From positions 3,782,001-3,846,000 of the forward strand of contig NZ_CP103289.1 in the NCBI RefSeq assembly GCF_024757985.1: a DNA stretch of 64,000 bases, given 5' to 3'. A program made the translations under genes and the position numbers. This document shows positions 1 through 64,000 of the stretch, piece by piece; position 1 is the stretch's first letter, and the number at the start of each line of letters is the position of its first letter. The notes below the pieces were generated by a model that had not been told where the DNA came from, searched no databases, and worked only from the letters and a program-made list of their open reading frames with translations. The DNA is from Cellulomonas sp. NS3. GTDB taxonomy: Bacteria; Actinomycetota; Actinomycetes; Actinomycetales; Cellulomonadaceae.

Positions 1-1360
1 GGGCGAGACGTCGTTCCTCCCCACCGACTACGTGCTGGTCGTCACGGACGTCCTCGGCGGCCGCAAGATCTCCGGCCGGGACACGACCTACCGGGAGTAC
101 GGCGTCCCCGCGCCCCCGGAGCTGAGCCCCGCCGAGGCGCGCGCGACCGACCGTCAGCCGTTCGAGGTCCCGAGCAACCGCCCCGCGTCGTCGTGGCGCT
201 TCGTCGCGTTCTCGATGTCGAGCGGCGGCGAGGCGATCGGCACGGTCAGCGTCGGCCTGCCGCTCGGCGACGTCCAGCGCACCGTCAAGCGGATCACGCT
301 CCTGCTGCTCACGAGCGGGCTCGGCATCATCGTGCTCGGTGCGCTCGCCGGCAGCTGGGCGGTGCGGCGGTCGCTGCGCCCGCTGCGCGAGATCGAGTCG
401 ACCGCCGCGTCGATCGCCGCGGGAGACCTCTCCCGGCGCGTCCCGACGGCGCCGGAGACCACCGAGGTCGGCCGGCTCGGAGCGGCGCTCAACGGGATGC
501 TCGCGCAGATCGAGAGCGCGTTCGCGGACCGCACGGCGTCCGAGGCGCGCATGCGGCGGTTCGTCGCGGACGCCTCGCACGAGCTGCGGACCCCGCTCGC
601 GGCGATCCGCGGGTACGGCGAGCTGTACCGCATGGGGGCGCTGACCGAGAAGGACCAGGTCGACGACACGTTCCGGCGCGTCGAGGAGTCGGCGACCCGG
701 ATGGGCGGGCTCGTCGAGGACCTGCTCGCCCTCGCCCGGCTCGACGACGGCCGCCCGATGCGCCTCGACGACGTCGACCTCGCGGTCCTCGCGGCCGACG
801 CGCTGAGCGACCTGCACGCGCTCGACCCGTCACGTGCGACGGCGCTGCTCGCCCCGGACGGCGCACCGCTGCGGTCCTGCGTCGTCGCGGGCGACGAGCG
901 GATGCTGCGCCAGGTCGTGTCCAACCTCGTGGGCAACGTCGTGCAGCACACGCCGGAGGGGACCCCGGTCGAGCTGTCGGTCGGGGTGCTCGCCGACCGG
1001 CCGGGCGAGGGCGTGCTCGAGGTGCGCGACCACGGGCCGGGCATCGACCCGGAGCACGCCGCGCGCGTGTTCGAGCGGTTCTACCGGGTCGACGCGAGCC
1101 GCACGCGCGGCGGGACGGCAGGTGGGGGCACGGGCGGCGGCGCGGGTCTCGGCATGGCGATCGTCGCGGCGATCGTCACGGCCCACCGCGGCGAGGTCGG
1201 CCTCGCGCAGACCCCGGGCGGCGGGACCACCGTGCGGGTGGCCCTCCCGCTCGCGAGGCCGGGAGACGTCGAGGACGGGTCCGCGGACGACCCCGAGCCG
1301 TCGGCCACCGACGCCGACGACGCGCGCAGGACGGCCGCCTCAGCCCACGACGAACACTGA
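1..1360 (+). CDS. Sensor histidine kinase, 3' part (5' end outside window)
   Basis: The reading frame is already open at base 2, so the N-terminus, probably a first membrane helix and sensor region, lies outside the window. Visible in order: an extracytoplasmic segment, a membrane helix around bases 290-355, a HAMP linker, a HisKA dimerisation domain with the phospho-acceptor His in the motif DASHELRTPL, and a HATPase_c domain with an N box (NLVGNVVQHT) and G boxes (DHGPGIDP, GAGLGMAIV). A Gly-rich insert sits between the G boxes. The C-terminal tail is acidic and low complexity. It should autophosphorylate and pass phosphate to a response regulator, which would lie upstream of this window. 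The signal sensed cannot be read from the sequence. Confidence 0.93.
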   Translation, partial: GETSFLPTDYVLVVTDVLGGRKISGRDTTYREYGVPAPPELSPAEARATDRQPFEVPSNRPASSWRFVAFSMSSGGEAIGTVSVGLPLGDVQRTVKRITLLLLTSGLGIIVLGALAGSWAVRRSLRPLREIESTAASIAAGDLSRRVPTAPETTEVGRLGAALNGMLAQIESAFADRTASEARMRRFVADASHELRTPLAAIRGYGELYRMGALTEKDQVDDTFRRVEESATRMGGLVEDLLALARLDDGRPMRLDDVDLAVLAADALSDLHALDPSRATALLAPDGAPLRSCVVAGDERMLRQVVSNLVGNVVQHTPEGTPVELSVGVLADRPGEGVLEVRDHGPGIDPEHAARVFERFYRVDASRTRGGTAGGGTGGGAGLGMAIVAAIVTAHRGEVGLAQTPGGGTTVRVALPLARPGDVEDGSADDPEPSATDADDARRTAASAHDEH

Positions 1361-1398
1361 CCTCGACGCGTAGGTCCTCGCCCGGCGGCGTGGTTACG

Positions 1399-2259
1399 AT
1401 GTCGGGTCCGAAGCAAGGGTCACCGTTCGTGAGGCTGGTCATGGGCGTCTACGACGCACCGCAGTGGTTGCTCTCCGCGTTCGTCCGCAGCGCACGGGGG
1501 GCCGGGGCCACCGCCCCGCCCGAGGAGATCAAGGCAGCAGGGGTCGCCCTGGTGGACCGCTGGTCCGCCAAGGGACGCGACTTCCACAACCTCAAGCACC
1601 TCGTGGACGTCCTCGCCCGGGTCGACGAGCTCGCGGCCGAGACCCACGAGCCGGACCTCGTGCGCCTGGCGGCCTGGTACCACGGGGCGATCTTCGACTC
1701 CGCGGACGCCGCGGCGTACGCGAACAGGGGCGGCGAGGACGAGCTCGCGAGCGCACGCCTCGCGCTCGAGGAGCTCACGGCGCTCGGGGTGTCCGAGAAG
1801 CGCGCCCGCCGCGTGCACGACCTGGTGGTAGCGCTCCGACGTCACAGCACCGACGCGTCCGACTTCGACTGCGCGGTCCTCTGCGACGCGGACCTCGCGA
1901 TGCTGGCCGCGGAGCCGCAGCGCTACAAGTCCTACCTGCACGACATCCGCGCGGAGTACGCGCACCTGCCCGTCGAGCACTACGTGCGGGCCCGCGTGAA
2001 CATCGTCCGCAAGCTCCTCGGCCGCACGAGCCTCTTCGTGAGCCCGCTCGGGGCGGCGTGGGAGGAGGCCGCGCGCCAGAACCTCGGCGCCGAGCTCCAG
2101 CGGCTCGAGAAGGAGCTCGCGAAGATCGACGCGGCGAACGCGGAGTCGGGCACGGCAGCCTCCGACGGGCACGAGACGGCGTCCGACGCGAACGCCGCGG
2201 AGCCGGCTGCCGACGCGCAGACGTCGCTCGCCGCTCAGCCGCCCACAGCCCGTCACTGA
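1399..2259 (+). CDS. HD-superfamily predicted metal-dependent phosphohydrolase (COG4339-like)
   Basis: A soluble protein of about 286 residues. The core has FHNLKHL early and WYHGAIFD further on, giving the His and Asp residues expected of an HD metal site, followed by CDADLAML. This pattern matches the HD-like family often called predicted metal-dependent HD superfamily phosphohydrolase; no substrate is known for it. The last 40 residues are an Ala/Glu/Asp-rich tail without domain character. The ATG at 1399 has no clear ribosome site. The in-frame ATG at 1441 follows a GAGG and is a real alternative, giving 272 residues. It sits 38 bases after the sensor kinase and may be co-transcribed with it. 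Confidence 0.8.
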   Translation: MSGPKQGSPFVRLVMGVYDAPQWLLSAFVRSARGAGATAPPEEIKAAGVALVDRWSAKGRDFHNLKHLVDVLARVDELAAETHEPDLVRLAAWYHGAIFDSADAAAYANRGGEDELASARLALEELTALGVSEKRARRVHDLVVALRRHSTDASDFDCAVLCDADLAMLAAEPQRYKSYLHDIRAEYAHLPVEHYVRARVNIVRKLLGRTSLFVSPLGAAWEEAARQNLGAELQRLEKELAKIDAANAESGTAASDGHETASDANAAEPAADAQTSLAAQPPTARH

Positions 2260-2348
2260 CACGCGGCGCCGACGTCCTCCGGGATCCGGCGCTCGACCGC
2301 GTCGACGCATGCGTAGCGTCCGGACCTCCACGAGCACAGGAGGACGAG

Positions 2349-2639
2349 ATGAGCAGGTACGAGGTCGACAGCGCGCTGGTCGCCCAGGCAGCCGCCGGGG
2401 TCCAGGCTCGCACGGCGGCGGTCCGCAGCGAGGTCGCGGCGATGCAGCGCCAGCTCGCCGAGCTGCAGAGCGCCTGGCGCGGCGGTGCGGCCACCGCGTT
2501 CGCCGGCGTCATGACCGAGTGGTCCGCGACGCAGGCCCGCGTCGAGCAGTCGCTCGACCACATCACCGCGGCGCTCTCAGCCGCCGCGCGCACGTACTCC
2601 GACGCGGAGGACCAGGCTTCGCGGCTGTTCCTGCGCTGA
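2349..2639 (+). CDS. WXG100-family (ESAT-6-like) secreted protein
   Basis: A 96-residue all-helical protein with Trp43-Arg44-Gly45 at the expected hairpin turn and a C-terminal YxxxE export signal (Tyr83, Glu87), both marks of type VII secretion substrates. Length is typical for WXG100 proteins. A strong AGGAGG site lies at 2338-2343, fixing the start. No EccC, EccD, MycP or other ESX machinery gene is in this window, so its secretion apparatus must be elsewhere. It is a singleton rather than the usual EsxA/EsxB pair and may form a homodimer. The nearest downstream genes code for a lipoprotein and a secreted PKD protein. Confidence 0.9.
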   Translation: MSRYEVDSALVAQAAAGVQARTAAVRSEVAAMQRQLAELQSAWRGGAATAFAGVMTEWSATQARVEQSLDHITAALSAAARTYSDAEDQASRLFLR

Positions 2640-2729
2640 CGCACGCGGCGGAGCGGCGGGAGGACGCGCACCACGCACCCTTTCCGCGCTCCGCCGCCTA
2701 CCGTCCACCGACCATCACGGGAGCCGGTT

Positions 2730-2763
2730 CACACTTCCCTGTCGCCGGCGCCAGGGAAGTGTG
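2730..2763. terminator. Perfect 12-bp hairpin downstream of the WXG100 gene
   Basis: Arms 2730-2741 and 2752-2763 pair perfectly around a 10-base loop that is itself palindromic. It lies 90 bases after the WXG100 stop and before the lipoprotein promoter, so it may end the WXG100 transcript. No T-run follows. Confidence 0.6.
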
Positions 2764-2823
2764 TCGACGCCTCGTCCGACCGGGACGCCACGGCCCCGGT
2801 TGTCCACAGATGCTGGGCGCACG

Positions 2824-2853
2824 GTGACCGGCTCGCCCCGGTTTCGCTAGGTT
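2824..2853 (+). promoter_or_regulatory. Leaderless promoter of the DUF6318-like lipoprotein
   Basis: A -10 box TAGGTT at 2848-2853 ends 7 bases before the ATG at 2861, placing the transcript start at or next to the start codon. A weak -35 (GTGACC, 2824-2829) lies 18 bases upstream of it. Confidence 0.5.
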
Positions 2854-2860
2854 CGCGGGC

Positions 2861-3502
2861 ATGCCTTCGCCTCGTGCGGCCGACGACGCCCGCCGCTCTG
2901 CTCGACACCTTCGGGGGTACCGTCCGGCGGGGGCCGCGGTGAGCGGGGTGGTGGTCGTGGCGACGTTGTTGACAGCATGCACCGGCGAGCCTCCCGCCGA
3001 GCCCAGCCCTACACGCACGGCGAGTCCGACTCCCACGGCATCACCGACGCCAACGCCGACGACGACACCCGAGCCCGAGCGGCCGGCAGCGATGGATGAT
3101 GCCGGCGTCGACGGGGCGGTCGCCGCAGCGACGTACTTTCTGTCGCTGTACCCGTACGTCTACAACACCGGCGACCTCACAGCGTGGAAGGCGCTCAGCC
3201 ACCCCGAGTGCGTGTTCTGTTCCAGCGTTGTGACAAACGCTGAGGAGATGCACGCGAAGGGGAACCACCAGGAGGGGACGGTGACGTCGATCTCGTCGTC
3301 GGATGCCGTCGAGATCGACTCAGGCGTGTACTTCGCGGTGGACCTCGACGTGACGCAAGGCCCTGGTCAGGAGTACGACTCGAAGGGGAACATCGTCGAC
3401 CGGATCGACGGACCAAAGACTTTCGCCGTGCACCTGGCGATCGTTCGCGACGCCGGCTCATGGATCGTCCGGGAAGGACAGGTCGATGCGGCGCAGCAGT
3501 AG
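2861..3502 (+). CDS. Predicted lipoprotein, DUF6318-like
   Basis: A 213-residue protein with a membrane-export signal ending in the lipobox LLTAC (lipid-modified Cys40), then a Pro/Thr/Ser stalk (residues 45-70) and a compact domain containing two Cys in ECVFC. The globular part (YFLSLYPYVY, then CVFCSS) resembles the actinobacterial DUF6318 family; the function is unknown. The last 17 bases overlap the start of the next gene, so the two are almost surely translated together. Third-position G+C is visibly lower than in the surrounding genes (codons such as ttg, aca, gca, cga), suggesting low expression or foreign origin. It should be anchored on the outer face of the cytoplasmic membrane. Confidence 0.75.
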   Translation: MPSPRAADDARRSARHLRGYRPAGAAVSGVVVVATLLTACTGEPPAEPSPTRTASPTPTASPTPTPTTTPEPERPAAMDDAGVDGAVAAATYFLSLYPYVYNTGDLTAWKALSHPECVFCSSVVTNAEEMHAKGNHQEGTVTSISSSDAVEIDSGVYFAVDLDVTQGPGQEYDSKGNIVDRIDGPKTFAVHLAIVRDAGSWIVREGQVDAAQQ

Positions 3503-4430
3503 GGCCACACTCCTCGGTGCCGGTCTCGCATCGGCACTCGCGGCAGCGGCTGTGGCCGGAATACCTCTACCTGCCCTCGCTGCCGAAGGCTTGGGAGGCG
3601 AGGCCGTCGGCAACGTCATCAACATGAATGCGAAGAGGGCCGCGGCACAGGCGGCCGCGTGGATTGCCGCACAGGCGTCCGGTGCTCCTGCGGTGACGCT
3701 GGTGGAGTACGCCCGTGCGGAGCTGTGCGACGTGTCCTCCCAGTTCCTCACGTCGACCCTGGACGGGGCGTGCGACCCCGGCGACGGAGCGATCACCCCA
3801 CCCGACTGCGGACCCGGCATCACCCCGCTGCTCCCCCTGTGGTCCCGCACCCGCACCGCCGAAGACGCCCCCTGGACCCGCTGGGACCGGATCAGCGACT
3901 ACTACTGCCCCCAGGACGTCCTGCCCGAGTTCACCGCCGAGGACTTCCGCCGCCTGCCCCTGACCCCCTCCCCGGTCACCCCGCAACCCCCCAACCCCAA
4001 CCTGCTCACCGGACTCGGCCTGGTCGTCCACACCACCGCCGACCCCCAGGACCACCCCACCACCCTGCTCGGCTTCCCCATCACCGTCCGCGCCACCCCC
4101 ACCGAGTTCACCTGGGACTTCGGCGACGGCACCCACCGCACCACCACCCACCCCGGCACCCCCTACCCCACCGGCCACGACCACCACCCCGGCGACCCCG
4201 TCTACCCCACCGGCGTCATCGGCCACCCCTACCCCCACCTCGGCACCTACACCCCCACCCTCACCACCACCTGGACCGGCCAGTACCTCATCACCGGCAC
4301 CACCACCTGGCACCCCATCAACGGCACCGCCACCACCACCAGCCCCCTGCCCACCGTCACCATCCACGACGCCACCAGCCACCTCGTCGCCGACAACTGC
4401 CACACCAACCCCCACGGCCCCGGCTGCTGA
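3486..4430 (+). CDS. Secreted PKD-domain protein with a His/Thr/Pro-rich C-terminal half
   Basis: A 314-residue protein with a Sec signal peptide (residues 1-33, Ala-X-Ala near the end of the hydrophobic run) and no lipobox. Residues 201-275 form a PKD-like beta-sandwich marked by FTWDFGDGT. Six Cys (81, 96, 108, 141, 305, and the terminal Cys314) could give disulfides. Residues 215-260 are unusually rich in His, Thr and Pro. It overlaps the lipoprotein gene by 17 bases. Codon use changes sharply near codon 98: before it codons are mixed, after it almost every codon ends in C and the coding strand is extremely C-rich. PKD domains are usually protein- or glycan-binding modules on the cell surface; no enzyme domain is visible. 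Confidence 0.78.
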   Translation: MRRSSRATLLGAGLASALAAAAVAGIPLPALAAEGLGGEAVGNVINMNAKRAAAQAAAWIAAQASGAPAVTLVEYARAELCDVSSQFLTSTLDGACDPGDGAITPPDCGPGITPLLPLWSRTRTAEDAPWTRWDRISDYYCPQDVLPEFTAEDFRRLPLTPSPVTPQPPNPNLLTGLGLVVHTTADPQDHPTTLLGFPITVRATPTEFTWDFGDGTHRTTTHPGTPYPTGHDHHPGDPVYPTGVIGHPYPHLGTYTPTLTTTWTGQYLITGTTTWHPINGTATTTSPLPTVTIHDATSHLVADNCHTNPHGPGC

Positions 4431-4486
4431 CAGCCGGGCGTGATCGGGGACCCAGGCCGTCCCTGGTGACCGCCGGCGACAACGAC

Positions 4487-4529
4487 GAACGACGCGGCCG
4501 CCGGGGTGAGTCCGGCGACCGCGTCGTTC
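4487..4529. terminator. Bidirectional terminator hairpin
   Basis: Arms 4487-4504 and 4512-4529 pair over 18 bases with one mismatch around a 7-base loop. It lies between the convergent PKD gene (plus) and ptsI (minus). The rest of 4431-4644 shows no open frame with coding character. Confidence 0.75.
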
Positions 4530-4644
4530 TTCGTGCATCCGTTCGTGCGGCGTCGCGCGTCGTTCGTCAGCGCGCGCCCCGCCGCTGAGCGCGTGGATCG
4601 TCCGCACCCAGCGCCCCTCCAGAGCGCCACCTCAGAGCGCCACC

Positions 4645-6321
4645 TCAGAGCGCCAGGATCTCCCGCACCTCCGGGTCCACCTCGGCGAGGCACGCGGCAC
4701 GCGCGTCGGCGGCGGTGCGAGCCGCCCGAGCCACCTTCGCCAGACCCCGGCAGGCGTCGAGCGAGTGCCGGCTGAGCGCGAACCGGACTCCGGGCACGGC
4801 GGCGGGCGACATCGACAGGCTCGTGACGCCCATGCCGGTGAGGACGAGCGCCATGAGCGGGTCGGCCGCCGACTCCCCGCAGACGCCCACGGGCTTGCCG
4901 GCGGACGTGCCGGCCGCGGCGGCGGTCGCCACGAGGTCGAGCACGGCGGGCTGCCACGGGTCGAGCAGGTCGACGAGCTCGCCGAGCAGCCGGTCGGTCG
5001 CCATCGTGTACTGCGCGAGGTCGTTGGTGCCGATCGAGATGAAGTCGACCTCGGCGAGCAGGTCGGCGGCCCGCAGCGCCGCGGACGGCACCTCGACCAT
5101 GACCCCGACGGTGCGGACGCCGGCGTCGCGCGCGAGGGCCGCGAACTGCGCGGCCTCCTCGACGGTCGCGACCATGGGCGCCATCACCCACGGCTCGCCG
5201 CCCGTGTTCTCGGCCGCGCGCGCGATGGCCCGCAGCTGCGTGAGGAGCAGGTCCTCGGCGGCCCGCACGAGACGGAAGCCGCGGACGCCGAGCGCCGGGT
5301 TCTCCTCGCCGTCGCGCGTGACGAACGCGAGCGGCTTGTCGGCGCCCGCGTCGAGCGTGCGGATGACGACCTTGCGGCCCTCGAGGCCGCGGAGCGCCCG
5401 GGCGTACTGCTCGGCCTGCTCGTCCTCGGTGGGCGCGGTGGTCCGGCCGAGGTAGAGGACCTCGGTGCGGAACAGCCCGACGCCCTCGACGGCTGCGCCG
5501 GTGAGCCGCTCGGCGTCCTCGGCGGTGCCGATGTTGGCGAGCAGCGCGACCGCGTGGCCGTCGGACGTGCGGCCGGCCTCGGTGGTCTCGGCGAGCGTCG
5601 CGAGGCCGCGGCGGCGCACCTCGACGCGGGCACGGACGTCATCGTCGGGGTCGATGACGATCGTGCCGGCCGCCGCGTCGACGGCGACGACCGTGCCGTC
5701 GGTGAGCGCGGAGGCGCCGACGACCCGGACGACGCACGGGATGCCGAGCTGCCCGGCGATGATCGCCGTGTGCCCGGTGGGGCCGCCGCGCTCGATGACG
5801 ATCGCGAGCACCTTGTCGAGCTCGAGGGCCGCGGTGTCGGCGGGCGAGAGGTCGTCGGCGACGACGACCGCGGGCTCGGTGAGTGCCGGGACGCCCGGCT
5901 CGGGCTGGCCGGTGAGCAGCGCGACGACGCGGTCGCGCACGCTGAGCAGGTCGGTGACGCGCTCGGCGAGGTAACCGCCGGCCTGCGTGAACAGGTCGAC
6001 GAACTCGGCGACGGCCCGGTCCACGGCGAACGGCGCGGACTGCCCGGCGTCGATCCGGACGGCGACCTGGTCCGTCAGCTCGGTGTCGCGGGCCATCGCC
6101 GCGGTGGCCGTGAGGACGTTCGCCACGGTCCCGCTCGACCGCTCGGCGCGGGCCTCGAGCGTGTCGGCCACCGACGCGAACGCCGCGACGACGGATGCCG
6201 TGGCCGCCGCGCGGTCCACCTCGGCCGGGGCGGACGCGTCCACGGACGGCGCGGGGTGGGCGCGCGCCACCGGGCCGACGACCGCGCCGCGGCCGACGCC
6301 CGCCCCCCGCAGGGTGCTCAC
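4645..6321 (-). CDS. ptsI: PTS enzyme I (phosphoenolpyruvate-protein phosphotransferase)
   Basis: Takes phosphate from PEP and passes it to HPr, the first step of the sugar PTS in the cytoplasm. The 558-residue protein has the N-terminal HPr-binding and swivelling domains with the phospho-His in GGPTGHTAI (His184), then the PEP-utilising TIM barrel with FRTEVLYL, GANPALGVRG-like (NPALGVRGFR) and SIGTNDLAQY motifs and a conserved Cys in VGVCGESA. Length is close to the usual 560-575. The start is GTG at 6321, overlapping the ptsH stop by 4 bases (GTGA), so translation is coupled. Last gene of the seven-gene PTS operon. Confidence 0.97.
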   Translation of the reverse strand: MSTLRGAGVGRGAVVGPVARAHPAPSVDASAPAEVDRAAATASVVAAFASVADTLEARAERSSGTVANVLTATAAMARDTELTDQVAVRIDAGQSAPFAVDRAVAEFVDLFTQAGGYLAERVTDLLSVRDRVVALLTGQPEPGVPALTEPAVVVADDLSPADTAALELDKVLAIVIERGGPTGHTAIIAGQLGIPCVVRVVGASALTDGTVVAVDAAAGTIVIDPDDDVRARVEVRRRGLATLAETTEAGRTSDGHAVALLANIGTAEDAERLTGAAVEGVGLFRTEVLYLGRTTAPTEDEQAEQYARALRGLEGRKVVIRTLDAGADKPLAFVTRDGEENPALGVRGFRLVRAAEDLLLTQLRAIARAAENTGGEPWVMAPMVATVEEAAQFAALARDAGVRTVGVMVEVPSAALRAADLLAEVDFISIGTNDLAQYTMATDRLLGELVDLLDPWQPAVLDLVATAAAAGTSAGKPVGVCGESAADPLMALVLTGMGVTSLSMSPAAVPGVRFALSRHSLDACRGLAKVARAARTAADARAACLAEVDPEVREILAL

Positions 6322-6593
6322 TCCGCCACCGCGTCCAGGTCGGACGCGAGCATCGTCGCGAGCTGGTCGAGCGCCGTGTCGGCGCCCTCGCCCTCGGCGG
6401 TCAGCGTGACCTCCTCGCCGAACTTGGCGCCGAGCGTCATGACGCGCAGGATGCTCGACGCATCGACGGGCGTGCCGCCGTTCTTGGCGATGAGCACCTT
6501 GGTGCCCGTCGCGGCCGCGGCCGCCGTGAAGAGCTTCGCGGGCCGTGCGTGCAGGCCGACCTTCGATCCGATGGTGACGGTGCGCTGGGACAT
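6318..6593 (-). CDS. ptsH: Phosphocarrier protein HPr
   Basis: A 91-residue phosphocarrier. The active-site His15 sits in GLHARPA, and VDASSILRVMTLG carries the Ser region that in Firmicutes is phosphorylated by HPr kinase; actinobacteria generally lack that kinase. It accepts phosphate from EI and gives it to EIIA proteins, including the one at 7703-8140. An AAGGA site lies ahead of the ATG. It is separated from the PfkB kinase by 70 bases holding a short GC-rich direct repeat. Having the general PTS proteins inside a substrate operon means their supply would rise with this substrate. Confidence 0.97.
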   Translation of the reverse strand: MSQRTVTIGSKVGLHARPAKLFTAAAAATGTKVLIAKNGGTPVDASSILRVMTLGAKFGEEVTLTAEGEGADTALDQLATMLASDLDAVAE

Positions 6594-6663
6594 CGAGAGT
6601 TCCTTTCCAGAGGTGACGCCGCGACGGTGCGGCGGACGGGTGCGGCGAACGGGTGCGGGCGGG

Positions 6664-7614
6664 TCACAGCTCCTTGAGAGCGACGTCCGGGTGGGGCGAC
6701 TCGAGGACGCGCACCTCGTCGAGGCGCACGTCGGCGGGCGTGGGCACCGCGGTGCCGGGGAGCAGGACGGCGGCGCGCCCCCAGGCGACGGCGGTCGCGA
6801 GCCGCGTCGACGGCTCCTCGTCGACCGCCGCGAGGAAGCCCGCGAGGGTCGCGTCGCCGGCGCCGACCGTCGAGGCGGGCACGAGCGGCGGGCCGCCGGC
6901 CCACCACACGGACGTGGCGTCGACGAGCAGCGCGCCGTGCGGCCCCAGGCTCACGAGCACCTGCCGCGTGCCGCGGTCCACGACGGACCGGGCGGCGTCG
7001 ACCACGTCGCCGACGACCACCATGTCCCGCCCGACGAGGGCACCGAGCTCCTCGTCGTTGGGCTTCACGACGTCGAGCCCGCCCGCCTCGACCGCGGCCA
7101 CGAGCGGCTCCCCGGACGTGTCGAGCGCGCACGGCACACCGTGGCGGCCGGCGAGCGCCGACAGCCGGACGAAGAAGTCGACCCCGGCGCCGACGGGCAG
7201 GCTCCCGGCGCCGACGACGAGCCGTGCGCCGCCGGCGACCTCGGCGTCGACCGCGTCGAGCAGCGCCGTGACGTCGTCGGGCGGGAGCGCCGGCCCGGGG
7301 GCGTTGACCTTCGTCGTGACGCCCGTGCGCTCGACGAGCGTGATGTTGGAGCGCGTCTCCCCGGTCACCGGGACCGCGTGCGCGGGGACGCCCTGCTCCT
7401 CGAGGAGCCGCACCAGGAGCTCGCCGTCGGGACCACCGGCCGGCAGGACCGCGCGGGTCGCGTGCCCGTGCGCCACGAGCGCCCGCGACACGTTGATGCC
7501 CTTGCCGCCCGCGTGCACGTGGGTCTCGTGCGCCCGGTTGACCTCCCCCACCGCGAGGTGGTCCAGGTCCAGCGCACGGTCGACGCTGGGGTTGGGGGTG
7601 ACCGTGACGATCAT
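6664..7614 (-). CDS. PfkB-family hexose-phosphate kinase (1-phosphofructokinase-like)
   Basis: A 316-residue ribokinase-fold enzyme. N-terminal MIVTVTPNPSVDRAL and the GGKGINVSRAL motif match the 1-phosphofructokinase/tagatose-6-phosphate kinase branch; the C-terminal TVGAGDATLAGF holds the anion hole and catalytic Asp. It would add a second phosphate to a ketose phosphate to give a bisphosphate for aldolase cleavage. Beside a polyol PTS and a Zn dehydrogenase, the natural substrate could be fructose-1-P, fructose-6-P or tagatose-6-P; sequence alone does not decide. AGGAG precedes the ATG. It is not a canonical fruK context because no fructose EIIBC is adjacent. Confidence 0.88.
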   Translation of the reverse strand: MIVTVTPNPSVDRALDLDHLAVGEVNRAHETHVHAGGKGINVSRALVAHGHATRAVLPAGGPDGELLVRLLEEQGVPAHAVPVTGETRSNITLVERTGVTTKVNAPGPALPPDDVTALLDAVDAEVAGGARLVVGAGSLPVGAGVDFFVRLSALAGRHGVPCALDTSGEPLVAAVEAGGLDVVKPNDEELGALVGRDMVVVGDVVDAARSVVDRGTRQVLVSLGPHGALLVDATSVWWAGGPPLVPASTVGAGDATLAGFLAAVDEEPSTRLATAVAWGRAAVLLPGTAVPTPADVRLDEVRVLESPHPDVALKEL

Positions 7615-7658
7615 CGGTGTCTCCTGGCTGCTGTCGGCGTGCGGCGGGTGGGAGCGAC

Positions 7659-7696
7659 GGCCCTCGGTGGTGGTGTGCGCACCACCACCGAGGGCC
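7659..7696 (-). terminator. Perfect 17-bp intercistronic hairpin (mtlF / PfkB kinase)
   Basis: Arms 7659-7675 and 7680-7696 pair without mismatch around a 4-base loop, in the 88-base gap between EIIA and the kinase. No T-run follows on the minus strand. It could be a partial terminator or a 3'-end stabiliser dividing the operon into an uptake part and a kinase/ptsHI part. Confidence 0.65.
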
Positions 7697-7702
7697 GCGT
7701 CC

Positions 7703-8140
7703 CTACTCCTCGTTCACCTGCTGGAGGACCGCGTACAGCTCGGCCGCGGTCGGCGCGTCGAGCACGCGCTGCACCTGCTCCATGTCGGCGAAGACGAGGG
7801 CGATCCTCGACAGGATCTCCAGGTGCTCGTCCCCGACCCCGGCGATGCCGACGACGACGCGGACGGGTTCGCCGTCCCAGTCGACGGGCTCGTCGTAGCG
7901 CACGAGACACAGCGCCGAGCGGGTGATGGTGCCCTTCGCCTCCTCGGTGCCGTGCGGGATGGCGAGGTAGTTCCCCATGTAGGTGGACATCGACCGCTCG
8001 CGCTCGAGCATCGCGTCGACGTACGCAGGCTCGACGGCACCGGCCCGGACGAGCACCGCGCCCGCCTCGCGGACGGCGTCGGTCTTCGTGGCGGCGGACG
8101 TCGCGAGGACCACGTCCCCGGGCGCGAGGATCTCGGTCAT
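7703..8140 (-). CDS. mtlF: PTS EIIA, mannitol/fructitol type
   Basis: A 145-residue EIIA domain of the fructose-mannitol family; the phospho-His is His63 in YLAIPHGT. It relays phosphate from HPr to the Cys of the IIB domain in the neighbouring protein. The ATG overlaps the stop of mtlA by 4 bases (ATGA), so the EIICB and EIIA proteins are translationally coupled and function as one permease complex. It is a separate polypeptide here, whereas in enteric bacteria IIA is fused to IICB. Downstream lies a strong hairpin before the kinase gene. Confidence 0.93.
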   Translation of the reverse strand: MTEILAPGDVVLATSAATKTDAVREAGAVLVRAGAVEPAYVDAMLERERSMSTYMGNYLAIPHGTEEAKGTITRSALCLVRYDEPVDWDGEPVRVVVGIAGVGDEHLEILSRIALVFADMEQVQRVLDAPTAAELYAVLQQVNEE

Positions 8141-9723
8141 GCCTTCGCCCCTTCGCTGTCGGCGGCGAGCTCGCGCACGATGTCGTCGTACACGGGGCTC
8201 GAGAGGAAGTTCTCGACCGAGACGTGGCGCGCCGTCGGGGCGTGGCCCCGCGCCCGGTCGGTGAGCTCACGGTGCGTGATGACGAGGTCGGCCGAGTCGT
8301 CGAGCGTGGCGACCGCGCGGTTCACCACCGTGACGTCGGTGCGGCCGGCCTTCTTGAGCTTGTCGCGCAGGATGCTCGCGCCCATCGCCGACGAGCCCAT
8401 GCCCGCGTCGCACGCGAAGACGATGGAGCGGACGGGCCGGACGGGGTCGGTCGCGGAGGCCGACGTCGCGCCGGCGGCACCCGCGAGCGCACCGAGCGCC
8501 GAGCTCGACTTGCCCTTGTTCGCCTCCGTCTGCGCGATCGCGGCCTGCAGGTCCCCGCCGCCGCTCTCGAGGTCCCGCTTGCGCGAGGCCCGCAGGATGA
8601 CCGCGGCGATGAGGAACGTGACGAGGAACGACAGGACGACGGACAGGGTCACGCCGAGGAACGAGCCGCGCGCGGTCGTCGCGTACACCGCGAAGATCGA
8701 CCCCGGGGCGGCCGGGCCACGCAGGCCGCTGCCGAACGCGGCGTTCGTCGCGACACCGGTCGCACCTCCGGCGATCGCGGCGATGATGAGCGCCGGCTTC
8801 ATGAGGACGAACGGGAAGTAGACCTCGTGGATGCCGCCGAAGAACTGGATGATCGCGGCGCCCGGTGCGCTGCTCCTCGCCATGCCGATCCCGAAGAACG
8901 TGTACGCCAGGAGGATCCCGAGGCCGGGCCCAGGGTTCGCCTCGACCAGGAAGAGCAGCGACTTGCCGGTCTCCGCGACCTGCTGCGCCCCGAGCGGCAC
9001 GAGCGCGCCGTTGCCGATGGCGTTGTTGAGGAACAGCACCTTGGCCGGCTCGACGATGATGCTCATGACCGGCAGCAGGCCGTTGTCGGCGAGCCAGCCG
9101 ACGCCGTCCCCGAGCCACTCGGAGACCCGCGTGATGAGCGGCGCGAAGCCGAAGAAGGCGATGACCGCCATGGCCGCACCGGCGATGCCGGCGGCGAACA
9201 TGTTGACGAGCATCTCGAAGCCGGCCCGGATCTTGCCCTCCCAGAGGGCGTCGATCTTCTTCATCACCCACGCCGAGAGCGGGCCGACGATCATCGCGCC
9301 CAGGAACATCGGGATCGTGCTGCCGGTGATCATGCCGACCGCGACGATCGACGCCACGACGGCGCCGCGCTCGCCGTAGACCACGCGGCCCCCGGCGTTC
9401 GCGATGAGCAGCGGCAGCAGGTAGGTGATCATCGGGCCGACGAGTCCCACGTACTGGCGGAACGTCGTGCCGTCCTCGGCCTGCGCGAGCGCGGTGGCCG
9501 CGCCCTGCCAGCTCATCACGTCGGCGTTGCCGAAGCCGCCGAGGATCCCGTTGGGCCACCAGCCCACGGAGATGAACAGGGTCGTGATCAGTCCCCAGGC
9601 CAGGAAGGCCGGGAGGTTGGGCATGATCATGCTGCTGGCGAAGGCGCCGAACTTCTGGAGCTTGACCTGGATGGCCTTGCCCCGGGTGGCGGTGCCGGCG
9701 GCCGGTGCCGTCGTAGCGGACAC
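8137..9723 (-). CDS. mtlA: PTS polyol (mannitol-type) EIICB permease
   Basis: A 528-residue inner-membrane permease. IIC domain, residues about 15-380, has the mannitol-family motifs EPAKVLFLNNAI, EANPGPGLG and GGIHE (residues 296-300, with the key Glu). The IIB domain, about 430-528, has the phospho-Cys438 in FACDAGMGSSAMGAS. A low-complexity Ala/Ser linker joins them. After FLNNAI the sequence reads GNG (residues 237-239), where enteric MtlA has NHG with a conserved His; this may mean a different polyol. Start is GTG at 9723 with GGGAG upstream. Substrate is called mannitol-like by family only. Confidence 0.9.
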   Translation of the reverse strand: MSATTAPAAGTATRGKAIQVKLQKFGAFASSMIMPNLPAFLAWGLITTLFISVGWWPNGILGGFGNADVMSWQGAATALAQAEDGTTFRQYVGLVGPMITYLLPLLIANAGGRVVYGERGAVVASIVAVGMITGSTIPMFLGAMIVGPLSAWVMKKIDALWEGKIRAGFEMLVNMFAAGIAGAAMAVIAFFGFAPLITRVSEWLGDGVGWLADNGLLPVMSIIVEPAKVLFLNNAIGNGALVPLGAQQVAETGKSLLFLVEANPGPGLGILLAYTFFGIGMARSSAPGAAIIQFFGGIHEVYFPFVLMKPALIIAAIAGGATGVATNAAFGSGLRGPAAPGSIFAVYATTARGSFLGVTLSVVLSFLVTFLIAAVILRASRKRDLESGGGDLQAAIAQTEANKGKSSSALGALAGAAGATSASATDPVRPVRSIVFACDAGMGSSAMGASILRDKLKKAGRTDVTVVNRAVATLDDSADLVITHRELTDRARGHAPTARHVSVENFLSSPVYDDIVRELAADSEGAKA

Positions 9724-9811
9724 GGGCTCACACTCCCATCGTGGTGGTGCGCGTCCGGGCGTCGGTGCCCGGGGCGGCGCTGATCGTCGTTGACCTTGTT
9801 TCGCCCCTGCG

Positions 9812-9837
9812 CCCGGCCCGCCGCCTGGCGGGCCGGG
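9812..9837 (-). terminator. Perfect 11-bp hairpin after the polyol dehydrogenase
   Basis: Arms 9812-9822 and 9827-9837 pair perfectly around a 4-base loop, just downstream of the dehydrogenase stop and upstream of mtlA. It may partly end or protect the deoR-dehydrogenase part of the transcript. Confidence 0.6.
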
Positions 9838-9882
9838 AACCTCACTGGTCGCCGGCCGGAGGGTGGTGGCCGGCGTCGTGCG

Positions 9883-10923
9883 TCACGGCTCGACCGTGAC
9901 CTTGATGCCCGCGCCCGACCGCACGATCTCGATGCCCTCGACGATCTGGTCGAGCGGCAGGCGGTGGGTGATGAGGTCGGCGACGGGCACGCTGCCGTCG
10001 GCGATGTAGGCGAGCGCCTGGCGGTTGTGCGCCGGGCTCGATCCGTTGGCGCCCACGATCGTGAGCTCCTTGTAGTGCACGAGGTTCGAGTCGAGCGTGA
10101 TCGTCGGCTTGTCCTTGGGCAGGCCGCCGAAGAAGCTGATGCGGCCCTGCGGGGCGAGCATGAGCAGCCCCTGCTCCTGCGCGGCGCCCGACGCGGCCGC
10201 GGTGATGACGACCGTCGCGCCCTTGCCGTCGAAGAACGCCTTGACGGCCTCGACCGGGTCCTCCTCGGCCGAGCACACGGCCAGGTCGGGGTTGACGACG
10301 GCCGACGCGAGGTCGAGCCGCGACCGGCTCAGCTCGACGAGCACGACGCGCTTGGCGCCGCGGGCCCGGGCCAGGCGCACGTGCAGGCAGCCGATCGGGC
10401 CGGAGCCGACGACGACGACGTCGTCGCCCTCGTGCACGTCCACGATCTCCTGCGCGTTGATCGCGCAGGCGAACGGCTCGGCGACGCTGGCCTCGGCGAA
10501 CGAGACGTTCTCGGGGATCCGGTTGAGCCCGTCGACCGCGAGGACCTGCTGGGGGACGATCGTGTACGGCGCGAAGCCGCCCTCGAAGTCGTAGCCCATC
10601 GAGACCTGGTTCGGGCAGATCGTCATGGCGCCCGCGGTGCAGAAGTCGCACGTGCCGCACGGGATCGCGGCGATGACCTGGACGCGGTCGCCGGGGACCC
10701 AGCCCTCGACGCCGTCGCCGACCTCGACGACCTCGCCCGCGATCTCGTGGCCCATGATGCGCGGGGGCACGATGCGCTGGTGGCCGGCGGTCGAGATCTT
10801 GACGTCGGTGCCGCACATCGAGCAGGCGCGCACGCGGAGCTTGACCTCGCCGGGCCCCACCTGGGGCTCCGGGGCGTCCTCGAGGCGGACGTCACCGGGG
10901 GCGTAGAAGCGGAAGACGTTCAT
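9883..10923 (-). CDS. Zinc-dependent medium-chain polyol (phosphate) dehydrogenase
   Basis: A 346-residue MDR-superfamily dehydrogenase. Catalytic Zn ligands are Cys37 (in MCGTD) and His59-Glu60 (GHE); structural Zn Cys are 89, 92, 95 and 103. The NAD-binding Rossmann motif is VVVGSGPIGCLH. It resembles the sorbitol/galactitol-phosphate dehydrogenase branch rather than the long-chain MtlD family normally found with mannitol PTS genes. In this operon the likely job is oxidising the polyol phosphate made by the permease to a ketose phosphate. AAGGAGAACG directly before the ATG at 10923 fixes the start; longer open frame upstream runs over the regulator gene and is not real. Confidence 0.85.
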   Translation of the reverse strand: MNVFRFYAPGDVRLEDAPEPQVGPGEVKLRVRACSMCGTDVKISTAGHQRIVPPRIMGHEIAGEVVEVGDGVEGWVPGDRVQVIAAIPCGTCDFCTAGAMTICPNQVSMGYDFEGGFAPYTIVPQQVLAVDGLNRIPENVSFAEASVAEPFACAINAQEIVDVHEGDDVVVVGSGPIGCLHVRLARARGAKRVVLVELSRSRLDLASAVVNPDLAVCSAEEDPVEAVKAFFDGKGATVVITAAASGAAQEQGLLMLAPQGRISFFGGLPKDKPTITLDSNLVHYKELTIVGANGSSPAHNRQALAYIADGSVPVADLITHRLPLDQIVEGIEIVRSGAGIKVTVEP

Positions 10924-10997
10924 CGTTCTCCTTCGTGTGACGTCGGGGGACGTCGTGGTGGGGTCGGCGGTCGACGCCGAGGGGCCGGCGGCGCCGC

Positions 10998-11759
10998 TCA
11001 TGCGCGCACCACCCGGGGGCCGGCGGCCTCGATCTCCTCGGCGAGATCGGGCTCGAGCTGGGAGTCGGTGATGAGGGTGTCGACCGCGGACAGCGGCACG
11101 ACCTGGGCGAAGTCGACGCGGCCGAACTTCGTGTGGTCCGTGAGGACGACGGTGCGGCGCGCGGCGGCGACGAGGGCGCGCTTCACGCGGGCCTCGACGA
11201 GGTCCGGGGTCGTGAGGCCACGCTCCGTGGTGATGCCGTTGGTGCCGAGGAACGCGACGTCGGCGTAGACGTCGGCCATCGCGCTCTCCGCCCACGGCCC
11301 CACGGCGGCGAGCGTGCGCCCGCGGACCGTCCCGCCCAGCAGGTGCAGCGTGATGTGGGGCCGGGTCGCGAGGAGCATCGCGACGGGCAGGCTGTGCGTG
11401 ACGACGGTGAGCTCGCGCTCGGTGGGGAGCATCTCGGCGAGGCGGATGGTCGTGGTGCCGGCGTCGAGGATGATCGAGCCGCCGTCGGGGAGCTCGTCGA
11501 GCGCGGCCTTGGCGATGCGCTCCTTCTGGCCGGCCATGCGCGACTCGCGGTCGGCGACCGCGGGCTCGATGCCGAGGCGCTCGACCGGGATGGCGCCCCC
11601 GTGCACGCGGCGCAGGAGGCCGCGCCGCTCGAGCGCGGTCAGGTCGCGGCGCACGGTCTCCGGGGTGACGTCGAGCGCCTCGGCGAGGTCCTTGACCTCC
11701 GCCCGGCCGTCCCGGCGTGCCCAGGCCAGGATCTCCTGCTGACGCTCCGTCGCGTACAC
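10998..11759 (-). CDS. DeoR/GlpR-family transcriptional regulator
   Basis: A 253-residue regulator. An N-terminal winged HTH (ERQQEILAW, LAEALDVTPETVRRDL, LRRVHGGA) precedes a DeoR sugar-phosphate sensor domain with DAGTTT and TDHTKFG motifs, the usual site for binding phosphorylated sugars. It is the first gene of the PTS operon and so probably controls its own promoter, responding to the sugar phosphate made by the pathway. Start is GTG at 11759 by the frame and a domain beginning at residue 3. Confidence 0.93.
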   Translation of the reverse strand: MYATERQQEILAWARRDGRAEVKDLAEALDVTPETVRRDLTALERRGLLRRVHGGAIPVERLGIEPAVADRESRMAGQKERIAKAALDELPDGGSIILDAGTTTIRLAEMLPTERELTVVTHSLPVAMLLATRPHITLHLLGGTVRGRTLAAVGPWAESAMADVYADVAFLGTNGITTERGLTTPDLVEARVKRALVAAARRTVVLTDHTKFGRVDFAQVVPLSAVDTLITDSQLEPDLAEEIEAAGPRVVRA

Positions 11760-11788
11760 GAGTGCCCCTCACAGCGATGTGCGATGGT

Positions 11789-11849
11789 CCGTTTCCGCCG
11801 GATCCATCTGTGTAAGGGCTTGTCTAGTTCCGTTTCGGTCCGAAGTCAA
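11789..11849 (-). promoter_or_regulatory. Promoter and possible operator of the PTS operon
   Basis: On the minus strand TTGACT (11844-11849) and TAGACA (11821-11826) are separated by 17 bases, an excellent sigma-70-like promoter. Two similar sequences, GTCCGTTTCCG near 11790 and TTCCGTTTCGG near 11829, flank the -10 and are candidate DeoR sites. The 291-base gap 11760-12050 is less GC-rich than its surroundings. Confidence 0.65.
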
Positions 11850-12037
11850 CACGTTCCGGCCGCCTTGTGCGCTTGTATCTGTCCGTGTCTGTGGTTTCGG
11901 GTCGCTCTCCAACCGAGCGACCGGGACCAAGGACCCACGGACGCCACGTGCGGGAGCCGGTGCGCTCGGGCGCGGCCGCCCACCGCGCGGGGACAGCGGC
12001 GCGAGCTCGCGCGCGTCCGCCGGACGGCGCACGGACG

Positions 12038-12043
12038 TAGGCT
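12038..12043 (+). promoter_or_regulatory. -10 box of the DUF4031 gene (leaderless)
   Basis: TAGGCT ends 7 bases before the GTG at 12051, putting the transcript start at the start codon. Confidence 0.5.
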
Positions 12044-12050
12044 CGGGGGC

Positions 12051-12320
12051 GTGACCGTGCTCGTCGACCCGCCCATGTGGCCGCAGCACGGCCGCCTCTG
12101 GGGCCACCTCGTGAGCGACACGTCGCTCGAGGAGCTGCACGCGTTCGCCGAGCGCGCCGGCGTCCCGCGCCGCGGGTTCGACCGCGACCACTACGACATC
12201 CCCGACGAGCGCTACGACGAGCTCGTCCAGCTCGGCGCCGAGCCCGTCGGCGCGAAGGAGCTCGTCCGGCGGCTGCGCGCGTCGGGCCTGCGCGTCACCG
12301 CACGCGAGCGCCGCGCCTGA
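12051..12320 (+). CDS. DUF4031 domain protein
   Basis: An 89-residue protein beginning with TVLVDPPMWP, followed by GRLWGHLVSD, FAERAGVPRRGFDRDHYD, and ending in a basic tail. This layout is typical of the short actinobacterial DUF4031 family; no activity is known. The GTG start is set by the conserved N-terminus and by a leaderless -10 box 7 bases ahead. It is transcribed divergently from the PTS operon across a 291-base gap and is probably a single-gene unit. Confidence 0.82.
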   Translation: MTVLVDPPMWPQHGRLWGHLVSDTSLEELHAFAERAGVPRRGFDRDHYDIPDERYDELVQLGAEPVGAKELVRRLRASGLRVTARERRA

Positions 12321-12509
12321 CCGACAGGCCCGGCGCGTCGGCGTCCCCTCCGAGACCCCACGGGCCGGTGATGGTCACGACGGCGATCCGCACGAACAGC
12401 ACAGGTGCAGCCGTGACCCTCGCCAGACGACATGAGTGGCGAGATGGTGAGAGGACGTGGGTCGTCCCGCAACCCGAGCGGACGGCCGACTCGGTCGAGG
12501 AGGATCGAC

Positions 12510-13730
12510 GTGTCAGGAAACAGAGCTGTCGCGTACAAGGGCCCGGGCAAGGTCGAGGTCATCGACATCGACTACCCGACGTTCGAGCTGAAGGACGGAC
12601 CCGGCGTGAACCCCGCGAACGTCGGGCGCGAGGTGCACCATGGCGCGATCCTGAAGACGGTCGCAACCAACATCTGCGGCTCGGACCAGCACATGGTCCG
12701 CGGTCGTACCACCGCGCCGGCGAACCTCGTCCTCGGCCACGAGATCACCGGTGAGGTGGTCGAGGTGGGCCGCGACGTGGAGTTCGTCAAGGTGGGCGAC
12801 CTCGTGTCGGTGCCCTTCAACATCGCGTGTGGACGCTGTCGCAACTGCAAGGAGCGCAAGACGGGCATCTGTCTCAACGTCAACCCTGACCGCCCGGGCA
12901 GCGCCTACGGCTACGTGGACATGGGTGGGTGGGTCGGGGGCCAGGCGGAGTACGTGCTCGTGCCCTACGCGGACTGGAACCTGCTGACGTTCCCCGACAA
13001 GGAGCGGGCGATGGAGAAGATCCTCGACCTGGCCATGCTGTCGGACATCTTCCCCACGGGCTTCCACGGTGCGGTCACCGCAGGCGTGGGGGTCGGCGCG
13101 ACCGTCTACGTGGCCGGGGCCGGACCGGTCGGCCTCGCGGCCGCCACCGGTGCCCAGCTGCTGGGTGCAGCGGTCGTCATCGTCGGCGACATGGTCGAGG
13201 ACCGGCTTGCTCAGGCACGGAGCTTCGGCTGCGAGACGATCGACGTCTCGCAGGGTGACCCCGCGGAGCAGATCGAGCAGATCCTCGGTGTGCCTGAGGT
13301 GGACTGCGGCGTGGACGCTGTCGGCTTCGAGGCCCGCGGTCACGGCCACGACGCGAGCCACGAGGCACCCGCCACGGTGCTCAACTCACTCATGGACATC
13401 ACCAAGGCGGGCGGGGCGCTCGGCGTCCCCGGCCTGTACGTCACAGGCGACCCGGGTGGTATCGACGAGGCTGCACAGAAGGGTTCGCTCTCTCTCAGCC
13501 TGGGGACGGGCTGGGCCAAGTCGCTGTCCTTCACCACCGGCCAGTGCCCGGTGATGAAGTACAACCGTGACCTGATGACGGCGATCCTGCACGACCGGGT
13601 GAGCATCGCGAAGAACGTCAACGCCAAGCCGATCACGCTCGAGACGGCCCCGCAGGGCTACGCCGAGTTCGACGCGGGCGCGGCTCAGAAGTACGTGCTC
13701 GACCCGAACGGGTACCTCGGCGCGGCGTGA
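12510..13730 (+). CDS. fdhA: Glutathione-independent formaldehyde dehydrogenase, Zn-dependent
   Basis: A 406-residue MDR enzyme close in length to the Pseudomonas enzyme (398). Catalytic Zn ligands are Cys56 (NICGSDQH) and His77 (GHE); structural Zn Cys are 107, 110, 113 and 121; NAD motif is VAGAGPVGLAAA. The family oxidises formaldehyde to formate with tightly bound NAD, needing no thiol cofactor. The start is GTG at 12510 with GAGGAGG 7 bases ahead. It converges on a formate-dehydrogenase-like gene, and FdhD follows, which fits a formaldehyde-to-CO2 route. Codons are somewhat more relaxed (more ggt, gct, cgt, ctg) than in neighbours, hinting at later acquisition. Confidence 0.93.
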   Translation: MSGNRAVAYKGPGKVEVIDIDYPTFELKDGPGVNPANVGREVHHGAILKTVATNICGSDQHMVRGRTTAPANLVLGHEITGEVVEVGRDVEFVKVGDLVSVPFNIACGRCRNCKERKTGICLNVNPDRPGSAYGYVDMGGWVGGQAEYVLVPYADWNLLTFPDKERAMEKILDLAMLSDIFPTGFHGAVTAGVGVGATVYVAGAGPVGLAAATGAQLLGAAVVIVGDMVEDRLAQARSFGCETIDVSQGDPAEQIEQILGVPEVDCGVDAVGFEARGHGHDASHEAPATVLNSLMDITKAGGALGVPGLYVTGDPGGIDEAAQKGSLSLSLGTGWAKSLSFTTGQCPVMKYNRDLMTAILHDRVSIAKNVNAKPITLETAPQGYAEFDAGAAQKYVLDPNGYLGAA

Positions 13731-13741
13731 CGCCCACGCAA

Positions 13742-13772
13742 CGAGCCCGGGCCACGCGCGGGTCCGGGCTCG
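13742..13772. terminator. Bidirectional terminator between fdhA and the FdhF-like gene
   Basis: Nine-base perfect arms, 13742-13750 and 13764-13772, around a 13-base loop in the 49-base gap between convergent genes. Confidence 0.7.
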
Positions 13773-13779
13773 CTGTCCG

Positions 13780-16116
13780 TCACGTCGCCGCGCGTTCCAG
13801 CCGGATGACGATGCTCTTGCTCGTGGGGGTGTTCGAGTCGTCGGCGGTGGAGTCGAGCGGAACCAGCACGTTGGTCTCGGGGAAGTACGACGCCGCACAC
13901 CCCTTCGCGGTGTCGTACGCGACGACGAGGAAGCCCTCGGCCCGCCGCTCCACCCCGTCGGTGAACTCGGAGACGAGGTCCACCACGTCGCCGTCGGTGA
14001 ACCCGAGCTCGAGGAGGTCCGCCGCGTTGACCATGACGACACGGCGCCCGCCGGAGATGCCGCGGTAGCGGTCGTCCGGGCCGTAGACCGTGGTGTTGTA
14101 CTGGTCGTGCGACCGCATGGTCTGGAGGAGGAGGCGACCGGGCGGCACGGTCGGCCACCACAGCGGGGTTCGGGTGAAGTGCGCCTTGGTGCTGGTCGTC
14201 TCGAAGGTCCGGACGTCGTGCGGCCCGTGCGGCAGCCGGAAGCCCCCAGGCGCGTCGATCCGCCGCTCGTAGTCGACGAACCCGGGCACGACGGCCTCGA
14301 TGTGCCGGCGGATCACCCGGTAGTCGTCCTCCATCGCCTGCCAGTCCGCCTGCGGACTGCCGGGGCGTGCCCGGCCCTGCTCGTCGTGGAAGATCGCCCG
14401 GGCGAGCCGGCACACGATCGCGATCTCGGAGAGCAGATCCGGCGCAGGAGGCGGGAGGTGCCCCGACGAGGCGTGGACCATCGACATGGAGTCCTCGACC
14501 GTGACTCGCTGCCGACCGGTCCGCTGCGCGTCGAGGTCCGAGCGTCCGAGGGTCGGCAGGATGATCGCGGTGCGCCCCGGCGCGAGGTGGGAGTGGTTGA
14601 GCTTCGTGCTGACCTGGACGGTCATGGCGCAGGAGCGCAGCGCCGCCTCGGTCACGGCCGTGTCCGGCGCGGCCTTGAGGAAGTTGCCGCCCATCCCCAT
14701 GAAGAAGCGCACCCGTCCATCCCTCATGGCACGGATGGTGTTGACGGTGTCATGTCCCGCCTCGCGGGGGCTCGCGAACGAGAACTCCGCCTCCAGCCGG
14801 TCGAGGAAGGGCTGCGGCATCTTCTCGAAGATGCCCATCGTCCGGTCGCCCTGGACGTTGGAGTGCCCGCGCACGGGCAGCAGCCCCGCCCCGGGCTTCC
14901 CGAGGTTCCCCTGCAGCAGGACGAGGTTGACGATCTCCTTGATCGTCGCGACGGCGTGCTTGTGCTGGGTCAGACCCATGGCCCATGCGACGATCGTGCG
15001 GTTCGAGTCGAGAAGCAGCTCACCCACCTCGCGGAGGGCCGTCTCGGTGAGTCCCGTCGCCTCCTCGATGTCGCTCCACGGGGTGGCCCGCACCCCGTCG
15101 AGGTACTCCTCGAGGCCGGCGGTGTGCCGCTCGAGGAAGGCGTGGTCGAGCACGCTGGTCATGCCGATGGTCCGCCGCCCGGCCTCCTCGGCCTCCAGGA
15201 GGAGCTTTCCCAGCCCCTGGAAGACGCCGAGGTCGCCGCCGAGGCGGACCTGCAGGTGGACGTCAGCGATGCGCGTCCCGCGTCCGACCATGCCGTGCAC
15301 CGTCTGCGGGTTGCGGTAGCGGGTGAGTCCCGCCTCGGGCAGCGGGTTCACCGCCACGATCACGGCTCCCTGCTGCTTGGCCTTCTCGAGCGAGGTGAGC
15401 ATCCGCGGGTGGTTGGTGCCGGGGTTCTGCCCCGCGATGATGATGAGCCCGGCGGTCTCGACGTCGTGCAGCGTCACCGACCCCTTGCCGATGCCGATCG
15501 TCGTGCCGAGCGCCTCGCCGGACGACTCGTGGCACATGTTGGAGCAGTCCGGCAGGTTGTTCGTCCCCAGTCCCCGCACCATGAGCTGGTAGAGGAAGGC
15601 GGCCTCGTTCGACGTGCGGCCGGACGTGTAGAAGGCAGCCTGGTCGGGGCCGTCGAGTCCGTGGAGCTCGCGGGCGATGCGCTCGAACGCCGCCTCCCAG
15701 GAGATCGGGCTGTAGTGGCTCGCCCCGTCCTCACGGATCATGGGAGTGGTCAGGCGTCCCTGCCGGTTGAGCCAGTGGTCGTCGCGGGCAGCGAGGTCGT
15801 CGATCGAGTGCTCGGCGAAGAGCTCGGGCCGGACGCGCTTGCGGGTCGCCTCGGAGGCGAGGGCCTTGGCCCCGTTCTCGCAGAACTCGGCGTGGCTGCG
15901 GTCGGGGGCGTTCGGGTCGGGCCAGGCGCAGCTCATGCAGTCGAAGCCGCCGGGCTGGTTCATCCTCAGCAGACCGCTGGCTGAGCGCACCGGGCCCATC
16001 TCCCGGACGGCGTGCCGCATGGCCGTCGTCACGCCGGGCAGCCCCGCGGACGTGCGCTTGGGCGGGCTCACCTTCACCGCCGGCTGGTCGATGTCGTCCG
16101 AGGGCGTCGTTGCCAT
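13780..16116 (-). CDS. Molybdopterin oxidoreductase, FdhF/YdeP family (formate dehydrogenase-like)
   Basis: A 778-residue protein binding a [4Fe-4S] cluster through Cys60, Cys63 (FDCMSCAWPDP) and probably Cys79, and a bis-MGD cofactor through motifs such as GTNHPRML and VRGHSNVQGDRTMG. Cys195 in NMCHESSG sits where formate dehydrogenases have catalytic Cys or selenocysteine, and it is a normal Cys codon. The C-terminal region is the molydop-binding barrel. YdeP-family members are poorly characterised (acid resistance in E. coli). The adjoining formaldehyde dehydrogenase and FdhD favour formate oxidation here. TAGCAT ends 6 bases before the ATG, so the mRNA is probably leaderless and divergent from fdhD. 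Confidence 0.92.
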   Translation of the reverse strand: MATTPSDDIDQPAVKVSPPKRTSAGLPGVTTAMRHAVREMGPVRSASGLLRMNQPGGFDCMSCAWPDPNAPDRSHAEFCENGAKALASEATRKRVRPELFAEHSIDDLAARDDHWLNRQGRLTTPMIREDGASHYSPISWEAAFERIARELHGLDGPDQAAFYTSGRTSNEAAFLYQLMVRGLGTNNLPDCSNMCHESSGEALGTTIGIGKGSVTLHDVETAGLIIIAGQNPGTNHPRMLTSLEKAKQQGAVIVAVNPLPEAGLTRYRNPQTVHGMVGRGTRIADVHLQVRLGGDLGVFQGLGKLLLEAEEAGRRTIGMTSVLDHAFLERHTAGLEEYLDGVRATPWSDIEEATGLTETALREVGELLLDSNRTIVAWAMGLTQHKHAVATIKEIVNLVLLQGNLGKPGAGLLPVRGHSNVQGDRTMGIFEKMPQPFLDRLEAEFSFASPREAGHDTVNTIRAMRDGRVRFFMGMGGNFLKAAPDTAVTEAALRSCAMTVQVSTKLNHSHLAPGRTAIILPTLGRSDLDAQRTGRQRVTVEDSMSMVHASSGHLPPPAPDLLSEIAIVCRLARAIFHDEQGRARPGSPQADWQAMEDDYRVIRRHIEAVVPGFVDYERRIDAPGGFRLPHGPHDVRTFETTSTKAHFTRTPLWWPTVPPGRLLLQTMRSHDQYNTTVYGPDDRYRGISGGRRVVMVNAADLLELGFTDGDVVDLVSEFTDGVERRAEGFLVVAYDTAKGCAASYFPETNVLVPLDSTADDSNTPTSKSIVIRLERAAT

Positions 16117-16194
16117 CTCGTCATGCTACGACCGGGGGCTGGGGAGTCCAGTGCCAGGCCTGCGCGTCTGGCCGGCGCGCGAGAGGGTGTGGCC

Positions 16195-17064
16195 ATGCGG
16201 CTGACCAAGCGGTGGCGGGTGCAGCGGATGACGGCCTCGGGCCTGGTGCACGAGCGTGCGGACGAGCTCGCAGGGGAGGAGCCGCTCGAGGTCCGCATCC
16301 ACGGCACCCCGTTCACGATCACGATGCGCACACCCGGCAACGACGTCGACCTCGTCGCCGGCTTCCTCGTCTCCGAGGGGGTGGTCCGCGCCGAGAGGGA
16401 CATCGCGACGATCAGCCACCGCGGAGGCATCGGTGCCACGGGGGAACGGGACTACAACGTCGTGGACGTCCGCCTCGCCGCCGGCGTCGACCTCCCCGAC
16501 ACCTCCCTGCAGCGGCACGTGTACACGTCGAGCAGCTGCGGCGTGTGCGGCACCGCCTCGATCGAGGCCGTGCACAAGGTGAGCGCGTTCGACGTGGCCG
16601 GCGACGGGGCCACCGTGCGGCTGGACCATCTCCTGGCCCTCCCGGAGCGGCTGCGGGCGCAGCAGGCGGTGTTCGGCCGGACCGGTGGGGTGCACGCTGC
16701 GGCGTTGTTCGTCCCGGTCGGCGGCCCCACCGCCCAGTCGGAACCCCGGCTCGCCTGCGTGCGGGAGGACGTCGGCCGGCACAACGCCGTGGACAAGGTG
16801 GTCGGGTGGGCCCTCCGAGACGGCCTGCTCCCCCTGCGCGGCGCCGTTCTCCAGGTGTCGGGACGGGCGTCGTTCGAGCTGGTCCAGAAGGCCGCGATGG
16901 CCGGTGTCCCCGTCCTCTCGGCGGTCTCGGCGCCCTCAGCGCTCGCGGTCGAGCTCGCCGAGGAGCTCGGGCTCACCGTCGTGGCCTTCAACCGCGGCGA
17001 GACGCTCAACGCGTACACGCACACGTATCGCCTCCAGGCTGCTCCGACGCCTCCGGGACTCTGA
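16195..17064 (+). CDS. fdhD: Formate dehydrogenase accessory sulfurtransferase FdhD
   Basis: A 289-residue protein. The sulfur-carrying motif SSCGVCGTAS holds Cys115 and Cys118; further conserved stretches are FGRTGGVHAA, REDVGRHNAVDK and SGRASFELVQKA. FdhD moves sulfur from a cysteine desulfurase onto the Mo/W cofactor, making formate dehydrogenases active. Lies divergently from the FdhF-like gene across 78 bases, so the enzyme and its maturation factor share a regulatory region. ATG at 16195 is preceded by GAGAGGG; the longer open frame upstream covers the divergent gene and is rejected. Confidence 0.96.
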   Translation: MRLTKRWRVQRMTASGLVHERADELAGEEPLEVRIHGTPFTITMRTPGNDVDLVAGFLVSEGVVRAERDIATISHRGGIGATGERDYNVVDVRLAAGVDLPDTSLQRHVYTSSSCGVCGTASIEAVHKVSAFDVAGDGATVRLDHLLALPERLRAQQAVFGRTGGVHAAALFVPVGGPTAQSEPRLACVREDVGRHNAVDKVVGWALRDGLLPLRGAVLQVSGRASFELVQKAAMAGVPVLSAVSAPSALAVELAEELGLTVVAFNRGETLNAYTHTYRLQAAPTPPGL

Positions 17065-17159
17065 CGGCGGCGCCTCGGGGAGCCGTCGCCCGGTGCCGGG
17101 ATCGGCGCGGGCGCACCTCCCGACGACCGTGCGAGATCCGTCCGGCGCGAGCCGCCGGC

Positions 17160-18926
17160 TCAGCGCACGGCCACCGCAGGCCCGGCCGCGGGCGTCCCGC
17201 TCCTGAGGTAGGCCGGCCAGCTCGCGTGCACGGTGATGTCGTCGCCGGCGGCGGCGGCGTCGAGGGCGCACCCGAAGCCGACGACCCACGTGCCGTCGTC
17301 GAGCTCGACGGGTCCGAGGAGCATCGGTGCGGGGAGCGTCGCGAGGAGGCGACCGAGGCCGGCGACGGACACGAGCCACGCCTCGCCGGTGATCGACGCA
17401 CCCTCCCCCGGTCCGGCGCGCACGAGCCCGGGCTTCGGGGGGTGCGTCGCGAGCGCCGCCAGCCGGTAGGCGTCGGACGTCGCGACGGTGCGGACGAAGC
17501 GCGCGCCGAGCGCGTCGAGCTGACCGTTGAGCGGCTGGCCGCGTAGGTGCGCGCCGAACACCGCGACCTCGACGCCGGTGTCGACGAGCGGCGCGACCGG
17601 TGCGGGCTCGTCGTCCGCCGCGCCGCCCTGGACGATGAGCATGCGCCCGGCGAGGTCGAGCGCGAGCTGGTCGTCGAAGGCACGGGAGAGCACGGTGACC
17701 CCGAACGGTCCGCCGTCGGCCTCGCCCGCGGGGACCGCCACCGCGGCCAGGTCCAGGAGGTTGACGAAGTTCGTGTACGTGCCGAGGCGACGGTTGATGG
17801 CTACGGGGTCGGCCTGCACCGCGGCGATCGTGGGGTGCTCGGTCGTCGTGGGCAGGAGCAGCAGGTCGGCGCCGGCGAGCGTGCCGAGCGCGTCGGCGCG
17901 CGCCCGGTCGAGGGCCTCCCGGTCCTGCACGTACGCGGCGGCGGTCACGTCACGCCCGCCGAGCACGATGCCCGCGACCACCGGGTCGACGCCCGCGTCG
18001 CCGGCCGCGTGCGCGTGCGCGAGGAACTCGCCGACGGCGGCGTACCGCTCGGCGACGATCGCGCCGTCGTACAGCAGCCGCGCGGCCTCGAGCATGGGCG
18101 AGACGTCGACCTCCACGACCCGCGCGCCGGTGCGCCCGACGGCATCCACCGCGTCCGCGAACGCCGCGCGCCAGCCCGGCGACAGCGGTGCGAGGTCGGC
18201 CGCGCGCGGGACCGCCACCACGGGGTCGGGCCGCAGCCCGAGCCGGACGTCGGGTGGCCACACGCGGCCGGTGGGGTCGGCGGCGTCGGGCCCGGTCATG
18301 AGGCGCGTGGCGAGCACACCCAGGTCGAGGTCGCGCGTGAACGTGGTCACGACGTCGTAGGACCGGCACGCGGGCACCACGCCGGAGGTCGGCACGAGCC
18401 CGAGCGTCGTCTTGATCCCGACGATCCCGTGGAACGCCGCGGGCACCCGCCCCGAGCCGGCCGTGTCCGTGCCGATGCCGACGTCCGCGATGCCGAGCGC
18501 GACGGCGACCGCCGACCCGGAGCTCGACCCGCCCGACACCCGCTCGGGCAGCGTCGCGTGCCGGACCGCGCCGTACGGCGAGCGGGTCCCGACCAGCCCG
18601 GTCGCGAACTGGTCGAGGTTCGTCTTGCCCAGCACGACGGCGCCCGCGTCGACGAGCCGCTGGACGGCCGGCGCGGTGCGCGTCGCGGGCATGACGCCGT
18701 AGGTCGGGCAGCCCGCGGTCGTCGGGAGGCCCGCGACGTCGACGTTGTCCTTGACCGCGAGGGTCGTCCCGGCGAGCGGGAGGTCCTCGCCCGCGGCGGC
18801 CCGGGCGTCGACGTCGGCCGCTGCCGCGAGCGCCTGGGTCTCGGGCTGCAGCGCGATCCACACCTCGGGCCGGTCGACCTCCGCGATCCGGCGGTACGCC
18901 GCACGGACCCGCTCGACGGCGCTCAT
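17160..18926 (-). CDS. atzF: Allophanate hydrolase
   Basis: Second step of ATP-dependent urea breakdown: allophanate plus water to ammonia and CO2. The 588-residue protein has an amidase-signature domain with Lys59 (LAVKDNVD), Ser134 (SGGSSSGS) and Ser158 (GTDTAGSGR) as the Ser-cisSer-Lys triad, then the small C-terminal AtzF domain from about residue 470. Length is typical of bacterial allophanate hydrolases. Its start overlaps the urea carboxylase stop by 4 bases, so the two enzymes are made together. The 95 bases between it and fdhD hold no clear terminator. Confidence 0.96.
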   Translation of the reverse strand: MSAVERVRAAYRRIAEVDRPEVWIALQPETQALAAAADVDARAAAGEDLPLAGTTLAVKDNVDVAGLPTTAGCPTYGVMPATRTAPAVQRLVDAGAVVLGKTNLDQFATGLVGTRSPYGAVRHATLPERVSGGSSSGSAVAVALGIADVGIGTDTAGSGRVPAAFHGIVGIKTTLGLVPTSGVVPACRSYDVVTTFTRDLDLGVLATRLMTGPDAADPTGRVWPPDVRLGLRPDPVVAVPRAADLAPLSPGWRAAFADAVDAVGRTGARVVEVDVSPMLEAARLLYDGAIVAERYAAVGEFLAHAHAAGDAGVDPVVAGIVLGGRDVTAAAYVQDREALDRARADALGTLAGADLLLLPTTTEHPTIAAVQADPVAINRRLGTYTNFVNLLDLAAVAVPAGEADGGPFGVTVLSRAFDDQLALDLAGRMLIVQGGAADDEPAPVAPLVDTGVEVAVFGAHLRGQPLNGQLDALGARFVRTVATSDAYRLAALATHPPKPGLVRAGPGEGASITGEAWLVSVAGLGRLLATLPAPMLLGPVELDDGTWVVGFGCALDAAAAGDDITVHASWPAYLRSGTPAAGPAVAVR

Positions 18927-21900
18927 GCCCCCACCTCCACGACGACGAGCGGCGCCCCCGGCGCCACGTGCTGACCCGGTTCGACGAGCACCTGCCGGAC
19001 GCGTCCGTCCGCCGGGGCGTCGACCGCGAGCTCGAGCTTCATGGCCTCGAGCGCGACGAGCGGGTCGCCCGCGCGGACCTGCTCGCCCTCACGCACCTCG
19101 ACGCGCCACACGCTCCCCACCATGGGCGCCTCGACGAGCACGCAGCTCGCCGGGACCTCGAACCCGGGGCCGCCTGCCGCCCCGCCCGGTGCGTGCGCCC
19201 CTCCGGCCTCGTCCGCGGGCTCCTCGACCGCGAACTCCCCCGCGGCCTCCCACGCGGCGCGCTCGGCGGCGAACGCCTCGGCCTGCCGGGACTGGAACGC
19301 GGCGATGGCGTCGTGCTCGGACGCCAGCATCGCGAGGTGCTCGGCGTAGGAGAACGTGCCGTGCTCGACCTCGACGTCCAGGCGCCCGGCGGCGAACGCG
19401 GCGCGCTGCTCGACCAGCTCCTCCGCGCTCACCGGGTGCCACACGATGCGGTCGAAGAACCGCAGCAGCCACGGGGTGCCCGGCTCGAAGACCCCGCGCT
19501 GGCGGTGGCCGGACCAGATCGGCACGGTCCGCCCGACCAGCTGGTAGCCGCCCGGGGAGTCCATGCCGTAGACGCACAGGTACGTGCCGCCGAGCCCGAC
19601 GGTGTCCGCCGCGGTCCACGTGCGCGCCGGGTTGTACTTGGTGGTCATGAGCCGGTGCCGCGGGTCGAGCGGCACGGCGAGCGGCGCCCCGAGGTACACG
19701 TCGCCGAGCCCGAGCACGAGGTACTCCGCGTCGAACATCGTCCGGTGCACGTCGTCCGTGGAGTCGAGCCCGTTGACGCGGCGGATGAACTCGATGTTCG
19801 AGGGCAGCCACGGTGCCTCGGCGCGGACCCCCGCGGCGTAGCGGGACGTGGCCTCGGCGATGCAGGGGTCGTCGAAGGACATCGGGAGGTGGATGCGCCG
19901 GCTGGGGACGACGAGGTCCGCCGTGGGCGGCAGCGTCGCCTCGAGCTCGGCCAGCACGGCGACGAGCGCGCGCACGCCGAGCACGTCCGGGTCGACGTGC
20001 ACGTGCAGGCTCCGCACGCCGGGCGTGAGGTCGACCACCCCGGCCAGGCCGGCGTCGATGCGCGCCCGGAGCGCCTCGCCGAGCGCGTGCACGCGCAGCC
20101 GCAGCCCGAGGTCGAGCGTCATGGGGCCGTACTCGACGAGCACGTTGTCGTCGGCTCCGCGCAGGTAGACGACCTCGGGTCGGGCCAGCGGGTCGGGCGG
20201 GTCGCCGGGGATGCGGTGCAGCACGCCGTCGTCGCCGTCGGGCCCGGTCGCCCCGCCCACCCGGTCGAGCCCGCGCAGCGCGTCGGACCCCCGCAGCGCG
20301 TCCGCGGTCGCCTCGGGCACGGGGACGAGCCGCACGGTGTCGCCGGGGCGGATCTGGCCCATCTTCCAGCGGTGCCCCGCGACGACGGTGACCGGGCACG
20401 CGAAGCCGCCGAGGCTCGGCCCGTCGGGCCCGAGGAGGATCGGGGTGTCGCCGCTGACGTTGAGCGCACCGACCGAGTACGGGTTGTCGTGGAGGTTCGA
20501 CGGGTGCAGCCCGGCCTCGCCGCCGTCGGGTCGCGCCCACTGCGGCTTGGGCCCGGTGAGCCGGATGCCGGTGCGGTTCGCGTGCGTCTGCACCTGCCAC
20601 GTCGCGGCGTAGAGCATCGCCATGTCCTCGGGCGTGAAGTACGACGGTGCGGGCTGCGGGCCCTCCTGCACCGCGACGTGCCACTCGTGCACGAGCTCGG
20701 GCCGCAGGTCCTCGGCGACGGCCGCCGCGGCCGGCGCGTCGTCGGCCACGGCTGCCGGGACCAGCACGTCACCGACGACGAGCGCGCGCCCGGTGTACCC
20801 GCCGAACCCTCCGAGCGAGAACGTCGACGCCGACCCGAGGTAGAGCGGCACGTCCAGCCCGCCGCGCAGCAGCACGTGCGTGCGCAGGCCCGCGTCGTGC
20901 GGCGCCCCGACGTCGAGCACCGCGCCCGCCGGCACGGTCACCGGCTCCCACTGCGGGACGGGCTCGCCGTCGACCGTGACCGGCGCCGGGGCACCCGTCA
21001 CGCACACGACCGCCTCGTGGCTGAACCGCAGGCGCGGGCCGACGAGCGTGCACTCGAGCCCGGGCGCGCCCTCGGGGTTGCCGAGCGCGCGGTTGCCGAG
21101 CCGGAACGACAGGTCGTCCATCGGGCCCGACGGCGAGATGCCGACGTCCCAGTGCCCGAGCCGCCCGGGCCAGTCCTGCACCGTGGTCATGACCCCGCCG
21201 CGCAGCACCTCGACGTGCGGCTCGTCGTCCGTGACGCCCGCCAGCGTGGCGGTCGTGTGGGTGGCCGCCACGACCTCGGGGACGGCGACGGCGGCCCGCA
21301 GCAGCGGCAGGTTCGTCTGGACGCCCGTCACGCGGGTCCCGGCGAGCGCGTCGGTCGCCGCCGCGAGCGCCGAGGCCCGGTCGGCGCCGTGCACGACCAC
21401 CTTCGCGAGCATCGGGTCGTAGTGGGTCGTGACCTCCTGGCCGGTCTCGGCCCACGCGTCGACGCGCACGCCCTCGGGGTACCGGACGTCGGTGAGCAGC
21501 CCGGCGCTGGGCCGGTAGTCGTGCCGCGGGTCCTCGGCGTACACGCGCGCCTCGACGGCGTGCCCGCGCAGCCCCGGGCCGGTCACGGGCAGCGCCGCGA
21601 GCTCGTCGCTGAAGTCGGGGTCGCCCTGGGCGAGCCGCAGCATCCACGCGACGAGGTCGACGCCGGTGACCTCCTCGGTCACGGGGTGCTCGACCTGCAG
21701 GCGCGTGTTGACCTCGAGGAACGACACCTCGCCGCGGTCGACGTCGTGCACGTACTCGACGGTGCCGGCCGAGCGGTATGCGACCGACGCGGTGAGGGCG
21801 CGCGCCGAGGTCTGCATGCGCTCGCGCACGTCGTCGGGCAGGTTCGGGGCCGGGGCCTCCTCGAGCACCTTCTGGTTCCGGCGCTGGAGCGAGCAGTCGC

Positions 21901-22576
21901 GGTCGCCGAGGCTCACGACGCGTCCGTCGCCGTCGCCGAAGACCTGGACCTCGAGGTGCCGGGCCCGCGCGACGAACCGTTCGAGGAAGACCCCGGCGCT
22001 GCCGAAGTTCGCCGCCGCGATGCGCTGCACCTTCTCGTACGCGCCCGCGAGCTCGGTCGCGTCGGCGCACGCCTGCATGCCGATCCCGCCGCCGCCGCCC
22101 ACGGCCTTGAGCATCACGGGGTACCCGACGGCGTCGGCCGCGGCGAGCGCGTCGGGGAGGGACTCGAGCAGCCCGCTGCCGGGCACGAGCGGGACCCCGG
22201 CCGCCTCGGCCGCGACGCGCGCCCGGTGCTTGTCGCCGAAGACGTGCAGGTGCGCGGGGGTCGGGCCGACGAACGCGAGCCCGGCGGCCTCGACCTCGGC
22301 GGCGAAGACCTCGTTCTCGGAGAGGAACCCGTACCCGGGGTGGATCGCGCCGGCGCCGGTCGTCATAGCGGCGTCGAGCACGAGCTCGGAGCGGAGGTAG
22401 CTCTCCGCGGCGGGGGCGGGCCCGAGGCGCACGGCGACGTCGGCCATCCGGACGTGGGGCGCCGCAGCGTCGGCGTCGGAGTGGACGGCGACGGTCTTCA
22501 GCCCGAGGCCCTTCGCGGTCCGCAGGATGCGGCAGGCGATCTCGCCTCGGTTGGCGACGAGCAACGTCTCGAACAC
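18923..22576 (-). CDS. uca: Urea carboxylase (biotin-dependent)
   Basis: Carboxylates urea to allophanate using ATP and bicarbonate. Domains in order: biotin carboxylase (about 1-450; LLVANRGEIACRIL, GGGGGIGM, EVNTRLQVEHPVTE), the KipA/AHS2 and KipI/AHS1 carboxyltransferase halves (about 460-1000), a urea-carboxylase-specific region with TTKYNPARTW, and a C-terminal biotinyl domain with biotin Lys in EAMKLE. GTG at 22576 is chosen because GGGAG lies just ahead and the protein then begins MFETLLVANRG as relatives do; GTG at 22588 would add four residues. Related guanidine carboxylases exist, but no DUF1989 partner is present and a urea-type ABC transporter is adjacent, favouring urea. Confidence 0.95.
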   Translation of the reverse strand: MFETLLVANRGEIACRILRTAKGLGLKTVAVHSDADAAAPHVRMADVAVRLGPAPAAESYLRSELVLDAAMTTGAGAIHPGYGFLSENEVFAAEVEAAGLAFVGPTPAHLHVFGDKHRARVAAEAAGVPLVPGSGLLESLPDALAAADAVGYPVMLKAVGGGGGIGMQACADATELAGAYEKVQRIAAANFGSAGVFLERFVARARHLEVQVFGDGDGRVVSLGDRDCSLQRRNQKVLEEAPAPNLPDDVRERMQTSARALTASVAYRSAGTVEYVHDVDRGEVSFLEVNTRLQVEHPVTEEVTGVDLVAWMLRLAQGDPDFSDELAALPVTGPGLRGHAVEARVYAEDPRHDYRPSAGLLTDVRYPEGVRVDAWAETGQEVTTHYDPMLAKVVVHGADRASALAAATDALAGTRVTGVQTNLPLLRAAVAVPEVVAATHTTATLAGVTDDEPHVEVLRGGVMTTVQDWPGRLGHWDVGISPSGPMDDLSFRLGNRALGNPEGAPGLECTLVGPRLRFSHEAVVCVTGAPAPVTVDGEPVPQWEPVTVPAGAVLDVGAPHDAGLRTHVLLRGGLDVPLYLGSASTFSLGGFGGYTGRALVVGDVLVPAAVADDAPAAAAVAEDLRPELVHEWHVAVQEGPQPAPSYFTPEDMAMLYAATWQVQTHANRTGIRLTGPKPQWARPDGGEAGLHPSNLHDNPYSVGALNVSGDTPILLGPDGPSLGGFACPVTVVAGHRWKMGQIRPGDTVRLVPVPEATADALRGSDALRGLDRVGGATGPDGDDGVLHRIPGDPPDPLARPEVVYLRGADDNVLVEYGPMTLDLGLRLRVHALGEALRARIDAGLAGVVDLTPGVRSLHVHVDPDVLGVRALVAVLAELEATLPPTADLVVPSRRIHLPMSFDDPCIAEATSRYAAGVRAEAPWLPSNIEFIRRVNGLDSTDDVHRTMFDAEYLVLGLGDVYLGAPLAVPLDPRHRLMTTKYNPARTWTAADTVGLGGTYLCVYGMDSPGGYQLVGRTVPIWSGHRQRGVFEPGTPWLLRFFDRIVWHPVSAEELVEQRAAFAAGRLDVEVEHGTFSYAEHLAMLASEHDAIAAFQSRQAEAFAAERAAWEAAGEFAVEEPADEAGGAHAPGGAAGGPGFEVPASCVLVEAPMVGSVWRVEVREGEQVRAGDPLVALEAMKLELAVDAPADGRVRQVLVEPGQHVAPGAPLVVVEVGA

Positions 22577-22681
22577 GGGGGCTCCCACGGCGTGAGGGGC
22601 GGCGGTCGGACGGCGGGCCGCCGCTCCGCCGCCGAGCCGTCCGGCCCGGGTCGTCGTGGCGCTCCACCGCCGGATGCGGAG

Positions 22682-22763
22682 GTGTATACACGTCCGTATC
22701 CGCCCTCGAACCGTAGGGAGTCGGTGTTTCCCGCAGCGGGTGCGGGCGTAAACGCTGAGTTAC
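22682..22763 (-). promoter_or_regulatory. uca-atzF promoter: GlnR-like box, -10 and GntR-type palindrome
   Basis: Reading on the minus strand: a GTAAC-N6-TTTAC box (22748-22763, AC-N9-AC spacing as in GlnR sites), GAAACACC (22723-22730), a -10 TACGGT (22710-22715) and a perfect 10-bp palindrome GTGTATACAC (22682-22691) just after the expected transcript start. The same order and near-equal spacing recur before urtA. Leader length to the start codon is about 125 bases. Confidence 0.65.
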
Positions 22764-22810
22764 GCGAGCGGCCCGGGTCGGTGCCGGCCGGCGCGGGCGG
22801 GCGACGCGCG

Positions 22811-23527
22811 TCAGCCCGCGAGCGCCATCCGCGTCATCGCGCTCGTCGCCCGCTCCATGACGACCTCGAGCGACTCCCCCACGTGCTTGTGCAGCGCGGT
22901 CAGCGCCGCCGCGAGGTCGCGCGCGAGCACGAGGTCGAGGATCTCGATGTGCTCGTCGATCGTCGTGACGATGCGCCCGGTCTCGACGAAGTCGTGCATG
23001 CGGACCGCGCGGATCTTCTGGTTGACGGTCACGAGCGCGTCGGTGAGCTGCGCGTTGCCCGAGGAGCGGGACAGCGCGAGGTGGAAGCCCTCGTCGAGCA
23101 GCACGAACGCCGGGTCCGGCTCGGGCGGGGTGTCGCGGAGCTCCTGCCAGCGGGTCAGCTCGGCCCGGACCTGGTCCTCGTCGTGGCGCACGCCCGGGTT
23201 CTCGATGGCACGGGCGATGCCGCGCAGCTCGAGCGTGATGCGCAGCTCGTACAGGTTGCGCAGGTCCTCGAGGCTCGGGACGACGACCGCGTAGCCGTAG
23301 TCGGTGCGCTCGACGAGCCCGTCGGACAGCAGCCGGGACAGCGCCTCGCGGACCGGCGTGCGCGAGACCTCGAACGCCTTGCCGAGCTTGGGCTCCGTGA
23401 GGCGCTCGCGCGGGGACACACGGCCGTTGAGGATGTCGTCGCGCAGGCGCTCGTAGACGACGTCGCGCAGCGACCGTGACGTGCCCGCCGACCCCGGCGC
23501 GGTGCCCGCGTCCACCTCAGCGCTCAT
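22811..23527 (-). CDS. GntR-family transcriptional regulator, FCD (FadR) subfamily
   Basis: A 238-residue regulator: N-terminal winged HTH (LRDVVYERLRDDIL, SRTPVREALSRL) and an all-helical FCD ligand domain with the metal-site His pattern (FHLALSRSSGN, HEIL, KHVGESL). Placed between the urea transporter and urea carboxylase genes, it is the natural local regulator; the TGTATACA palindromes at both promoters fit the GntR/FCD operator type. ATG at 23527 is chosen because TACGCT lies 8 bases ahead (leaderless); GTG at 23533 with GGAGGG upstream is the alternative. Confidence 0.92.
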   Translation of the reverse strand: MSAEVDAGTAPGSAGTSRSLRDVVYERLRDDILNGRVSPRERLTEPKLGKAFEVSRTPVREALSRLLSDGLVERTDYGYAVVVPSLEDLRNLYELRITLELRGIARAIENPGVRHDEDQVRAELTRWQELRDTPPEPDPAFVLLDEGFHLALSRSSGNAQLTDALVTVNQKIRAVRMHDFVETGRIVTTIDEHIEILDLVLARDLAAALTALHKHVGESLEVVMERATSAMTRMALAG

Positions 23528-23642
23528 ACCCACGGAGCGTATCCCTCCGGCTGCGGCCGCCGGCGCGGGCCGGGCCGGCCCTCCGCCCGGAGCCCGGGCC
23601 TCGGGCGCGGCCGGACCGTCCGCCGCACCCCGGCGCGCGCCG

Positions 23643-24338
23643 TCAGAGGGCCATCGCGGCACGGACCTGCGCCTCGTGCTCGACCCCGCCCGCGCCCGAC
23701 GCGACGACCCGCCCGGACTCGAGCACCGCGTAGTGCGACGCCGCCCCGAGCGCGAACCCGACGTGCTGCTCGACGAGCAGCACCGCGAGCCCGCCCGCGG
23801 CGGTGAGCGCGAGGATCGCGTCCTCGATCTCCGCGACGACCGACGGCTGGATGCCCTCGGTCGGCTCGTCGAGCACGAGGACCCTCGGGCCGGTGATCAG
23901 CGCCCGGGCGATCGCGAGCTGCTGACGCTGACCGCCCGAGAGCAGCCCGGCGCGGCGCCCGAGCAGCCCGCGCAGCGCCGGGAACAGGTCCAGCGCCTCG
24001 TCGGTGCGCCGCGACCCCGCGGAGCCCTGCCCGTCGGCGACGAGCTGGAGGTTCTCCCGCGCGGTGAGCTGCCCGAAGGACTGCTGACCCTGCGGCACGT
24101 ACGCGAGCCCGCGCCGGACCCGCTCGTGCGGCCGCAGCCGGGTGATGTCCTCGCCCGCGAGCCGGACCGTCCCCGACCGGACCTTGAGCAGGCCGACCGC
24201 CGCGCGCAGCAGCGTCGTCTTGCCCGCGCCGTTGTGGCCCATCACGGCGGCGATCGCGCCGTCCGGCACCCGCACGTCGACGCCGTGGACGACCGACGTG
24301 CGCCCGTACCCGACGTGCACGCCCTCGAGCTCGAGCAT
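23643..24338 (-). CDS. urtE: Urea ABC transporter ATP-binding subunit UrtE
   Basis: A 231-residue LivF-type ATPase with Walker A GHNGAGKTT, Q-loop PQGQQSFGQLT, signature LSGGQRQQLAIARAL and Walker B VLVLDEPTEGIQPS. EPTEGIQPS is characteristic of UrtE/LivF. It pairs with UrtD to drive urea import. The ATG overlaps the urtD stop by one base (TGATG). Last gene of urtABCDE; GntR follows in the same direction 115 bases on. Confidence 0.95.
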   Translation of the reverse strand: MLELEGVHVGYGRTSVVHGVDVRVPDGAIAAVMGHNGAGKTTLLRAAVGLLKVRSGTVRLAGEDITRLRPHERVRRGLAYVPQGQQSFGQLTARENLQLVADGQGSAGSRRTDEALDLFPALRGLLGRRAGLLSGGQRQQLAIARALITGPRVLVLDEPTEGIQPSVVAEIEDAILALTAAGGLAVLLVEQHVGFALGAASHYAVLESGRVVASGAGGVEHEAQVRAAMAL

Positions 24339-25159
24339 CACCGCTCCTTCCGTCCGCTGCCCAGGTACACCTCGACGACGCGCGGGTCCGCCTGAACCTG
24401 CGCGACCGTCCCCTCGCTCAGCACGCGGCCCTGGTGCAGCACCGTGACCGACGACGCGAACGAGCGCAGGAACTCCATGTCGTGCTCGACGACGACGACC
24501 GTGCGCTGCGCCCCGATCCGCTGCAGCAGGAGCCCGGTCTGCTCGCGCTCGGCGTGGCTCATCCCGGCGACGGGCTCGTCGAGCAGCAGCAGCCGGGAGT
24601 CCTGCACCAGGAGCATCCCGATCTCGAGCCACTGCTTCTGCCCGTGCGCGAGCACGCCCGCGGGCGCGTCCCGGAGCGCGGTCAGGCCGACGGTCTCGAG
24701 CGCCTGCTCGACGACCTCGGGCACAGCGGACCGGCGCCGCAGCAGCATCCGAGCCCGGCGCCGGGAGCCCCCCGCGATGTCGAGGTTCTGCAGCACGCTC
24801 AGCTCGTCGAACACGCTCGCGGTCTGGAACGTGCGCCCGACGCCGGCCCGGGCGACCCGGTGCGACGCCCTGCCGAGCAGCTCGACGCCGCCGAACCGCA
24901 CCGACCCGGTCGCCGGCGCCAGGCCGGTGATCGCGTCGACGATCGTGGTCTTGCCCGCGCCGTTGGGGCCGATGAGGAAGCGCAGGTCGCCCTGGGTGAC
25001 CGTGAGGTCGACCTCGTCGACGGCGACGAAGCCGTCGAACTCGACCCGCAGGCCGCGGACCTCGAGGTAGTCGTGCCGGAACCGGTCGTCGGGCCCGGCG
25101 AGCACCTGCTCGAGCGCGTCGGGGTCGAGCACCTGCTCCGGCTGGGGGTTGTCGGTCAT
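24338..25159 (-). CDS. urtD: Urea ABC transporter ATP-binding subunit UrtD
   Basis: A 273-residue LivG-type ATPase. Walker A GPNGAGKTT, VGRTFQTASVFDELSV Q-loop region, the modified signature LAHGQKQWLEIGMLL and Walker B LLLLDEPVAGMSHAE are the UrtD pattern; UrtD proteins carry HGQKQW in place of the usual LSGGQ. About 25 N-terminal residues precede the fold. The ATG at 25159 overlaps the urtC stop by 4 bases. Forms the second half of the ATPase dimer with UrtE. Confidence 0.95.
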   Translation of the reverse strand: MTDNPQPEQVLDPDALEQVLAGPDDRFRHDYLEVRGLRVEFDGFVAVDEVDLTVTQGDLRFLIGPNGAGKTTIVDAITGLAPATGSVRFGGVELLGRASHRVARAGVGRTFQTASVFDELSVLQNLDIAGGSRRRARMLLRRRSAVPEVVEQALETVGLTALRDAPAGVLAHGQKQWLEIGMLLVQDSRLLLLDEPVAGMSHAEREQTGLLLQRIGAQRTVVVVEHDMEFLRSFASSVTVLHQGRVLSEGTVAQVQADPRVVEVYLGSGRKER

Positions 25160-26337
25160 GGGGTGCTCCCGGACGTGACGGTCTCGGACGTCGTGGTGGG
25201 TGTCTGCGCCGCTCGCGCCGGGACCTCGTCGGGCACGTCGTCCCGCTCGGCCCGACCGCCGCGCCACCGCCGCCACACGCCCCCGAGCGACGCGAGGCCG
25301 CCCGGCAGGAACGCGACGACGAGGATGAACAGCGCGCCCTGGAAGTAGGTCCAGAACGACGGGAACTGCTCGGACAGCGAGGTCTGCGCCCACGAGACGG
25401 CGAGCGCCCCGAGCACCGGTCCGAGCAGCGTCGCGCGCCCGCCGATCGCGACCCCGACGAGGAACCCGATCGACGGCACGACGCCGACGTCGGCGGGCGA
25501 GATGATCCCCACGATCGGCACGAACAGCGCCCCCCCGATCCCGGCGAACGCCGCCGCGACCGCGTAGGCGACGACCTTGACGACCGCGGGGTCGTAGCCG
25601 AGGAACCGGACGCGGTTCTCCTGGTCGCGCACCGCGACGAGCAGCTCCCCGAAGCGCGAGCGCATGAGCAGGCGCACGACAGCGACCATCGCCAGCAGGG
25701 TCCCCGCGGCGATGAGGTAGAGCATCTCCTTGTTGACCGGGTCGGCGAGGTCGTACCCGAAGAACGACCGGAACCCGTTGAGCCCGTTCGTGCCGCCGGT
25801 GACCTTCTGCTGCCCGACGAGCAGGATCGCGAACGCCGCCGCGAGGGCCTGCGACAGGATCGCGAAGTACGCCCCGCGCACCCGCCGCGTGAACACCGCG
25901 AAGCCCAGCGCCGAGGCCAGCGCGACCGGGACGAGCACGATCGCGACGACCGTGACGACCGGGCTGCGGAACGGCTCCCACCAGCCCGGCACGGTCCCGT
26001 CGCCGTAGAGCAGCATGAAGTCGGGCACCCCGCCCGGCCCGGCGTCGGCGAGCTTGAGGTGCATCGCCATGAGGTAGCCACCGAGGCCGAAGTACACGCC
26101 CTGGCCCAGCGTCAGCATCCCGCCACGGCCCCACGCGAGCCCGATGCCGACCGCGACCATCGCGAGGCAGCAGAACTTCGCGAGCAGCCCGAGCCGGAAA
26201 TCCGAGAGCAGCGCGGGCGCGACGCCGAACAGCGCGACGGCGGCGACGGCGAACCCGGCGAGCGTGCGGACGCGCTCCCCGGTCAGCAGCCGGCCTGCGG
26301 TGCCACGGTGGCGCTCCGCGGTCCCCGCCGGGCTCAC
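25156..26337 (-). CDS. urtC: Urea ABC transporter permease UrtC
   Basis: A 393-residue LivM-type permease with about ten hydrophobic helices; conserved AWGRGGMLTLGQGVYFGLGGY near residue 70 and FAVFTRRVRGAYFAILSQAL and TGGTNGLNGF motifs are typical of UrtC. The last 40 residues are a charged cytoplasmic tail. The start is GTG at 26337, overlapping the urtB stop by 4 bases (GTGA); the longer open frame upstream runs over urtB and is rejected. With UrtB it forms the membrane channel. Confidence 0.94.
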   Translation of the reverse strand: MSPAGTAERHRGTAGRLLTGERVRTLAGFAVAAVALFGVAPALLSDFRLGLLAKFCCLAMVAVGIGLAWGRGGMLTLGQGVYFGLGGYLMAMHLKLADAGPGGVPDFMLLYGDGTVPGWWEPFRSPVVTVVAIVLVPVALASALGFAVFTRRVRGAYFAILSQALAAAFAILLVGQQKVTGGTNGLNGFRSFFGYDLADPVNKEMLYLIAAGTLLAMVAVVRLLMRSRFGELLVAVRDQENRVRFLGYDPAVVKVVAYAVAAAFAGIGGALFVPIVGIISPADVGVVPSIGFLVGVAIGGRATLLGPVLGALAVSWAQTSLSEQFPSFWTYFQGALFILVVAFLPGGLASLGGVWRRWRGGRAERDDVPDEVPARAAQTPTTTSETVTSGSTP

Positions 26338-27218
26338 GCGAGGCTCCGCGTGCGCAGCGACACGAGCCCCTGCGGCCGCACCTGGAGGAACGCGACGATG
26401 ACGACGAACAGCAGCACCTTGGCGATGCTCGCGGTCGTCGAGTACTCGAACGTCGCCTGCAGCAGCCCGAGCGAGAACGCCGCGATCACGGTGCCCTTGA
26501 GCTGCCCGATGCCGCCGGCCACGACGACGAGGAACGCGTCGACGATGTAGCTCGTGCCGAGCGTCGGGCCGATCGACCCGAGCAGCGTGAGCGCGACGCC
26601 CGCGACCCCGGCGATCCCCGAGCCGACGAAGAACGTGAGCCGGTCGGTCGCGCGCGTCGAGATGCCCGAGGTCTCCGCCAGGTCGCGGTTCTGCACGGTC
26701 GCGCGGATCCGGCGACCGAGCGGCGTGAGCTTGAGGACGAGGGCGAGCGAAGTGACGCACACGACCGCGACGAGCAGGATGAACAGCCGCGTCTTCGGCA
26801 CCCCGAGCCCGAACAGCTCGACCGCCCCGGAGAGCCACGCCGGCGCCCGGACGTCGACGTTCGGTGCGCCGAAGACGTCCCGCGCCGCCTGCTGGAGCAC
26901 GAGCGCGACGCCCCACGTGACGAGGAGGGTGTCGAGCGGCCGCCGGTACATCCGCGAGACGAGCGTGACCTCGAGCACGAGCCCGAGCAGGCCGCCGACG
27001 AGGAAGCCGACGACGAGCGAGACGAGCAGCGAGACCCCGGCGTCGGCGATCACGCCCTGCACGACGTACGCCGTGTAGGCGCCCGCCATCATGAACTCCC
27101 CGTGCGCCATGTTGATGACGCCCATCTGACCGAACGTGAGCGCGAGCCCGAGCGCCGCCAGCAGCAGCACCGACCCGAGGCTCAGCCCGGCGAAGAGCTG
27201 CGAGAACAGGGCATCCAT
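26334..27218 (-). CDS. urtB: Urea ABC transporter permease UrtB
   Basis: A 294-residue LivH-type permease: eight or so membrane helices, GLALTFGQMGVINMAHGEF-type motif at residues 26-45, TLLVTWGVALVLQQ and the coupling segment TVQNRDLAETSGI that contacts the ATPases. Shorter than UrtB proteins that carry an extra N-terminal periplasmic region, as usual in actinobacteria. It is 129 bases downstream of urtA, with a very strong hairpin between, and is then tightly packed with urtC, urtD and urtE. Confidence 0.95.
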   Translation of the reverse strand: MDALFSQLFAGLSLGSVLLLAALGLALTFGQMGVINMAHGEFMMAGAYTAYVVQGVIADAGVSLLVSLVVGFLVGGLLGLVLEVTLVSRMYRRPLDTLLVTWGVALVLQQAARDVFGAPNVDVRAPAWLSGAVELFGLGVPKTRLFILLVAVVCVTSLALVLKLTPLGRRIRATVQNRDLAETSGISTRATDRLTFFVGSGIAGVAGVALTLLGSIGPTLGTSYIVDAFLVVVAGGIGQLKGTVIAAFSLGLLQATFEYSTTASIAKVLLFVVIVAFLQVRPQGLVSLRTRSLA

Positions 27219-27239
27219 CCCGGCCCCCTTTCCGTGCGT

Positions 27240-27293
27240 GCCCCGCGGGCGGCCGGTGCTCCGTGGTCCGGAGCGCCGGCCGCCGTGCGGGGC
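27240..27293 (-). terminator. Long intercistronic hairpin between urtA and urtB
   Basis: Nested perfect arms of 7, 7 and 6 bp (27240-27246/27287-27293; 27250-27256/27276-27282; 27258-27263/27269-27274) around a 5-base loop. It directly follows urtA and probably raises the binding-protein to permease ratio by partial termination or 3'-end protection. Confidence 0.65.
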
Positions 27294-27347
27294 GGGCTGG
27301 TCGTGCCGCGCCGTCCGCCCCGGCGGTGACGCGGCCCGCTGGTCAGG

Positions 27348-28619
27348 TCAGGACAGGCCCTCGGCCCAGTCGTAGCCCTCGAGGAACGGGTCGGGCTCGA
27401 TCGCCTCGTCCGAGCTCCACTCGGTGTAGATGAGGCCGTCGGCGCCGATCTTGCCGATGAGCGCCGTCTTCGCGATGTGGTGGTTCTCGCCGTTCACGGT
27501 CACGGTGCCCTCCGGCGCCTCGAACGAGACCCCGTCGGCCGCGTCCTGCACCGCCGCGACGTCGAACGACTCGGCCTTCTCGACCATGCCCTTCCACAGG
27601 TACAGCGACGTGTACGCGGCCTCCATCGGGTCGGACGTCACGCGGTCCTCGCCGTACTTCGCCTTGAACGCCTCGACGAACGTGGTGTTCGCGGGGCTCT
27701 CGACCGTCTGGTAGTAGTTCCAGGCGGTGAGCTGGCCCTCGATGTTCTCGACGCCGATGCCGCCGACCTCCTCCTCGGCGATCGACACCGAGACGACCGG
27801 GGTGGTGTCGACCCCGAGGCCGACGTTCTTGTACTCCTTGAAGAACGCCACGTTCGAGTCGCCGTTGAGCGTGTTGAACACGGCGTCGGCGCCCGAGGCC
27901 TTGAGCTTGTTGACGATCGTCGAGAAGTCGGTGTGCCCGAGCGGTGCGTACTCCTCACCGACGATCTCGATGCCGTTCGCCTCGGCGTAGGCGTTGATGA
28001 TCTTGTTCGCCGTCCGCGGGAAGACGTAGTCGGAGCCGACGAGGAAGACCTTCGTCTTGCCCTGCTCCTTGAGGTAGTCCATGCCGGGGACGATCTGCTG
28101 GTTCGTCGTCGCGCCCGTGTAGAAGATGTTGGGCGACGCCTCGAGGCCCTCGTACTGCACCGGGTAGAACAGCAGAGCGTCCTTGCTCTCGAACACCGGG
28201 AGCATCGCCTTGCGGGACGACGAGGTCCAGCCGCCGAACACCGCGGCGACGCAGTCGGACGAGATGAGCTTCTCGGCCTTCTCCGCGAACACGGTCGGCT
28301 CGGAGGCGCCGTCCTCGCCGACGACCTCGAGCTGCTTGCCGAGCACGCCGCCGTCCGCGTTGATCTCCTCGGCGGCGAGGTCGAGCGCGTCGCGGACCGT
28401 CTGCTCCGAGATCGCCATGGTCCCGGACAGCGAGTTGAGGAAGCCGATCTTCACGGAGTCGCCCGAGGTGTCGACGCACGAGGTGGCGGCTCCGCCGGAC
28501 GAGGTGCTGCCGCCGGAGGACCCGGCGTCGGTGCGCGCTCCGCCGCAGCCCGTGAGGCCGAGGGCGACGGCGAGGGCCGCCACGGGCAGAGCGAGTGCGC
28601 GCGTGCGTGATGTGGTCAA
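27348..28619 (-). CDS. urtA: Urea ABC transporter substrate-binding lipoprotein UrtA
   Basis: A 423-residue extracellular binding protein. A lipoprotein signal ends in GLTGC (Cys25), followed by a Ser/Gly linker and a Peripla_BP_5/LivJ-type fold: [54 protein letters not shown] and [15 protein letters not shown] are the UrtA-specific stretches ([10 protein letters not shown]). The TTG at 28619 is chosen because it gives a normal short signal peptide and follows AAAGG; upstream frame extends into the promoter. First gene of the urtABCDE operon. Captures urea outside the cell and presents it to UrtBC. Confidence 0.95.
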
Positions 28620-28704
28620 CGGGGTGCCTTTCGCAGCGGGTCGCGGGAGTGGGGACTCCCCTGGTCCGGGCTCCGGATCGCGCGACACCGCGCTGTGTCC
28701 CGCG

Positions 28705-28789
28705 GTGTATACATCCCTGTGCCCATGACCGAGGACGCTAGGGACCGGGTGTTTCCACGACGCACGCGCGGCGGTGAACGGTGTGTTTC
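28705..28789 (-). promoter_or_regulatory. urtA promoter: GlnR-like box, -10 and GntR-type palindrome
   Basis: On the minus strand: GAAAC-N6-TTCAC (28774-28789), GAAACACC (28748-28755), -10 TAGCGT (28735-28740), and GTGTATACAT (28705-28714) just downstream of the expected start. Order, wording and spacing match the uca promoter. With the groL terminator below, this accounts for most of the 303-base gene-free stretch 28620-28922. Confidence 0.65.
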
Positions 28790-28833
28790 GCCTCGGTCTC
28801 GATCGCGCCTCGGTCGCGGCGAGCACGGGCGCA

Positions 28834-28883
28834 CGAACGGCGAGGGGCCGGCCACCCGAAGGTGACCGGCCCGTCGCCGTTCG
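28834..28883 (-). terminator. groL terminator with a UUCG tetraloop
   Basis: Imperfect long stem, arms 28834-28856 and 28861-28883, closed on the minus strand by C(TTCG)G, an especially stable tetraloop. It lies 40 bases after the groL stop and upstream of the urtA promoter. Confidence 0.75.
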
Positions 28884-28922
28884 CTGTCGGCGGCTCAGGG
28901 CCGCCGGGTGAGGCTCAGCGGA

Positions 28923-30690
<1,768 letters not shown>

Positions 30691-30695
30691 GTCAA

Positions 30696-30724
30696 TGGTT
30701 AGCACTCGACCCCTGAGAGTGCAA
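30696..30724 (-). promoter_or_regulatory. groL promoter
   Basis: On the minus strand TTGCAC (30719-30724), a 17-base spacer and TAACCA (30696-30701). Both hexamers lie inside CIRCE element B, so HrcA binding would block RNA polymerase directly. Confidence 0.75.
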
Positions 30725-30725
30725 G
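30699..30725 (-). promoter_or_regulatory. CIRCE element B (HrcA operator)
   Basis: Left arm TTAGCACTC (30699-30707) is perfect, spacer 9 bases, right arm GAGTGCAAG (30717-30725) has two to three departures from consensus. Tandem with element A. The remaining bases 30726-30879 hold only the LytR_C terminator. Confidence 0.88.
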
Positions 30726-30758
30726 ACGCGACCCGCCGTCGTGCACGGTTCCGGGAGC

Positions 30759-30799
30759 GTCCGGGGGACGCCGGACGGGCGGCCTGGCGGCGTCCGGAC
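30759..30799 (-). terminator. Terminator after the LytR C-terminal-domain gene
   Basis: Stem of 6 + 6 bp (30759-30764/30794-30799 and 30768-30773/30788-30793) with a GGG bulge and 14-base loop, about 80 bases after the stop codon. Confidence 0.5.
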
Positions 30800-30879
30800 C
30801 CCCGCGCCAGGACCCGCGCGCGACGGCGGGGGGACCCGCACCCGGAACCCCCGAGCGGCCCGGTCGGGGGTGCGGCACC

Positions 30880-31515
30880 TCAGCGCGTGAAGTCCGCCTC
30901 CAGGACGACCGCGATGCCGGCCGCCGCCTCGGTCGACGACTGCAGCACCTGCGTGATCCCGAGCGCCTGGGCGACCGCCTCGGCCGTCACGCGCTGGGCC
31001 TCGGCGGCGTAGAAGACGGTCGTGCCGTCGACGCCCGCGCCCGTGTGGTTGCCGGTGTCCACGTTCGTGAACCCGGCGGACGTGAGCGTCTCCGCGGTCT
31101 CCCCGGCGAGGCCGGCGACCTGGGCGGCGTTGTAGACCGTCACGGCGGACGCGAGGTCCGGTGCGGGGGCGACCGGCTCGGTCGCCGGCGGCTCCTCCGC
31201 GGCGTCGCCCTCGGCCGGGTCGGTGGCCTCGCCACCCTCCCCGGCGGCGGCGTCGCCCTCACCCTCGGTCGCCCCGTCGCCCGCGTCGTCCCCCGCCGTC
31301 GTGCCGCTGCCGAGGCCCGCAGGCAGCGTGACGTCCGAGTTCGCGAGGTAGAGCAGGACGCCCGCACCGAGCCCCGCGAACACGACGAGGACGATCGCGA
31401 ACGGCAGCAGCGCCCGCCACCGTGAGCGGGGAGCACGGTGCACGCCGCGGGGGCCGTCGAGGTCCTCCGCAGCGTCGAACTCGTCCTCGGGGTACGGGTA
31501 GCTGCCCTTGCTCAC
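30880..31515 (-). CDS. Membrane-anchored LytR C-terminal-domain protein
   Basis: A 211-residue protein: acidic cytoplasmic head with SYPYPEDEFD, one membrane helix (residues about 36-58), an Ala/Gly/Glu-rich low-complexity stretch, and a LytR_C domain from about 125 to the end (VTVYNAAQVAGLAGETAETL; VFYAAEAQRVTAEAVAQAL). LytR_C domains occur at the end of LytR-CpsA-Psr cell-wall ligases and alone, as here; their role is unclear. TAGCCT ends 7 bases before the GTG start, so the mRNA is probably leaderless. Confidence 0.88.
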   Translation of the reverse strand: MSKGSYPYPEDEFDAAEDLDGPRGVHRAPRSRWRALLPFAIVLVVFAGLGAGVLLYLANSDVTLPAGLGSGTTAGDDAGDGATEGEGDAAAGEGGEATDPAEGDAAEEPPATEPVAPAPDLASAVTVYNAAQVAGLAGETAETLTSAGFTNVDTGNHTGAGVDGTTVFYAAEAQRVTAEAVAQALGITQVLQSSTEAAAGIAVVLEADFTR

Positions 31516-31623
31516 GGCGGACAGGCTAACGGCTGAGGCTGGGCGCGACGGCCGGTTGACGCGCGCGCCGCTCGAAAGGTGCGATCAGCACCCCGCTCGG
31601 GCGCGCAGGCCCGGAGGCGTGCG

Positions 31624-31947
31624 TCAGGCGTCGCCGCCGAGACGGCGGGCCGTGCGCGCACGCTGCCGCGTCGAGCGCATCCGCCGCAGGCGCTTGATGA
31701 GCATGGGGTCGTGCGCGAGGGCCGCCGGGGAGTCGATCAGGCTGTTGAGCACCTGGTAGTACCGGGTCGCCGACATGTCGAACAGCTCGCGGATCGCCTG
31801 CTCCTTGGCGCCCGCGTACTTCCACCACTGGCGCTCGAACGCGAGGACCTGCTGGTCGCGCTCGGAGAGGCCGGTGGCGTCGGCCTCGTGGGGGGCCGTC
31901 TCGGGGGTGTCCTGCGTCGAGGAGCCGGTCAGCATGGCGGCGTCCAT
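31624..31947 (-). CDS. DUF3263 domain protein
   Basis: A 107-residue protein with a disordered first 35 residues and then LSERDQQVLAFERQWWKYAGAKEQ (in part), FDMSATRYYQVLNSLID and a basic C-terminus, the DUF3263 signature seen across actinobacteria. The predicted HTH-like character (MSATRYYQVL) and basic tail suggest DNA binding, not proven. ATG at 31947 is set by GGAGGAC ahead of it; the open frame continues far upstream without support. Divergent from ung. Confidence 0.85.
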   Translation of the reverse strand: MDAAMLTGSSTQDTPETAPHEADATGLSERDQQVLAFERQWWKYAGAKEQAIRELFDMSATRYYQVLNSLIDSPAALAHDPMLIKRLRRMRSTRQRARTARRLGGDA

Positions 31948-32114
31948 GGCGTCCTCCGGGGGGGCTCGGGCTCCGGCACGGGGAGGGCTCGGGGCGGGCT
32001 GGGGGTGCTGCGCGAACCACGCCATCGTAGGCGCGAATGACACCCGTGTCATTCGGCAGGGGGCGGGACCGGGCCCTCGGCGCCGGGCTTCACCCGCCCC
32101 CGGCGCACGCTCGG

Positions 32115-32120
32115 TACCCT
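32115..32120 (+). promoter_or_regulatory. -10 box of ung (leaderless)
   Basis: TACCCT ends 7 bases before the GTG at 32128. Confidence 0.4.
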
Positions 32121-32127
32121 CGCCCCC

Positions 32128-32805
32128 GTGAACCCCGCTCCCCTGGACCAGCTCGTCGCACCGGACTGGGCGCAGGCCCTCGCCCCCGTCGAGCCGCAGC
32201 TCCGCGCCGCCGGCGACTTCCTGCGCGCCGAGGTCGCCGCGGGGCGGGGGTACCTGCCCGACGGGGCCTCGGTGCTGCGCGCGTTCCGGCGCCCGCTCGC
32301 GGACGTGCGCGTGCTCGTCGTCGGCCAGGACCCGTACCCGACGCCCGGTCACGCGATGGGCCTGTCGTTCTCCGTGCAGCCCGACGTGCGGCCCGTGCCG
32401 CGCTCGCTCGCGAACATCTTCGCCGAGCTCGTGGCCGACACCGGGGTCACGCCCCCGACGTCCGGGGACCTCAGCCCGTGGGCCGACCAGGGCGTCATGC
32501 TGCTCAACAGGGTCCTGACCGTGCGCCCGGGCGCACCCGCGTCGCACCGCGGCAAGGGCTGGGAGGCGGTGACCGACCGGGCCATCGAGGCGCTCGTCGA
32601 GCGCGGCGGCCCCCTCGTCGCCGTGCTCTGGGGGCGCGACGCGCAGTCGCTGCGCGGCGCCCTCGGCAGCGTCCCCCGCGTCGAGAGCGTGCACCCGAGC
32701 CCGCTGTCCGCGCACCGCGGCTTCCTCGGCTCGCGCCCGTTCTCGACCGTCAACGCGCTGCTCGTCGAGCAGGGCGCCGAGCCCGTCGACTGGTCGCTGC
32801 CCTGA
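32128..32805 (+). CDS. ung: Uracil-DNA glycosylase
   Basis: Removes uracil from DNA as the first step of base-excision repair. The 225-residue protein has the water-activating motif [16 protein letters not shown] (Asp68), [11 protein letters not shown] for uracil recognition, and the DNA-intercalation loop [10 protein letters not shown]. Length is standard for family 1 UDG. GTG start at 32128; a TACCCT box 7 bases before it suggests a leaderless transcript. The SGNH hydrolase begins 28 bases downstream and may be co-transcribed. Confidence 0.97.
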
Positions 32806-32833
32806 GCCCGGTGCCCGACGGCACAATGGGACG

Positions 32834-33691
32834 GTGAGCACCCCCGCGCAGAGCACCTCACCCGACTCCCTCACCGCCGCGGCCCCGGTCCCCTGGCGCA
32901 GCTACGTCGCGATCGGCGACTCGTTCACCGAGGGCCTGTGGGACCAGCCCACGCCCGACGGCGAGTGCCGCGGCTGGGCGGACGTGCTCGCCCTGCACCT
33001 CTCGACCCGGCGCACCGCCGCGGGCGACGACCCGCTCGCGTACGCGAACCTCGCGATCCGCGGCCGGCTGCTGCGATCGATCCTCGCCGAGCAGCTGCCC
33101 GAGGCGCTCTCGATGCAGCCGGACCTCGTGAGCCTCGTCGGCGGCGGCAACGACATCCTGCGGCCCCAGGCGGACGTCGACGCGCTCGCCGGCTCGCTCG
33201 AGGACGCGGTGGTGCGGATCCGGGCCACCGGCGCCGACGTCCTGCTCGCGACCGGCGTCGACTCCGCGGACAGCCCGATCGTCCGCCGGACCCGCGGACG
33301 GGTGGGTGTCTACAACGCGCACGTGTGGTCGATCGCGCGGCGTCACGGCGGGCACGTGGTGGACCTGTGGGGCATGCGCTCGCTGCGCGACTGGCGCATG
33401 TGGGCACCCGACCGGATCCACCTCACCGAGGACGGCCACGCCCGGGTCGCGCAGGCCGCGCTCGTCGCGCTCGGCCTCGCCCCGGACGACGCCGCGTGGG
33501 ACGACCCGCTCACGCCGCTGCCCACCCCGCCGCGCCTGCAGAAGGCTCGCGAGGACGCGCAATGGCTGCGCGAGCACGTCTACCCGTGGGCCACGCGGCG
33601 GCTGCGCGGACGGTCGTCGGGGGACGCGCGCGTCGCGAAGCGCCCGCACCTCGAGCCCGTCGAGGCGGGCGGCGGGCAGCCCGGCGAGTAG
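32834..33691 (+). CDS. SGNH/GDSL-family hydrolase
   Basis: A 285-residue esterase-like protein. Catalytic Ser30 lies in AIGDSFTEGL (block I), Gly in the LAIRGRL region (block II), Asn in GGGNDIL (block III), and Asp/His in DRIHLTEDGH (block V), completing the SGNH set. No signal peptide is seen, so it is probably cytosolic. The last 45 residues are a basic tail. Substrate unknown; relatives include lysophospholipase- and acyl-esterase-like proteins. Confidence 0.9.
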   Translation: MSTPAQSTSPDSLTAAAPVPWRSYVAIGDSFTEGLWDQPTPDGECRGWADVLALHLSTRRTAAGDDPLAYANLAIRGRLLRSILAEQLPEALSMQPDLVSLVGGGNDILRPQADVDALAGSLEDAVVRIRATGADVLLATGVDSADSPIVRRTRGRVGVYNAHVWSIARRHGGHVVDLWGMRSLRDWRMWAPDRIHLTEDGHARVAQAALVALGLAPDDAAWDDPLTPLPTPPRLQKAREDAQWLREHVYPWATRRLRGRSSGDARVAKRPHLEPVEAGGGQPGE

Positions 33692-33910
33692 CCGCGGCGG
33701 GACGCCGGTCCCCTCGCGTCGCTCCGCGGGGGCGGAGGTCGGCGGCGGTGACCGCCGCGCTGCACCTGCTCGAGGAGAGCGGCGCGGCGGCGTGAGCCCG
33801 CGCGGGTGAACCGCGCACGGACCGCCCACGCGCGGGCCCAGGCGCTGTCACCATGTCGAGCCGGGCGGCCGCCGTCCGGACCGGACCGCCGCGTCGAGGA
33901 GGAGAAGACC

Positions 33911-34312
33911 GTGGGGTACTTCGGCGTGCACCTGCACACCGACGGCGCGTGGCGCGACGACGCCGCGCCGCTCGCGCCGTTCCTGCGCGTCGAGATCCAC
34001 GACTCGGACCTCGCCATCGTGTCGTTCTGGAGCACCGGCGCAGCGGGCCTGTTCTACCTCGGCTACCAGCCGAGCGACTACTTCGACGACCCCGCCGCGA
34101 GCCGAGCGGTCGACAACGACACCGAGACATCAGCGTTCGTCGTGTGGGCGCTCGACGTGCTCGGCGTCCCGCTCGACGCGGACGCCGTGCGGCCCCTGCT
34201 CGCGGACGCGGGGGCCGACGGGGAGCCCGTCGACGTGTTCGTCGAGGCCACGCTGGCGCGCCTGCTCCAGCAGCTGCGCCTGCCGCTGCCGTCGGAGCTC
34301 GCGGACGACTGA
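33911..34312 (+). CDS. Hypothetical protein, conserved-looking, 133 aa
   Basis: I do not recognise this family. The protein is acidic, soluble, rich in Asp, with SFWSTGAAGLFYLGYQPSDY-like aromatic segment in the middle and LARLLQQLRLPLP near the end. The start GTG at 33911 follows a clear AGGAGGAGAA site at 33897-33906; the open frame begins earlier at 33806 without such support. Codon use is fully typical for the genome, so it is probably expressed. The 219 bases before it contain a 17-base palindrome (33742-33758) and nothing else recognisable. It converges on the cupin gene with a 19-base gap. Confidence 0.72.
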   Translation: MGYFGVHLHTDGAWRDDAAPLAPFLRVEIHDSDLAIVSFWSTGAAGLFYLGYQPSDYFDDPAASRAVDNDTETSAFVVWALDVLGVPLDADAVRPLLADAGADGEPVDVFVEATLARLLQQLRLPLPSELADD

Positions 34313-34331
34313 GACCGCGTCCACGAGCGAC

Positions 34332-34835
34332 TCAGGAGCAGCGCGGCGCCGGCTGGTCGATGCGCCCGACGGTGCTCGCCGTCGGGTAGATCCGCGTGAT
34401 CGACAGCACCGCGTCGACCTCGCCCGCGTTGCTCACGTGGTGCAGCCCGGTCTCGGTGAACGACTGCCCCTCCCCGAAGACGTCACCCGCACCGCACCCG
34501 GTGCGCCGCTCGACGACGCCCTCCTTCACCACCGCGACGACGATCCCGGGGTGCGAGTGCCAGCCGGAGTACGAGCCGACGGGGTACGTGAGCTCGAACG
34601 TGGTGACGGTGGTCGCCGTCTTCGTCTTGAGCTCGACGCCGTCCTGCGACACCTTCGCGGGACCGTTCTCGCTGCCCGCGAGCTCGCCGCTGACCAGGTT
34701 CGCGGAGCTCGGCGCGGACGGGCTCGGCGCGGGCGGCGTCGCGACGGCGGTCGAGCCGGCCGAGGCGAGGTAGGCGCCGGTCGCCAGCACGGCGAGGGCG
34801 AGCGGGACGCCGATCGTCAGGCGCATGTTCTTCAT
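34332..34835 (-). CDS. Secreted cupin-domain protein
   Basis: A 167-residue protein with an N-terminal signal peptide or anchor (residues 1-30), a Pro/Ser linker, and a small cupin barrel. Metal-binding residues appear in GWHSHPG (His93, His95) and TGLHHVSN (His132, His133). Two Cys (in RTGCGAGD and at the C-terminus) may form a disulfide. GGAGGC ahead of the ATG at 34835 fixes the start. Probably an extracytoplasmic metal-dependent small-molecule binder or enzyme; function not predictable. Confidence 0.85.
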   Translation of the reverse strand: MKNMRLTIGVPLALAVLATGAYLASAGSTAVATPPAPSPSAPSSANLVSGELAGSENGPAKVSQDGVELKTKTATTVTTFELTYPVGSYSGWHSHPGIVVAVVKEGVVERRTGCGAGDVFGEGQSFTETGLHHVSNAGEVDAVLSITRIYPTASTVGRIDQPAPRCS

Positions 34836-34959
34836 GGCAGCCTCCCCCAGGGTCAGGCTGCCATCGTCGCGCGCACGGCCCGCGACGGACCGGGCGCAGG
34901 GGTGGGGCTGCACGATCGTGCACGGGCTGCGAGGCGGGGGCGGACACCGCGGCGCTGGG

Positions 34960-35033
34960 AGCCCCCTATCGGATTCGAACCGATGACCCCCTGTTTACAA
35001 GACAGGTGCTCTGGCCAGCTGAGCTAAGGAGGC
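34960..35033 (-). tRNA. tRNA-Thr (anticodon TGT)
   Basis: On the minus strand the acceptor arms GCCTCCT and AGGGGGC pair (one G-T), the D arm reads AGCTCAGCTGGCCAGAGC, the anticodon stem CTGTC/..ACAGG encloses CTTGTAA, and the T arm contains GGTTCGAATCC. CCA is not encoded. Confidence 0.96.
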
Positions 35034-35074
35034 GCGGCGCCGGGGTGTCCCCCGGCGCCGCGCCCAGCCTAGCG

Positions 35075-35938
35075 TCAGCCCTTCGCGGCGGTCACCGCCT
35101 GGGTGAGGGCGCCCGGCTGCTGCCAGTCCTCCTCCCACCGCTCGCCGTCGATGACGATCGCGGGGGTGGTGAACTCGCCGCTGCCGCCGGCCGACGCGAG
35201 CGTCGTGCCCGCGTTGTCGGTCAGGCTCGCGACGTACGGGGCGAAGACGCGCCACTCCTCGTCGCCGTCGGCCGCGGTGAACCGGGACGCGACCTCGTCG
35301 GGCACGCCGGCGTCGCGGGCGATCTGGGCGATCTCCTCGTCGGAGAGGCCCTCGCTGTTCTCGGCGGGCTGGTTGGCGAAGAGCTCCGCGGTGAAGTCGA
35401 GGAACTGCTCGGGCGCCTCGTCGGCGACGATCGCCGCCGCGACCGCCGCGCGCGTCGAGTACTCGGTGCCGTTGGAGAACCGGTCGAGGATCGACGTCGG
35501 GTGGTAGACGACGGTCACGTCGCCGGACGCCCGCAGCGCCGCGAGCTCGGGCTCGTTCGACTCCTCGAACTGCGCGCAGTACGGGCACATGAAGTCGAGG
35601 TACACGTCGACGACCGTGGCGTCCTCGGCGGGCTCCTCGCCCGCGACGCCCTCGGCGCCGACGGGGATGCCGCCGGACTCGAGCGCGGTCGACGGGGCCT
35701 CGACCTCGGTGATCGCCACCGGGTCGCCGGTGTAGGCCGCGCCGGCGGCGACGTCCTTGCCCTGGCTGAGGATGAGCGTCACGACGACCGCGAGCACGGC
35801 GACCGCCGCGACGAGGCCGCTGATCGCGACGATCCGGTTGCGCTTCTCGCGCTTCTTCTGCTCCGCCTGCAGCTGGAGCGCCTTCTGGCGTGCCTCGTCG
35901 CGGCGCTCGGCCTTCGACTGGCGGGGTTCGTTGGGCAT
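35075..35938 (-). CDS. Membrane-anchored DsbA-family thiol oxidoreductase
   Basis: A 287-residue protein: a highly charged cytoplasmic head (residues 1-35, Arg/Lys/Gln), one membrane helix (36-58), then an extracytoplasmic thioredoxin-fold DsbA-like domain with active-site CPYC (Cys118, Cys121) in LDFMCPYCAQFEE and a cis-Pro loop around GEFTTPAIVIDG. Such proteins make or shuffle disulfides in secreted proteins. ATG at 35938 begins the protein. A small membrane protein lies 38 bases upstream in the same direction, perhaps a redox or accessory partner. Confidence 0.92.
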   Translation of the reverse strand: MPNEPRQSKAERRDEARQKALQLQAEQKKREKRNRIVAISGLVAAVAVLAVVVTLILSQGKDVAAGAAYTGDPVAITEVEAPSTALESGGIPVGAEGVAGEEPAEDATVVDVYLDFMCPYCAQFEESNEPELAALRASGDVTVVYHPTSILDRFSNGTEYSTRAAVAAAIVADEAPEQFLDFTAELFANQPAENSEGLSDEEIAQIARDAGVPDEVASRFTAADGDEEWRVFAPYVASLTDNAGTTLASAGGSGEFTTPAIVIDGERWEEDWQQPGALTQAVTAAKG

Positions 35939-35976
35939 GGTCCTGCTCTCGTGGTCCGGGGTGGTGGGTGGGCTGC

Positions 35977-36567
35977 TCACGCGGGCGCGAGCGGCGGACC
36001 CCGGTGCGGGTGCAGCCGCAGACCACGGCTCCCTGGCGGACGGACGTCGGGGTCGCCGACGACCACGAGGCGGCGCAGCGGCGTGGACGCCACGCGCGGG
36101 CGGGCCGGCAGCCGCACGAGCACCACGCGGAGCAGCGCCCCGGCGGTGGCCGCGGCCCGCACCACGAGCGCGGTCAGCCCGGCACCGAACGCGGCGACGA
36201 CGACGTGCGCGACGAGCACGGGCGCGGCCACGCTCAGCACGAGGATCGCGCCGTGCGTCGCGGCGTCGCTCACGGCGAGCGTGCCCTCGGGGCAGTCGGT
36301 CGCGCTGCTCAGGAGCGCGAGGCGCACCCCGAGCTGGCCGAGCGGCCCGTCGGCGCTCACGCACGGGTGCAGGAGCAGGCGCCCCTGGAGCACGAGCACG
36401 CCGAGCGCGACGGCGAGCAGGCCGACGCCCGTGAGCACGAGGGCGAGGGAGCGGTCGAGGGACGACGGACCGGCGGGGCGCCCGGGCGCGAGGCCGGGAA
36501 CGCGCCCACGCGGCGACCAGGGGCGGCGCCGCACGGGCACCGCCGCACGCGCGCGTGGGCCGGTCAT
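35977..36567 (-). CDS. Hypothetical membrane protein next to the DsbA-like gene
   Basis: Family not recognised. The 196-residue protein has a basic N-terminus, two to three hydrophobic helices (about 43-62, 107-137), and single Cys in HPCVSADG and ATDCPEGT on what may be the outside, followed by a basic tail. The two extracellular Cys and position upstream of the DsbA-like gene suggest a redox partner, but this is inference. ATG at 36567 is the first start giving a sensible membrane protein; the upstream frame is short. Confidence 0.65.
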   Translation of the reverse strand: MTGPRARAAVPVRRRPWSPRGRVPGLAPGRPAGPSSLDRSLALVLTGVGLLAVALGVLVLQGRLLLHPCVSADGPLGQLGVRLALLSSATDCPEGTLAVSDAATHGAILVLSVAAPVLVAHVVVAAFGAGLTALVVRAAATAGALLRVVLVRLPARPRVASTPLRRLVVVGDPDVRPPGSRGLRLHPHRGPPLAPA

Positions 36568-36700
36568 GGGGTCAGGGTACGGGTTCGGCCTGTGCGTGCC
36601 GGGCGCTCCAGGAGCCGGGTCCGGAGGGTCGCACGGCACCGCGGGCCCGGGGACGCCCGCGTCCGGGGCACGGGCACGCCGGGTCGCCGCCCGGTCGGCG

Positions 36701-38785
<2,085 letters not shown>

Positions 38786-38863
38786 GCCCGGACAGTAGCG
38801 TCGCGCGCCCGCGCAGGTGCGCAGCGCGCACGTGGGCACGCCGCCTCCACGACCACCTCACGG

Positions 38864-38869
38864 TATGGT
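38864..38869 (+). promoter_or_regulatory. -10 box of otsA
   Basis: TATGGT, 28 bases before the GTG start at 38898, with AAGGAG between as ribosome site. No good -35 is visible. Confidence 0.4.
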
Positions 38870-38897
38870 CGAGAAAACCCCAAGGAGCTGATCGACG

Positions 38898-40391
38898 GTG
38901 GGAACTGCCGGTTATGACCTCGTGGTGGTCGCGAACCGACTGCCCGTGGACGTCTCGCTCGGCGAGGACGGTGAGCCGACGTGGACCCGGTCGCCAGGTG
39001 GCCTCGTCACCGCGCTCGAGCCCGTGATGCAGAACGCGGACGGCGCGTGGGTGGGCTGGGGCGGCTCGCCGGACCTCGAGCTCGACCCGTTCGACGCCGA
39101 CGGCATGCGCCTCGTGCCGGTGCCGCTGTCCGAGCGTGAGCTCGAGGACTACTACGAGGGCTTCTCGAACGACACCCTGTGGCCGCTCTACCACGACGTG
39201 ATCGAGCCGCCGCAGTTCCACCGCCAGTGGTGGGAGTCGTACCGCAAGGTCAACTGGCGGTTCGCGACGGCCGCCGCCGAGCAGGCCGCGCACGGCGCGA
39301 CCGTCTGGGTGCACGACTACCAGCTCCAGCTCGTCCCGGCGATGCTGCGCCAGCTGCGCGCGGACGTGCGGATCGGCTACTTCCACCACATCCCGTTCCC
39401 GGCGCTCGAGATCTTCGCGCAGCTGCCGTGGCGCAAGCAGGTCGTCGAGGGGCTGCTCGGCGCGGACCTGGTCGGCTTCCAGCGCGCGGGCGACGCGTCG
39501 AACTTCGTGCGCGTCGTGCGCCGGTTCACGGACCTGACGACGCGCGGCCAGGTCATCACGATCACGAAGCACGGCAAGGTCGAGCGGCACGTGCGCGCGG
39601 CCGCGTTCCCCATCTCGATCGACTCGAAGAAGTTCGACGCGCTGGCCCGCACGCCCGAGGTCCAGCAGCGTGCCAAGGAGATCCGCACCGAGCTCGGCGA
39701 CCCCAAGGTGCTCCTGCTCGGCTGCGACCGCCTCGACTACACCAAGGGCATCCGGCACCGCATCAAGGCGTACGGCGAGCTGCTCGAGGACGAGCGCCTC
39801 TCGGTCGCGGACACCACGCTCGTGCAGATCGCGAGCCCGAGCCGGGAGAACGTCGGGGCGTACCAGCAGCTGCGCGACGACGTCGAGCTGCTCGTCGGGC
39901 GCATCAACGGCGACTACGGCGAGCTCGGCCACGCGGCGATCCACTACATGCACCACTCCTACCCGATGGAGGAGATGGCGGCGCTGTACCTCGCGGCCGA
40001 CGTCATGCTCGTGACCGCGCTGCGCGACGGCATGAACCTCGTCGCCAAGGAGTACGTGGCGGCCCGGTCCGACGACCGCGGCGTGCTCGTGCTCAGCGAG
40101 TTCACGGGTGCCGCGGACGAGCTCACCGGCTCGATCCTGGTCAACCCGCACGACATCGCGGGCCTCAAGGACGCCATCACGTACGCGGTGCACCTCGACC
40201 CGCGCGAGGCCCGCAAGCGGATGCGCCGGCTGCGCAAGCGCGTGCTCGAGAACGACGTCGCGCAGTGGTCGGACTCGTTCCTCGCGGTGCTGACCGCCGT
40301 CCCGGTCCGCGGCGAGAGCGGCACGACGACGCACGGCGAGTCGTCCGACTCGGTCCACGCCGGCTCCTCGGGGCGGGGCGACGATGTCTGA
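38898..40391 (+). CDS. otsA: Trehalose-6-phosphate synthase
   Basis: A 497-residue GT20 glycosyltransferase making trehalose-6-P from a nucleotide-glucose and glucose-6-P. Sequence shows VVVANRLPV, GGLVTALEP, WVHDYQLQLVP, FHHIPFPALEIF, GCDRLDYTKGI and LRDGMNLVAKEYVA, all TPS landmarks, with a short disordered tail at the end. GTG start at 38898 with AAGGAG ahead. It overlaps otsB by 8 bases. Trehalose protects against osmotic and drying stress and supplies mycolate-type or storage pathways in actinobacteria. Confidence 0.96.
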   Translation: MGTAGYDLVVVANRLPVDVSLGEDGEPTWTRSPGGLVTALEPVMQNADGAWVGWGGSPDLELDPFDADGMRLVPVPLSERELEDYYEGFSNDTLWPLYHDVIEPPQFHRQWWESYRKVNWRFATAAAEQAAHGATVWVHDYQLQLVPAMLRQLRADVRIGYFHHIPFPALEIFAQLPWRKQVVEGLLGADLVGFQRAGDASNFVRVVRRFTDLTTRGQVITITKHGKVERHVRAAAFPISIDSKKFDALARTPEVQQRAKEIRTELGDPKVLLLGCDRLDYTKGIRHRIKAYGELLEDERLSVADTTLVQIASPSRENVGAYQQLRDDVELLVGRINGDYGELGHAAIHYMHHSYPMEEMAALYLAADVMLVTALRDGMNLVAKEYVAARSDDRGVLVLSEFTGAADELTGSILVNPHDIAGLKDAITYAVHLDPREARKRMRRLRKRVLENDVAQWSDSFLAVLTAVPVRGESGTTTHGESSDSVHAGSSGRGDDV

Positions 40392-41235
40392 GCCGCGCAC
40401 GGCGACCTCCGCCCCCGCCGGCCCGGGCCCGGCCGACGACCGCTCCAGGACCCTCGCGGCCCTCGCCGCGCTCGCGGGCGACACCTCCCGCCGCCCGCTG
40501 CTCGTCGCGCTCGACTTCGACGGCGTGCTCGCCCCGCTGCAGGACGACCCGTCGGCGTCGCGCATCCTGCCGCGCGGCGTCACCGCGCTGGCGGCGCTCG
40601 GCGGGCTGCCCGACGACGCCCGGGTGCGCATCGCGCTCGTCTCGGGGCGCGCGATGGCCGACCTGCACGCGCTCGCGCAGGTCCCGCCCGGCACGTTCCT
40701 CGTCGGGAGCCACGGCGCCGAGCGCGCGCGGGTCACGACGTTCGGCCTGGACCGGGACGTCGTGCAGCTGAGCGACGAGCAGGCGGACCGCCTCGCGGCA
40801 CTCGGCGCGCGGACCGCGTCGGTCGCCCGCGGGCGGGACGGCGTATGGGTCGAGACCAAGCCGACCGCCGTCGTCGTGCACACCCGGCTCGCCGAGCGGG
40901 ACGTGGCCGCGGCCGCGGAGCGCGAGGCGCTCGAGATCGGCGCCGAGCTCGGCTCGGGCGTGCTGCACGGCAAGGACGTCGTCGAGATCTCGGTGCTGCA
41001 CGCGAGCAAGGGTGAGGCGATCACCGCGCTGCGGACCGAGCTCGGGGCGGCCGTCGTGGTCTACGCGGGCGACGACGTGACCGACGAGCACGCGTTCGCG
41101 GCGCTCGGGCCCGACGACGTGACGATCAAGGTCGGGTCGGGCGACACCGTCGCCCGGTTCCGGCTCGCCGCGCCGGACGACGTGGTCGAGGCGCTCGACC
41201 TGCTCGCGACGGACCTCGGGGCTCCGCGGGGCTGA
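40384..41235 (+). CDS. otsB: Trehalose-6-phosphate phosphatase
   Basis: A 283-residue HAD-family phosphatase that completes trehalose synthesis. Nucleophile and acid Asp44/Asp46 lie in ALDFDGVLAP; further HAD motifs are SGRAMADL, GSHGAE, and YAGDDVTDEHAF. An N-terminal 35-residue extension is Ala/Pro-rich. Its ATG lies inside the end of otsA (8-base overlap), so the two are translated together. Confidence 0.96.
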   Translation: MSEPRTATSAPAGPGPADDRSRTLAALAALAGDTSRRPLLVALDFDGVLAPLQDDPSASRILPRGVTALAALGGLPDDARVRIALVSGRAMADLHALAQVPPGTFLVGSHGAERARVTTFGLDRDVVQLSDEQADRLAALGARTASVARGRDGVWVETKPTAVVVHTRLAERDVAAAAEREALEIGAELGSGVLHGKDVVEISVLHASKGEAITALRTELGAAVVVYAGDDVTDEHAFAALGPDDVTIKVGSGDTVARFRLAAPDDVVEALDLLATDLGAPRG

Positions 41236-41251
41236 CCACCACCGGGCCGCC

Positions 41252-41271
41252 CCGGCTCTTCGTCGAGCCGG
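41252..41271 (+). terminator. Hairpin after otsB
   Basis: Arms 41252-41258 and 41265-41271 (7 bp) around a 6-base loop, 16 bases after the stop; likely end of the otsAB message. Confidence 0.55.
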
Positions 41272-41287
41272 TCCGCGCACCGCGGCG

Positions 41288-41293
41288 TAGGTT
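41288..41293 (+). promoter_or_regulatory. -10 box of the first propeller gene (leaderless)
   Basis: TAGGTT ends 7 bases before the ATG at 41301, which also argues against the upstream TTG start. Confidence 0.5.
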
Positions 41294-41300
41294 GCGGGGC

Positions 41301-42770
41301 ATGGGCCGTGGCCACATGCAGGCGGTCGAGCTCGTCGCCGGGGACGCCCCGGACCCGGTCCCGGCCGCACCCCCCGAGGCGGACCGCCCCCGCCTCGGTC
41401 GCCGTGCGCGCCGCACGCTCGTCGCGGTGGTCCTCGTGCTGTGCGCGGCGCTCGTCGGGACGCAGCTCGTTCTCGACGCCCGGGACCGCGCACGGCTCGC
41501 CCGCCTCGCGACGGTGCCCCACGTGCTCGCGCCGCTCGGCGACACGCTCGAGGTGCGGTGGGAGTCCGACGGCGTGGCGGGGCACCTCGTGCGCACCGGC
41601 GTGCGGTCGGGGGACCTCCTGGTGGGCACGTTCATGGGCGACGACGGCGTCCCGACCGTGCGCGCGGTCCGGTCGTCGACCGGCGAGGCGGTGTGGTCGA
41701 CGGCCGTGGGCGCGTCGTCGCCCGGGTCGGTGCTCGACCCGGGCTCCGGGCCCGCGTGCCAGGCCGACGACGAGCGCCCGGGCGGCCTCGTCGTGTGCCT
41801 CGTCACGGGGGTCGCGGACACCGACGAGGACGCGCGGCCCGGGGTCCCCACCTGGGCCGAGGTGCTCGTCCTCGAGACCGCGACGGGCGAGGTCGTCGCG
41901 CGCCGCCCGACGGAGCCGAGCACCCGGCTCGCGGTGCTCGGCGACGCCCTCGTCCGGGCGCGCGGCGACGACTCGGGCCGGCTCCTGGTGACCGCCGAGG
42001 ACCCGCGCACGGGCGCCGAGCGGTGGCGCTTCTCGGTCCCCGAGCCGCTCGCGGTCGACCGCAGCTTCGGGGTCCTCCTCTCGCTGTGGGTCACCGGCGG
42101 GCACCTGCAGATCGCCGAGACGCAGGGCCGCACGTGGCTCCTGTCCCCCGACGGTCGGCTGCTGCACGCGACGACGACGGGCTCGGAGGTCGTCGCGTGG
42201 CCCGAGCCGCTGCGCGGCGGTCGCGTCGGGCTGGTCTCGTACGAGGGCTCGGGGTCGACGCGGCTGCTGCTCGAGGACGGCTCACCGGGACCGCTGCTGC
42301 CCGGCGTCCCGGCGTTCACGTCGGTCGACGACGGGTCCGCTCCCGGCGTCGTGCTCACCGCGGACGAGCGCTTCCACGCCTGGGACGCCCGCACCGGCGA
42401 GGCGGTGTGGCAGAGCGAGCGGCTCGGCGACGGCGCCGTCCCGTGGACCGACACGATCCTGCTCGACGGCGCGCTGTACGGGGCCGACGCGTCGGGGCGC
42501 ATCGTCGCGCTCGACGCGTCGACCGGCGAGACGCGGTGGACGGCGTCGTTCGCGCCGAGCGCGGACCGCAGCGTGTGGACCGACGGGCGGATGGTCCTCG
42601 TGCTCGAGCTCGCCGAGGACGGCGGCCGCCGGCTCAGCGGGTTCGCCCTCACCGACGGCAGCCGCGTCTTCACCGGCGCGCTCCCGGACGTCGAGGTGCT
42701 CACGTCGAGCGGCCGCCTGCTGTTCGGCATCCCCGACTTCGGCTCAGACCGGGTCCTGGCGCTCGGCTGA
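41301..42770 (+). CDS. Membrane-anchored PQQ-like beta-propeller protein (paralogue 1 of 3)
   Basis: A 489-residue protein. A short cytoplasmic head containing MQAVELVAGD, one membrane helix (about 40-60), the shared juxtamembrane motif GTQLVLDARDR...VPHVLAPLGD, then about 400 residues of PQQ-type beta-propeller blades (repeats such as SSTGEAVWSTAVG, DARTGEAVWQSERL, DASTGETRWTASF). The propeller is expected outside the cell. No catalytic residues for PQQ dehydrogenase are seen, so it is probably a binding or scaffold protein. It is followed by two paralogues in the same direction. Confidence 0.85.
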   Translation: MGRGHMQAVELVAGDAPDPVPAAPPEADRPRLGRRARRTLVAVVLVLCAALVGTQLVLDARDRARLARLATVPHVLAPLGDTLEVRWESDGVAGHLVRTGVRSGDLLVGTFMGDDGVPTVRAVRSSTGEAVWSTAVGASSPGSVLDPGSGPACQADDERPGGLVVCLVTGVADTDEDARPGVPTWAEVLVLETATGEVVARRPTEPSTRLAVLGDALVRARGDDSGRLLVTAEDPRTGAERWRFSVPEPLAVDRSFGVLLSLWVTGGHLQIAETQGRTWLLSPDGRLLHATTTGSEVVAWPEPLRGGRVGLVSYEGSGSTRLLLEDGSPGPLLPGVPAFTSVDDGSAPGVVLTADERFHAWDARTGEAVWQSERLGDGAVPWTDTILLDGALYGADASGRIVALDASTGETRWTASFAPSADRSVWTDGRMVLVLELAEDGGRRLSGFALTDGSRVFTGALPDVEVLTSSGRLLFGIPDFGSDRVLALG

Positions 42771-42914
42771 GCCCCCGTGCGGGGCGACGCACACGCCGCG
42801 CGCACGTGACCCGCGCGTCGCCTGCACGGAACGGTGCCCGCGGCGGCAGCCCGGGTGAGAACCTGGCGGGAGGGCGCCGGCGCACGGGCGGGCGCCCGCG
42901 GAGGAGGGGACACC

Positions 42915-44543
42915 GTGGCGCGGGACCCGATGGTCGAGGTCGAGCTGGTGACGGCGCCCGGATCCCCGTCCGACGGCACGACCGACGTCGGCGCACCCGC
43001 CGAGGCAGCGGCCGCCGGACCGGACCCCGCACGCGCGCGCCGCCGCCGACGCCTGGTCGTCGCCGGGGCCGCCGCGGTCGTCGTCGGCCTGGTCGCGACG
43101 CAGGCGGTCCTGGACGCGCGCGAGCGCGCGGCGTACGCACGTGTCGCCGACGTCCCGGGCGTCCTGCTGCCCGTCGGCGACGCGCTCGAGCCGCTGTGGC
43201 CGGCGGACCGCGTCGCCGCGGCCGGCGAGTGGGCCTCGACGACGTGGGACAGTCCCGTCGCGCGGTCCGACGGCGTCGCGCTCGGGGCCGCCTTCGACGA
43301 CGACGGGGTGCCGCGGGCCGGTGCGTTCGACGGGACCACCGGCGAGGTCCTGTGGTCCGTCCCGCTCGCCGAGCCCGAGCCGCTCCTGGTGCAGGAGAGC
43401 GGCGGCTGGTGGATCCAGTGCGACGTCACGACCGGGGGTCGCGACCTGCTGGCCTGCCTCGTCCCGATCCACCACGTGCCGGCGGAGCCGGACGAGGACG
43501 ACGACCCGGCCGGCACCGGCTCCGTCGTCGCCACCGCCGCGGAGCTCGTCGTCCTCGACGCGCACACGCACGCGGAGGTGCTGCGGGTCGAGGTGGAGCC
43601 GACGGCGACGTTCATGCTCCTCGGCGACCTGGTCCTGACGGCTCGCGCCGCCCCCGACCTGAGCACGACCGTCGCCGCGCGAGACGTGCTCACCGGGACC
43701 GAGGAGTGGTCCCGCACGACCCCGCCGGGCACGGCTCGGGCGTCCCGGCATGGGGACCCCCAGGAGTCGACGCCCCGGCTGGCGAGGCTGGGCGAGACAG
43801 TCCTCGTGCAGCACGGGACGTCCGTCGAGCGCCTCGCCGCGGACGGGACCCTTCTGTCCGCGGCCCCCGTCGACGTCGGCGAGCAGGACTTCGCCTTCTT
43901 CCACGTCGCGCGCGAGCGCCTCCCCGTGCTGCAGGTCTACGCCCCCGGGTCCGGGCCCGGCCGGGCGCTGGTGCTCGACCCCGACGGCGCGTGGGTCGAG
44001 CTGCCCGACAGCGAGCCGGTGCGGCTGACCGTCGACGACGGCTCCCAGCCGGACCTCCTGCTCCTGTCGGGGCGCGACGGGCCGGGCGGGACCCGCGAGC
44101 CCGACGGGCTCGGCGGGTCGAACGGGCTCGTCGCCTGGGACGTCCGCGAGGAGGAGGTCCGGTGGTCGCTGCCCTCCGAGCCGGCCGACGTCGCCCTCGT
44201 CCTGGACGGCAACGTCTACGTGTCCACCACGCAGGGCGCCCTCGTGGCGCTCGACCTCGAGGACGGGACCGAGCTGTGGCGCGCCGAGCCGGGTCCCGAC
44301 GAGCCGTGGCCCGGCGACTACTCCCCCGGGGTCGCGACCGACGGCAGGACCCTCCTCCTGCTGCGCGACCGGAACGCCGCGGGAGCCACGCAGGCCCCGA
44401 CAGCGACCGCGTTCGCGATCGGCGACGGGCGCCGGCTCTGGTCGCAGGCGCTGCCCGACGGCATCGACTGGACCACCTCCGCCGGGCGCGTGCTGCTGGG
44501 CCGCGGCGGGGGCGAGGGCCTCGTCCTGCAGGCCTTCGGGTAG
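42915..44543 (+). CDS. Membrane-anchored PQQ-like beta-propeller protein (paralogue 2 of 3)
   Basis: A 542-residue protein. It opens with RDPMVEVELV, which is nearly repeated in paralogue 3, then an Ala/Pro linker, a membrane helix (about 42-63), the motif ATQAVLDARER...VPGVLLPVGD and a propeller with blades ending in GEVLWSVPL, EEEVRWSLP, DGTELWRAEP. GTG at 42915 follows GGAGGGGAC, a strong ribosome site. Three Cys in the first blades could be disulfide-linked outside. Function unknown. Confidence 0.85.
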   Translation: MARDPMVEVELVTAPGSPSDGTTDVGAPAEAAAAGPDPARARRRRRLVVAGAAAVVVGLVATQAVLDARERAAYARVADVPGVLLPVGDALEPLWPADRVAAAGEWASTTWDSPVARSDGVALGAAFDDDGVPRAGAFDGTTGEVLWSVPLAEPEPLLVQESGGWWIQCDVTTGGRDLLACLVPIHHVPAEPDEDDDPAGTGSVVATAAELVVLDAHTHAEVLRVEVEPTATFMLLGDLVLTARAAPDLSTTVAARDVLTGTEEWSRTTPPGTARASRHGDPQESTPRLARLGETVLVQHGTSVERLAADGTLLSAAPVDVGEQDFAFFHVARERLPVLQVYAPGSGPGRALVLDPDGAWVELPDSEPVRLTVDDGSQPDLLLLSGRDGPGGTREPDGLGGSNGLVAWDVREEEVRWSLPSEPADVALVLDGNVYVSTTQGALVALDLEDGTELWRAEPGPDEPWPGDYSPGVATDGRTLLLLRDRNAAGATQAPTATAFAIGDGRRLWSQALPDGIDWTTSAGRVLLGRGGGEGLVLQAFG

Positions 44544-44571
44544 CGCGGGTGCGATCCTGGGGAGGCGCGGG

Positions 44572-44597
44572 CCCCGACGGTGCACGGCCCGTCGGGG
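44572..44597 (+). terminator. Hairpin between propeller paralogues 2 and 3
   Basis: Nine-bp perfect arms 44572-44580 and 44589-44597 with an 8-base loop, between stop 44543 and start 44611. It could end transcription or act in the leader of the third gene. Confidence 0.5.
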
Positions 44598-44610
44598 ACG
44601 GGGGGACGCG

Positions 44611-46182
44611 GTGAGCCGGGACCCGATGGTCGAGGTCGAGCTCGTCGGCGGCGACGAGCCGGCACCCGGTGCGCCCGGCGGGGACGTGACCCCCGGGCCC
44701 GACGCGGGTGCCGCGGACGGGACGACCGGGACGCCGCCCCGGCGCGTGCGTGCCCGGACGGTCGTCGCCGGTGCGGCGGTCCTCGTCGCCGCGCTCGCCG
44801 GGACGCAGGCAGCGCTCGACGCCCGGGACCGCGACGAGCTCGCCCGCTACGCGCAGGTGCCCGGCGTGCTCCCTCCGCTCGGCGACGGCCTCGAGGCCCG
44901 CTGGGAGCCCGGGCTCGGCGACGTGCTCACCATGTACACGGGCGCCGAGGTCGACGGGCTGAGCCTCGGCGCACGGTTCGAGGCCTCGGGCGCGCAGAGC
45001 GCCGTCGCGCTCGACCCCGCCACGGGCGACGTCCGGTGGTCGACACCGCTGCGTGGTCCCGAGGAGCTGCTCGTCGACGCCACGGAGAACCTGCAGGGCG
45101 TCCCGTGCGACGCCACGACCGGCGAGTCGCCGCTGCTCGTGTGCGTCGTCGGCGGCCGGTACGTGCGCCCGTCGGTGCCGCCCGAGTCCTACGGCGGCGA
45201 CACCTCGCTCCCCACGCCGGTGCCGCAGGAGGCCGAGCTCGTGGTGCTCGACGCCACGACCGGCGACGTCGTCCGCCGCGCGCCCGAGCGGCCGCCGACC
45301 GGGATGGTCGTGGTCGGCGGCACGGTCGTGACGGCGACCTCCGCGACCGACGGGAGCGTCGCGGTCCGTGCCCGGGACGTGCGCACGGGCGAGGTGGCGT
45401 GGGAGCAGGAGCTGCCCGCGGGGACCGCCGAGCGCGAGTGGGCGCAGGCCGCGGCGGCTCCGTCCCTGGTGCCCGCCGGCGACACCGTGCTCGTCGTGCT
45501 CGGCACGGCCACGGCGCGGTTCGGCCCCGACGGCACGCTCGTCGGCACGACGCCCGCGAGCACGTCCGAGGTGGGCGCCGTCGTCGAGCCCGCGCGCGGC
45601 GACCGGGTGGTGCGGCGCGGCTTCGGGGTCTCGGGCGGCGAGGCGGTCTCCCTGCTCTCCCCGGACGGGACCTCGACCGTCCTGCCCGAGGGCCGGCTGC
45701 GGGTCCTCAGCGTGGACGACGGGACGGAGCCCGACGTGCTGCTCCTGACCGGGGCGCCCGACGCGGACGGCGGGCTGCTCGCGTGGGACGCCGGGACGGG
45801 CGAGGTGCGCTGGGTCGTCGACGACCTCCTCGTCTCCGACGCCGTCGTGCTCGGCGGCGTCGCGTACCTCGTCGGGTTCGATCGCTCGCTGCGCGCCGTC
45901 GAGCTCGCCGACGGCACGACGCGCTGGCGCACGGCACCGCCGGCCGCCGCGCCGGGGACGGGCGGCGACCCGGCGACGAGCCCGACGCTGCTCACCGACG
46001 GCCGCTCGCTCGTCGTCGTGGGCCGGCGCACCGAGGCGACCGAGGCCCAGGCGTACGCGCTCCGTGACGGCAGGCCGACGTGGGCCGGGACCCTGCCGTT
46101 CGCGGTGGACGGCGTCCAGCCGCTCGGGGGCCGCGCGGTCGCGTGGTCGCGGGACACCGACCGCTGGACCGTGCTCGGCTGA
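44611..46182 (+). CDS. Membrane-anchored PQQ-like beta-propeller protein (paralogue 3 of 3)
   Basis: A 523-residue protein with head RDPMVEVELV (same as paralogue 2), membrane helix (about 50-72), juxtamembrane GTQAALDARDR...VPGVLPPLGD, and a propeller with repeats such as ATGDVRWSTPLRG, RTGEVAWEQELP, GTGEVRWVVDDL, DGTTRWRTAPP. Cys pairs in the region VPCDATTGESPLLVCVV recall those in paralogue 2. The 68-base spacing and shared head show a tandem duplication; 2 and 3 are closer to each other than to 1. No enzymatic site recognised. Confidence 0.85.
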   Translation: MSRDPMVEVELVGGDEPAPGAPGGDVTPGPDAGAADGTTGTPPRRVRARTVVAGAAVLVAALAGTQAALDARDRDELARYAQVPGVLPPLGDGLEARWEPGLGDVLTMYTGAEVDGLSLGARFEASGAQSAVALDPATGDVRWSTPLRGPEELLVDATENLQGVPCDATTGESPLLVCVVGGRYVRPSVPPESYGGDTSLPTPVPQEAELVVLDATTGDVVRRAPERPPTGMVVVGGTVVTATSATDGSVAVRARDVRTGEVAWEQELPAGTAEREWAQAAAAPSLVPAGDTVLVVLGTATARFGPDGTLVGTTPASTSEVGAVVEPARGDRVVRRGFGVSGGEAVSLLSPDGTSTVLPEGRLRVLSVDDGTEPDVLLLTGAPDADGGLLAWDAGTGEVRWVVDDLLVSDAVVLGGVAYLVGFDRSLRAVELADGTTRWRTAPPAAAPGTGGDPATSPTLLTDGRSLVVVGRRTEATEAQAYALRDGRPTWAGTLPFAVDGVQPLGGRAVAWSRDTDRWTVLG

Positions 46183-46349
46183 GACCCGCCCGGCCGGGGC
46201 CCCCGCCGACCGCCTGGACGTGCGCCCCAGCTGCCCCGGCGCGTCGTGTGGCAGGATGGGCCGCGGACCGAGGGCGACGACGCCGACCGTGTGCGCACCC
46301 GCGAGCTACCTCAGCAGGCGCTCCCACGGACGACGACTGCTCCCGGTCT

Positions 46350-46409
46350 GTGTCAGCGGCGACACTTCTGGCACCTTTCACTACGGATCGTCCGGCACGT
46401 ACCTGCCGG
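46350..46409 (+). promoter_or_regulatory. Promoter, possible operator and leader hairpin of the MsmK-type ATPase gene
   Basis: GCGACA (46359-46364), 17-base spacer, TACGGA (46382-46387). An inverted repeat GTGTC-N6-GACAC (46350-46365) overlaps the -35. A 6-bp hairpin (46392-46397/46404-46409) lies at the 5' end of the transcript, before GAAGGGA and the ATG. The rest of 46183-46349 shows nothing recognisable. Confidence 0.5.
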
Positions 46410-46424
46410 TGAAGGGAACACATC

Positions 46425-47555
<1,131 letters not shown>

Positions 47556-47571
47556 CCTGCACCTGACGCAC

Positions 47572-47611
47572 CCGCGAGGGCGGACCGGCACCTGCCGGTC
47601 CGCCCTCGCGG
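47572..47611 (+). terminator. Strong terminator after the MsmK-type gene
   Basis: Perfect 18-bp arms 47572-47589 and 47594-47611 around a 4-base loop, 17 bases after the stop codon. Confidence 0.88.
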
Positions 47612-47707
47612 CGTTCCGGTGGCTTGTCGGTGTCGTCCGGGTGGGGGCTGTGCGCGCTGTCGGTGCTCCCACCTCCCCGCGTCCGACCGTGATGAGAGGA
47701 TCGGTGC

Positions 47708-48988
47708 ATGAGCCAACGCCCGCCTGCGCGCCTGCAGATCACGACCGCGGCGCCCGACCCGGCGCTCCTCGACCTGCCCTGGCACATCCCGCTCGAGGAG
47801 TGGCCGGCCGAGACGCTCGCCGCGCTCCCCCGCGGGATCTCGCGGCACATCGTGCGGTTCGCGCGCCTGTCCGGGCGCGTCATCGCGGTCAAGGAGATCG
47901 GCGAGACGGTCGCGTACCGGGAGTACGAGCTCCTGCGCCAGCTCAGCCGCATCGACGTGCCGAGCGTCGACCCCATCGGTGTCATCACGGGCCGCACCGC
48001 GCCCGACGGCGAGCCGCTCGAGGCCGTGCTCATCACTGAGCACCTGTCGTTCTCGCTGCCGTACCGCGCACTGTTCAGCCAGTCGCTGCGCCCCGACACC
48101 GCGACCCGGCTCATCGACGCGCTCGCGGTGCTCATGGTCCGCCTGCACCTCATCGGGTTCTACTGGGGCGACGTGTCGCTCTCGAACACGCTGTTCCGGC
48201 GCGACGCCGAGACGTTCGCGGCGTACCTCGTCGATGCCGAGACCGGTGACCTGCACGACCGGCTCACCGACGGCCAGCGCGCGTACGACCTCGAGGTCGC
48301 CCGGGTCAACATCATCGGCGAGCTCATGGACCTGCAGGCCGGCGACTTCCTCGAGGAGGAGGTCGACGCCGTGGCGATCGGCGCGATGCTCGTCGAGCGC
48401 TACTCGGAGCTGTGGACCGCGCTGACGGACGCCGAGTCGTTCACCCTCGGCGAGCGCTGGCGCGTCCAGGCGCGCATCGAGCGGCTCAACGACCTCGGGT
48501 TCGACGTGGGCGAGCTCGACATCACGACGGACGTCGACGGCACGACCGTGAGCATCCAGCCCAAGGTCGTCGACGCCGGCCACCACTCGCGCCGGCTCAT
48601 GCGGCTGACGGGGCTCGACGTCCAGGAGAACCAGGCCCGGCGCCTGCTCAACGACCTCGACGCGTTCCGGGCGGCGACGGACCGGCAGAGCGAGGACGAG
48701 TCGTTCGTCGCGCACGACTGGCTCACCGGGGTCTTCGAGCCCGCCGTCCGGGCCGTCCCGCGCGAGCTGCGCCTGAAGCTCGAGCCCGCGCAGGTGTTCC
48801 ACGAGCTGCTCGACCACCGCTGGTACCTCTCGCAGCAGCAGGGACGCGACGTCCCGATGCCCGAGGCGGCGCAGAGCTACGTGCGCGACATCCTCCCGTA
48901 CCGGCCCGACGAGCAGGCGATCCTCGGGGTCAGCGCCGCCGACCTGCACGAGGACGCCGACGTGGTGCCCGCCCCGCGGCGCGACTGA
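47708..48988 (+). CDS. DUF4032 domain protein (kinase-like fold)
   Basis: A 426-residue protein. The N-terminal half looks like a small-molecule-kinase fold: RVIAVKEIGE with a candidate ATP Lys, GFYWGDVSLSNTLF as catalytic-loop-like segment (Asp and Asn), and YLVDAETGD as DFG-like segment. The C-terminal half, the DUF4032 region proper, contains HDWLTGVFEP and HELLDHRWYLSQQQGRDVP. Widely conserved in actinobacteria, function unknown. AGAGGA precedes the ATG. It follows a strong terminator, so it has its own promoter. Confidence 0.88.
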   Translation: MSQRPPARLQITTAAPDPALLDLPWHIPLEEWPAETLAALPRGISRHIVRFARLSGRVIAVKEIGETVAYREYELLRQLSRIDVPSVDPIGVITGRTAPDGEPLEAVLITEHLSFSLPYRALFSQSLRPDTATRLIDALAVLMVRLHLIGFYWGDVSLSNTLFRRDAETFAAYLVDAETGDLHDRLTDGQRAYDLEVARVNIIGELMDLQAGDFLEEEVDAVAIGAMLVERYSELWTALTDAESFTLGERWRVQARIERLNDLGFDVGELDITTDVDGTTVSIQPKVVDAGHHSRRLMRLTGLDVQENQARRLLNDLDAFRAATDRQSEDESFVAHDWLTGVFEPAVRAVPRELRLKLEPAQVFHELLDHRWYLSQQQGRDVPMPEAAQSYVRDILPYRPDEQAILGVSAADLHEDADVVPAPRRD

Positions 48989-49111
48989 GCCCACCCCCCC
49001 CCCCGCCGGACCACCCGGCGCCGATCCCGGCGCCCGCGGCGGCCGAGCCACCCGCGCCGGGACCCCGCAGCGAACCACCCGTCGGGCCCCGTGCGGCCTC
49101 GGGCGCGACGG

Positions 49112-49684
49112 TCAGCGCGCGCCGAGGGCGACGACGCGGTCGAGGCCCACGATCGGCCAGACGGGCGCCGGCGGCGCCGGGTCGCTCCGCAGGCGCGCGT
49201 GGGTCTCGACGTCGAAGCGCTCGGTCCCGTACCGGAGCTTGCGGCGCTCGGTGCCCTCGACGACGAACCCGGCGCGCGCGGCGACGTGGCAGGACGCGGG
49301 GTTGTTCACGCGGTGACCGAGCTCGAGCCGGAAGAGCCCGAGGGTGTCGAACGCCCAGGCGGCGACGGTCGTGACGGCCTGCGTCGCGAGCCCGCGCCCC
49401 CGGTGGCTGGCGGCGAGCCAGTACGACACCCAGGCGGTGTCGTGCACGTGCTCGACGTGGCTCAGGCTCACCGCGCCGACGGCACCCCGGTCGACGCTGA
49501 TCGCGAACGCGAAGTGCGCGGGTCCCCACGAGTCGAGCTGAGCGGCGATGAGCCGCTCGCACGCCTCGAGGTCGCGGGGGTCGGTGCCGCCCCCGAGCTG
49601 GACGGCGAGGTCGGGGGACGCCGCGAGCGCCGCCTGGAGCGCGGGGGCGTCGCGGAGGTCCCAGCGTCGCAGCTCGGTCGTCAT
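49112..49684 (-). CDS. GNAT-family N-acetyltransferase (RimJ-like)
   Basis: A 190-residue acetyltransferase. Acetyl-CoA motif A is SYWLAASHRGRGLATQAV, and FDTLGLFRLELGHRVNNPASCHVAARAGF carries motif B, as in RimJ/RimL-type enzymes that act on protein N-termini or small amines. ATG at 49684 gives a protein beginning MTTELRRWDLRD; ATG at 49693 would add three residues. Convergent with DUF4032; the 123-base gap contains an 11-base C run (48994-49004) and no clear terminator. Confidence 0.9.
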   Translation of the reverse strand: MTTELRRWDLRDAPALQAALAASPDLAVQLGGGTDPRDLEACERLIAAQLDSWGPAHFAFAISVDRGAVGAVSLSHVEHVHDTAWVSYWLAASHRGRGLATQAVTTVAAWAFDTLGLFRLELGHRVNNPASCHVAARAGFVVEGTERRKLRYGTERFDVETHARLRSDPAPPAPVWPIVGLDRVVALGAR

Positions 49685-49758
49685 CGCTCCCATCGTGGCA
49701 CGGACGACGGTTGCCCGCGGCCACCGCCGCCGTCCTCGACCCGTCCGGCGTACACCCG

Positions 49759-50787
49759 TCAGGCTCCGCGCTGGCGCGCCACCTCGTACAGCGCGATCCC
49801 CGCGGCGACGCCGGCGTTGAGCGACTCGACCGCCGAGCCGATCGGGATGGACGCGATCGCGTCGCAGTGCTCGCGCACGAGCCGCGAGAGGCCCTTGCCC
49901 TCGGAGCCGACGACGATGACGAGCGGGTCGTTCGCGTAGGGCAGGTCGCCGATGGGGGTGTCCCCGCCGCCGTCGAGCCCCACGACGAAGCACCCGGCGC
50001 TGCGGTACTGCTCGAGCGTGCGCACGAGGTTCGTCGCGCGGGCGACCGGGACGCGCGCGGCGGCGCCGGCCGAGACCTTCCACGCGGAGGCCGTGACCCC
50101 GGCCGCACGCCGCTCAGGCACGAGCACGCCGTGCACGCCGAACGCCCCGGCCGAGCGGAGCACGGCGCCGAGGTTGCGCGGGTCGGTGATGCCGTCGAGC
50201 GCGACGATGAGCGGCGGCCGGCCGGACGCCTCGGCGACGTCGAGCAGGTCGTCGGGCTCGCCGTACGCGTACGGCGGGACCTGGATCGCGACGCCCTGGT
50301 GCACCGAGTTGTCGGTCAGGCGGTCGAGCTCCGGCTTGGTGACCTCGAGGAGCGGGTAGCCGCGCTCGGTGACCGCGCGCAGGATCTCGCGCGTGCGGTC
50401 GTCGGCCTCGAGCCGCGCGGCGATGTACACCGTCGAGACGGGGATGCCGGCGCGCAGGGCCTCGACGACCGAGTTGCGGCCGTTGACGATCTCGTGGGTC
50501 GCGGAGACCCCACGCCCGCCCTTCGTGCCGCCCGCGCTGCGCGACGCCCGCGCCCCGCCACCGGCCACGCGCGCGCCCGAGGACGGCCCCCGGTCGGTCC
50601 CCGTGGCCGCACGCCGCTCGGCGGCGATCTTCTTCTTGCCCGCGGGGTGGTACGGGCGGTCCTCGGCCTTGGGCGTCGGGCCGCGGCCCTCGAGCGACTG
50701 GCGTCCCTTGCCCCCCGAGCCGATGCTCGCGCCCTTCTTCGATCCCGGCTTGCGTGTGGCGCCCCGGCGCTGCGAGTTCCCTGGCAT
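49759..50787 (-). CDS. rlmB: 23S rRNA (guanosine-2251 2'-O)-methyltransferase RlmB
   Basis: A 342-residue SpoU-family enzyme using SAM. A 95-residue basic, Gly/Lys/Arg-rich extension precedes the RNA-binding L7Ae-like domain (RNSVVEALRAGI) and the trefoil-knot methyltransferase with DGITDPRNLGAVLRSA, VIVVGSEGKGLSRLV and IPIGSAVESLNAGVA. The long basic N-terminus is usual in actinobacterial RlmB. The ATG overlaps the cysS stop by one base (TGATG), showing tight coupling with cysS. Confidence 0.95.
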   Translation of the reverse strand: MPGNSQRRGATRKPGSKKGASIGSGGKGRQSLEGRGPTPKAEDRPYHPAGKKKIAAERRAATGTDRGPSSGARVAGGGARASRSAGGTKGGRGVSATHEIVNGRNSVVEALRAGIPVSTVYIAARLEADDRTREILRAVTERGYPLLEVTKPELDRLTDNSVHQGVAIQVPPYAYGEPDDLLDVAEASGRPPLIVALDGITDPRNLGAVLRSAGAFGVHGVLVPERRAAGVTASAWKVSAGAAARVPVARATNLVRTLEQYRSAGCFVVGLDGGGDTPIGDLPYANDPLVIVVGSEGKGLSRLVREHCDAIASIPIGSAVESLNAGVAAGIALYEVARQRGA

Positions 50788-52253
50788 CAGTCGTCGTCCT
50801 CGGTACGTGGTGCTGCGAGCGACCAGCGGACGCCGGTCGCGGAGTCCTCGACGACGACCCCGGCTGCGGCGAGCCGGTCCCGGATCGCGTCGGAGGTGGC
50901 GAAGTCGCGTGCGGCGCGCGCCTCGGCGCGTGCGGCGAGCTCCGCGGTGACGAGCGCGTCGAGCGCCTCGGCGTAACGGCTGTCGGTCCCGTGGCCGCCC
51001 CACTGCGCGCCGGCGGGGTCGAGCCCGAGCACGTCGAGCATGCCGCGCACGGCCACCAGCTCGGCGCGCACGGCCGCGGCGTCACGGGCGGCGAGCGCGC
51101 TGTTGCCGGCGCGCAGGTGCTCGTGCACGACGGCGAGCGCGGCCGGCACGTTGAGGTCGTCGTCCATCGCGGTCGCGAAGTCGCCGGGGAGCGGACCGGT
51201 GGCGACCTCGTCGGGCGTCACCGCGGCGTCCGGCCCGAGCTGCTCGGTCGCGCGCTCGACGAACCCCGCGAGCCGGTCCCACGTGCTCTCGGCCTCGCCG
51301 AGCGTGTCGGGCGTCCACTCGAGCATCGAGCGGTACTGCACGGACGTGAGCGCGTACCGCAGCACCGCCGGGCGGACGCTCTCGAGCAGGACGCTCACGA
51401 GCAGCCCGTTGCCGAGCGACTTGCTCATCTTCGCGCCGCCGAGCGTGACCCAGCCGTTGTGCAGCCAGTACCGCGCGAAGCCGAGCCCGGCCGCGTGCGA
51501 CTGCGCCTGCTCGTTCTCGTGGTGCGGGAAGCGCAGGTCGAGCCCGCCGCCGTGGATGTCGAACGTGTCGCCGAGGTAGCGCTGCGCCATCGCGGAGCAC
51601 TCGAGGTGCCAGCCGGGGCGCCCCCGCCCGAACGGCGTGGGCCACGACGCGGTCGCGGGCTCTCCCGGCTTCGGCGCCTTCCAGAGCGCGAAGTCGCGCG
51701 GGTCCTTCTTGACGACCGTCGGCACGTCGCCGTCGGCGGGACCGCCGTCGGGCGCGGGAACCATGTCCTCGAGCCGCTGGTTCGTCAGCGCGCCGTACTC
51801 CGGGTACGAGCGCACGTCGAAGAACACGTCGCCGTCGGCCGCGACGTACGCGTGGCCGCGCTCGACGAGCGTCTGCATGAGCTCGACCATCGCGGGGACG
51901 TGACCCGTGGCGCGCGGCTCGTAGGTCGGGCGCAGCACGCCGAGCACGTCGTACGCCCAGGTGAACGCCCGCTCGTTCTCGAGCGCCCACGCCCACCACG
52001 GGCGACCGGCCTGCTCGGCCTTCGCGAGGATCTTGTCGTCGATGTCGGTGACGTTGCGGACGTACGTGACGTCGTTGCCGGCCCGCCGGAGCCAGCGCAC
52101 GAGCACGTCGAACGCGATGCTCGAGCGCACGTGCCCGATGTGCGGGGGCGACTGCACGGTCGCGCCGCACAGGTAGATGCCGACGGAGCCCGGACGGACG
52201 GGCACGAAGTCGCGCACCCGGCGGGTCGCGGTGTCGTACAGGCGCAGGCTCAC
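50787..52253 (-). CDS. cysS: Cysteinyl-tRNA synthetase
   Basis: A 488-residue class I synthetase charging tRNA-Cys. HIGH motif at residues 38-41 in [16 protein letters not shown] motif in [12 protein letters not shown], and the Zn site with Cys29 and [10 protein letters not shown] and [14 protein letters not shown]. Start GTG at 52253; TAACCT ends 6 bases before it, so the message is probably leaderless and cysS-rlmB form their own unit. In many actinobacteria cysS-rlmB directly follow ispD-ispF; here about 7 kb separates them. Confidence 0.97.
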
Positions 52254-52343
52254 CCCGCAAGGTTACCGGCGCGTGGCGTCGTCACCCGCCGGTCCGGGCC
52301 GCGGGCCTGGTGCGCCGCGCCCGGCGGTACGACCGGGCGCCGG

Positions 52344-53525
52344 TCAGCCGAACGTCCGGCCCTCGCCGCGGTACGTCGGCACCGTCCGCTCGAGCGTCTC
52401 GCCGCGCACGAGGTGCACCTCGGGGAAGCGCTCGTAGACCTCGCCGGCCTTGGCATGCCGGAACCAGACCCGGTCGCCGACCGAGAGCCCGTCGACGCCC
52501 CGGCCGCGCAGGGGCGTCTGCACCTCGCCCGCGCCCTCGCGCGGCGTGAGCGCGAGCCCGGCGGGTGCGACGGGACGCGGGAGCCGCGAGCGCGTGGCCG
52601 GGCCCGACGCCACGTACCCGCCCCCGAACGCGGTCGCGTAGCCGGGACCGGGCAGACGTACGACGTCGAGGCCGAAGAACGCCGCCGGGCGCGGCTCGAA
52701 CGCGCGGTACCCGTCGAACAGCGTCGGCACGAGCAGCCCGGAGCCGGCGGTGACCTCGGTGACCGCGGGGTCGGCGGCGCTCGTCCCGACCGACCCGGAG
52801 CCGCCCGAGTTGACGAGGCGCAGCGGCGCGCCGGTGGCCTGCTGGACGGCGTCGACGACCCGGGCGCGGCGCCGGTCGAGCTCGCGCACGGACGCGCGCT
52901 TGACGGCCCGGACCAGCACGTCGGAGTCCGGCAGCCCGGCGACCTGGGCCTCGTAGAACATCACGCCGCGCACCTCGATCCCGGGCCGGCGCGCGAGGGT
53001 CGCCGCGAGCACCTCGGCCTGGCGCGGCGTGTGCAGCGGCGACCGGCGCACGCCGAGGTGCACGACGGTACGGCCGACCCCGAGCCGCAGCGACGCGTCG
53101 ATGTCCAGGCACACGCCGACCGGGTTCCCGCCCGCGGCGGCCGCCCGCTGCGCGAGGTCCGCCTGACCGACGTGGTCGACCATGAGCGTGATCGCGGCGG
53201 CGGCGCGGGCGTCCCGGGCCAGCTCGTGCAGCGCTCCGGTGTCGACGGTCGGGTAGCCCATCAGGACGTCGTCGACGCCGTTCTCCACGAGCCAGAGCGC
53301 CTCCCGCAGGGAGTACGCCATGACGCCCACGAACCCCGGGGTCGCGAGCGCGGCCCCGACGAGGTGCCGCACGCGCACCGACTTGCTCGCGACCCGGACC
53401 GGCACGCCGCCGGCGCGCCGGACGAGGTCGGCCGCGTTGGCCTCGAACGCGTCGAGGTCCACGACGGCGAGCGGGGCGGGCAGCCCGCGGGTCACCGCGT
53501 CGAGGCGTGCGCCGAGCGTCGTCAC
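52344..53525 (-). CDS. PLP-dependent alanine racemase-like / amino acid deaminase-aldolase family protein
   Basis: A 393-residue fold-III PLP enzyme. The N-terminal racemase barrel has the candidate Schiff-base Lys48 in VRVASKSVR; the PLP phosphate loop is suggested by VNSGGSGSVG; the C-terminal beta domain (D-Ser dehydratase-like) contains GDRVWFRHAKAGEV and ends EGRTFG. It matches the poorly characterised amino acid deaminase/aldolase group related to D-threonine aldolase and D-serine dehydratase. The GTG start at 53525 overlaps the MFS stop by 4 bases. The neighbouring MFS and aldonolactone oxidase suggest a shared pathway, substrate unknown. Confidence 0.82.
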   Translation of the reverse strand: MTTLGARLDAVTRGLPAPLAVVDLDAFEANAADLVRRAGGVPVRVASKSVRVRHLVGAALATPGFVGVMAYSLREALWLVENGVDDVLMGYPTVDTGALHELARDARAAAAITLMVDHVGQADLAQRAAAAGGNPVGVCLDIDASLRLGVGRTVVHLGVRRSPLHTPRQAEVLAATLARRPGIEVRGVMFYEAQVAGLPDSDVLVRAVKRASVRELDRRRARVVDAVQQATGAPLRLVNSGGSGSVGTSAADPAVTEVTAGSGLLVPTLFDGYRAFEPRPAAFFGLDVVRLPGPGYATAFGGGYVASGPATRSRLPRPVAPAGLALTPREGAGEVQTPLRGRGVDGLSVGDRVWFRHAKAGEVYERFPEVHLVRGETLERTVPTYRGEGRTFG

Positions 53526-54763
53526 GCAGCCGACCGCCGGCTCCCGAACCGCGGAGCGAGCAGCACGACGACGACCGCGAGCGCGAGCGGCACCGCGTAG
53601 CCGATGCGCAGCGTCGAGCCGACGCCGATCGCCCCGACGAAGACCCCGCCGAGCACGGCACCGAGGTAGTTGAACCCGTTGAGCCGCGCGACGACCGCGT
53701 CGGCGTGCTCCGGCGCGAGGCTCCCCGCGGCGGCGAAGCACAGGGGAGCGATCACGCCGAGCCCCAGCCCGGTGAGCCCGAGCCCCGCGATCGCGACCGC
53801 CGGGCTCGGCGCGAGCACCACGGCGAGCAGCCCCGCCGCACCGACCAGGCCCGCGGTGCGGACGACCGCGACGCGTCCCCAGCGGCGCACGGCCAGGTCG
53901 CCGGCGAGCCGCGACACCAGCGTCGTCGCGAGGTACACGCCGTAGCCGAGCGGCGCCACGTCGGCCGCCGCGTCCAGGACGTCGCCGAGGTAGATGGTGC
54001 TCCACGTCGCCGCGGCGGAGTCGACCACGTAGTACGCCACGACGGCGATCCCGAGCACCGAGATGGCACCCCAGGGGAGCGCGGAGCGGCGGACGGGGCC
54101 TGCGTCCGCGTCGGGCCCGCTGGGCGTGAGCGGCGCGTCGTGCGCCCGCCAGGCCCGCCGGAGCACGAGCACCCCGACGACGCCGACGACGGCCGCGACG
54201 ACGGGCAGCGCGACCTGCTGCGGGACGTCGCGCGAGACGTACTGCCCGACGTAGACGGTCGCGAGGATGCCCGCGACCGACCAGGCCGCGTAGAAGCCGG
54301 TGAGGATGCTGCGCCCGTACTCGCGCTGCAGCGCGACCGCCTGCATGTTGGTCCCGGCGTCGACCTGCCCGAGCCCGACGCCGTAGAGGGCGAAGCCGAC
54401 GAGGAACACCGGCAGGCTCGGCGCGAGCGCGATGACGAGGATCGCGAGCGTGATGCTCGCGATCCCGGTGGCGAGCACGGCACGCGAGCCGGGGCCGCGC
54501 GCCTGACGCTCGGAGAGGACCGTGCCGACCGCCGCCATCAGGCACACCCCGAGGACGACGACCGTGACGACGTCGTCGCCGATCCCGAACCGGTCCTTGA
54601 ACCCCGGCAGGCTCGTGATGAGCGCGCCGTAGGCGAGCCCCTGGGCGCCGAACGCGAGCGCGACGACGACCCGCGCGGCGCGGGCCGCGGCCGGGAGCCC
54701 GGTGGGCGCCGCGCCGGTGTCGAGGCCCGCGGGTGCGCCGGGCACCGACGTCCCGCCGGTCAT
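53522..54763 (-). CDS. MFS transporter
   Basis: A 413-residue protein with about twelve membrane helices in two halves joined by a polar loop (residues about 205-225). The MFS motif A-like loop between helices 2 and 3 reads LSERQARGPGSR; GFALYGVGLGQVDAGTNMQAVALQ in helix 5 and the following loop is typical of the FucP/YbjJ-like branch. ATG at 54763. It is translationally coupled to the PLP enzyme downstream and lies 85 bases after TetR, so it probably exports or imports that enzyme's substrate or product. Confidence 0.88.
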   Translation of the reverse strand: MTGGTSVPGAPAGLDTGAAPTGLPAAARAARVVVALAFGAQGLAYGALITSLPGFKDRFGIGDDVVTVVVLGVCLMAAVGTVLSERQARGPGSRAVLATGIASITLAILVIALAPSLPVFLVGFALYGVGLGQVDAGTNMQAVALQREYGRSILTGFYAAWSVAGILATVYVGQYVSRDVPQQVALPVVAAVVGVVGVLVLRRAWRAHDAPLTPSGPDADAGPVRRSALPWGAISVLGIAVVAYYVVDSAAATWSTIYLGDVLDAAADVAPLGYGVYLATTLVSRLAGDLAVRRWGRVAVVRTAGLVGAAGLLAVVLAPSPAVAIAGLGLTGLGLGVIAPLCFAAAGSLAPEHADAVVARLNGFNYLGAVLGGVFVGAIGVGSTLRIGYAVPLALAVVVVLLAPRFGSRRSAA

Positions 54764-54848
54764 GCCCGCGTCCCGGTCAGGTCGCGGTGACGGACCGCCC
54801 GGCCCGGACCGGCGAGCGGTCGGGCCGGGCGTCCGGCGTCCGTGCGGG

Positions 54849-55574
54849 TCACGCGTGCGAGCTCGCGTGCTCCGGGAGCGTGGCGCTCGCACCCGGCTCG
54901 CCGCTCGCGCCGAGGTACGTCAGCGAGGCCGCCGGCGCCTCGTCGTCGCGCGCGGCCGGCCCGTCGATCAGGTCCCGGGGAAACGTCGCGGCCTGCGTCG
55001 CGAGGAAGTCCGCGAACCCGACGAGGGTCGTGGTCGCCGCCGCGTCGTCACCGTCGACGAGCCACGCGAGGGCGATCCCGTCGACGACGGCGACGAGCGA
55101 GCGGGCGAGCCGCTCGCGCGGCACGAGCCAGGTGATCCCGACCGCCTGCTCGATGTTCTCGAGGAACACCTCGGCGGAGTTCCACTGGCCGCGGTACTGC
55201 GCGATCGCAACCTGGTTGAGCTCCGCGTGCCGGAGCGACGTCGTCGTCAGCTCGTAGCTCAGGAGCTGGGCGCCCCGGTTCGCGCGGATGCTGTCCCACA
55301 TGCTCTCGACCGCGGCACGGAACGTCGTGCGCAGGTCGGCGTCCTGCGGCAGGCCCATCTCGGCCGCCTGCCGGTTCTGCACCGTGATCGCCTCCGCCAC
55401 GGCGCGCAGCAGCTCGTCCTTGTCCTGGAAGCAGTAGTGCACGACGCCCAGCGAGACTCCGGCCTCGGCGGCGACGGCGCGTACCGTGGCCGCGTCGATC
55501 CCGTCCCTGCTCGCGACGCTCAGCGCCGCCTCGATCAGCTGCTCTCGCCTCGCGGCGACAGGCATGCGGTTCAT
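54849..55574 (-). CDS. TetR-family transcriptional regulator
   Basis: A 241-residue regulator with a TetR HTH in the first 60 residues (REQLIEAALSVASRDGIDAATVRAVAAEAGVSLG in part, then VVHYCFQDKDELL) and a helical ligand domain. ATG at 55574 follows GGGGGA. Divergent from the aldonolactone oxidase gene across 158 bases and first in line before MFS and the PLP enzyme, so it probably controls both directions. The C-terminal 30 residues are poorly conserved in appearance. Confidence 0.9.
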   Translation of the reverse strand: MNRMPVAARREQLIEAALSVASRDGIDAATVRAVAAEAGVSLGVVHYCFQDKDELLRAVAEAITVQNRQAAEMGLPQDADLRTTFRAAVESMWDSIRANRGAQLLSYELTTTSLRHAELNQVAIAQYRGQWNSAEVFLENIEQAVGITWLVPRERLARSLVAVVDGIALAWLVDGDDAAATTTLVGFADFLATQAATFPRDLIDGPAARDDEAPAASLTYLGASGEPGASATLPEHASSHA

Positions 55575-55670
55575 CGGTCCCCCGTTCGATCCCCTCGTTC
55601 GCCCGGGCTCCGCGCGACACGGGGTCTGCGGAGCCCGTACGCCCCCTTGACCCCATCTCAATGTGCGTCG

Positions 55671-55683
55671 TGACAATAGTCAA
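55671..55683. promoter_or_regulatory. Candidate TetR operator and minus-strand -35
   Basis: The inverted repeat TGAC-N4-GTCA (55671-55682) in the divergent gap overlaps a minus-strand -35 TTGACT (55678-55683). Further TTGAC copies lie near 55647 and 55698. Confidence 0.35.
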
Positions 55684-55732
55684 GCGTGCGGAGCACTTGA
55701 CTTGGACGGCCGACCAGATCGACAGTCAGCCC

Positions 55733-57079
55733 ATGAACTTCGGGGGGAACCGTGGGGAGTGGCAGAACTGGGCGCGGACGGCGCAGGCGAACCCGGTGCG
55801 CCGGGTGCGTCCGCGCGACGAGGAGGGGCTCGCGGCGCTCGTGCGCGGGGCCGGTGACCTGCGCGTACGCGCGGTGGGGGCCGGTCACTCGTTCACCGGC
55901 GCGGCGGTGACCGACGGGATCCTCGTGAGCCTCGACGCCATGACCGGCATCGAGCGCGTCGACCACCGGGCCGACGGCAGCGCGCGCGTGACCGTCCGGG
56001 CCGGCACGCGGCTCGGCGACCTGAACGCCGGGCTCGCCGCGCACGGGCTCGGGCTGCGCAACCTCGGCGACATCGACCGCCAGTCGATCGCCGGGGCCAT
56101 CTCGACCGGCACGCACGGGACCGGCATCCGGCTCCCGGGCCTGGCCGCGCAGGTCGTCGGGGTGCGGCTCGTGACCGCGTCGGGCGACGTCGTCGAGGCC
56201 TCGCCCGAGCACCGGCCCGAGCTGTTCGAGGTCGCGCGGCTCGGGCTCGGCAGCGTCGGCGTGCTCTCGGCCGTCACGCTCGACGTCGTGCCCGCGTTCC
56301 GGCTCGAGGCCGTCGAGGAGCCGTGGCCGCTCGACCGGGTGCTCGAGGGCCTGGAGGGCCCCGACGGGCTGATCGAGTCCAACGACCACTTCGAGTTCTA
56401 CTGGTTCCCGCACACGCGGCGCACGCTCACGAAGCGCAACAACCGCGTGCCCGACGACGACGTCCGCCCGCTCTCGAAGGTCCGCGCCTGGGTCGACGAC
56501 GAGCTGCTCTCGAACGGCGTCTTCGCCGCGACGAACACGCTGACCGCCGCCGTCCCCGCCCTGACGCGCTCCGTCAACGGCATCGCCGCCCGGGCCCTCG
56601 GCGCGCGCACCTACACCGCCGCGTCGCACGAGGTGCTGGTCTCGCCGCGCCGCGTGCGGTTCCGCGAGATGGAGTACGCGATCCCGCGCGCCGCCGTCCC
56701 GCAGGTCCTCGGGGAGATCGAGGGCTGGCTCGCGTCGACCGGCGAGCGGATCCCGTTCCCGCTCGAGGTCCGGTACACCGCGGCGGACGACGTCTGGCTC
56801 TCGACCGCGTACCGGCGCGAGACCGCGTACGTCGCGGTGCACCAGTACGTCCGGCTGCCGTACCGGCGCTACTTCAGCGCGGTCGAGCGGATCGTCGCCC
56901 AGGTCCAGGGGCGCCCGCACTGGGGCAAGCTGCACTGGCTCGGGCCCGACGAGCTGGACGCGCTGTACCCGCGGCTCGCGCAGGCCCGTGCGGTGCGCGC
57001 CGAGGCCGACCCCGGCGGACGGTTCGCGAACGCCTACGTCGACCACGTCCTCGGGGCGCCGGGGGAGCGCGCGGCCTGA
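55733..57079 (+). CDS. FAD-linked aldonolactone oxidase (D-arabinono-1,4-lactone / L-gulonolactone oxidase family)
   Basis: A 448-residue VAO-family flavoenzyme. The FAD domain has RAVGAGHSFTGAAVTDG, in which His52 is the residue expected to hold FAD covalently, and SIAGAISTGTHGTG; the C-terminal ALO domain ends with RPHWGKLHWL and FANAYVDHVLG. It would oxidise an aldono-lactone to a vitamin C-like product using oxygen or another acceptor. ATG at 55733 begins at the conserved MNFGGNRGEWQNWA; an upstream GTG at 55661 lies in the regulatory region. Divergent from the TetR-MFS-PLP enzyme genes. Confidence 0.9.
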   Translation: MNFGGNRGEWQNWARTAQANPVRRVRPRDEEGLAALVRGAGDLRVRAVGAGHSFTGAAVTDGILVSLDAMTGIERVDHRADGSARVTVRAGTRLGDLNAGLAAHGLGLRNLGDIDRQSIAGAISTGTHGTGIRLPGLAAQVVGVRLVTASGDVVEASPEHRPELFEVARLGLGSVGVLSAVTLDVVPAFRLEAVEEPWPLDRVLEGLEGPDGLIESNDHFEFYWFPHTRRTLTKRNNRVPDDDVRPLSKVRAWVDDELLSNGVFAATNTLTAAVPALTRSVNGIAARALGARTYTAASHEVLVSPRRVRFREMEYAIPRAAVPQVLGEIEGWLASTGERIPFPLEVRYTAADDVWLSTAYRRETAYVAVHQYVRLPYRRYFSAVERIVAQVQGRPHWGKLHWLGPDELDALYPRLAQARAVRAEADPGGRFANAYVDHVLGAPGERAA

Positions 57080-57107
57080 ACGCGCGGCCCGAGCCCGCGC
57101 CCGGTCG

Positions 57108-58019
57108 TCACGTCGCGGCGGACCGCTCGATCTCGCGCGCCTGCGCACGCAGCTCGCCGAGCACGCGCTGCACGACGAGGCGCTCCGCCCGGTCGGGCCG
57201 CAGCAGCGCGTCGATCCGGCGACCGGCCCGGACGCCGGCGAGCGGCACGAGGCACAGGCGGTCGGGCGCGGCCCCGCTCGTGTAGCGCGGCAGCAGCGAG
57301 ATCCCGTGGCCGGCGGCGACGAGCGCCTCGACGACGTGGAAGTCGTTGATGCGCTGGACGATCCGCGGCGGCGACCCCGCGAGCGCCGCCAGCTCGTTGA
57401 GCACCGCGGCCACCGGGAAGCCCTCGCGCACCGCGATCCAGTCCTCCCCCGCGAGGTCGGCGGGCTCGAGCGTCGCACGCTGCGCGAGCGGGTGGCCCGG
57501 CCACAGCGCGACGTCGAGCGGCTCGCGCAGCAGCGGCTCGACCCGGAGCCCGCCTCCCCAGCCCGCGGAGCCGTCGGGCCGGTGCGCGACGACGACGTCG
57601 AAGTCCGCGGTGAGCACCCCGAACTCGGCCTGGGCGACGTCCTCGTCGCTGCACTCGAGCGCGATGCCGCCGAGCCGGGCGACGCGCGTGAGGAGCCCGG
57701 GCAGGAGCATCTGGGCAGCGCTCTGGAACGCGCTCACGCGCACGGTCCCCCGCGGCTCGGCACGGTGCGCGTCGACCGCCGCACGCGCCCGCTCGAGGGC
57801 GACCGCGACGTCGACGGCGGCCCCGGCGAGCGCCGCACCGGCGGGCGTGAGGCGCACCCCGCGCCCGACGCGCTCGAGGAGCACCGCCCCGACCTCGCGC
57901 TGCAGCACGCGGACCTGCTGCGAGACCGCCGACGGCGTCACGTGCAGCGCCGCCGCCGCGGCGGTGACGCCCCCGTGGTCGTGCACCGCGCGCAGCGTCT
58001 CGAGCAGTCGGGCGTCCAT
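57108..58019 (-). CDS. LysR-family transcriptional regulator
   Basis: A 303-residue regulator: HTH in residues 1-60 (DARLLETLRAVHDHGGVTAA, TPSAVSQQVRVL) followed by the two-lobed effector domain (GTVRVSAFQSAAQMLLP, GISLLPRY). It resembles the ArgP/IciA-like amino-acid-responsive group in general layout only. TAGCGT ends 6 bases before the ATG, so the mRNA is probably leaderless. Divergent from the EamA transporter with a 71-base gap, so that exporter is the likely target. Confidence 0.92.
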   Translation of the reverse strand: MDARLLETLRAVHDHGGVTAAAAALHVTPSAVSQQVRVLQREVGAVLLERVGRGVRLTPAGAALAGAAVDVAVALERARAAVDAHRAEPRGTVRVSAFQSAAQMLLPGLLTRVARLGGIALECSDEDVAQAEFGVLTADFDVVVAHRPDGSAGWGGGLRVEPLLREPLDVALWPGHPLAQRATLEPADLAGEDWIAVREGFPVAAVLNELAALAGSPPRIVQRINDFHVVEALVAAGHGISLLPRYTSGAAPDRLCLVPLAGVRAGRRIDALLRPDRAERLVVQRVLGELRAQAREIERSAAT

Positions 58020-58090
58020 GAAGCCACGCTACAGAGTCCAGGGCCGACTTTTCGATGGTGCTGCGACGCCGCCGGGCCGACGATCGACGC

Positions 58091-59092
58091 ATGCCGCCCC
58101 GCGACCGCCTCCTCGCCGCCGTCGTCGCCCTCACGTGGGGCCTCAACTTCACGGCGATCCACCTCTCGCTCGAGCACTTCCCGCCGTTCTTCCTCGCCGG
58201 GCTCCGGTTCGCGGTGCTCGCCGTCCCGGCGCTCCTGCTCGTCCCGCGCCCAGCCGTCCCGTGGCGCTGGATCCTGGGCTACGGGCTCGGGTTCGGCATC
58301 CTGCAGTTCGCGTTCCTGTACCTCGCGATGGACGCCGGGATGCCGACGGGGCTCGCGTCGCTCGTGCTCCAGTCCTCGGCACCGTTCACGGTCGTGCTCG
58401 GCGCGGTGTGGCTGCGCGAGCGGCTCAGCGCCCGGCAGGGCGTCGGCATCGCGCTGGCCGTCCTGGGCCTCGCGGGCATCGCCGTGCACCGGGCCGAGCT
58501 GGGCGGCTCCGCGACGCTCCTGCCCGTCCTCCTGACCCTGTGCGGGGGCCTCGGGTGGGCGTTCGGCAACATCTGCAACCGCCAGGCCCGCAGCGGCTCC
58601 CCGCTCGCGCTCCTGATGTGGATGTCCGTCGTCCCGCCGCTGCCGATGCTCGGGCTCGCGCTCGTGGTCGACGGGCCCGCCGCGATCGGCACGTCCCTCA
58701 CGACGCTCGGCAGCCGTACGGGCCTGCTGGCGCTCGCCGGGCTCGCCTACACGGTGCTCGTCGCGACCGTCCTCGGCACGGGCCTGTGGACCGCGCTCAT
58801 GTCCCGGCACCCGTCGAGCACGGTCGCGCCGTTCTCGATGCTGGTGCCCGTGGTCGGCGTCGCGGCGTCCTGGCTGCTGCTGCGCGAGCCGACGCCGGTC
58901 GTCGAGCTCGCGCTCGGGACGCTCGTCGTGGGCGGGGTGCTGCTCGGCAGCTCGCGACCCCGGCGCCGGGCGGCGCTCGTCGGGGCGTCGGCGGCCGGTC
59001 CCGCCGGCACCGGGTCGCCGGCCGAGGGCGCCGCCGACGACCCGGACGCGGTCGGCTCCGCCCGCACGGCCGAGCAGCCCGCCGTCCGCTAG
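58091..59092 (+). CDS. EamA/DMT-family metabolite exporter
   Basis: A 333-residue protein with ten membrane helices in two EamA repeats (ALTWGLNFTAIHLSLEHFPP starts repeat one; GGLGWAFGNICNRQAR starts repeat two) and a 45-residue charged, disordered C-terminal tail. Homologues export cysteine pathway metabolites, amino acids or purines. ATG at 58091 is chosen over GTG at 58055 because the first helix begins close to it and the gap to lysR is then regulatory. Paired with the divergent LysR gene. Confidence 0.9.
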   Translation: MPPRDRLLAAVVALTWGLNFTAIHLSLEHFPPFFLAGLRFAVLAVPALLLVPRPAVPWRWILGYGLGFGILQFAFLYLAMDAGMPTGLASLVLQSSAPFTVVLGAVWLRERLSARQGVGIALAVLGLAGIAVHRAELGGSATLLPVLLTLCGGLGWAFGNICNRQARSGSPLALLMWMSVVPPLPMLGLALVVDGPAAIGTSLTTLGSRTGLLALAGLAYTVLVATVLGTGLWTALMSRHPSSTVAPFSMLVPVVGVAASWLLLREPTPVVELALGTLVVGGVLLGSSRPRRRAALVGASAAGPAGTGSPAEGAADDPDAVGSARTAEQPAVR

Positions 59093-59206
59093 GCCAGCCG
59101 GCGGACCGTCACTCTACCGTCCGCAGCGGGGTCCGGCGGGCGGCGCGGGCAGCTGCGGCGCGGTGGGCCGGGCGGTCGGGCGCAGGTCGGGTCAGGGTGC
59201 GCCGGG

Positions 59207-59539
59207 TCAGCTGCCCGGGGTCGGGCGCCGGACGCGCGTGACCGGGATGGCGCCCGTCGCGAGCTCGGCGCTCACGGGCGGCGGCGGCGCGGCGGCGGCC
59301 TCGCTCTCGGAGAGCTCGGGGGCGCGGTGGTCGTCGAGCTGGGCCAGGCCGTCGATCGTGGCGGCCAGCACGTCCGTCGGGATGCGCACGCGCAGGCGCA
59401 CGCGGTTGACGCCCTCGCGCTGCGGGAGCGGTGCGGGGCCTTCCGGTGCTGCCCCGTGACCTGGCAGCGCTCTCACGCGCTCGACCGGGCGAGTCGGGGG
59501 GCGGTGCGTCTTCGTCACGAAGCGGGACGGTACAGACAT
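59207..59539 (-). CDS. Hypothetical protein, 110 aa (uncertain)
   Basis: No family recognised. ATG at 59539 gives a small protein with a basic head, a central VNRVRLRVRIPTDVLAATIDGL segment that could fold, and an acidic-to-Pro-rich tail. Codon positions look genome-like in the middle. No strong ribosome site is seen. It fills the gap between eamA and ispDF. It may be real, or chance open frame in GC-rich DNA. Confidence 0.42.
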   Translation of the reverse strand: MSVPSRFVTKTHRPPTRPVERVRALPGHGAAPEGPAPLPQREGVNRVRLRVRIPTDVLAATIDGLAQLDDHRAPELSESEAAAAPPPPVSAELATGAIPVTRVRRPTPGS

Positions 59540-59636
59540 TCCGACCGCGATGCGACCCCCCAGCCGCCGCAGCGGCCGGTCGGCGCCCGCCGGGTCCCGC
59601 GCCCGGGTGACGGGGCGAGCGCAGCGGCAGCGCGTG

Positions 59637-61142
59637 CTAGGGCACGGATCGGTGGGCGACGACCAGGGCCGTCGCGACCGCTGCCACGCCCTCACCGCGG
59701 CCCGTGAGCCCGAGGCCGTCGGTCGTGGTCGCCGAGACGCTCACGGGCGCCCCCGCGGCCGCGCTGAGCGCCTCGACGGCCTCCGCGCGGCGCGGGCCCA
59801 GGCGCGGTCGGTTGCCGATCACCTGGACGGCGACGTTCCCCACCTCGAAGCCCGCGGCCCGGACCCGCCGCGCCGCCTCCGCGAGCAGCACCGTGCCGGC
59901 GGCGCCCTTCCACTGCGGCTCCGCGGTGCCGAAGTTCGAGCCGAGGTCGCCGATCCCCGCGGCGGACAGGAGCGCGTCGGCTGCGGCGTGCGCGGCCACG
60001 TCGGCGTCCGAGTGCCCCTCGAGCGGGCGCTCCCCCGGCCACGCGAGCCCGGCGAGGTGCAGCACGGCGTCCTCGCGCGGCTCGGCGGCGTAGGCGTGGA
60101 CGTCGACGCCGATCCCCGTGCGCGGCAGCGCGAGCGAGGTCGGGTCGGTGGCGTCGGTCATCGAGCCGGCCTCCTGGTCGGACGGGGCGTCGGGCGTGGA
60201 CCGGGCGCGGCGCACGGGCCCGGCGTCGCGCAGGGGCTCGGCGTCGCGCACGGGCCCGGCGTCGCGCAGGGGCTCGGCGTCGCGCACGGACCCGGCGTCG
60301 CGCAGGGGCCCGGAGTCGTGCGCCGCCGGGGCGTCGGGGACCGACGACCGCGCCGCCAGGACGAGCTCGGCGAGCGCGAGGTCCCGGGTGGTCGTGACCT
60401 TGAACGCGTCGTCGTGCCCCGCGACGACGTGCACGGGCAGGCCGAGGCGCTCGACGAGTCCCGCGTCGTCCGTCGCGGCGCTCGCCTCGTCCTCCGCGAC
60501 CGCCTGCGCCTCGCGGTGCGCGCGGTCGAGGGTCGCCCGGTCGAAGCCCTGCGGGGTCTGGACGGCCCGCAGGTCGGCGCGCGGGACGGTCCCCGCCGCG
60601 GAGCCGTCGGTGTGCAGGCGCGTGAGCGTGTCGGTCACGGGCACCGCGGGGACGACGGCGGGGTGCCCGGCTCGGACTGCGGCGACGACCCCGTCGACGG
60701 TCTCGGGAGGGACGAGCGCGCGCGCCGCGTCGTGCACCAGGACGATGGTGGCGTCCGCCGGGACCGCGGCCAGCCCGGCTGCGACCGACGCCTGGCGCGT
60801 CGAGCCGCCCGGGACGACCCGGACCGGGACGCCGAGCCGGGCACCGTCGAGCAGCGCCGCGAACTCGTCGAGACGGTCCGCAGGCGCGGTCACGACGAGG
60901 GCGCTGACGGGGAGCGCGCTGCCGGCCGCGGGCGACGCGACGCCGCCCGCGGCCAGGAGGCTGCGGGCGGCGTGGACGACGAGCGGCGTCCCCCCGACGC
61001 GGACCAGCGCCTTCGGCAGCGCGTGCCCGAGGCGGGTCCCGCTGCCGGCGGCGGTGAGCACCGCCACGACCCGGTCCGGACGTGCACCCGACCGGGTGTC
61101 GTCGCCGGAGGCGCGCGGCACTGCGGCGGCGTTCCCGGTCAC
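59637..61142 (-). CDS. ispDF: Bifunctional IspD-IspF (MEP pathway of isoprenoid synthesis)
   Basis: A 501-residue fusion. IspD part (about 25-270) has [30 protein letters not shown] and AVQTPQGF, and makes CDP-methylerythritol. IspF part (about 345-501) has [23 protein letters not shown] and GDLGSNFG metal-binding motifs, and makes the cyclic diphosphate. The two are joined by a linker holding six hexapeptide repeats. The start is GTG at 61142 (MTGNAAAVP). It follows carD by 31 bases in the same direction. In mycobacteria ispD and ispF are separate adjacent genes. Confidence 0.95.
60210..60317 (-). repeat. Six 18-bp tandem repeats encoding the IspD-IspF linker
   Basis: Units 60210-60227, 60228-60245, 60246-60263, 60264-60281, 60282-60299 and 60300-60317. 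Two alternating versions encode DAGPVR and DAEPLR. The 36-bp double unit is repeated almost exactly, indicating recent slippage or unequal exchange; the reading frame is kept. Confidence 0.92.
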
Positions 61143-61173
61143 GGGGCGTCGAGGACGGTCGTCGGAGGACGCG

Positions 61174-61656
61174 TTACGAGGCGAGGACCTCGTCGAGGAT
61201 GGCCTCGGCCTTCTCCTCCTCGGTGTGCTCGGCGAGTGCGAGCTCCGAGACGAGGATCTGACGGGCCTTGGCGAGCATGCGCTTCTCGCCGGCCGAGAGC
61301 CCACGGTCCGCGTCGCGGCGCGAGAGGTCGCGCACGACCTCGGCGACCTTGATCACGTCACCCGAGGCGAGCTTCTCGAGGTTGGCCTTGTAGCGGCGCG
61401 ACCAGTTGGTCGGCTCCTCGGTGTACGGCGCACGCAGCACCTCGAAGACGCGGTCCAGGCCCTCCTGGCCGACCACGTCACGCACACCCACGAGGTCGAC
61501 GTTCTCCGCCGGGACCTCGATCGTCAGGTCACCCTGGGCGACCTTGAGCTTGAGGTAGATCTTGTCCTCGCCGCGGATGGTCCTGGTCTTGATCTCTTCG
61601 ATCAACGCTGCACCGTGGTGCGGGTAGACAACCGTCTCCCCAACAGTGAAAGTCAT
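61174..61656 (-). CDS. carD: CarD-family RNA polymerase-binding regulator
   Basis: A 160-residue protein. The N-terminal RNA-polymerase-interaction domain reads [20 protein letters not shown] and [18 protein letters not shown]; the helical C-terminal DNA-binding domain includes [15 protein letters not shown] with the Trp that contacts the -10 upstream fork, and a leucine-zipper-like end. It stabilises open complexes at rRNA and other promoters and is essential in mycobacteria. ATG at 61656 follows AAAGGGG. It precedes ispDF, as in other actinobacteria. Confidence 0.97.
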
Positions 61657-61684
61657 CTGCAGGTGTCCCCTTTCGCGGACGCCC

Positions 61685-61693
61685 ATTCTATCA
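61685..61693 (-). promoter_or_regulatory. Extended -10 promoter of carD
   Basis: Minus strand TGATAGAAT (TAGAAT at 61685-61690) forms an extended -10; no matching -35. It gives a leader of about 22 bases containing the ribosome site. Confidence 0.6.
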
Positions 61694-61915
61694 CGCTATT
61701 GTTCGCCCCCTTTCGCCCGCCCGCGGCCGTCCGAGCCGTTTGCGCAGGTCACGCCGACGCCTCCGCGGGTGCCCCGGGGGCGGCCCGCGGAGCCCGGGAT
61801 CCGGCGGCGCCGACTAGGCTGTGGACCTGCGGTCCGTGCGGTGCGCGGACCCGCCACCAGCGCACGTCAGCACCGCCGGCCGATGCCGGCACCCGTTCCG
61901 CCCCGAGGAGTCACC

Positions 61916-62488
61916 GTGGCCCGCGTCCGCCCGTCCCTGCACCTGCGCCTCACGGCGACCGTCGCCGTCGCGCTCGTCGGCGCCGGTCTCGCCGGTTGCT
62001 CGGCGACGAACCCGATCACCACCCAGGAGCCGTACGCGCCGTCCGACGGCGTGCGGGTCACGCTCGGCGACCTCACGGCCGAGAACCTGCTGGTCCTCAC
62101 GGCCGGCGCTGGCGAGGCGGCCAGCCTCCAGGGCGCCCTGTCGAACGACGGTGCCGAGACGCTCGAGGTCACCTTCGCGCTCGAGGACGGCACCGAGGTG
62201 GGCACGGTCGAGGTCAGCGCGGGCGACGGGGTGCTGCTGGGCGGCACCGACGGCGAGGAGCTGCTCTTCACGTCCGCCGACGCGCCGGGCGCGACGACCG
62301 ACGTGACGATCTCGACCGCCGCGGGCGGCTCCGAGACGATCGCGGTCCCCGTGCTGGACGGCACCCTGCCCGAGTACGAGGACCTCGTCCCGACCTCGCT
62401 GCCGACGACGACCCCCTCCGCGCCGACCGGCGTCGACCCGACGCTCGAGCCGACCCCCACGCCGACCGAGACGGCGTCCGAGGGCTGA
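61916..62488 (+). CDS. LpqE-like lipoprotein
   Basis: A 190-residue lipoprotein: signal ending GLAGC (Cys28), a beta-rich domain (VRVTLGDLTAENLLVLTAG, GAETLEVTFALEDGTEVGTV in part) and a Pro/Thr tail. Its place divergent from carD matches lpqE of Mycobacterium tuberculosis, and size agrees; function unknown. GTG at 61916 follows GAGGAG. Probably anchored on the outer face of the membrane. The stretch to carD is 259 bases and carries both promoters. Confidence 0.8.
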   Translation: MARVRPSLHLRLTATVAVALVGAGLAGCSATNPITTQEPYAPSDGVRVTLGDLTAENLLVLTAGAGEAASLQGALSNDGAETLEVTFALEDGTEVGTVEVSAGDGVLLGGTDGEELLFTSADAPGATTDVTISTAAGGSETIAVPVLDGTLPEYEDLVPTSLPTTTPSAPTGVDPTLEPTPTPTETASEG

Positions 62489-62514
62489 CCGCCGCCCGCA
62501 GGCACCACGCACGA

Positions 62515-62545
62515 ACGGCCCCCGGGGACTCCCCCCGGGGGCCGT
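62515..62545. terminator. Bidirectional terminator between the LpqE-like gene and pstS
   Basis: Perfect 13-bp arms 62515-62527 and 62533-62545 around a 5-base loop, between convergent genes. Confidence 0.85.
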
Positions 62546-62597
62546 CGTGCTGTGCGGGCGCTCAGGCGGTGGCGCGGGGACGCTCGGGCGGTCCCGC

Positions 62598-63734
62598 TCA
62601 GCCGAGCGACCCGATCGCGTCGAGCACGTCCGCCCGCACGGACGAGGGCAGCGGTGCGTAGCCGATGTCGACGAGGCTCTGCTGGACCGCGGGCGACGCG
62701 AGGTGCCGCAGGAACGCCCGGACCGCGGCGGTCGTCGGGGCGTCGAGCCCCGTCGAGCACACGACCTCGTAGGTCACGAGCACGATCGGGTACGCGCCGG
62801 GCTCACGCGTCGCGTGGTCGAGCTTCAGCGTGAGGTCGTCGCCCTCCCCGGTGCGCTCGGCGGTGGCGACGGTCGCGGCGGCGCTCTCCGTCGTGAGCTC
62901 GACCGGGCCCGAGCCGTTGTCGATCTTCGCGACGCCGAGGCGGTTCTCCTTCGCGTAGGACCACTCGACGTAGGTGAGGCTCCCGGGGGTCGTGGCGACG
63001 GCCTCGGCGACGCCCGCCGACTTCTCCCGGCCCTCCCCGACGCCCTCGACGGGCCAGGTCTTCGCCGGCGCGTCCGTCCACACGTCGCCCGCCGCAGCCG
63101 CGAGGTAGCGCGTGACGTTCTCGGTGGTGCCCGACTCGTCGGACCGGAACAGCACCTGGATCTCCTCGGCGGGCAGCAGCTCGCCGGGGTTGAGCGCAGC
63201 GATCGCCGGGTCGTCCCAGGACGTGATCTCGCCCCGGAAGACGCGTGCGAGCGTCGGCGCGTCGAGCACGAGCTGGCTGACGGTGTCGAGGTGGTACGCG
63301 ATCGCGACCGGGCCGGTGACCATGGGCAGGTTCCACGCGGGCGACCCGGCGCAGCGCGCCGCCGCCGCGTCGACCTCGCCCTTCGCCGGGTTCAGCGCCG
63401 AGTCGGTGCCCGCGAACGCGACCTCGCCGGCCGTGAAGCGGGTGATGCCCGCGCCGGAGCCGCTCGCGTCGTAGTTCACGACGACGTCGGGGCACACTGT
63501 CGAGAAGGTGATGATCGCCTGCTCGACGGCGTTGCGCTGCGCCGAGGAGCCCGCGGCCTCGAGGGTGCCCGCGCCGCACTCCTCCACGGCGTCGACGGAC
63601 GCCGTCGCCGACGCGGACGCCCCCACCGGCTCGTCGCCCCCGGAGCCCGGCTGCGACGCGCAGCCTCCGAGCACCCCGAGGACGAGCGCGAGGCCGACCG
63701 GGCCGACGATCCGTGCGAGCTGGCGTACCGCCAC
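62598..63734 (-). CDS. pstS: Phosphate ABC transporter substrate-binding lipoprotein PstS
   Basis: A 378-residue binding protein with a lipoprotein signal ending VLGGC (Cys25). Phosphate-binding segments are seen in AGSSAQRNAV, SGSGAGITRF, AFAGTDSALN and FRSDESGTTENVTRYL. GTG at 63734 is chosen because GGAGG lies upstream and the signal peptide begins there. It lies downstream of pstB on the same strand, opposite to the common pstSCAB order. No clear PHO box was found in the 175 bases before it, which instead contain two hairpins. Confidence 0.94.
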   Translation of the reverse strand: MAVRQLARIVGPVGLALVLGVLGGCASQPGSGGDEPVGASASATASVDAVEECGAGTLEAAGSSAQRNAVEQAIITFSTVCPDVVVNYDASGSGAGITRFTAGEVAFAGTDSALNPAKGEVDAAAARCAGSPAWNLPMVTGPVAIAYHLDTVSQLVLDAPTLARVFRGEITSWDDPAIAALNPGELLPAEEIQVLFRSDESGTTENVTRYLAAAAGDVWTDAPAKTWPVEGVGEGREKSAGVAEAVATTPGSLTYVEWSYAKENRLGVAKIDNGSGPVELTTESAAATVATAERTGEGDDLTLKLDHATREPGAYPIVLVTYEVVCSTGLDAPTTAAVRAFLRHLASPAVQQSLVDIGYAPLPSSVRADVLDAIGSLG

Positions 63735-63811
63735 GTGAGGTTCCTCCCCTGCAGACGTCGCCCCCGCTGCACCGGCCGGTGGCGGCGGTGCGCGGGGACG
63801 CGGACATGACG

Positions 63812-63847
63812 GCACCAGGACCGGGCGCTGTCGCCTGGCCCTGGTGC
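63812..63847 (-). terminator. Hairpin between pstB and pstS (proximal)
   Basis: Arms 63812-63819 and 63840-63847 pair over 8 bp, with further partial pairing inside. It would sit in the leader of pstS or end the pstB message. Confidence 0.5.
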
Positions 63848-63874
63848 GGCGGCCGGAGCCGCGCGGTCGGCCTT

Positions 63875-63893
63875 CCGGGGCGGGACGCCCCGG
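63875..63893 (-). terminator. Hairpin just after pstB
   Basis: Perfect 8-bp arms 63875-63882 and 63886-63893 with a 3-base loop, 17 bases after the pstB stop. Confidence 0.6.
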
Positions 63894-63909
63894 CGGACCG
63901 GCCGGTGGA

Positions 63910-64000
63910 TCAGCCGAAGCGGCCGGAGATGTAGTCCTCGGTGGCCTGCTCGCGCGGCGAGGAGAACATCGTCGCGGTCTGGTCGACCTCGATGAGCTTG
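63910..64000 (-). CDS. pstB: Phosphate ABC transporter ATP-binding protein PstB, C-terminal end (partial)
   Basis: Only the last 29 codons are in the window. The encoded peptide contains LIEVDQTATMFSSP and ends TEDYISGRFG, the conserved C-terminus of PstB. The rest, with the ATPase motifs, continues past base 64000. It powers phosphate uptake through PstCA. Confidence 0.9.
   Translation of the reverse strand, partial: KLIEVDQTATMFSSPREQATEDYISGRFG

Follow-up and report, generated by a model that had tools for sequence, protein, structure and literature searches.

A local FCD-type GntR protein as probable repressor of urea uptake and urea carboxylase genes in Cellulomonas sp. NS3, with predicted operators of hexamers at 12-bp spacing

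Introduction

On the minus strand of a 64,000-nucleotide stretch of the Cellulomonas sp. NS3 genome (hereafter the window), genes for urea uptake and genes for urea breakdown lie on the two sides of a gene for a GntR-type regulator, and a similar short palindrome is found in front of both groups. In an earlier note on this DNA, it was proposed that the regulator represses both groups jointly and that a metabolite of the pathway lifts the repression. The question raised by this locus is whether the regulator and the palindromes belong together and, if so, what kind of switch they may form. Here, the locus is compared with the rest of its own genome, with the genomes of its family, and with a class-wide sample.

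Results

The urea gene cluster and its probable regulator

As read along the minus strand, the order is urtA, urtB, three further transporter frames, gntR, uca, and atzF.

27348..28619, minus strand: urtA, binding protein of the urea ABC transporter (TIGR03407 above cut-off; putative TTG start)
26334..27218, minus strand: urtB, urea ABC permease (TIGR03409 above cut-off)
25156..26916, minus strand: presumed urtC, frame with the second permease (BPD_transp_2; start not refined)
24338..26134, minus strand: presumed urtD, frame with an ATPase (ABC_tran, BCA_ABC_TP_C; start not refined)
23643..26081, minus strand: presumed urtE, frame with an ATPase (ABC_tran; start not refined)
22811..23527, minus strand: gntR, FCD-type GntR regulator of 238 aa (P0001; Pfam PF00392 and PF07729 above cut-off)
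18923..22576, minus strand: uca, urea carboxylase (TIGR02712 above cut-off; putative GTG start at 22576)
17160..18926, minus strand: atzF, allophanate hydrolase (TIGR02713 above cut-off)

The gene between the two units had been read in the earlier note as that of an FCD-type GntR regulator, and both domains are found by Pfam. The protein combines a GntR winged helix with an FCD domain, which places it in the FadR/FCD subfamily of the GntR superfamily. The metal-ligand residue pattern of FCD domains (Asp/Asn, His, His, His), as described in PMC7797058, is present as D145, H149, H193, and H215, and these residues are invariant in 14 aligned sequences. NCBIfam gives the regulator no specific name, with a best match of 77 bits against a cut-off of 271.5.

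No match to the urease alpha-subunit was found in the genome, and the single match to the allophanate hydrolase C-domain is that of the window. Therefore, uca-atzF is the visible urea route of this genome. A second urea-carboxylase-like gene (L192, genome position 2645145) shares 70% identity with uca across the first 600 residues, carries no operator, and possibly serves another substrate. On the far side of the cluster, a cpn60 (GroEL) gene at 28923-30677 ends about 180 bases upstream of the -10 hexamer of urtA on the same strand. Elsewhere in the window, an msiK RNA motif lies at 46366-46424 on the plus strand, well above the Rfam gathering score.

Two rare palindromes at the urea promoters

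The palindromes and the putative -10 hexamers upstream of them are as follows.

22682-22691, minus strand: uca-side core, GTGTATACAC (sequence match; the 10-mer of the earlier note)
28705-28714, minus strand: urtA-side core, GTGTATACAT on the plus strand and ATGTATACAC on the coding strand
22710..22715, minus strand: putative -10 hexamer of uca, TACGGT (alignment only)
28735..28740, minus strand: putative -10 hexamer of urtA, TAGCGT (alignment only)

Both palindromes were found at the positions given for them in the earlier note. Its distance of 20-22 bases from the -10 boxes holds for the GTATAC core (20 at uca and 22 at urtA); as counted from the -10 hexamer to the start of the 10-mer, the distance is 18 bases at uca and 20 at urtA. 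The 8-mer TGTATACA has two copies in the window, compared with 0 in 100 dinucleotide shuffles. A scan of the whole genome (4,776,279 bases), which the earlier note had proposed, was run and located TGTATACA at 5 places, one just downstream of each urea promoter. The hexamer GTATAC is found at 14 places in the genome, and its only copies in the window are the two urea sites. With all 14 copies mapped, none lies before the gntR of the window, as had been noticed earlier from the letters alone, and this gntR is thus without an operator of its own.

Among the other three genomic copies of TGTATACA, one (L007) is flanked by a permease gene and a MarR-like gene, and two are at the locus L006. In the latter (L006:4391-4533; genome positions 3254390-3254532), two TTGTATACAAG sites stand 135 bases apart between divergent genes for an MR/MLE enzyme and an FCD-GntR protein, and they are read from their sequence as a second, separate TGTATACA regulon.

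Conservation within the family

The family survey covered 221 genomes, 81 of which have a GntR match at E<=1e-50. The 58 genomes at >=62% identity were taken as orthologues, the remaining matches being at <=57%; 57 orthologue loci were compared together with the window as the 58th, and three loci of lower identity were used as outgroups. A urtA match at the cut-off is present in 55 of the 58 orthologue loci (L050 and L059 have no urtA since their contigs end, and L071 and L105-L107 were left out of the urtA and uca counts). GTATAC is found within 260 bases before urtA in 55 of these 55 gntR-bearing loci, compared with 1 of 20 urtA loci from genomes without the gntR orthologue (Fisher p 7e-17, with relatedness ignored). 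The 20 control loci span several genera and come from genomes without a listed GntR match, or with only a distant paralogue (G207), and their stretches contain no gntR match. The sole core-bearing control (L157) belongs to a genome about 75% complete. Another control, G122, shares its genus with species that bear gntR, and its genome is 83% complete.

The earlier note had named in advance what would speak against the proposal, namely close relatives with the gene cluster but without the palindrome. When this comparison was made, the hexamer proved to be kept at all 55 urtA loci; the full TGTATACA, however, is present in only 23 of them, and the other 8-mers at this place are TGTATACG (16 loci), CGTATACA (12), CGTATACG (3), and TGTATACC (1). 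In the 55 loci as a whole (645,954 bases), GTATAC has 97 copies, and 92 of these stand no more than 260 bases ahead of urtA or uca. Of the remaining five, three are in front of a uca or atzF gene outside this range (L076, L079, L084). Five site-less control promoters (L149, L150, L154-L156) retain, as judged by eye, a GAAAC box and a -10-like hexamer; therefore, the promoter seems to stay when the palindrome is gone.

Before uca, the core is present in 40 of 49 gntR-bearing genomes, that is, within 150 bases in 31 of the 39 gntR-bearing loci with the uca start in view, and in 9 of ten further genomes in which uca is farther off. The misses are eight from one genus (g5) and L190. These eight have a uca-like gene with 59-65% identity and gave no match to the allophanate hydrolase C-domain; in G121 of the same genus, uca is at 76%, and both the C-domain and the site are present. 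Where inserted genes separate gntR from uca, the site has stayed with uca (L061, L063, L064), and in two gntR-bearing genomes a site is found before atzF (L071, L076). Sixteen uca loci served as controls, some of them paralogues in gntR-bearing genomes and the others from genomes that do not have this gntR. In the 400 bases preceding the gene, none of the 16 has TGTATACA with up to two mismatches; many of these may have no promoter there, and in many the preceding stretch resembles the end of another gene. Overall, the switches are kept almost only where the regulator gene is kept, so that a small conserved circuit of urea control is very probably what these alignments reflect.

At least 28 gntR-bearing genomes also have urease. 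In four of the urease-bearing genomes (G109, G117, G119, G125), gntR and the site are found beside urt, and searches for uca (at E<=1e-150) and for the allophanate hydrolase C-domain gave no match. Nine gntR-bearing loci have an additional pair, GTRTSC-n6-GTATAC, at 202-373 bases before urtA. In six of the nine (G037, G045, G060, G087, G105, G107), the urease alpha gene is divergent and close to urtA; in G096 it is divergent and about 5 kb from urtA, and G072 and G076 have no urease match. The regulon may extend to urease in the loci with a divergent urease alpha gene, as their sequences suggest.

A different inverted repeat, approximately TTAGGTTCATnTGAACCTAA, precedes the urtA start in 14 of the 20 gntR-less promoters (L138-L148, L151-L153), and is perhaps the mark of a swapped control circuit. 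In four of the loci whose frames were read (L138, L141, L148, and L152), these run on into a urease alpha-like gene, and the urease search also places urease there.

Occurrence beyond the family

Sites before urtA or uca are also found in Cellulomonas uda, C. phragmiteti, and Cellulomonas sp. B6, loci that probably duplicate three genomes of the family set and are not independent evidence. In three Nocardia loci, where GntR is 44-47% identical, TGTATACA lies before urtA. Paired sites with a spacing of 12 or 24 bases precede atzF in two Mycolicibacterium loci, which have one at gntR as well. The class-wide sample comprised 394 genomes; counting the own genome, a GntR match at E<=1e-45 was obtained in 42. 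Among 40 loci outside the family, GTATAC is found at -160 to +60 of the gntR start in 26, mostly as arrays, and is absent in 14; therefore, self-control of gntR looks common there. In 22 of the 40, uca or atzF is in the stretch, together with urtA in one case (L212), and in the other 18 none of urtA, uca, and atzF was found in the stretch (mostly about 1.5 kb each side).

An array of hexamers at 12-bp spacing

The 10-mer, taken as the site in the earlier note, is rightly placed but forms only the centre of a larger array with hexamers at 12-bp spacing.

22672..22701, minus strand: predicted uca operator, GGATAC-n6-GTATAC-n6-GCATCC (30-bp palindrome, 13 of 15 pairs)
28695..28724, minus strand: predicted urtA operator, GGGCAC-n6-GTATAC-n6-GGACAC

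The predicted uca operator of the window reads GGATACGGACGTGTATACACCTCCGCATCC. A hexamer at +12 or -12 was counted as a partner if it matched at 5 of 6 positions or more, in either orientation. On this measure, 2 of the 14 genomic GTATAC copies have partners on both sides, and these are exactly the urea sites; the copy at L339 has a partner on one side only. A wide TGTATACA regulon in the own genome was ruled out on this ground.

At the uca loci of relatives, GGATAC lies exactly 12 bases upstream of GTATAC in 30 of 31 and GAATAC in the remaining one, a count that leaves out nine uca loci picked by the GGATAC-n6-GTATAC pattern. At the urtA loci, GGGCAC lies 12 bases upstream in 46 of 56 and GGACAC 12 bases downstream in 40 of 56. 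Each set was then thinned to <75% identity, and offsets were counted for a GKAYRC consensus that had been picked after the flanks were viewed, so that the comparison is controlled by offset and is not blind; the richest offset for GKAYRC-like hexamers is -12 in the uca, urtA, and distant gntR groups alike. It is found in 19 of 19 thinned uca loci (followed by -37, no multiple of 12, in 7 of 19), in 14 of 16 urtA loci (+12 in 11 and -24 in 8 of 16), and in 12 of 14 distant gntR loci (+12 in 7, +24 in 7, and +36 in 5 of 14). The median over the offsets tested is 0.

Promoters, GlnR-like boxes, and a proposed mechanism

Further promoter elements of the window are listed below.

22726..22763, minus strand: GlnR-like boxes GTAAC-n6-TTTAC and GAAAC, upstream of the uca -10
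28751..28789, minus strand: GlnR-like boxes GAAAC-n6-TTCAC and GAAAC, upstream of the urtA -10
23536..23541, minus strand: possible own -10 of gntR, TACGCT (tentative)

Under the GlnR box definition given in PMC3662644 and PMC10704036, the AC-n9-AC box of a GlnR target promoter is found upstream at both uca and urtA. A simple promoter and terminator scan of 22550-23800 found nothing. A hexamer similar to TACGCT stands just before the gntR start in about 10 of 14 aligned rows, as counted by eye, and its position would tentatively imply a leaderless gntR message. Elsewhere in the genome, sequences like the urea promoters, with two mismatches, are found at L010 and L011 (positions 1440771 and 1465674); one L010 copy precedes a major-facilitator transporter gene, of the nitrate/nitrite type by eye. 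From their sequence, these are possible GlnR targets.

In relatives, the distance from the -10 to the core at urtA (n=55) is 22 bases in 41 loci and 20 in 1, with 13 lacking a match to the -10 pattern; at uca (n=31) it is 15 bases in 21, 16 in 1, 20 in 2, and 21 in 3, with 4 unmatched. If transcription starts about 7 bases after the -10, the arrays span about +2 to +5 through about +31 to +34. Since the arrays lie downstream of the putative -10 boxes, we infer repression; the operon structure, the inducer, and the role of GlnR are proposals of the same kind.

In the proposed mechanism, the FCD-GntR protein would bind two operators, those of uca-atzF and urtABCDE, each with three related hexamers and GTATAC as the central one. 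When bound at an array that reaches from about the transcription start into the leader, it would block initiation or escape, and both operons would be held down by GntR when urea is absent. When urea is present, a molecule of the pathway, possibly allophanate made by Uca, would release GntR by occupying the FCD metal site, and urea uptake and breakdown would rise together. The GlnR-like boxes upstream of both promoters would add control by nitrogen limitation. As gntR lies downstream of the urt genes and may also have a weak leaderless promoter, the GntR level may rise with the urt operon and so damp it.

Allophanate is favoured because uca or atzF is near gntR in those 22 of the 40 distant loci, of which 21 have stretches with no urtA match, and because proteins of the FadR subfamily are described as binding ligands such as carboxylic acids. 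Since gntR persists in genomes without uca and the hydrolase domain, allophanate would not be the sole ligand there.

Discussion

The sequence comparisons support a link between this GntR protein and the two sites. With good confidence, the local FCD-GntR protein may be regarded as a urea-pathway-specific repressor of uca-atzF and urtABCDE that is lifted by a pathway molecule and overlaid by GlnR.

The sites themselves could be chance palindromes or elements of a leader RNA that have nothing to do with GntR: they lie inside the putative 5' leaders, and base composition alone would give about three TGTATACA copies per genome by a rough estimate. However, conservation, co-occurrence, and array spacing oppose chance, which was ruled out by the 55/55 versus 1/20 co-occurrence with gntR, and a perfect 8-bp palindrome has no loop to fold on. 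At gathering thresholds, Rfam finds only a tRNA and the msiK RNA in the window, with no leader match and no guanidine or other riboswitch, and a known leader RNA was therefore ruled out; overall, this reading is scarcely credible. It is also very improbable that another FCD regulator of the same genome binds the urea promoters while the local GntR does something else. The obvious candidate is the FCD-GntR protein encoded at L006 beside the MR/MLE enzyme gene, which is 25% identical to the GntR of the window, retains the VSRTPVR stretch, and has two TTGTATACAAG sites between its own gene and the divergent one. Yet no hexamer with at least 5 of 6 matches lies at +12 or -12 of the L006 sites and their outer bases differ, whereas the urea sites track the local gntR gene across genera; control by the L006 protein was ruled out since the partner hexamers are absent there.

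If the local GntR is the protein that binds, it could still activate, or both activate and repress, as is suggested by CitO, an FCD regulator described as binding DNA and inducing in the presence of citrate (PMC4746285). This is unlikely, since both arrays, if the -10 boxes are right, are in the position of a repressor, and the position of an activator is already taken by the GlnR-like boxes. The choice of inducer is a closer matter, and there is a considerable possibility, somewhat short of even, that the same circuit responds to urea or another nitrogen compound instead of allophanate. Such an inducer would agree with the persistence of gntR and the site beside urt in G109, G117, G119, and G125, the urease-bearing genomes without a uca match or hydrolase C-domain, and with the three Nocardia loci, in which neither uca nor atzF is nearby. 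On the other hand, uca or atzF accompanies gntR in 22 of the 40 distant loci, and only L212 of these also has urtA.

If the repressor reading of the local GntR is true, a specific regulator of urea uptake and urea carboxylase is named for a group of actinobacteria, together with an operator open to testing, a candidate for the inducer, and perhaps a component for biosensors. Where regulators of such genes are named in the literature met, they are the global GlnR and AmtR (PMC4222082, PMC3662644). The system would also serve as a clean example of FCD operators phased at 12 bp. As a more tentative suggestion, an actinobacteria-wide FCD-GntR family might sense a metabolite of the urea carboxylase pathway, possibly allophanate, and bind a phased array of at least three GKAYRC hexamers at strict 12-bp spacing, each hexamer probably representing one neighbour-contacting dimer. 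If so, the operators would work cooperatively in an architecture shared neither by single FCD palindromes nor by the NanR repeats, and the regulator would possibly be the first allophanate sensor. Searches of the open-access PMC literature met with no report of a 12-bp array.

Comparison with known systems

Local repressors of the FCD-GntR type are a familiar kind of system. In Mycobacterium smegmatis, GlnR is described as controlling the urea uptake genes and urea amidolyase (PMC3662644), and the AmtR-linked operons of several actinobacteria include a putative urea carboxylase gene (PMC4222082). GlnR and AmtR, however, are global nitrogen regulators, and explain neither the GTATAC arrays nor the link to gntR. 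A GntR gene lies between uca-atzF and the urtABCDE-urease genes in Ectopseudomonas guguanensis G3 (PMC13296017), and nitrifier contigs with biuret and allophanate genes carry a gntR (PMC12625717); both appear in these sources as annotation, with no operator or test in the passages concerned. Searches of the open-access PMC literature met with no experimental or operator-level report of a GntR regulator for urea carboxylase, allophanate hydrolase, or urt.

Among characterized GntR proteins, PxpR of Corynebacterium glutamicum is alike as a pathway-specific repressor of an actinobacterial operon for a nitrogen compound, with a site downstream of a putative -10 and a leaderless regulator gene, but it is described with a 17-bp inverted repeat of other sequence and with 5-oxoproline as effector (PMC13274462). 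NanR of Escherichia coli, also an FCD protein, has three repeats per operator, to which three dimers bind cooperatively, and, like the repressor proposed here, acts on uptake and breakdown of one nutrient (PMC8012715). In the same account, its repeat is GGTATA, its cooperativity depends on a 32-residue N-terminal extension, and its effector is sialic acid; the repeats of the window are not three GGTATA repeats but GTATAC and variants 12 bp apart.

A similar core is known for Atu1419 of Agrobacterium fabrum, a related FCD protein of the VanR group for which binding to ATGTATACAT is described from gel shift and a crystal structure (PMC7797058). At the positions aligned with its DNA-contacting Glu34, Arg45, Thr46, and Arg49, the GntR of the window has the same residues, and the window system shares both the TGTATACA core and the helix contacts Glu, Arg, Thr, and Arg; the wing glycine aligns one position off. 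Unlike the proposed urea regulator, Atu1419 is described as controlling hydroxycinnamate degradation, with methylenetetrahydrofolate as the proposed effector, and its palindromes are 109-190 bp apart and bridgeable by a tetramer, whereas the predicted operators of the window are 12-bp arrays (PMC7797058). Finally, additional boxes are described for 23 orthologous groups of the GntR family, weaker than the main site and 7-12 nt from its centre on one or both sides (PMC4494728), and some of these groups have 2 nt between GT and AC, as in the sites of the window. The words 'urea' and 'allophan' are absent from the main text of that study. Its boxes are presented as half-sites of unknown role, whereas the hexamers found here are whole and spaced at 12 bp, with further ones at 24 and 36 bp in some sets.
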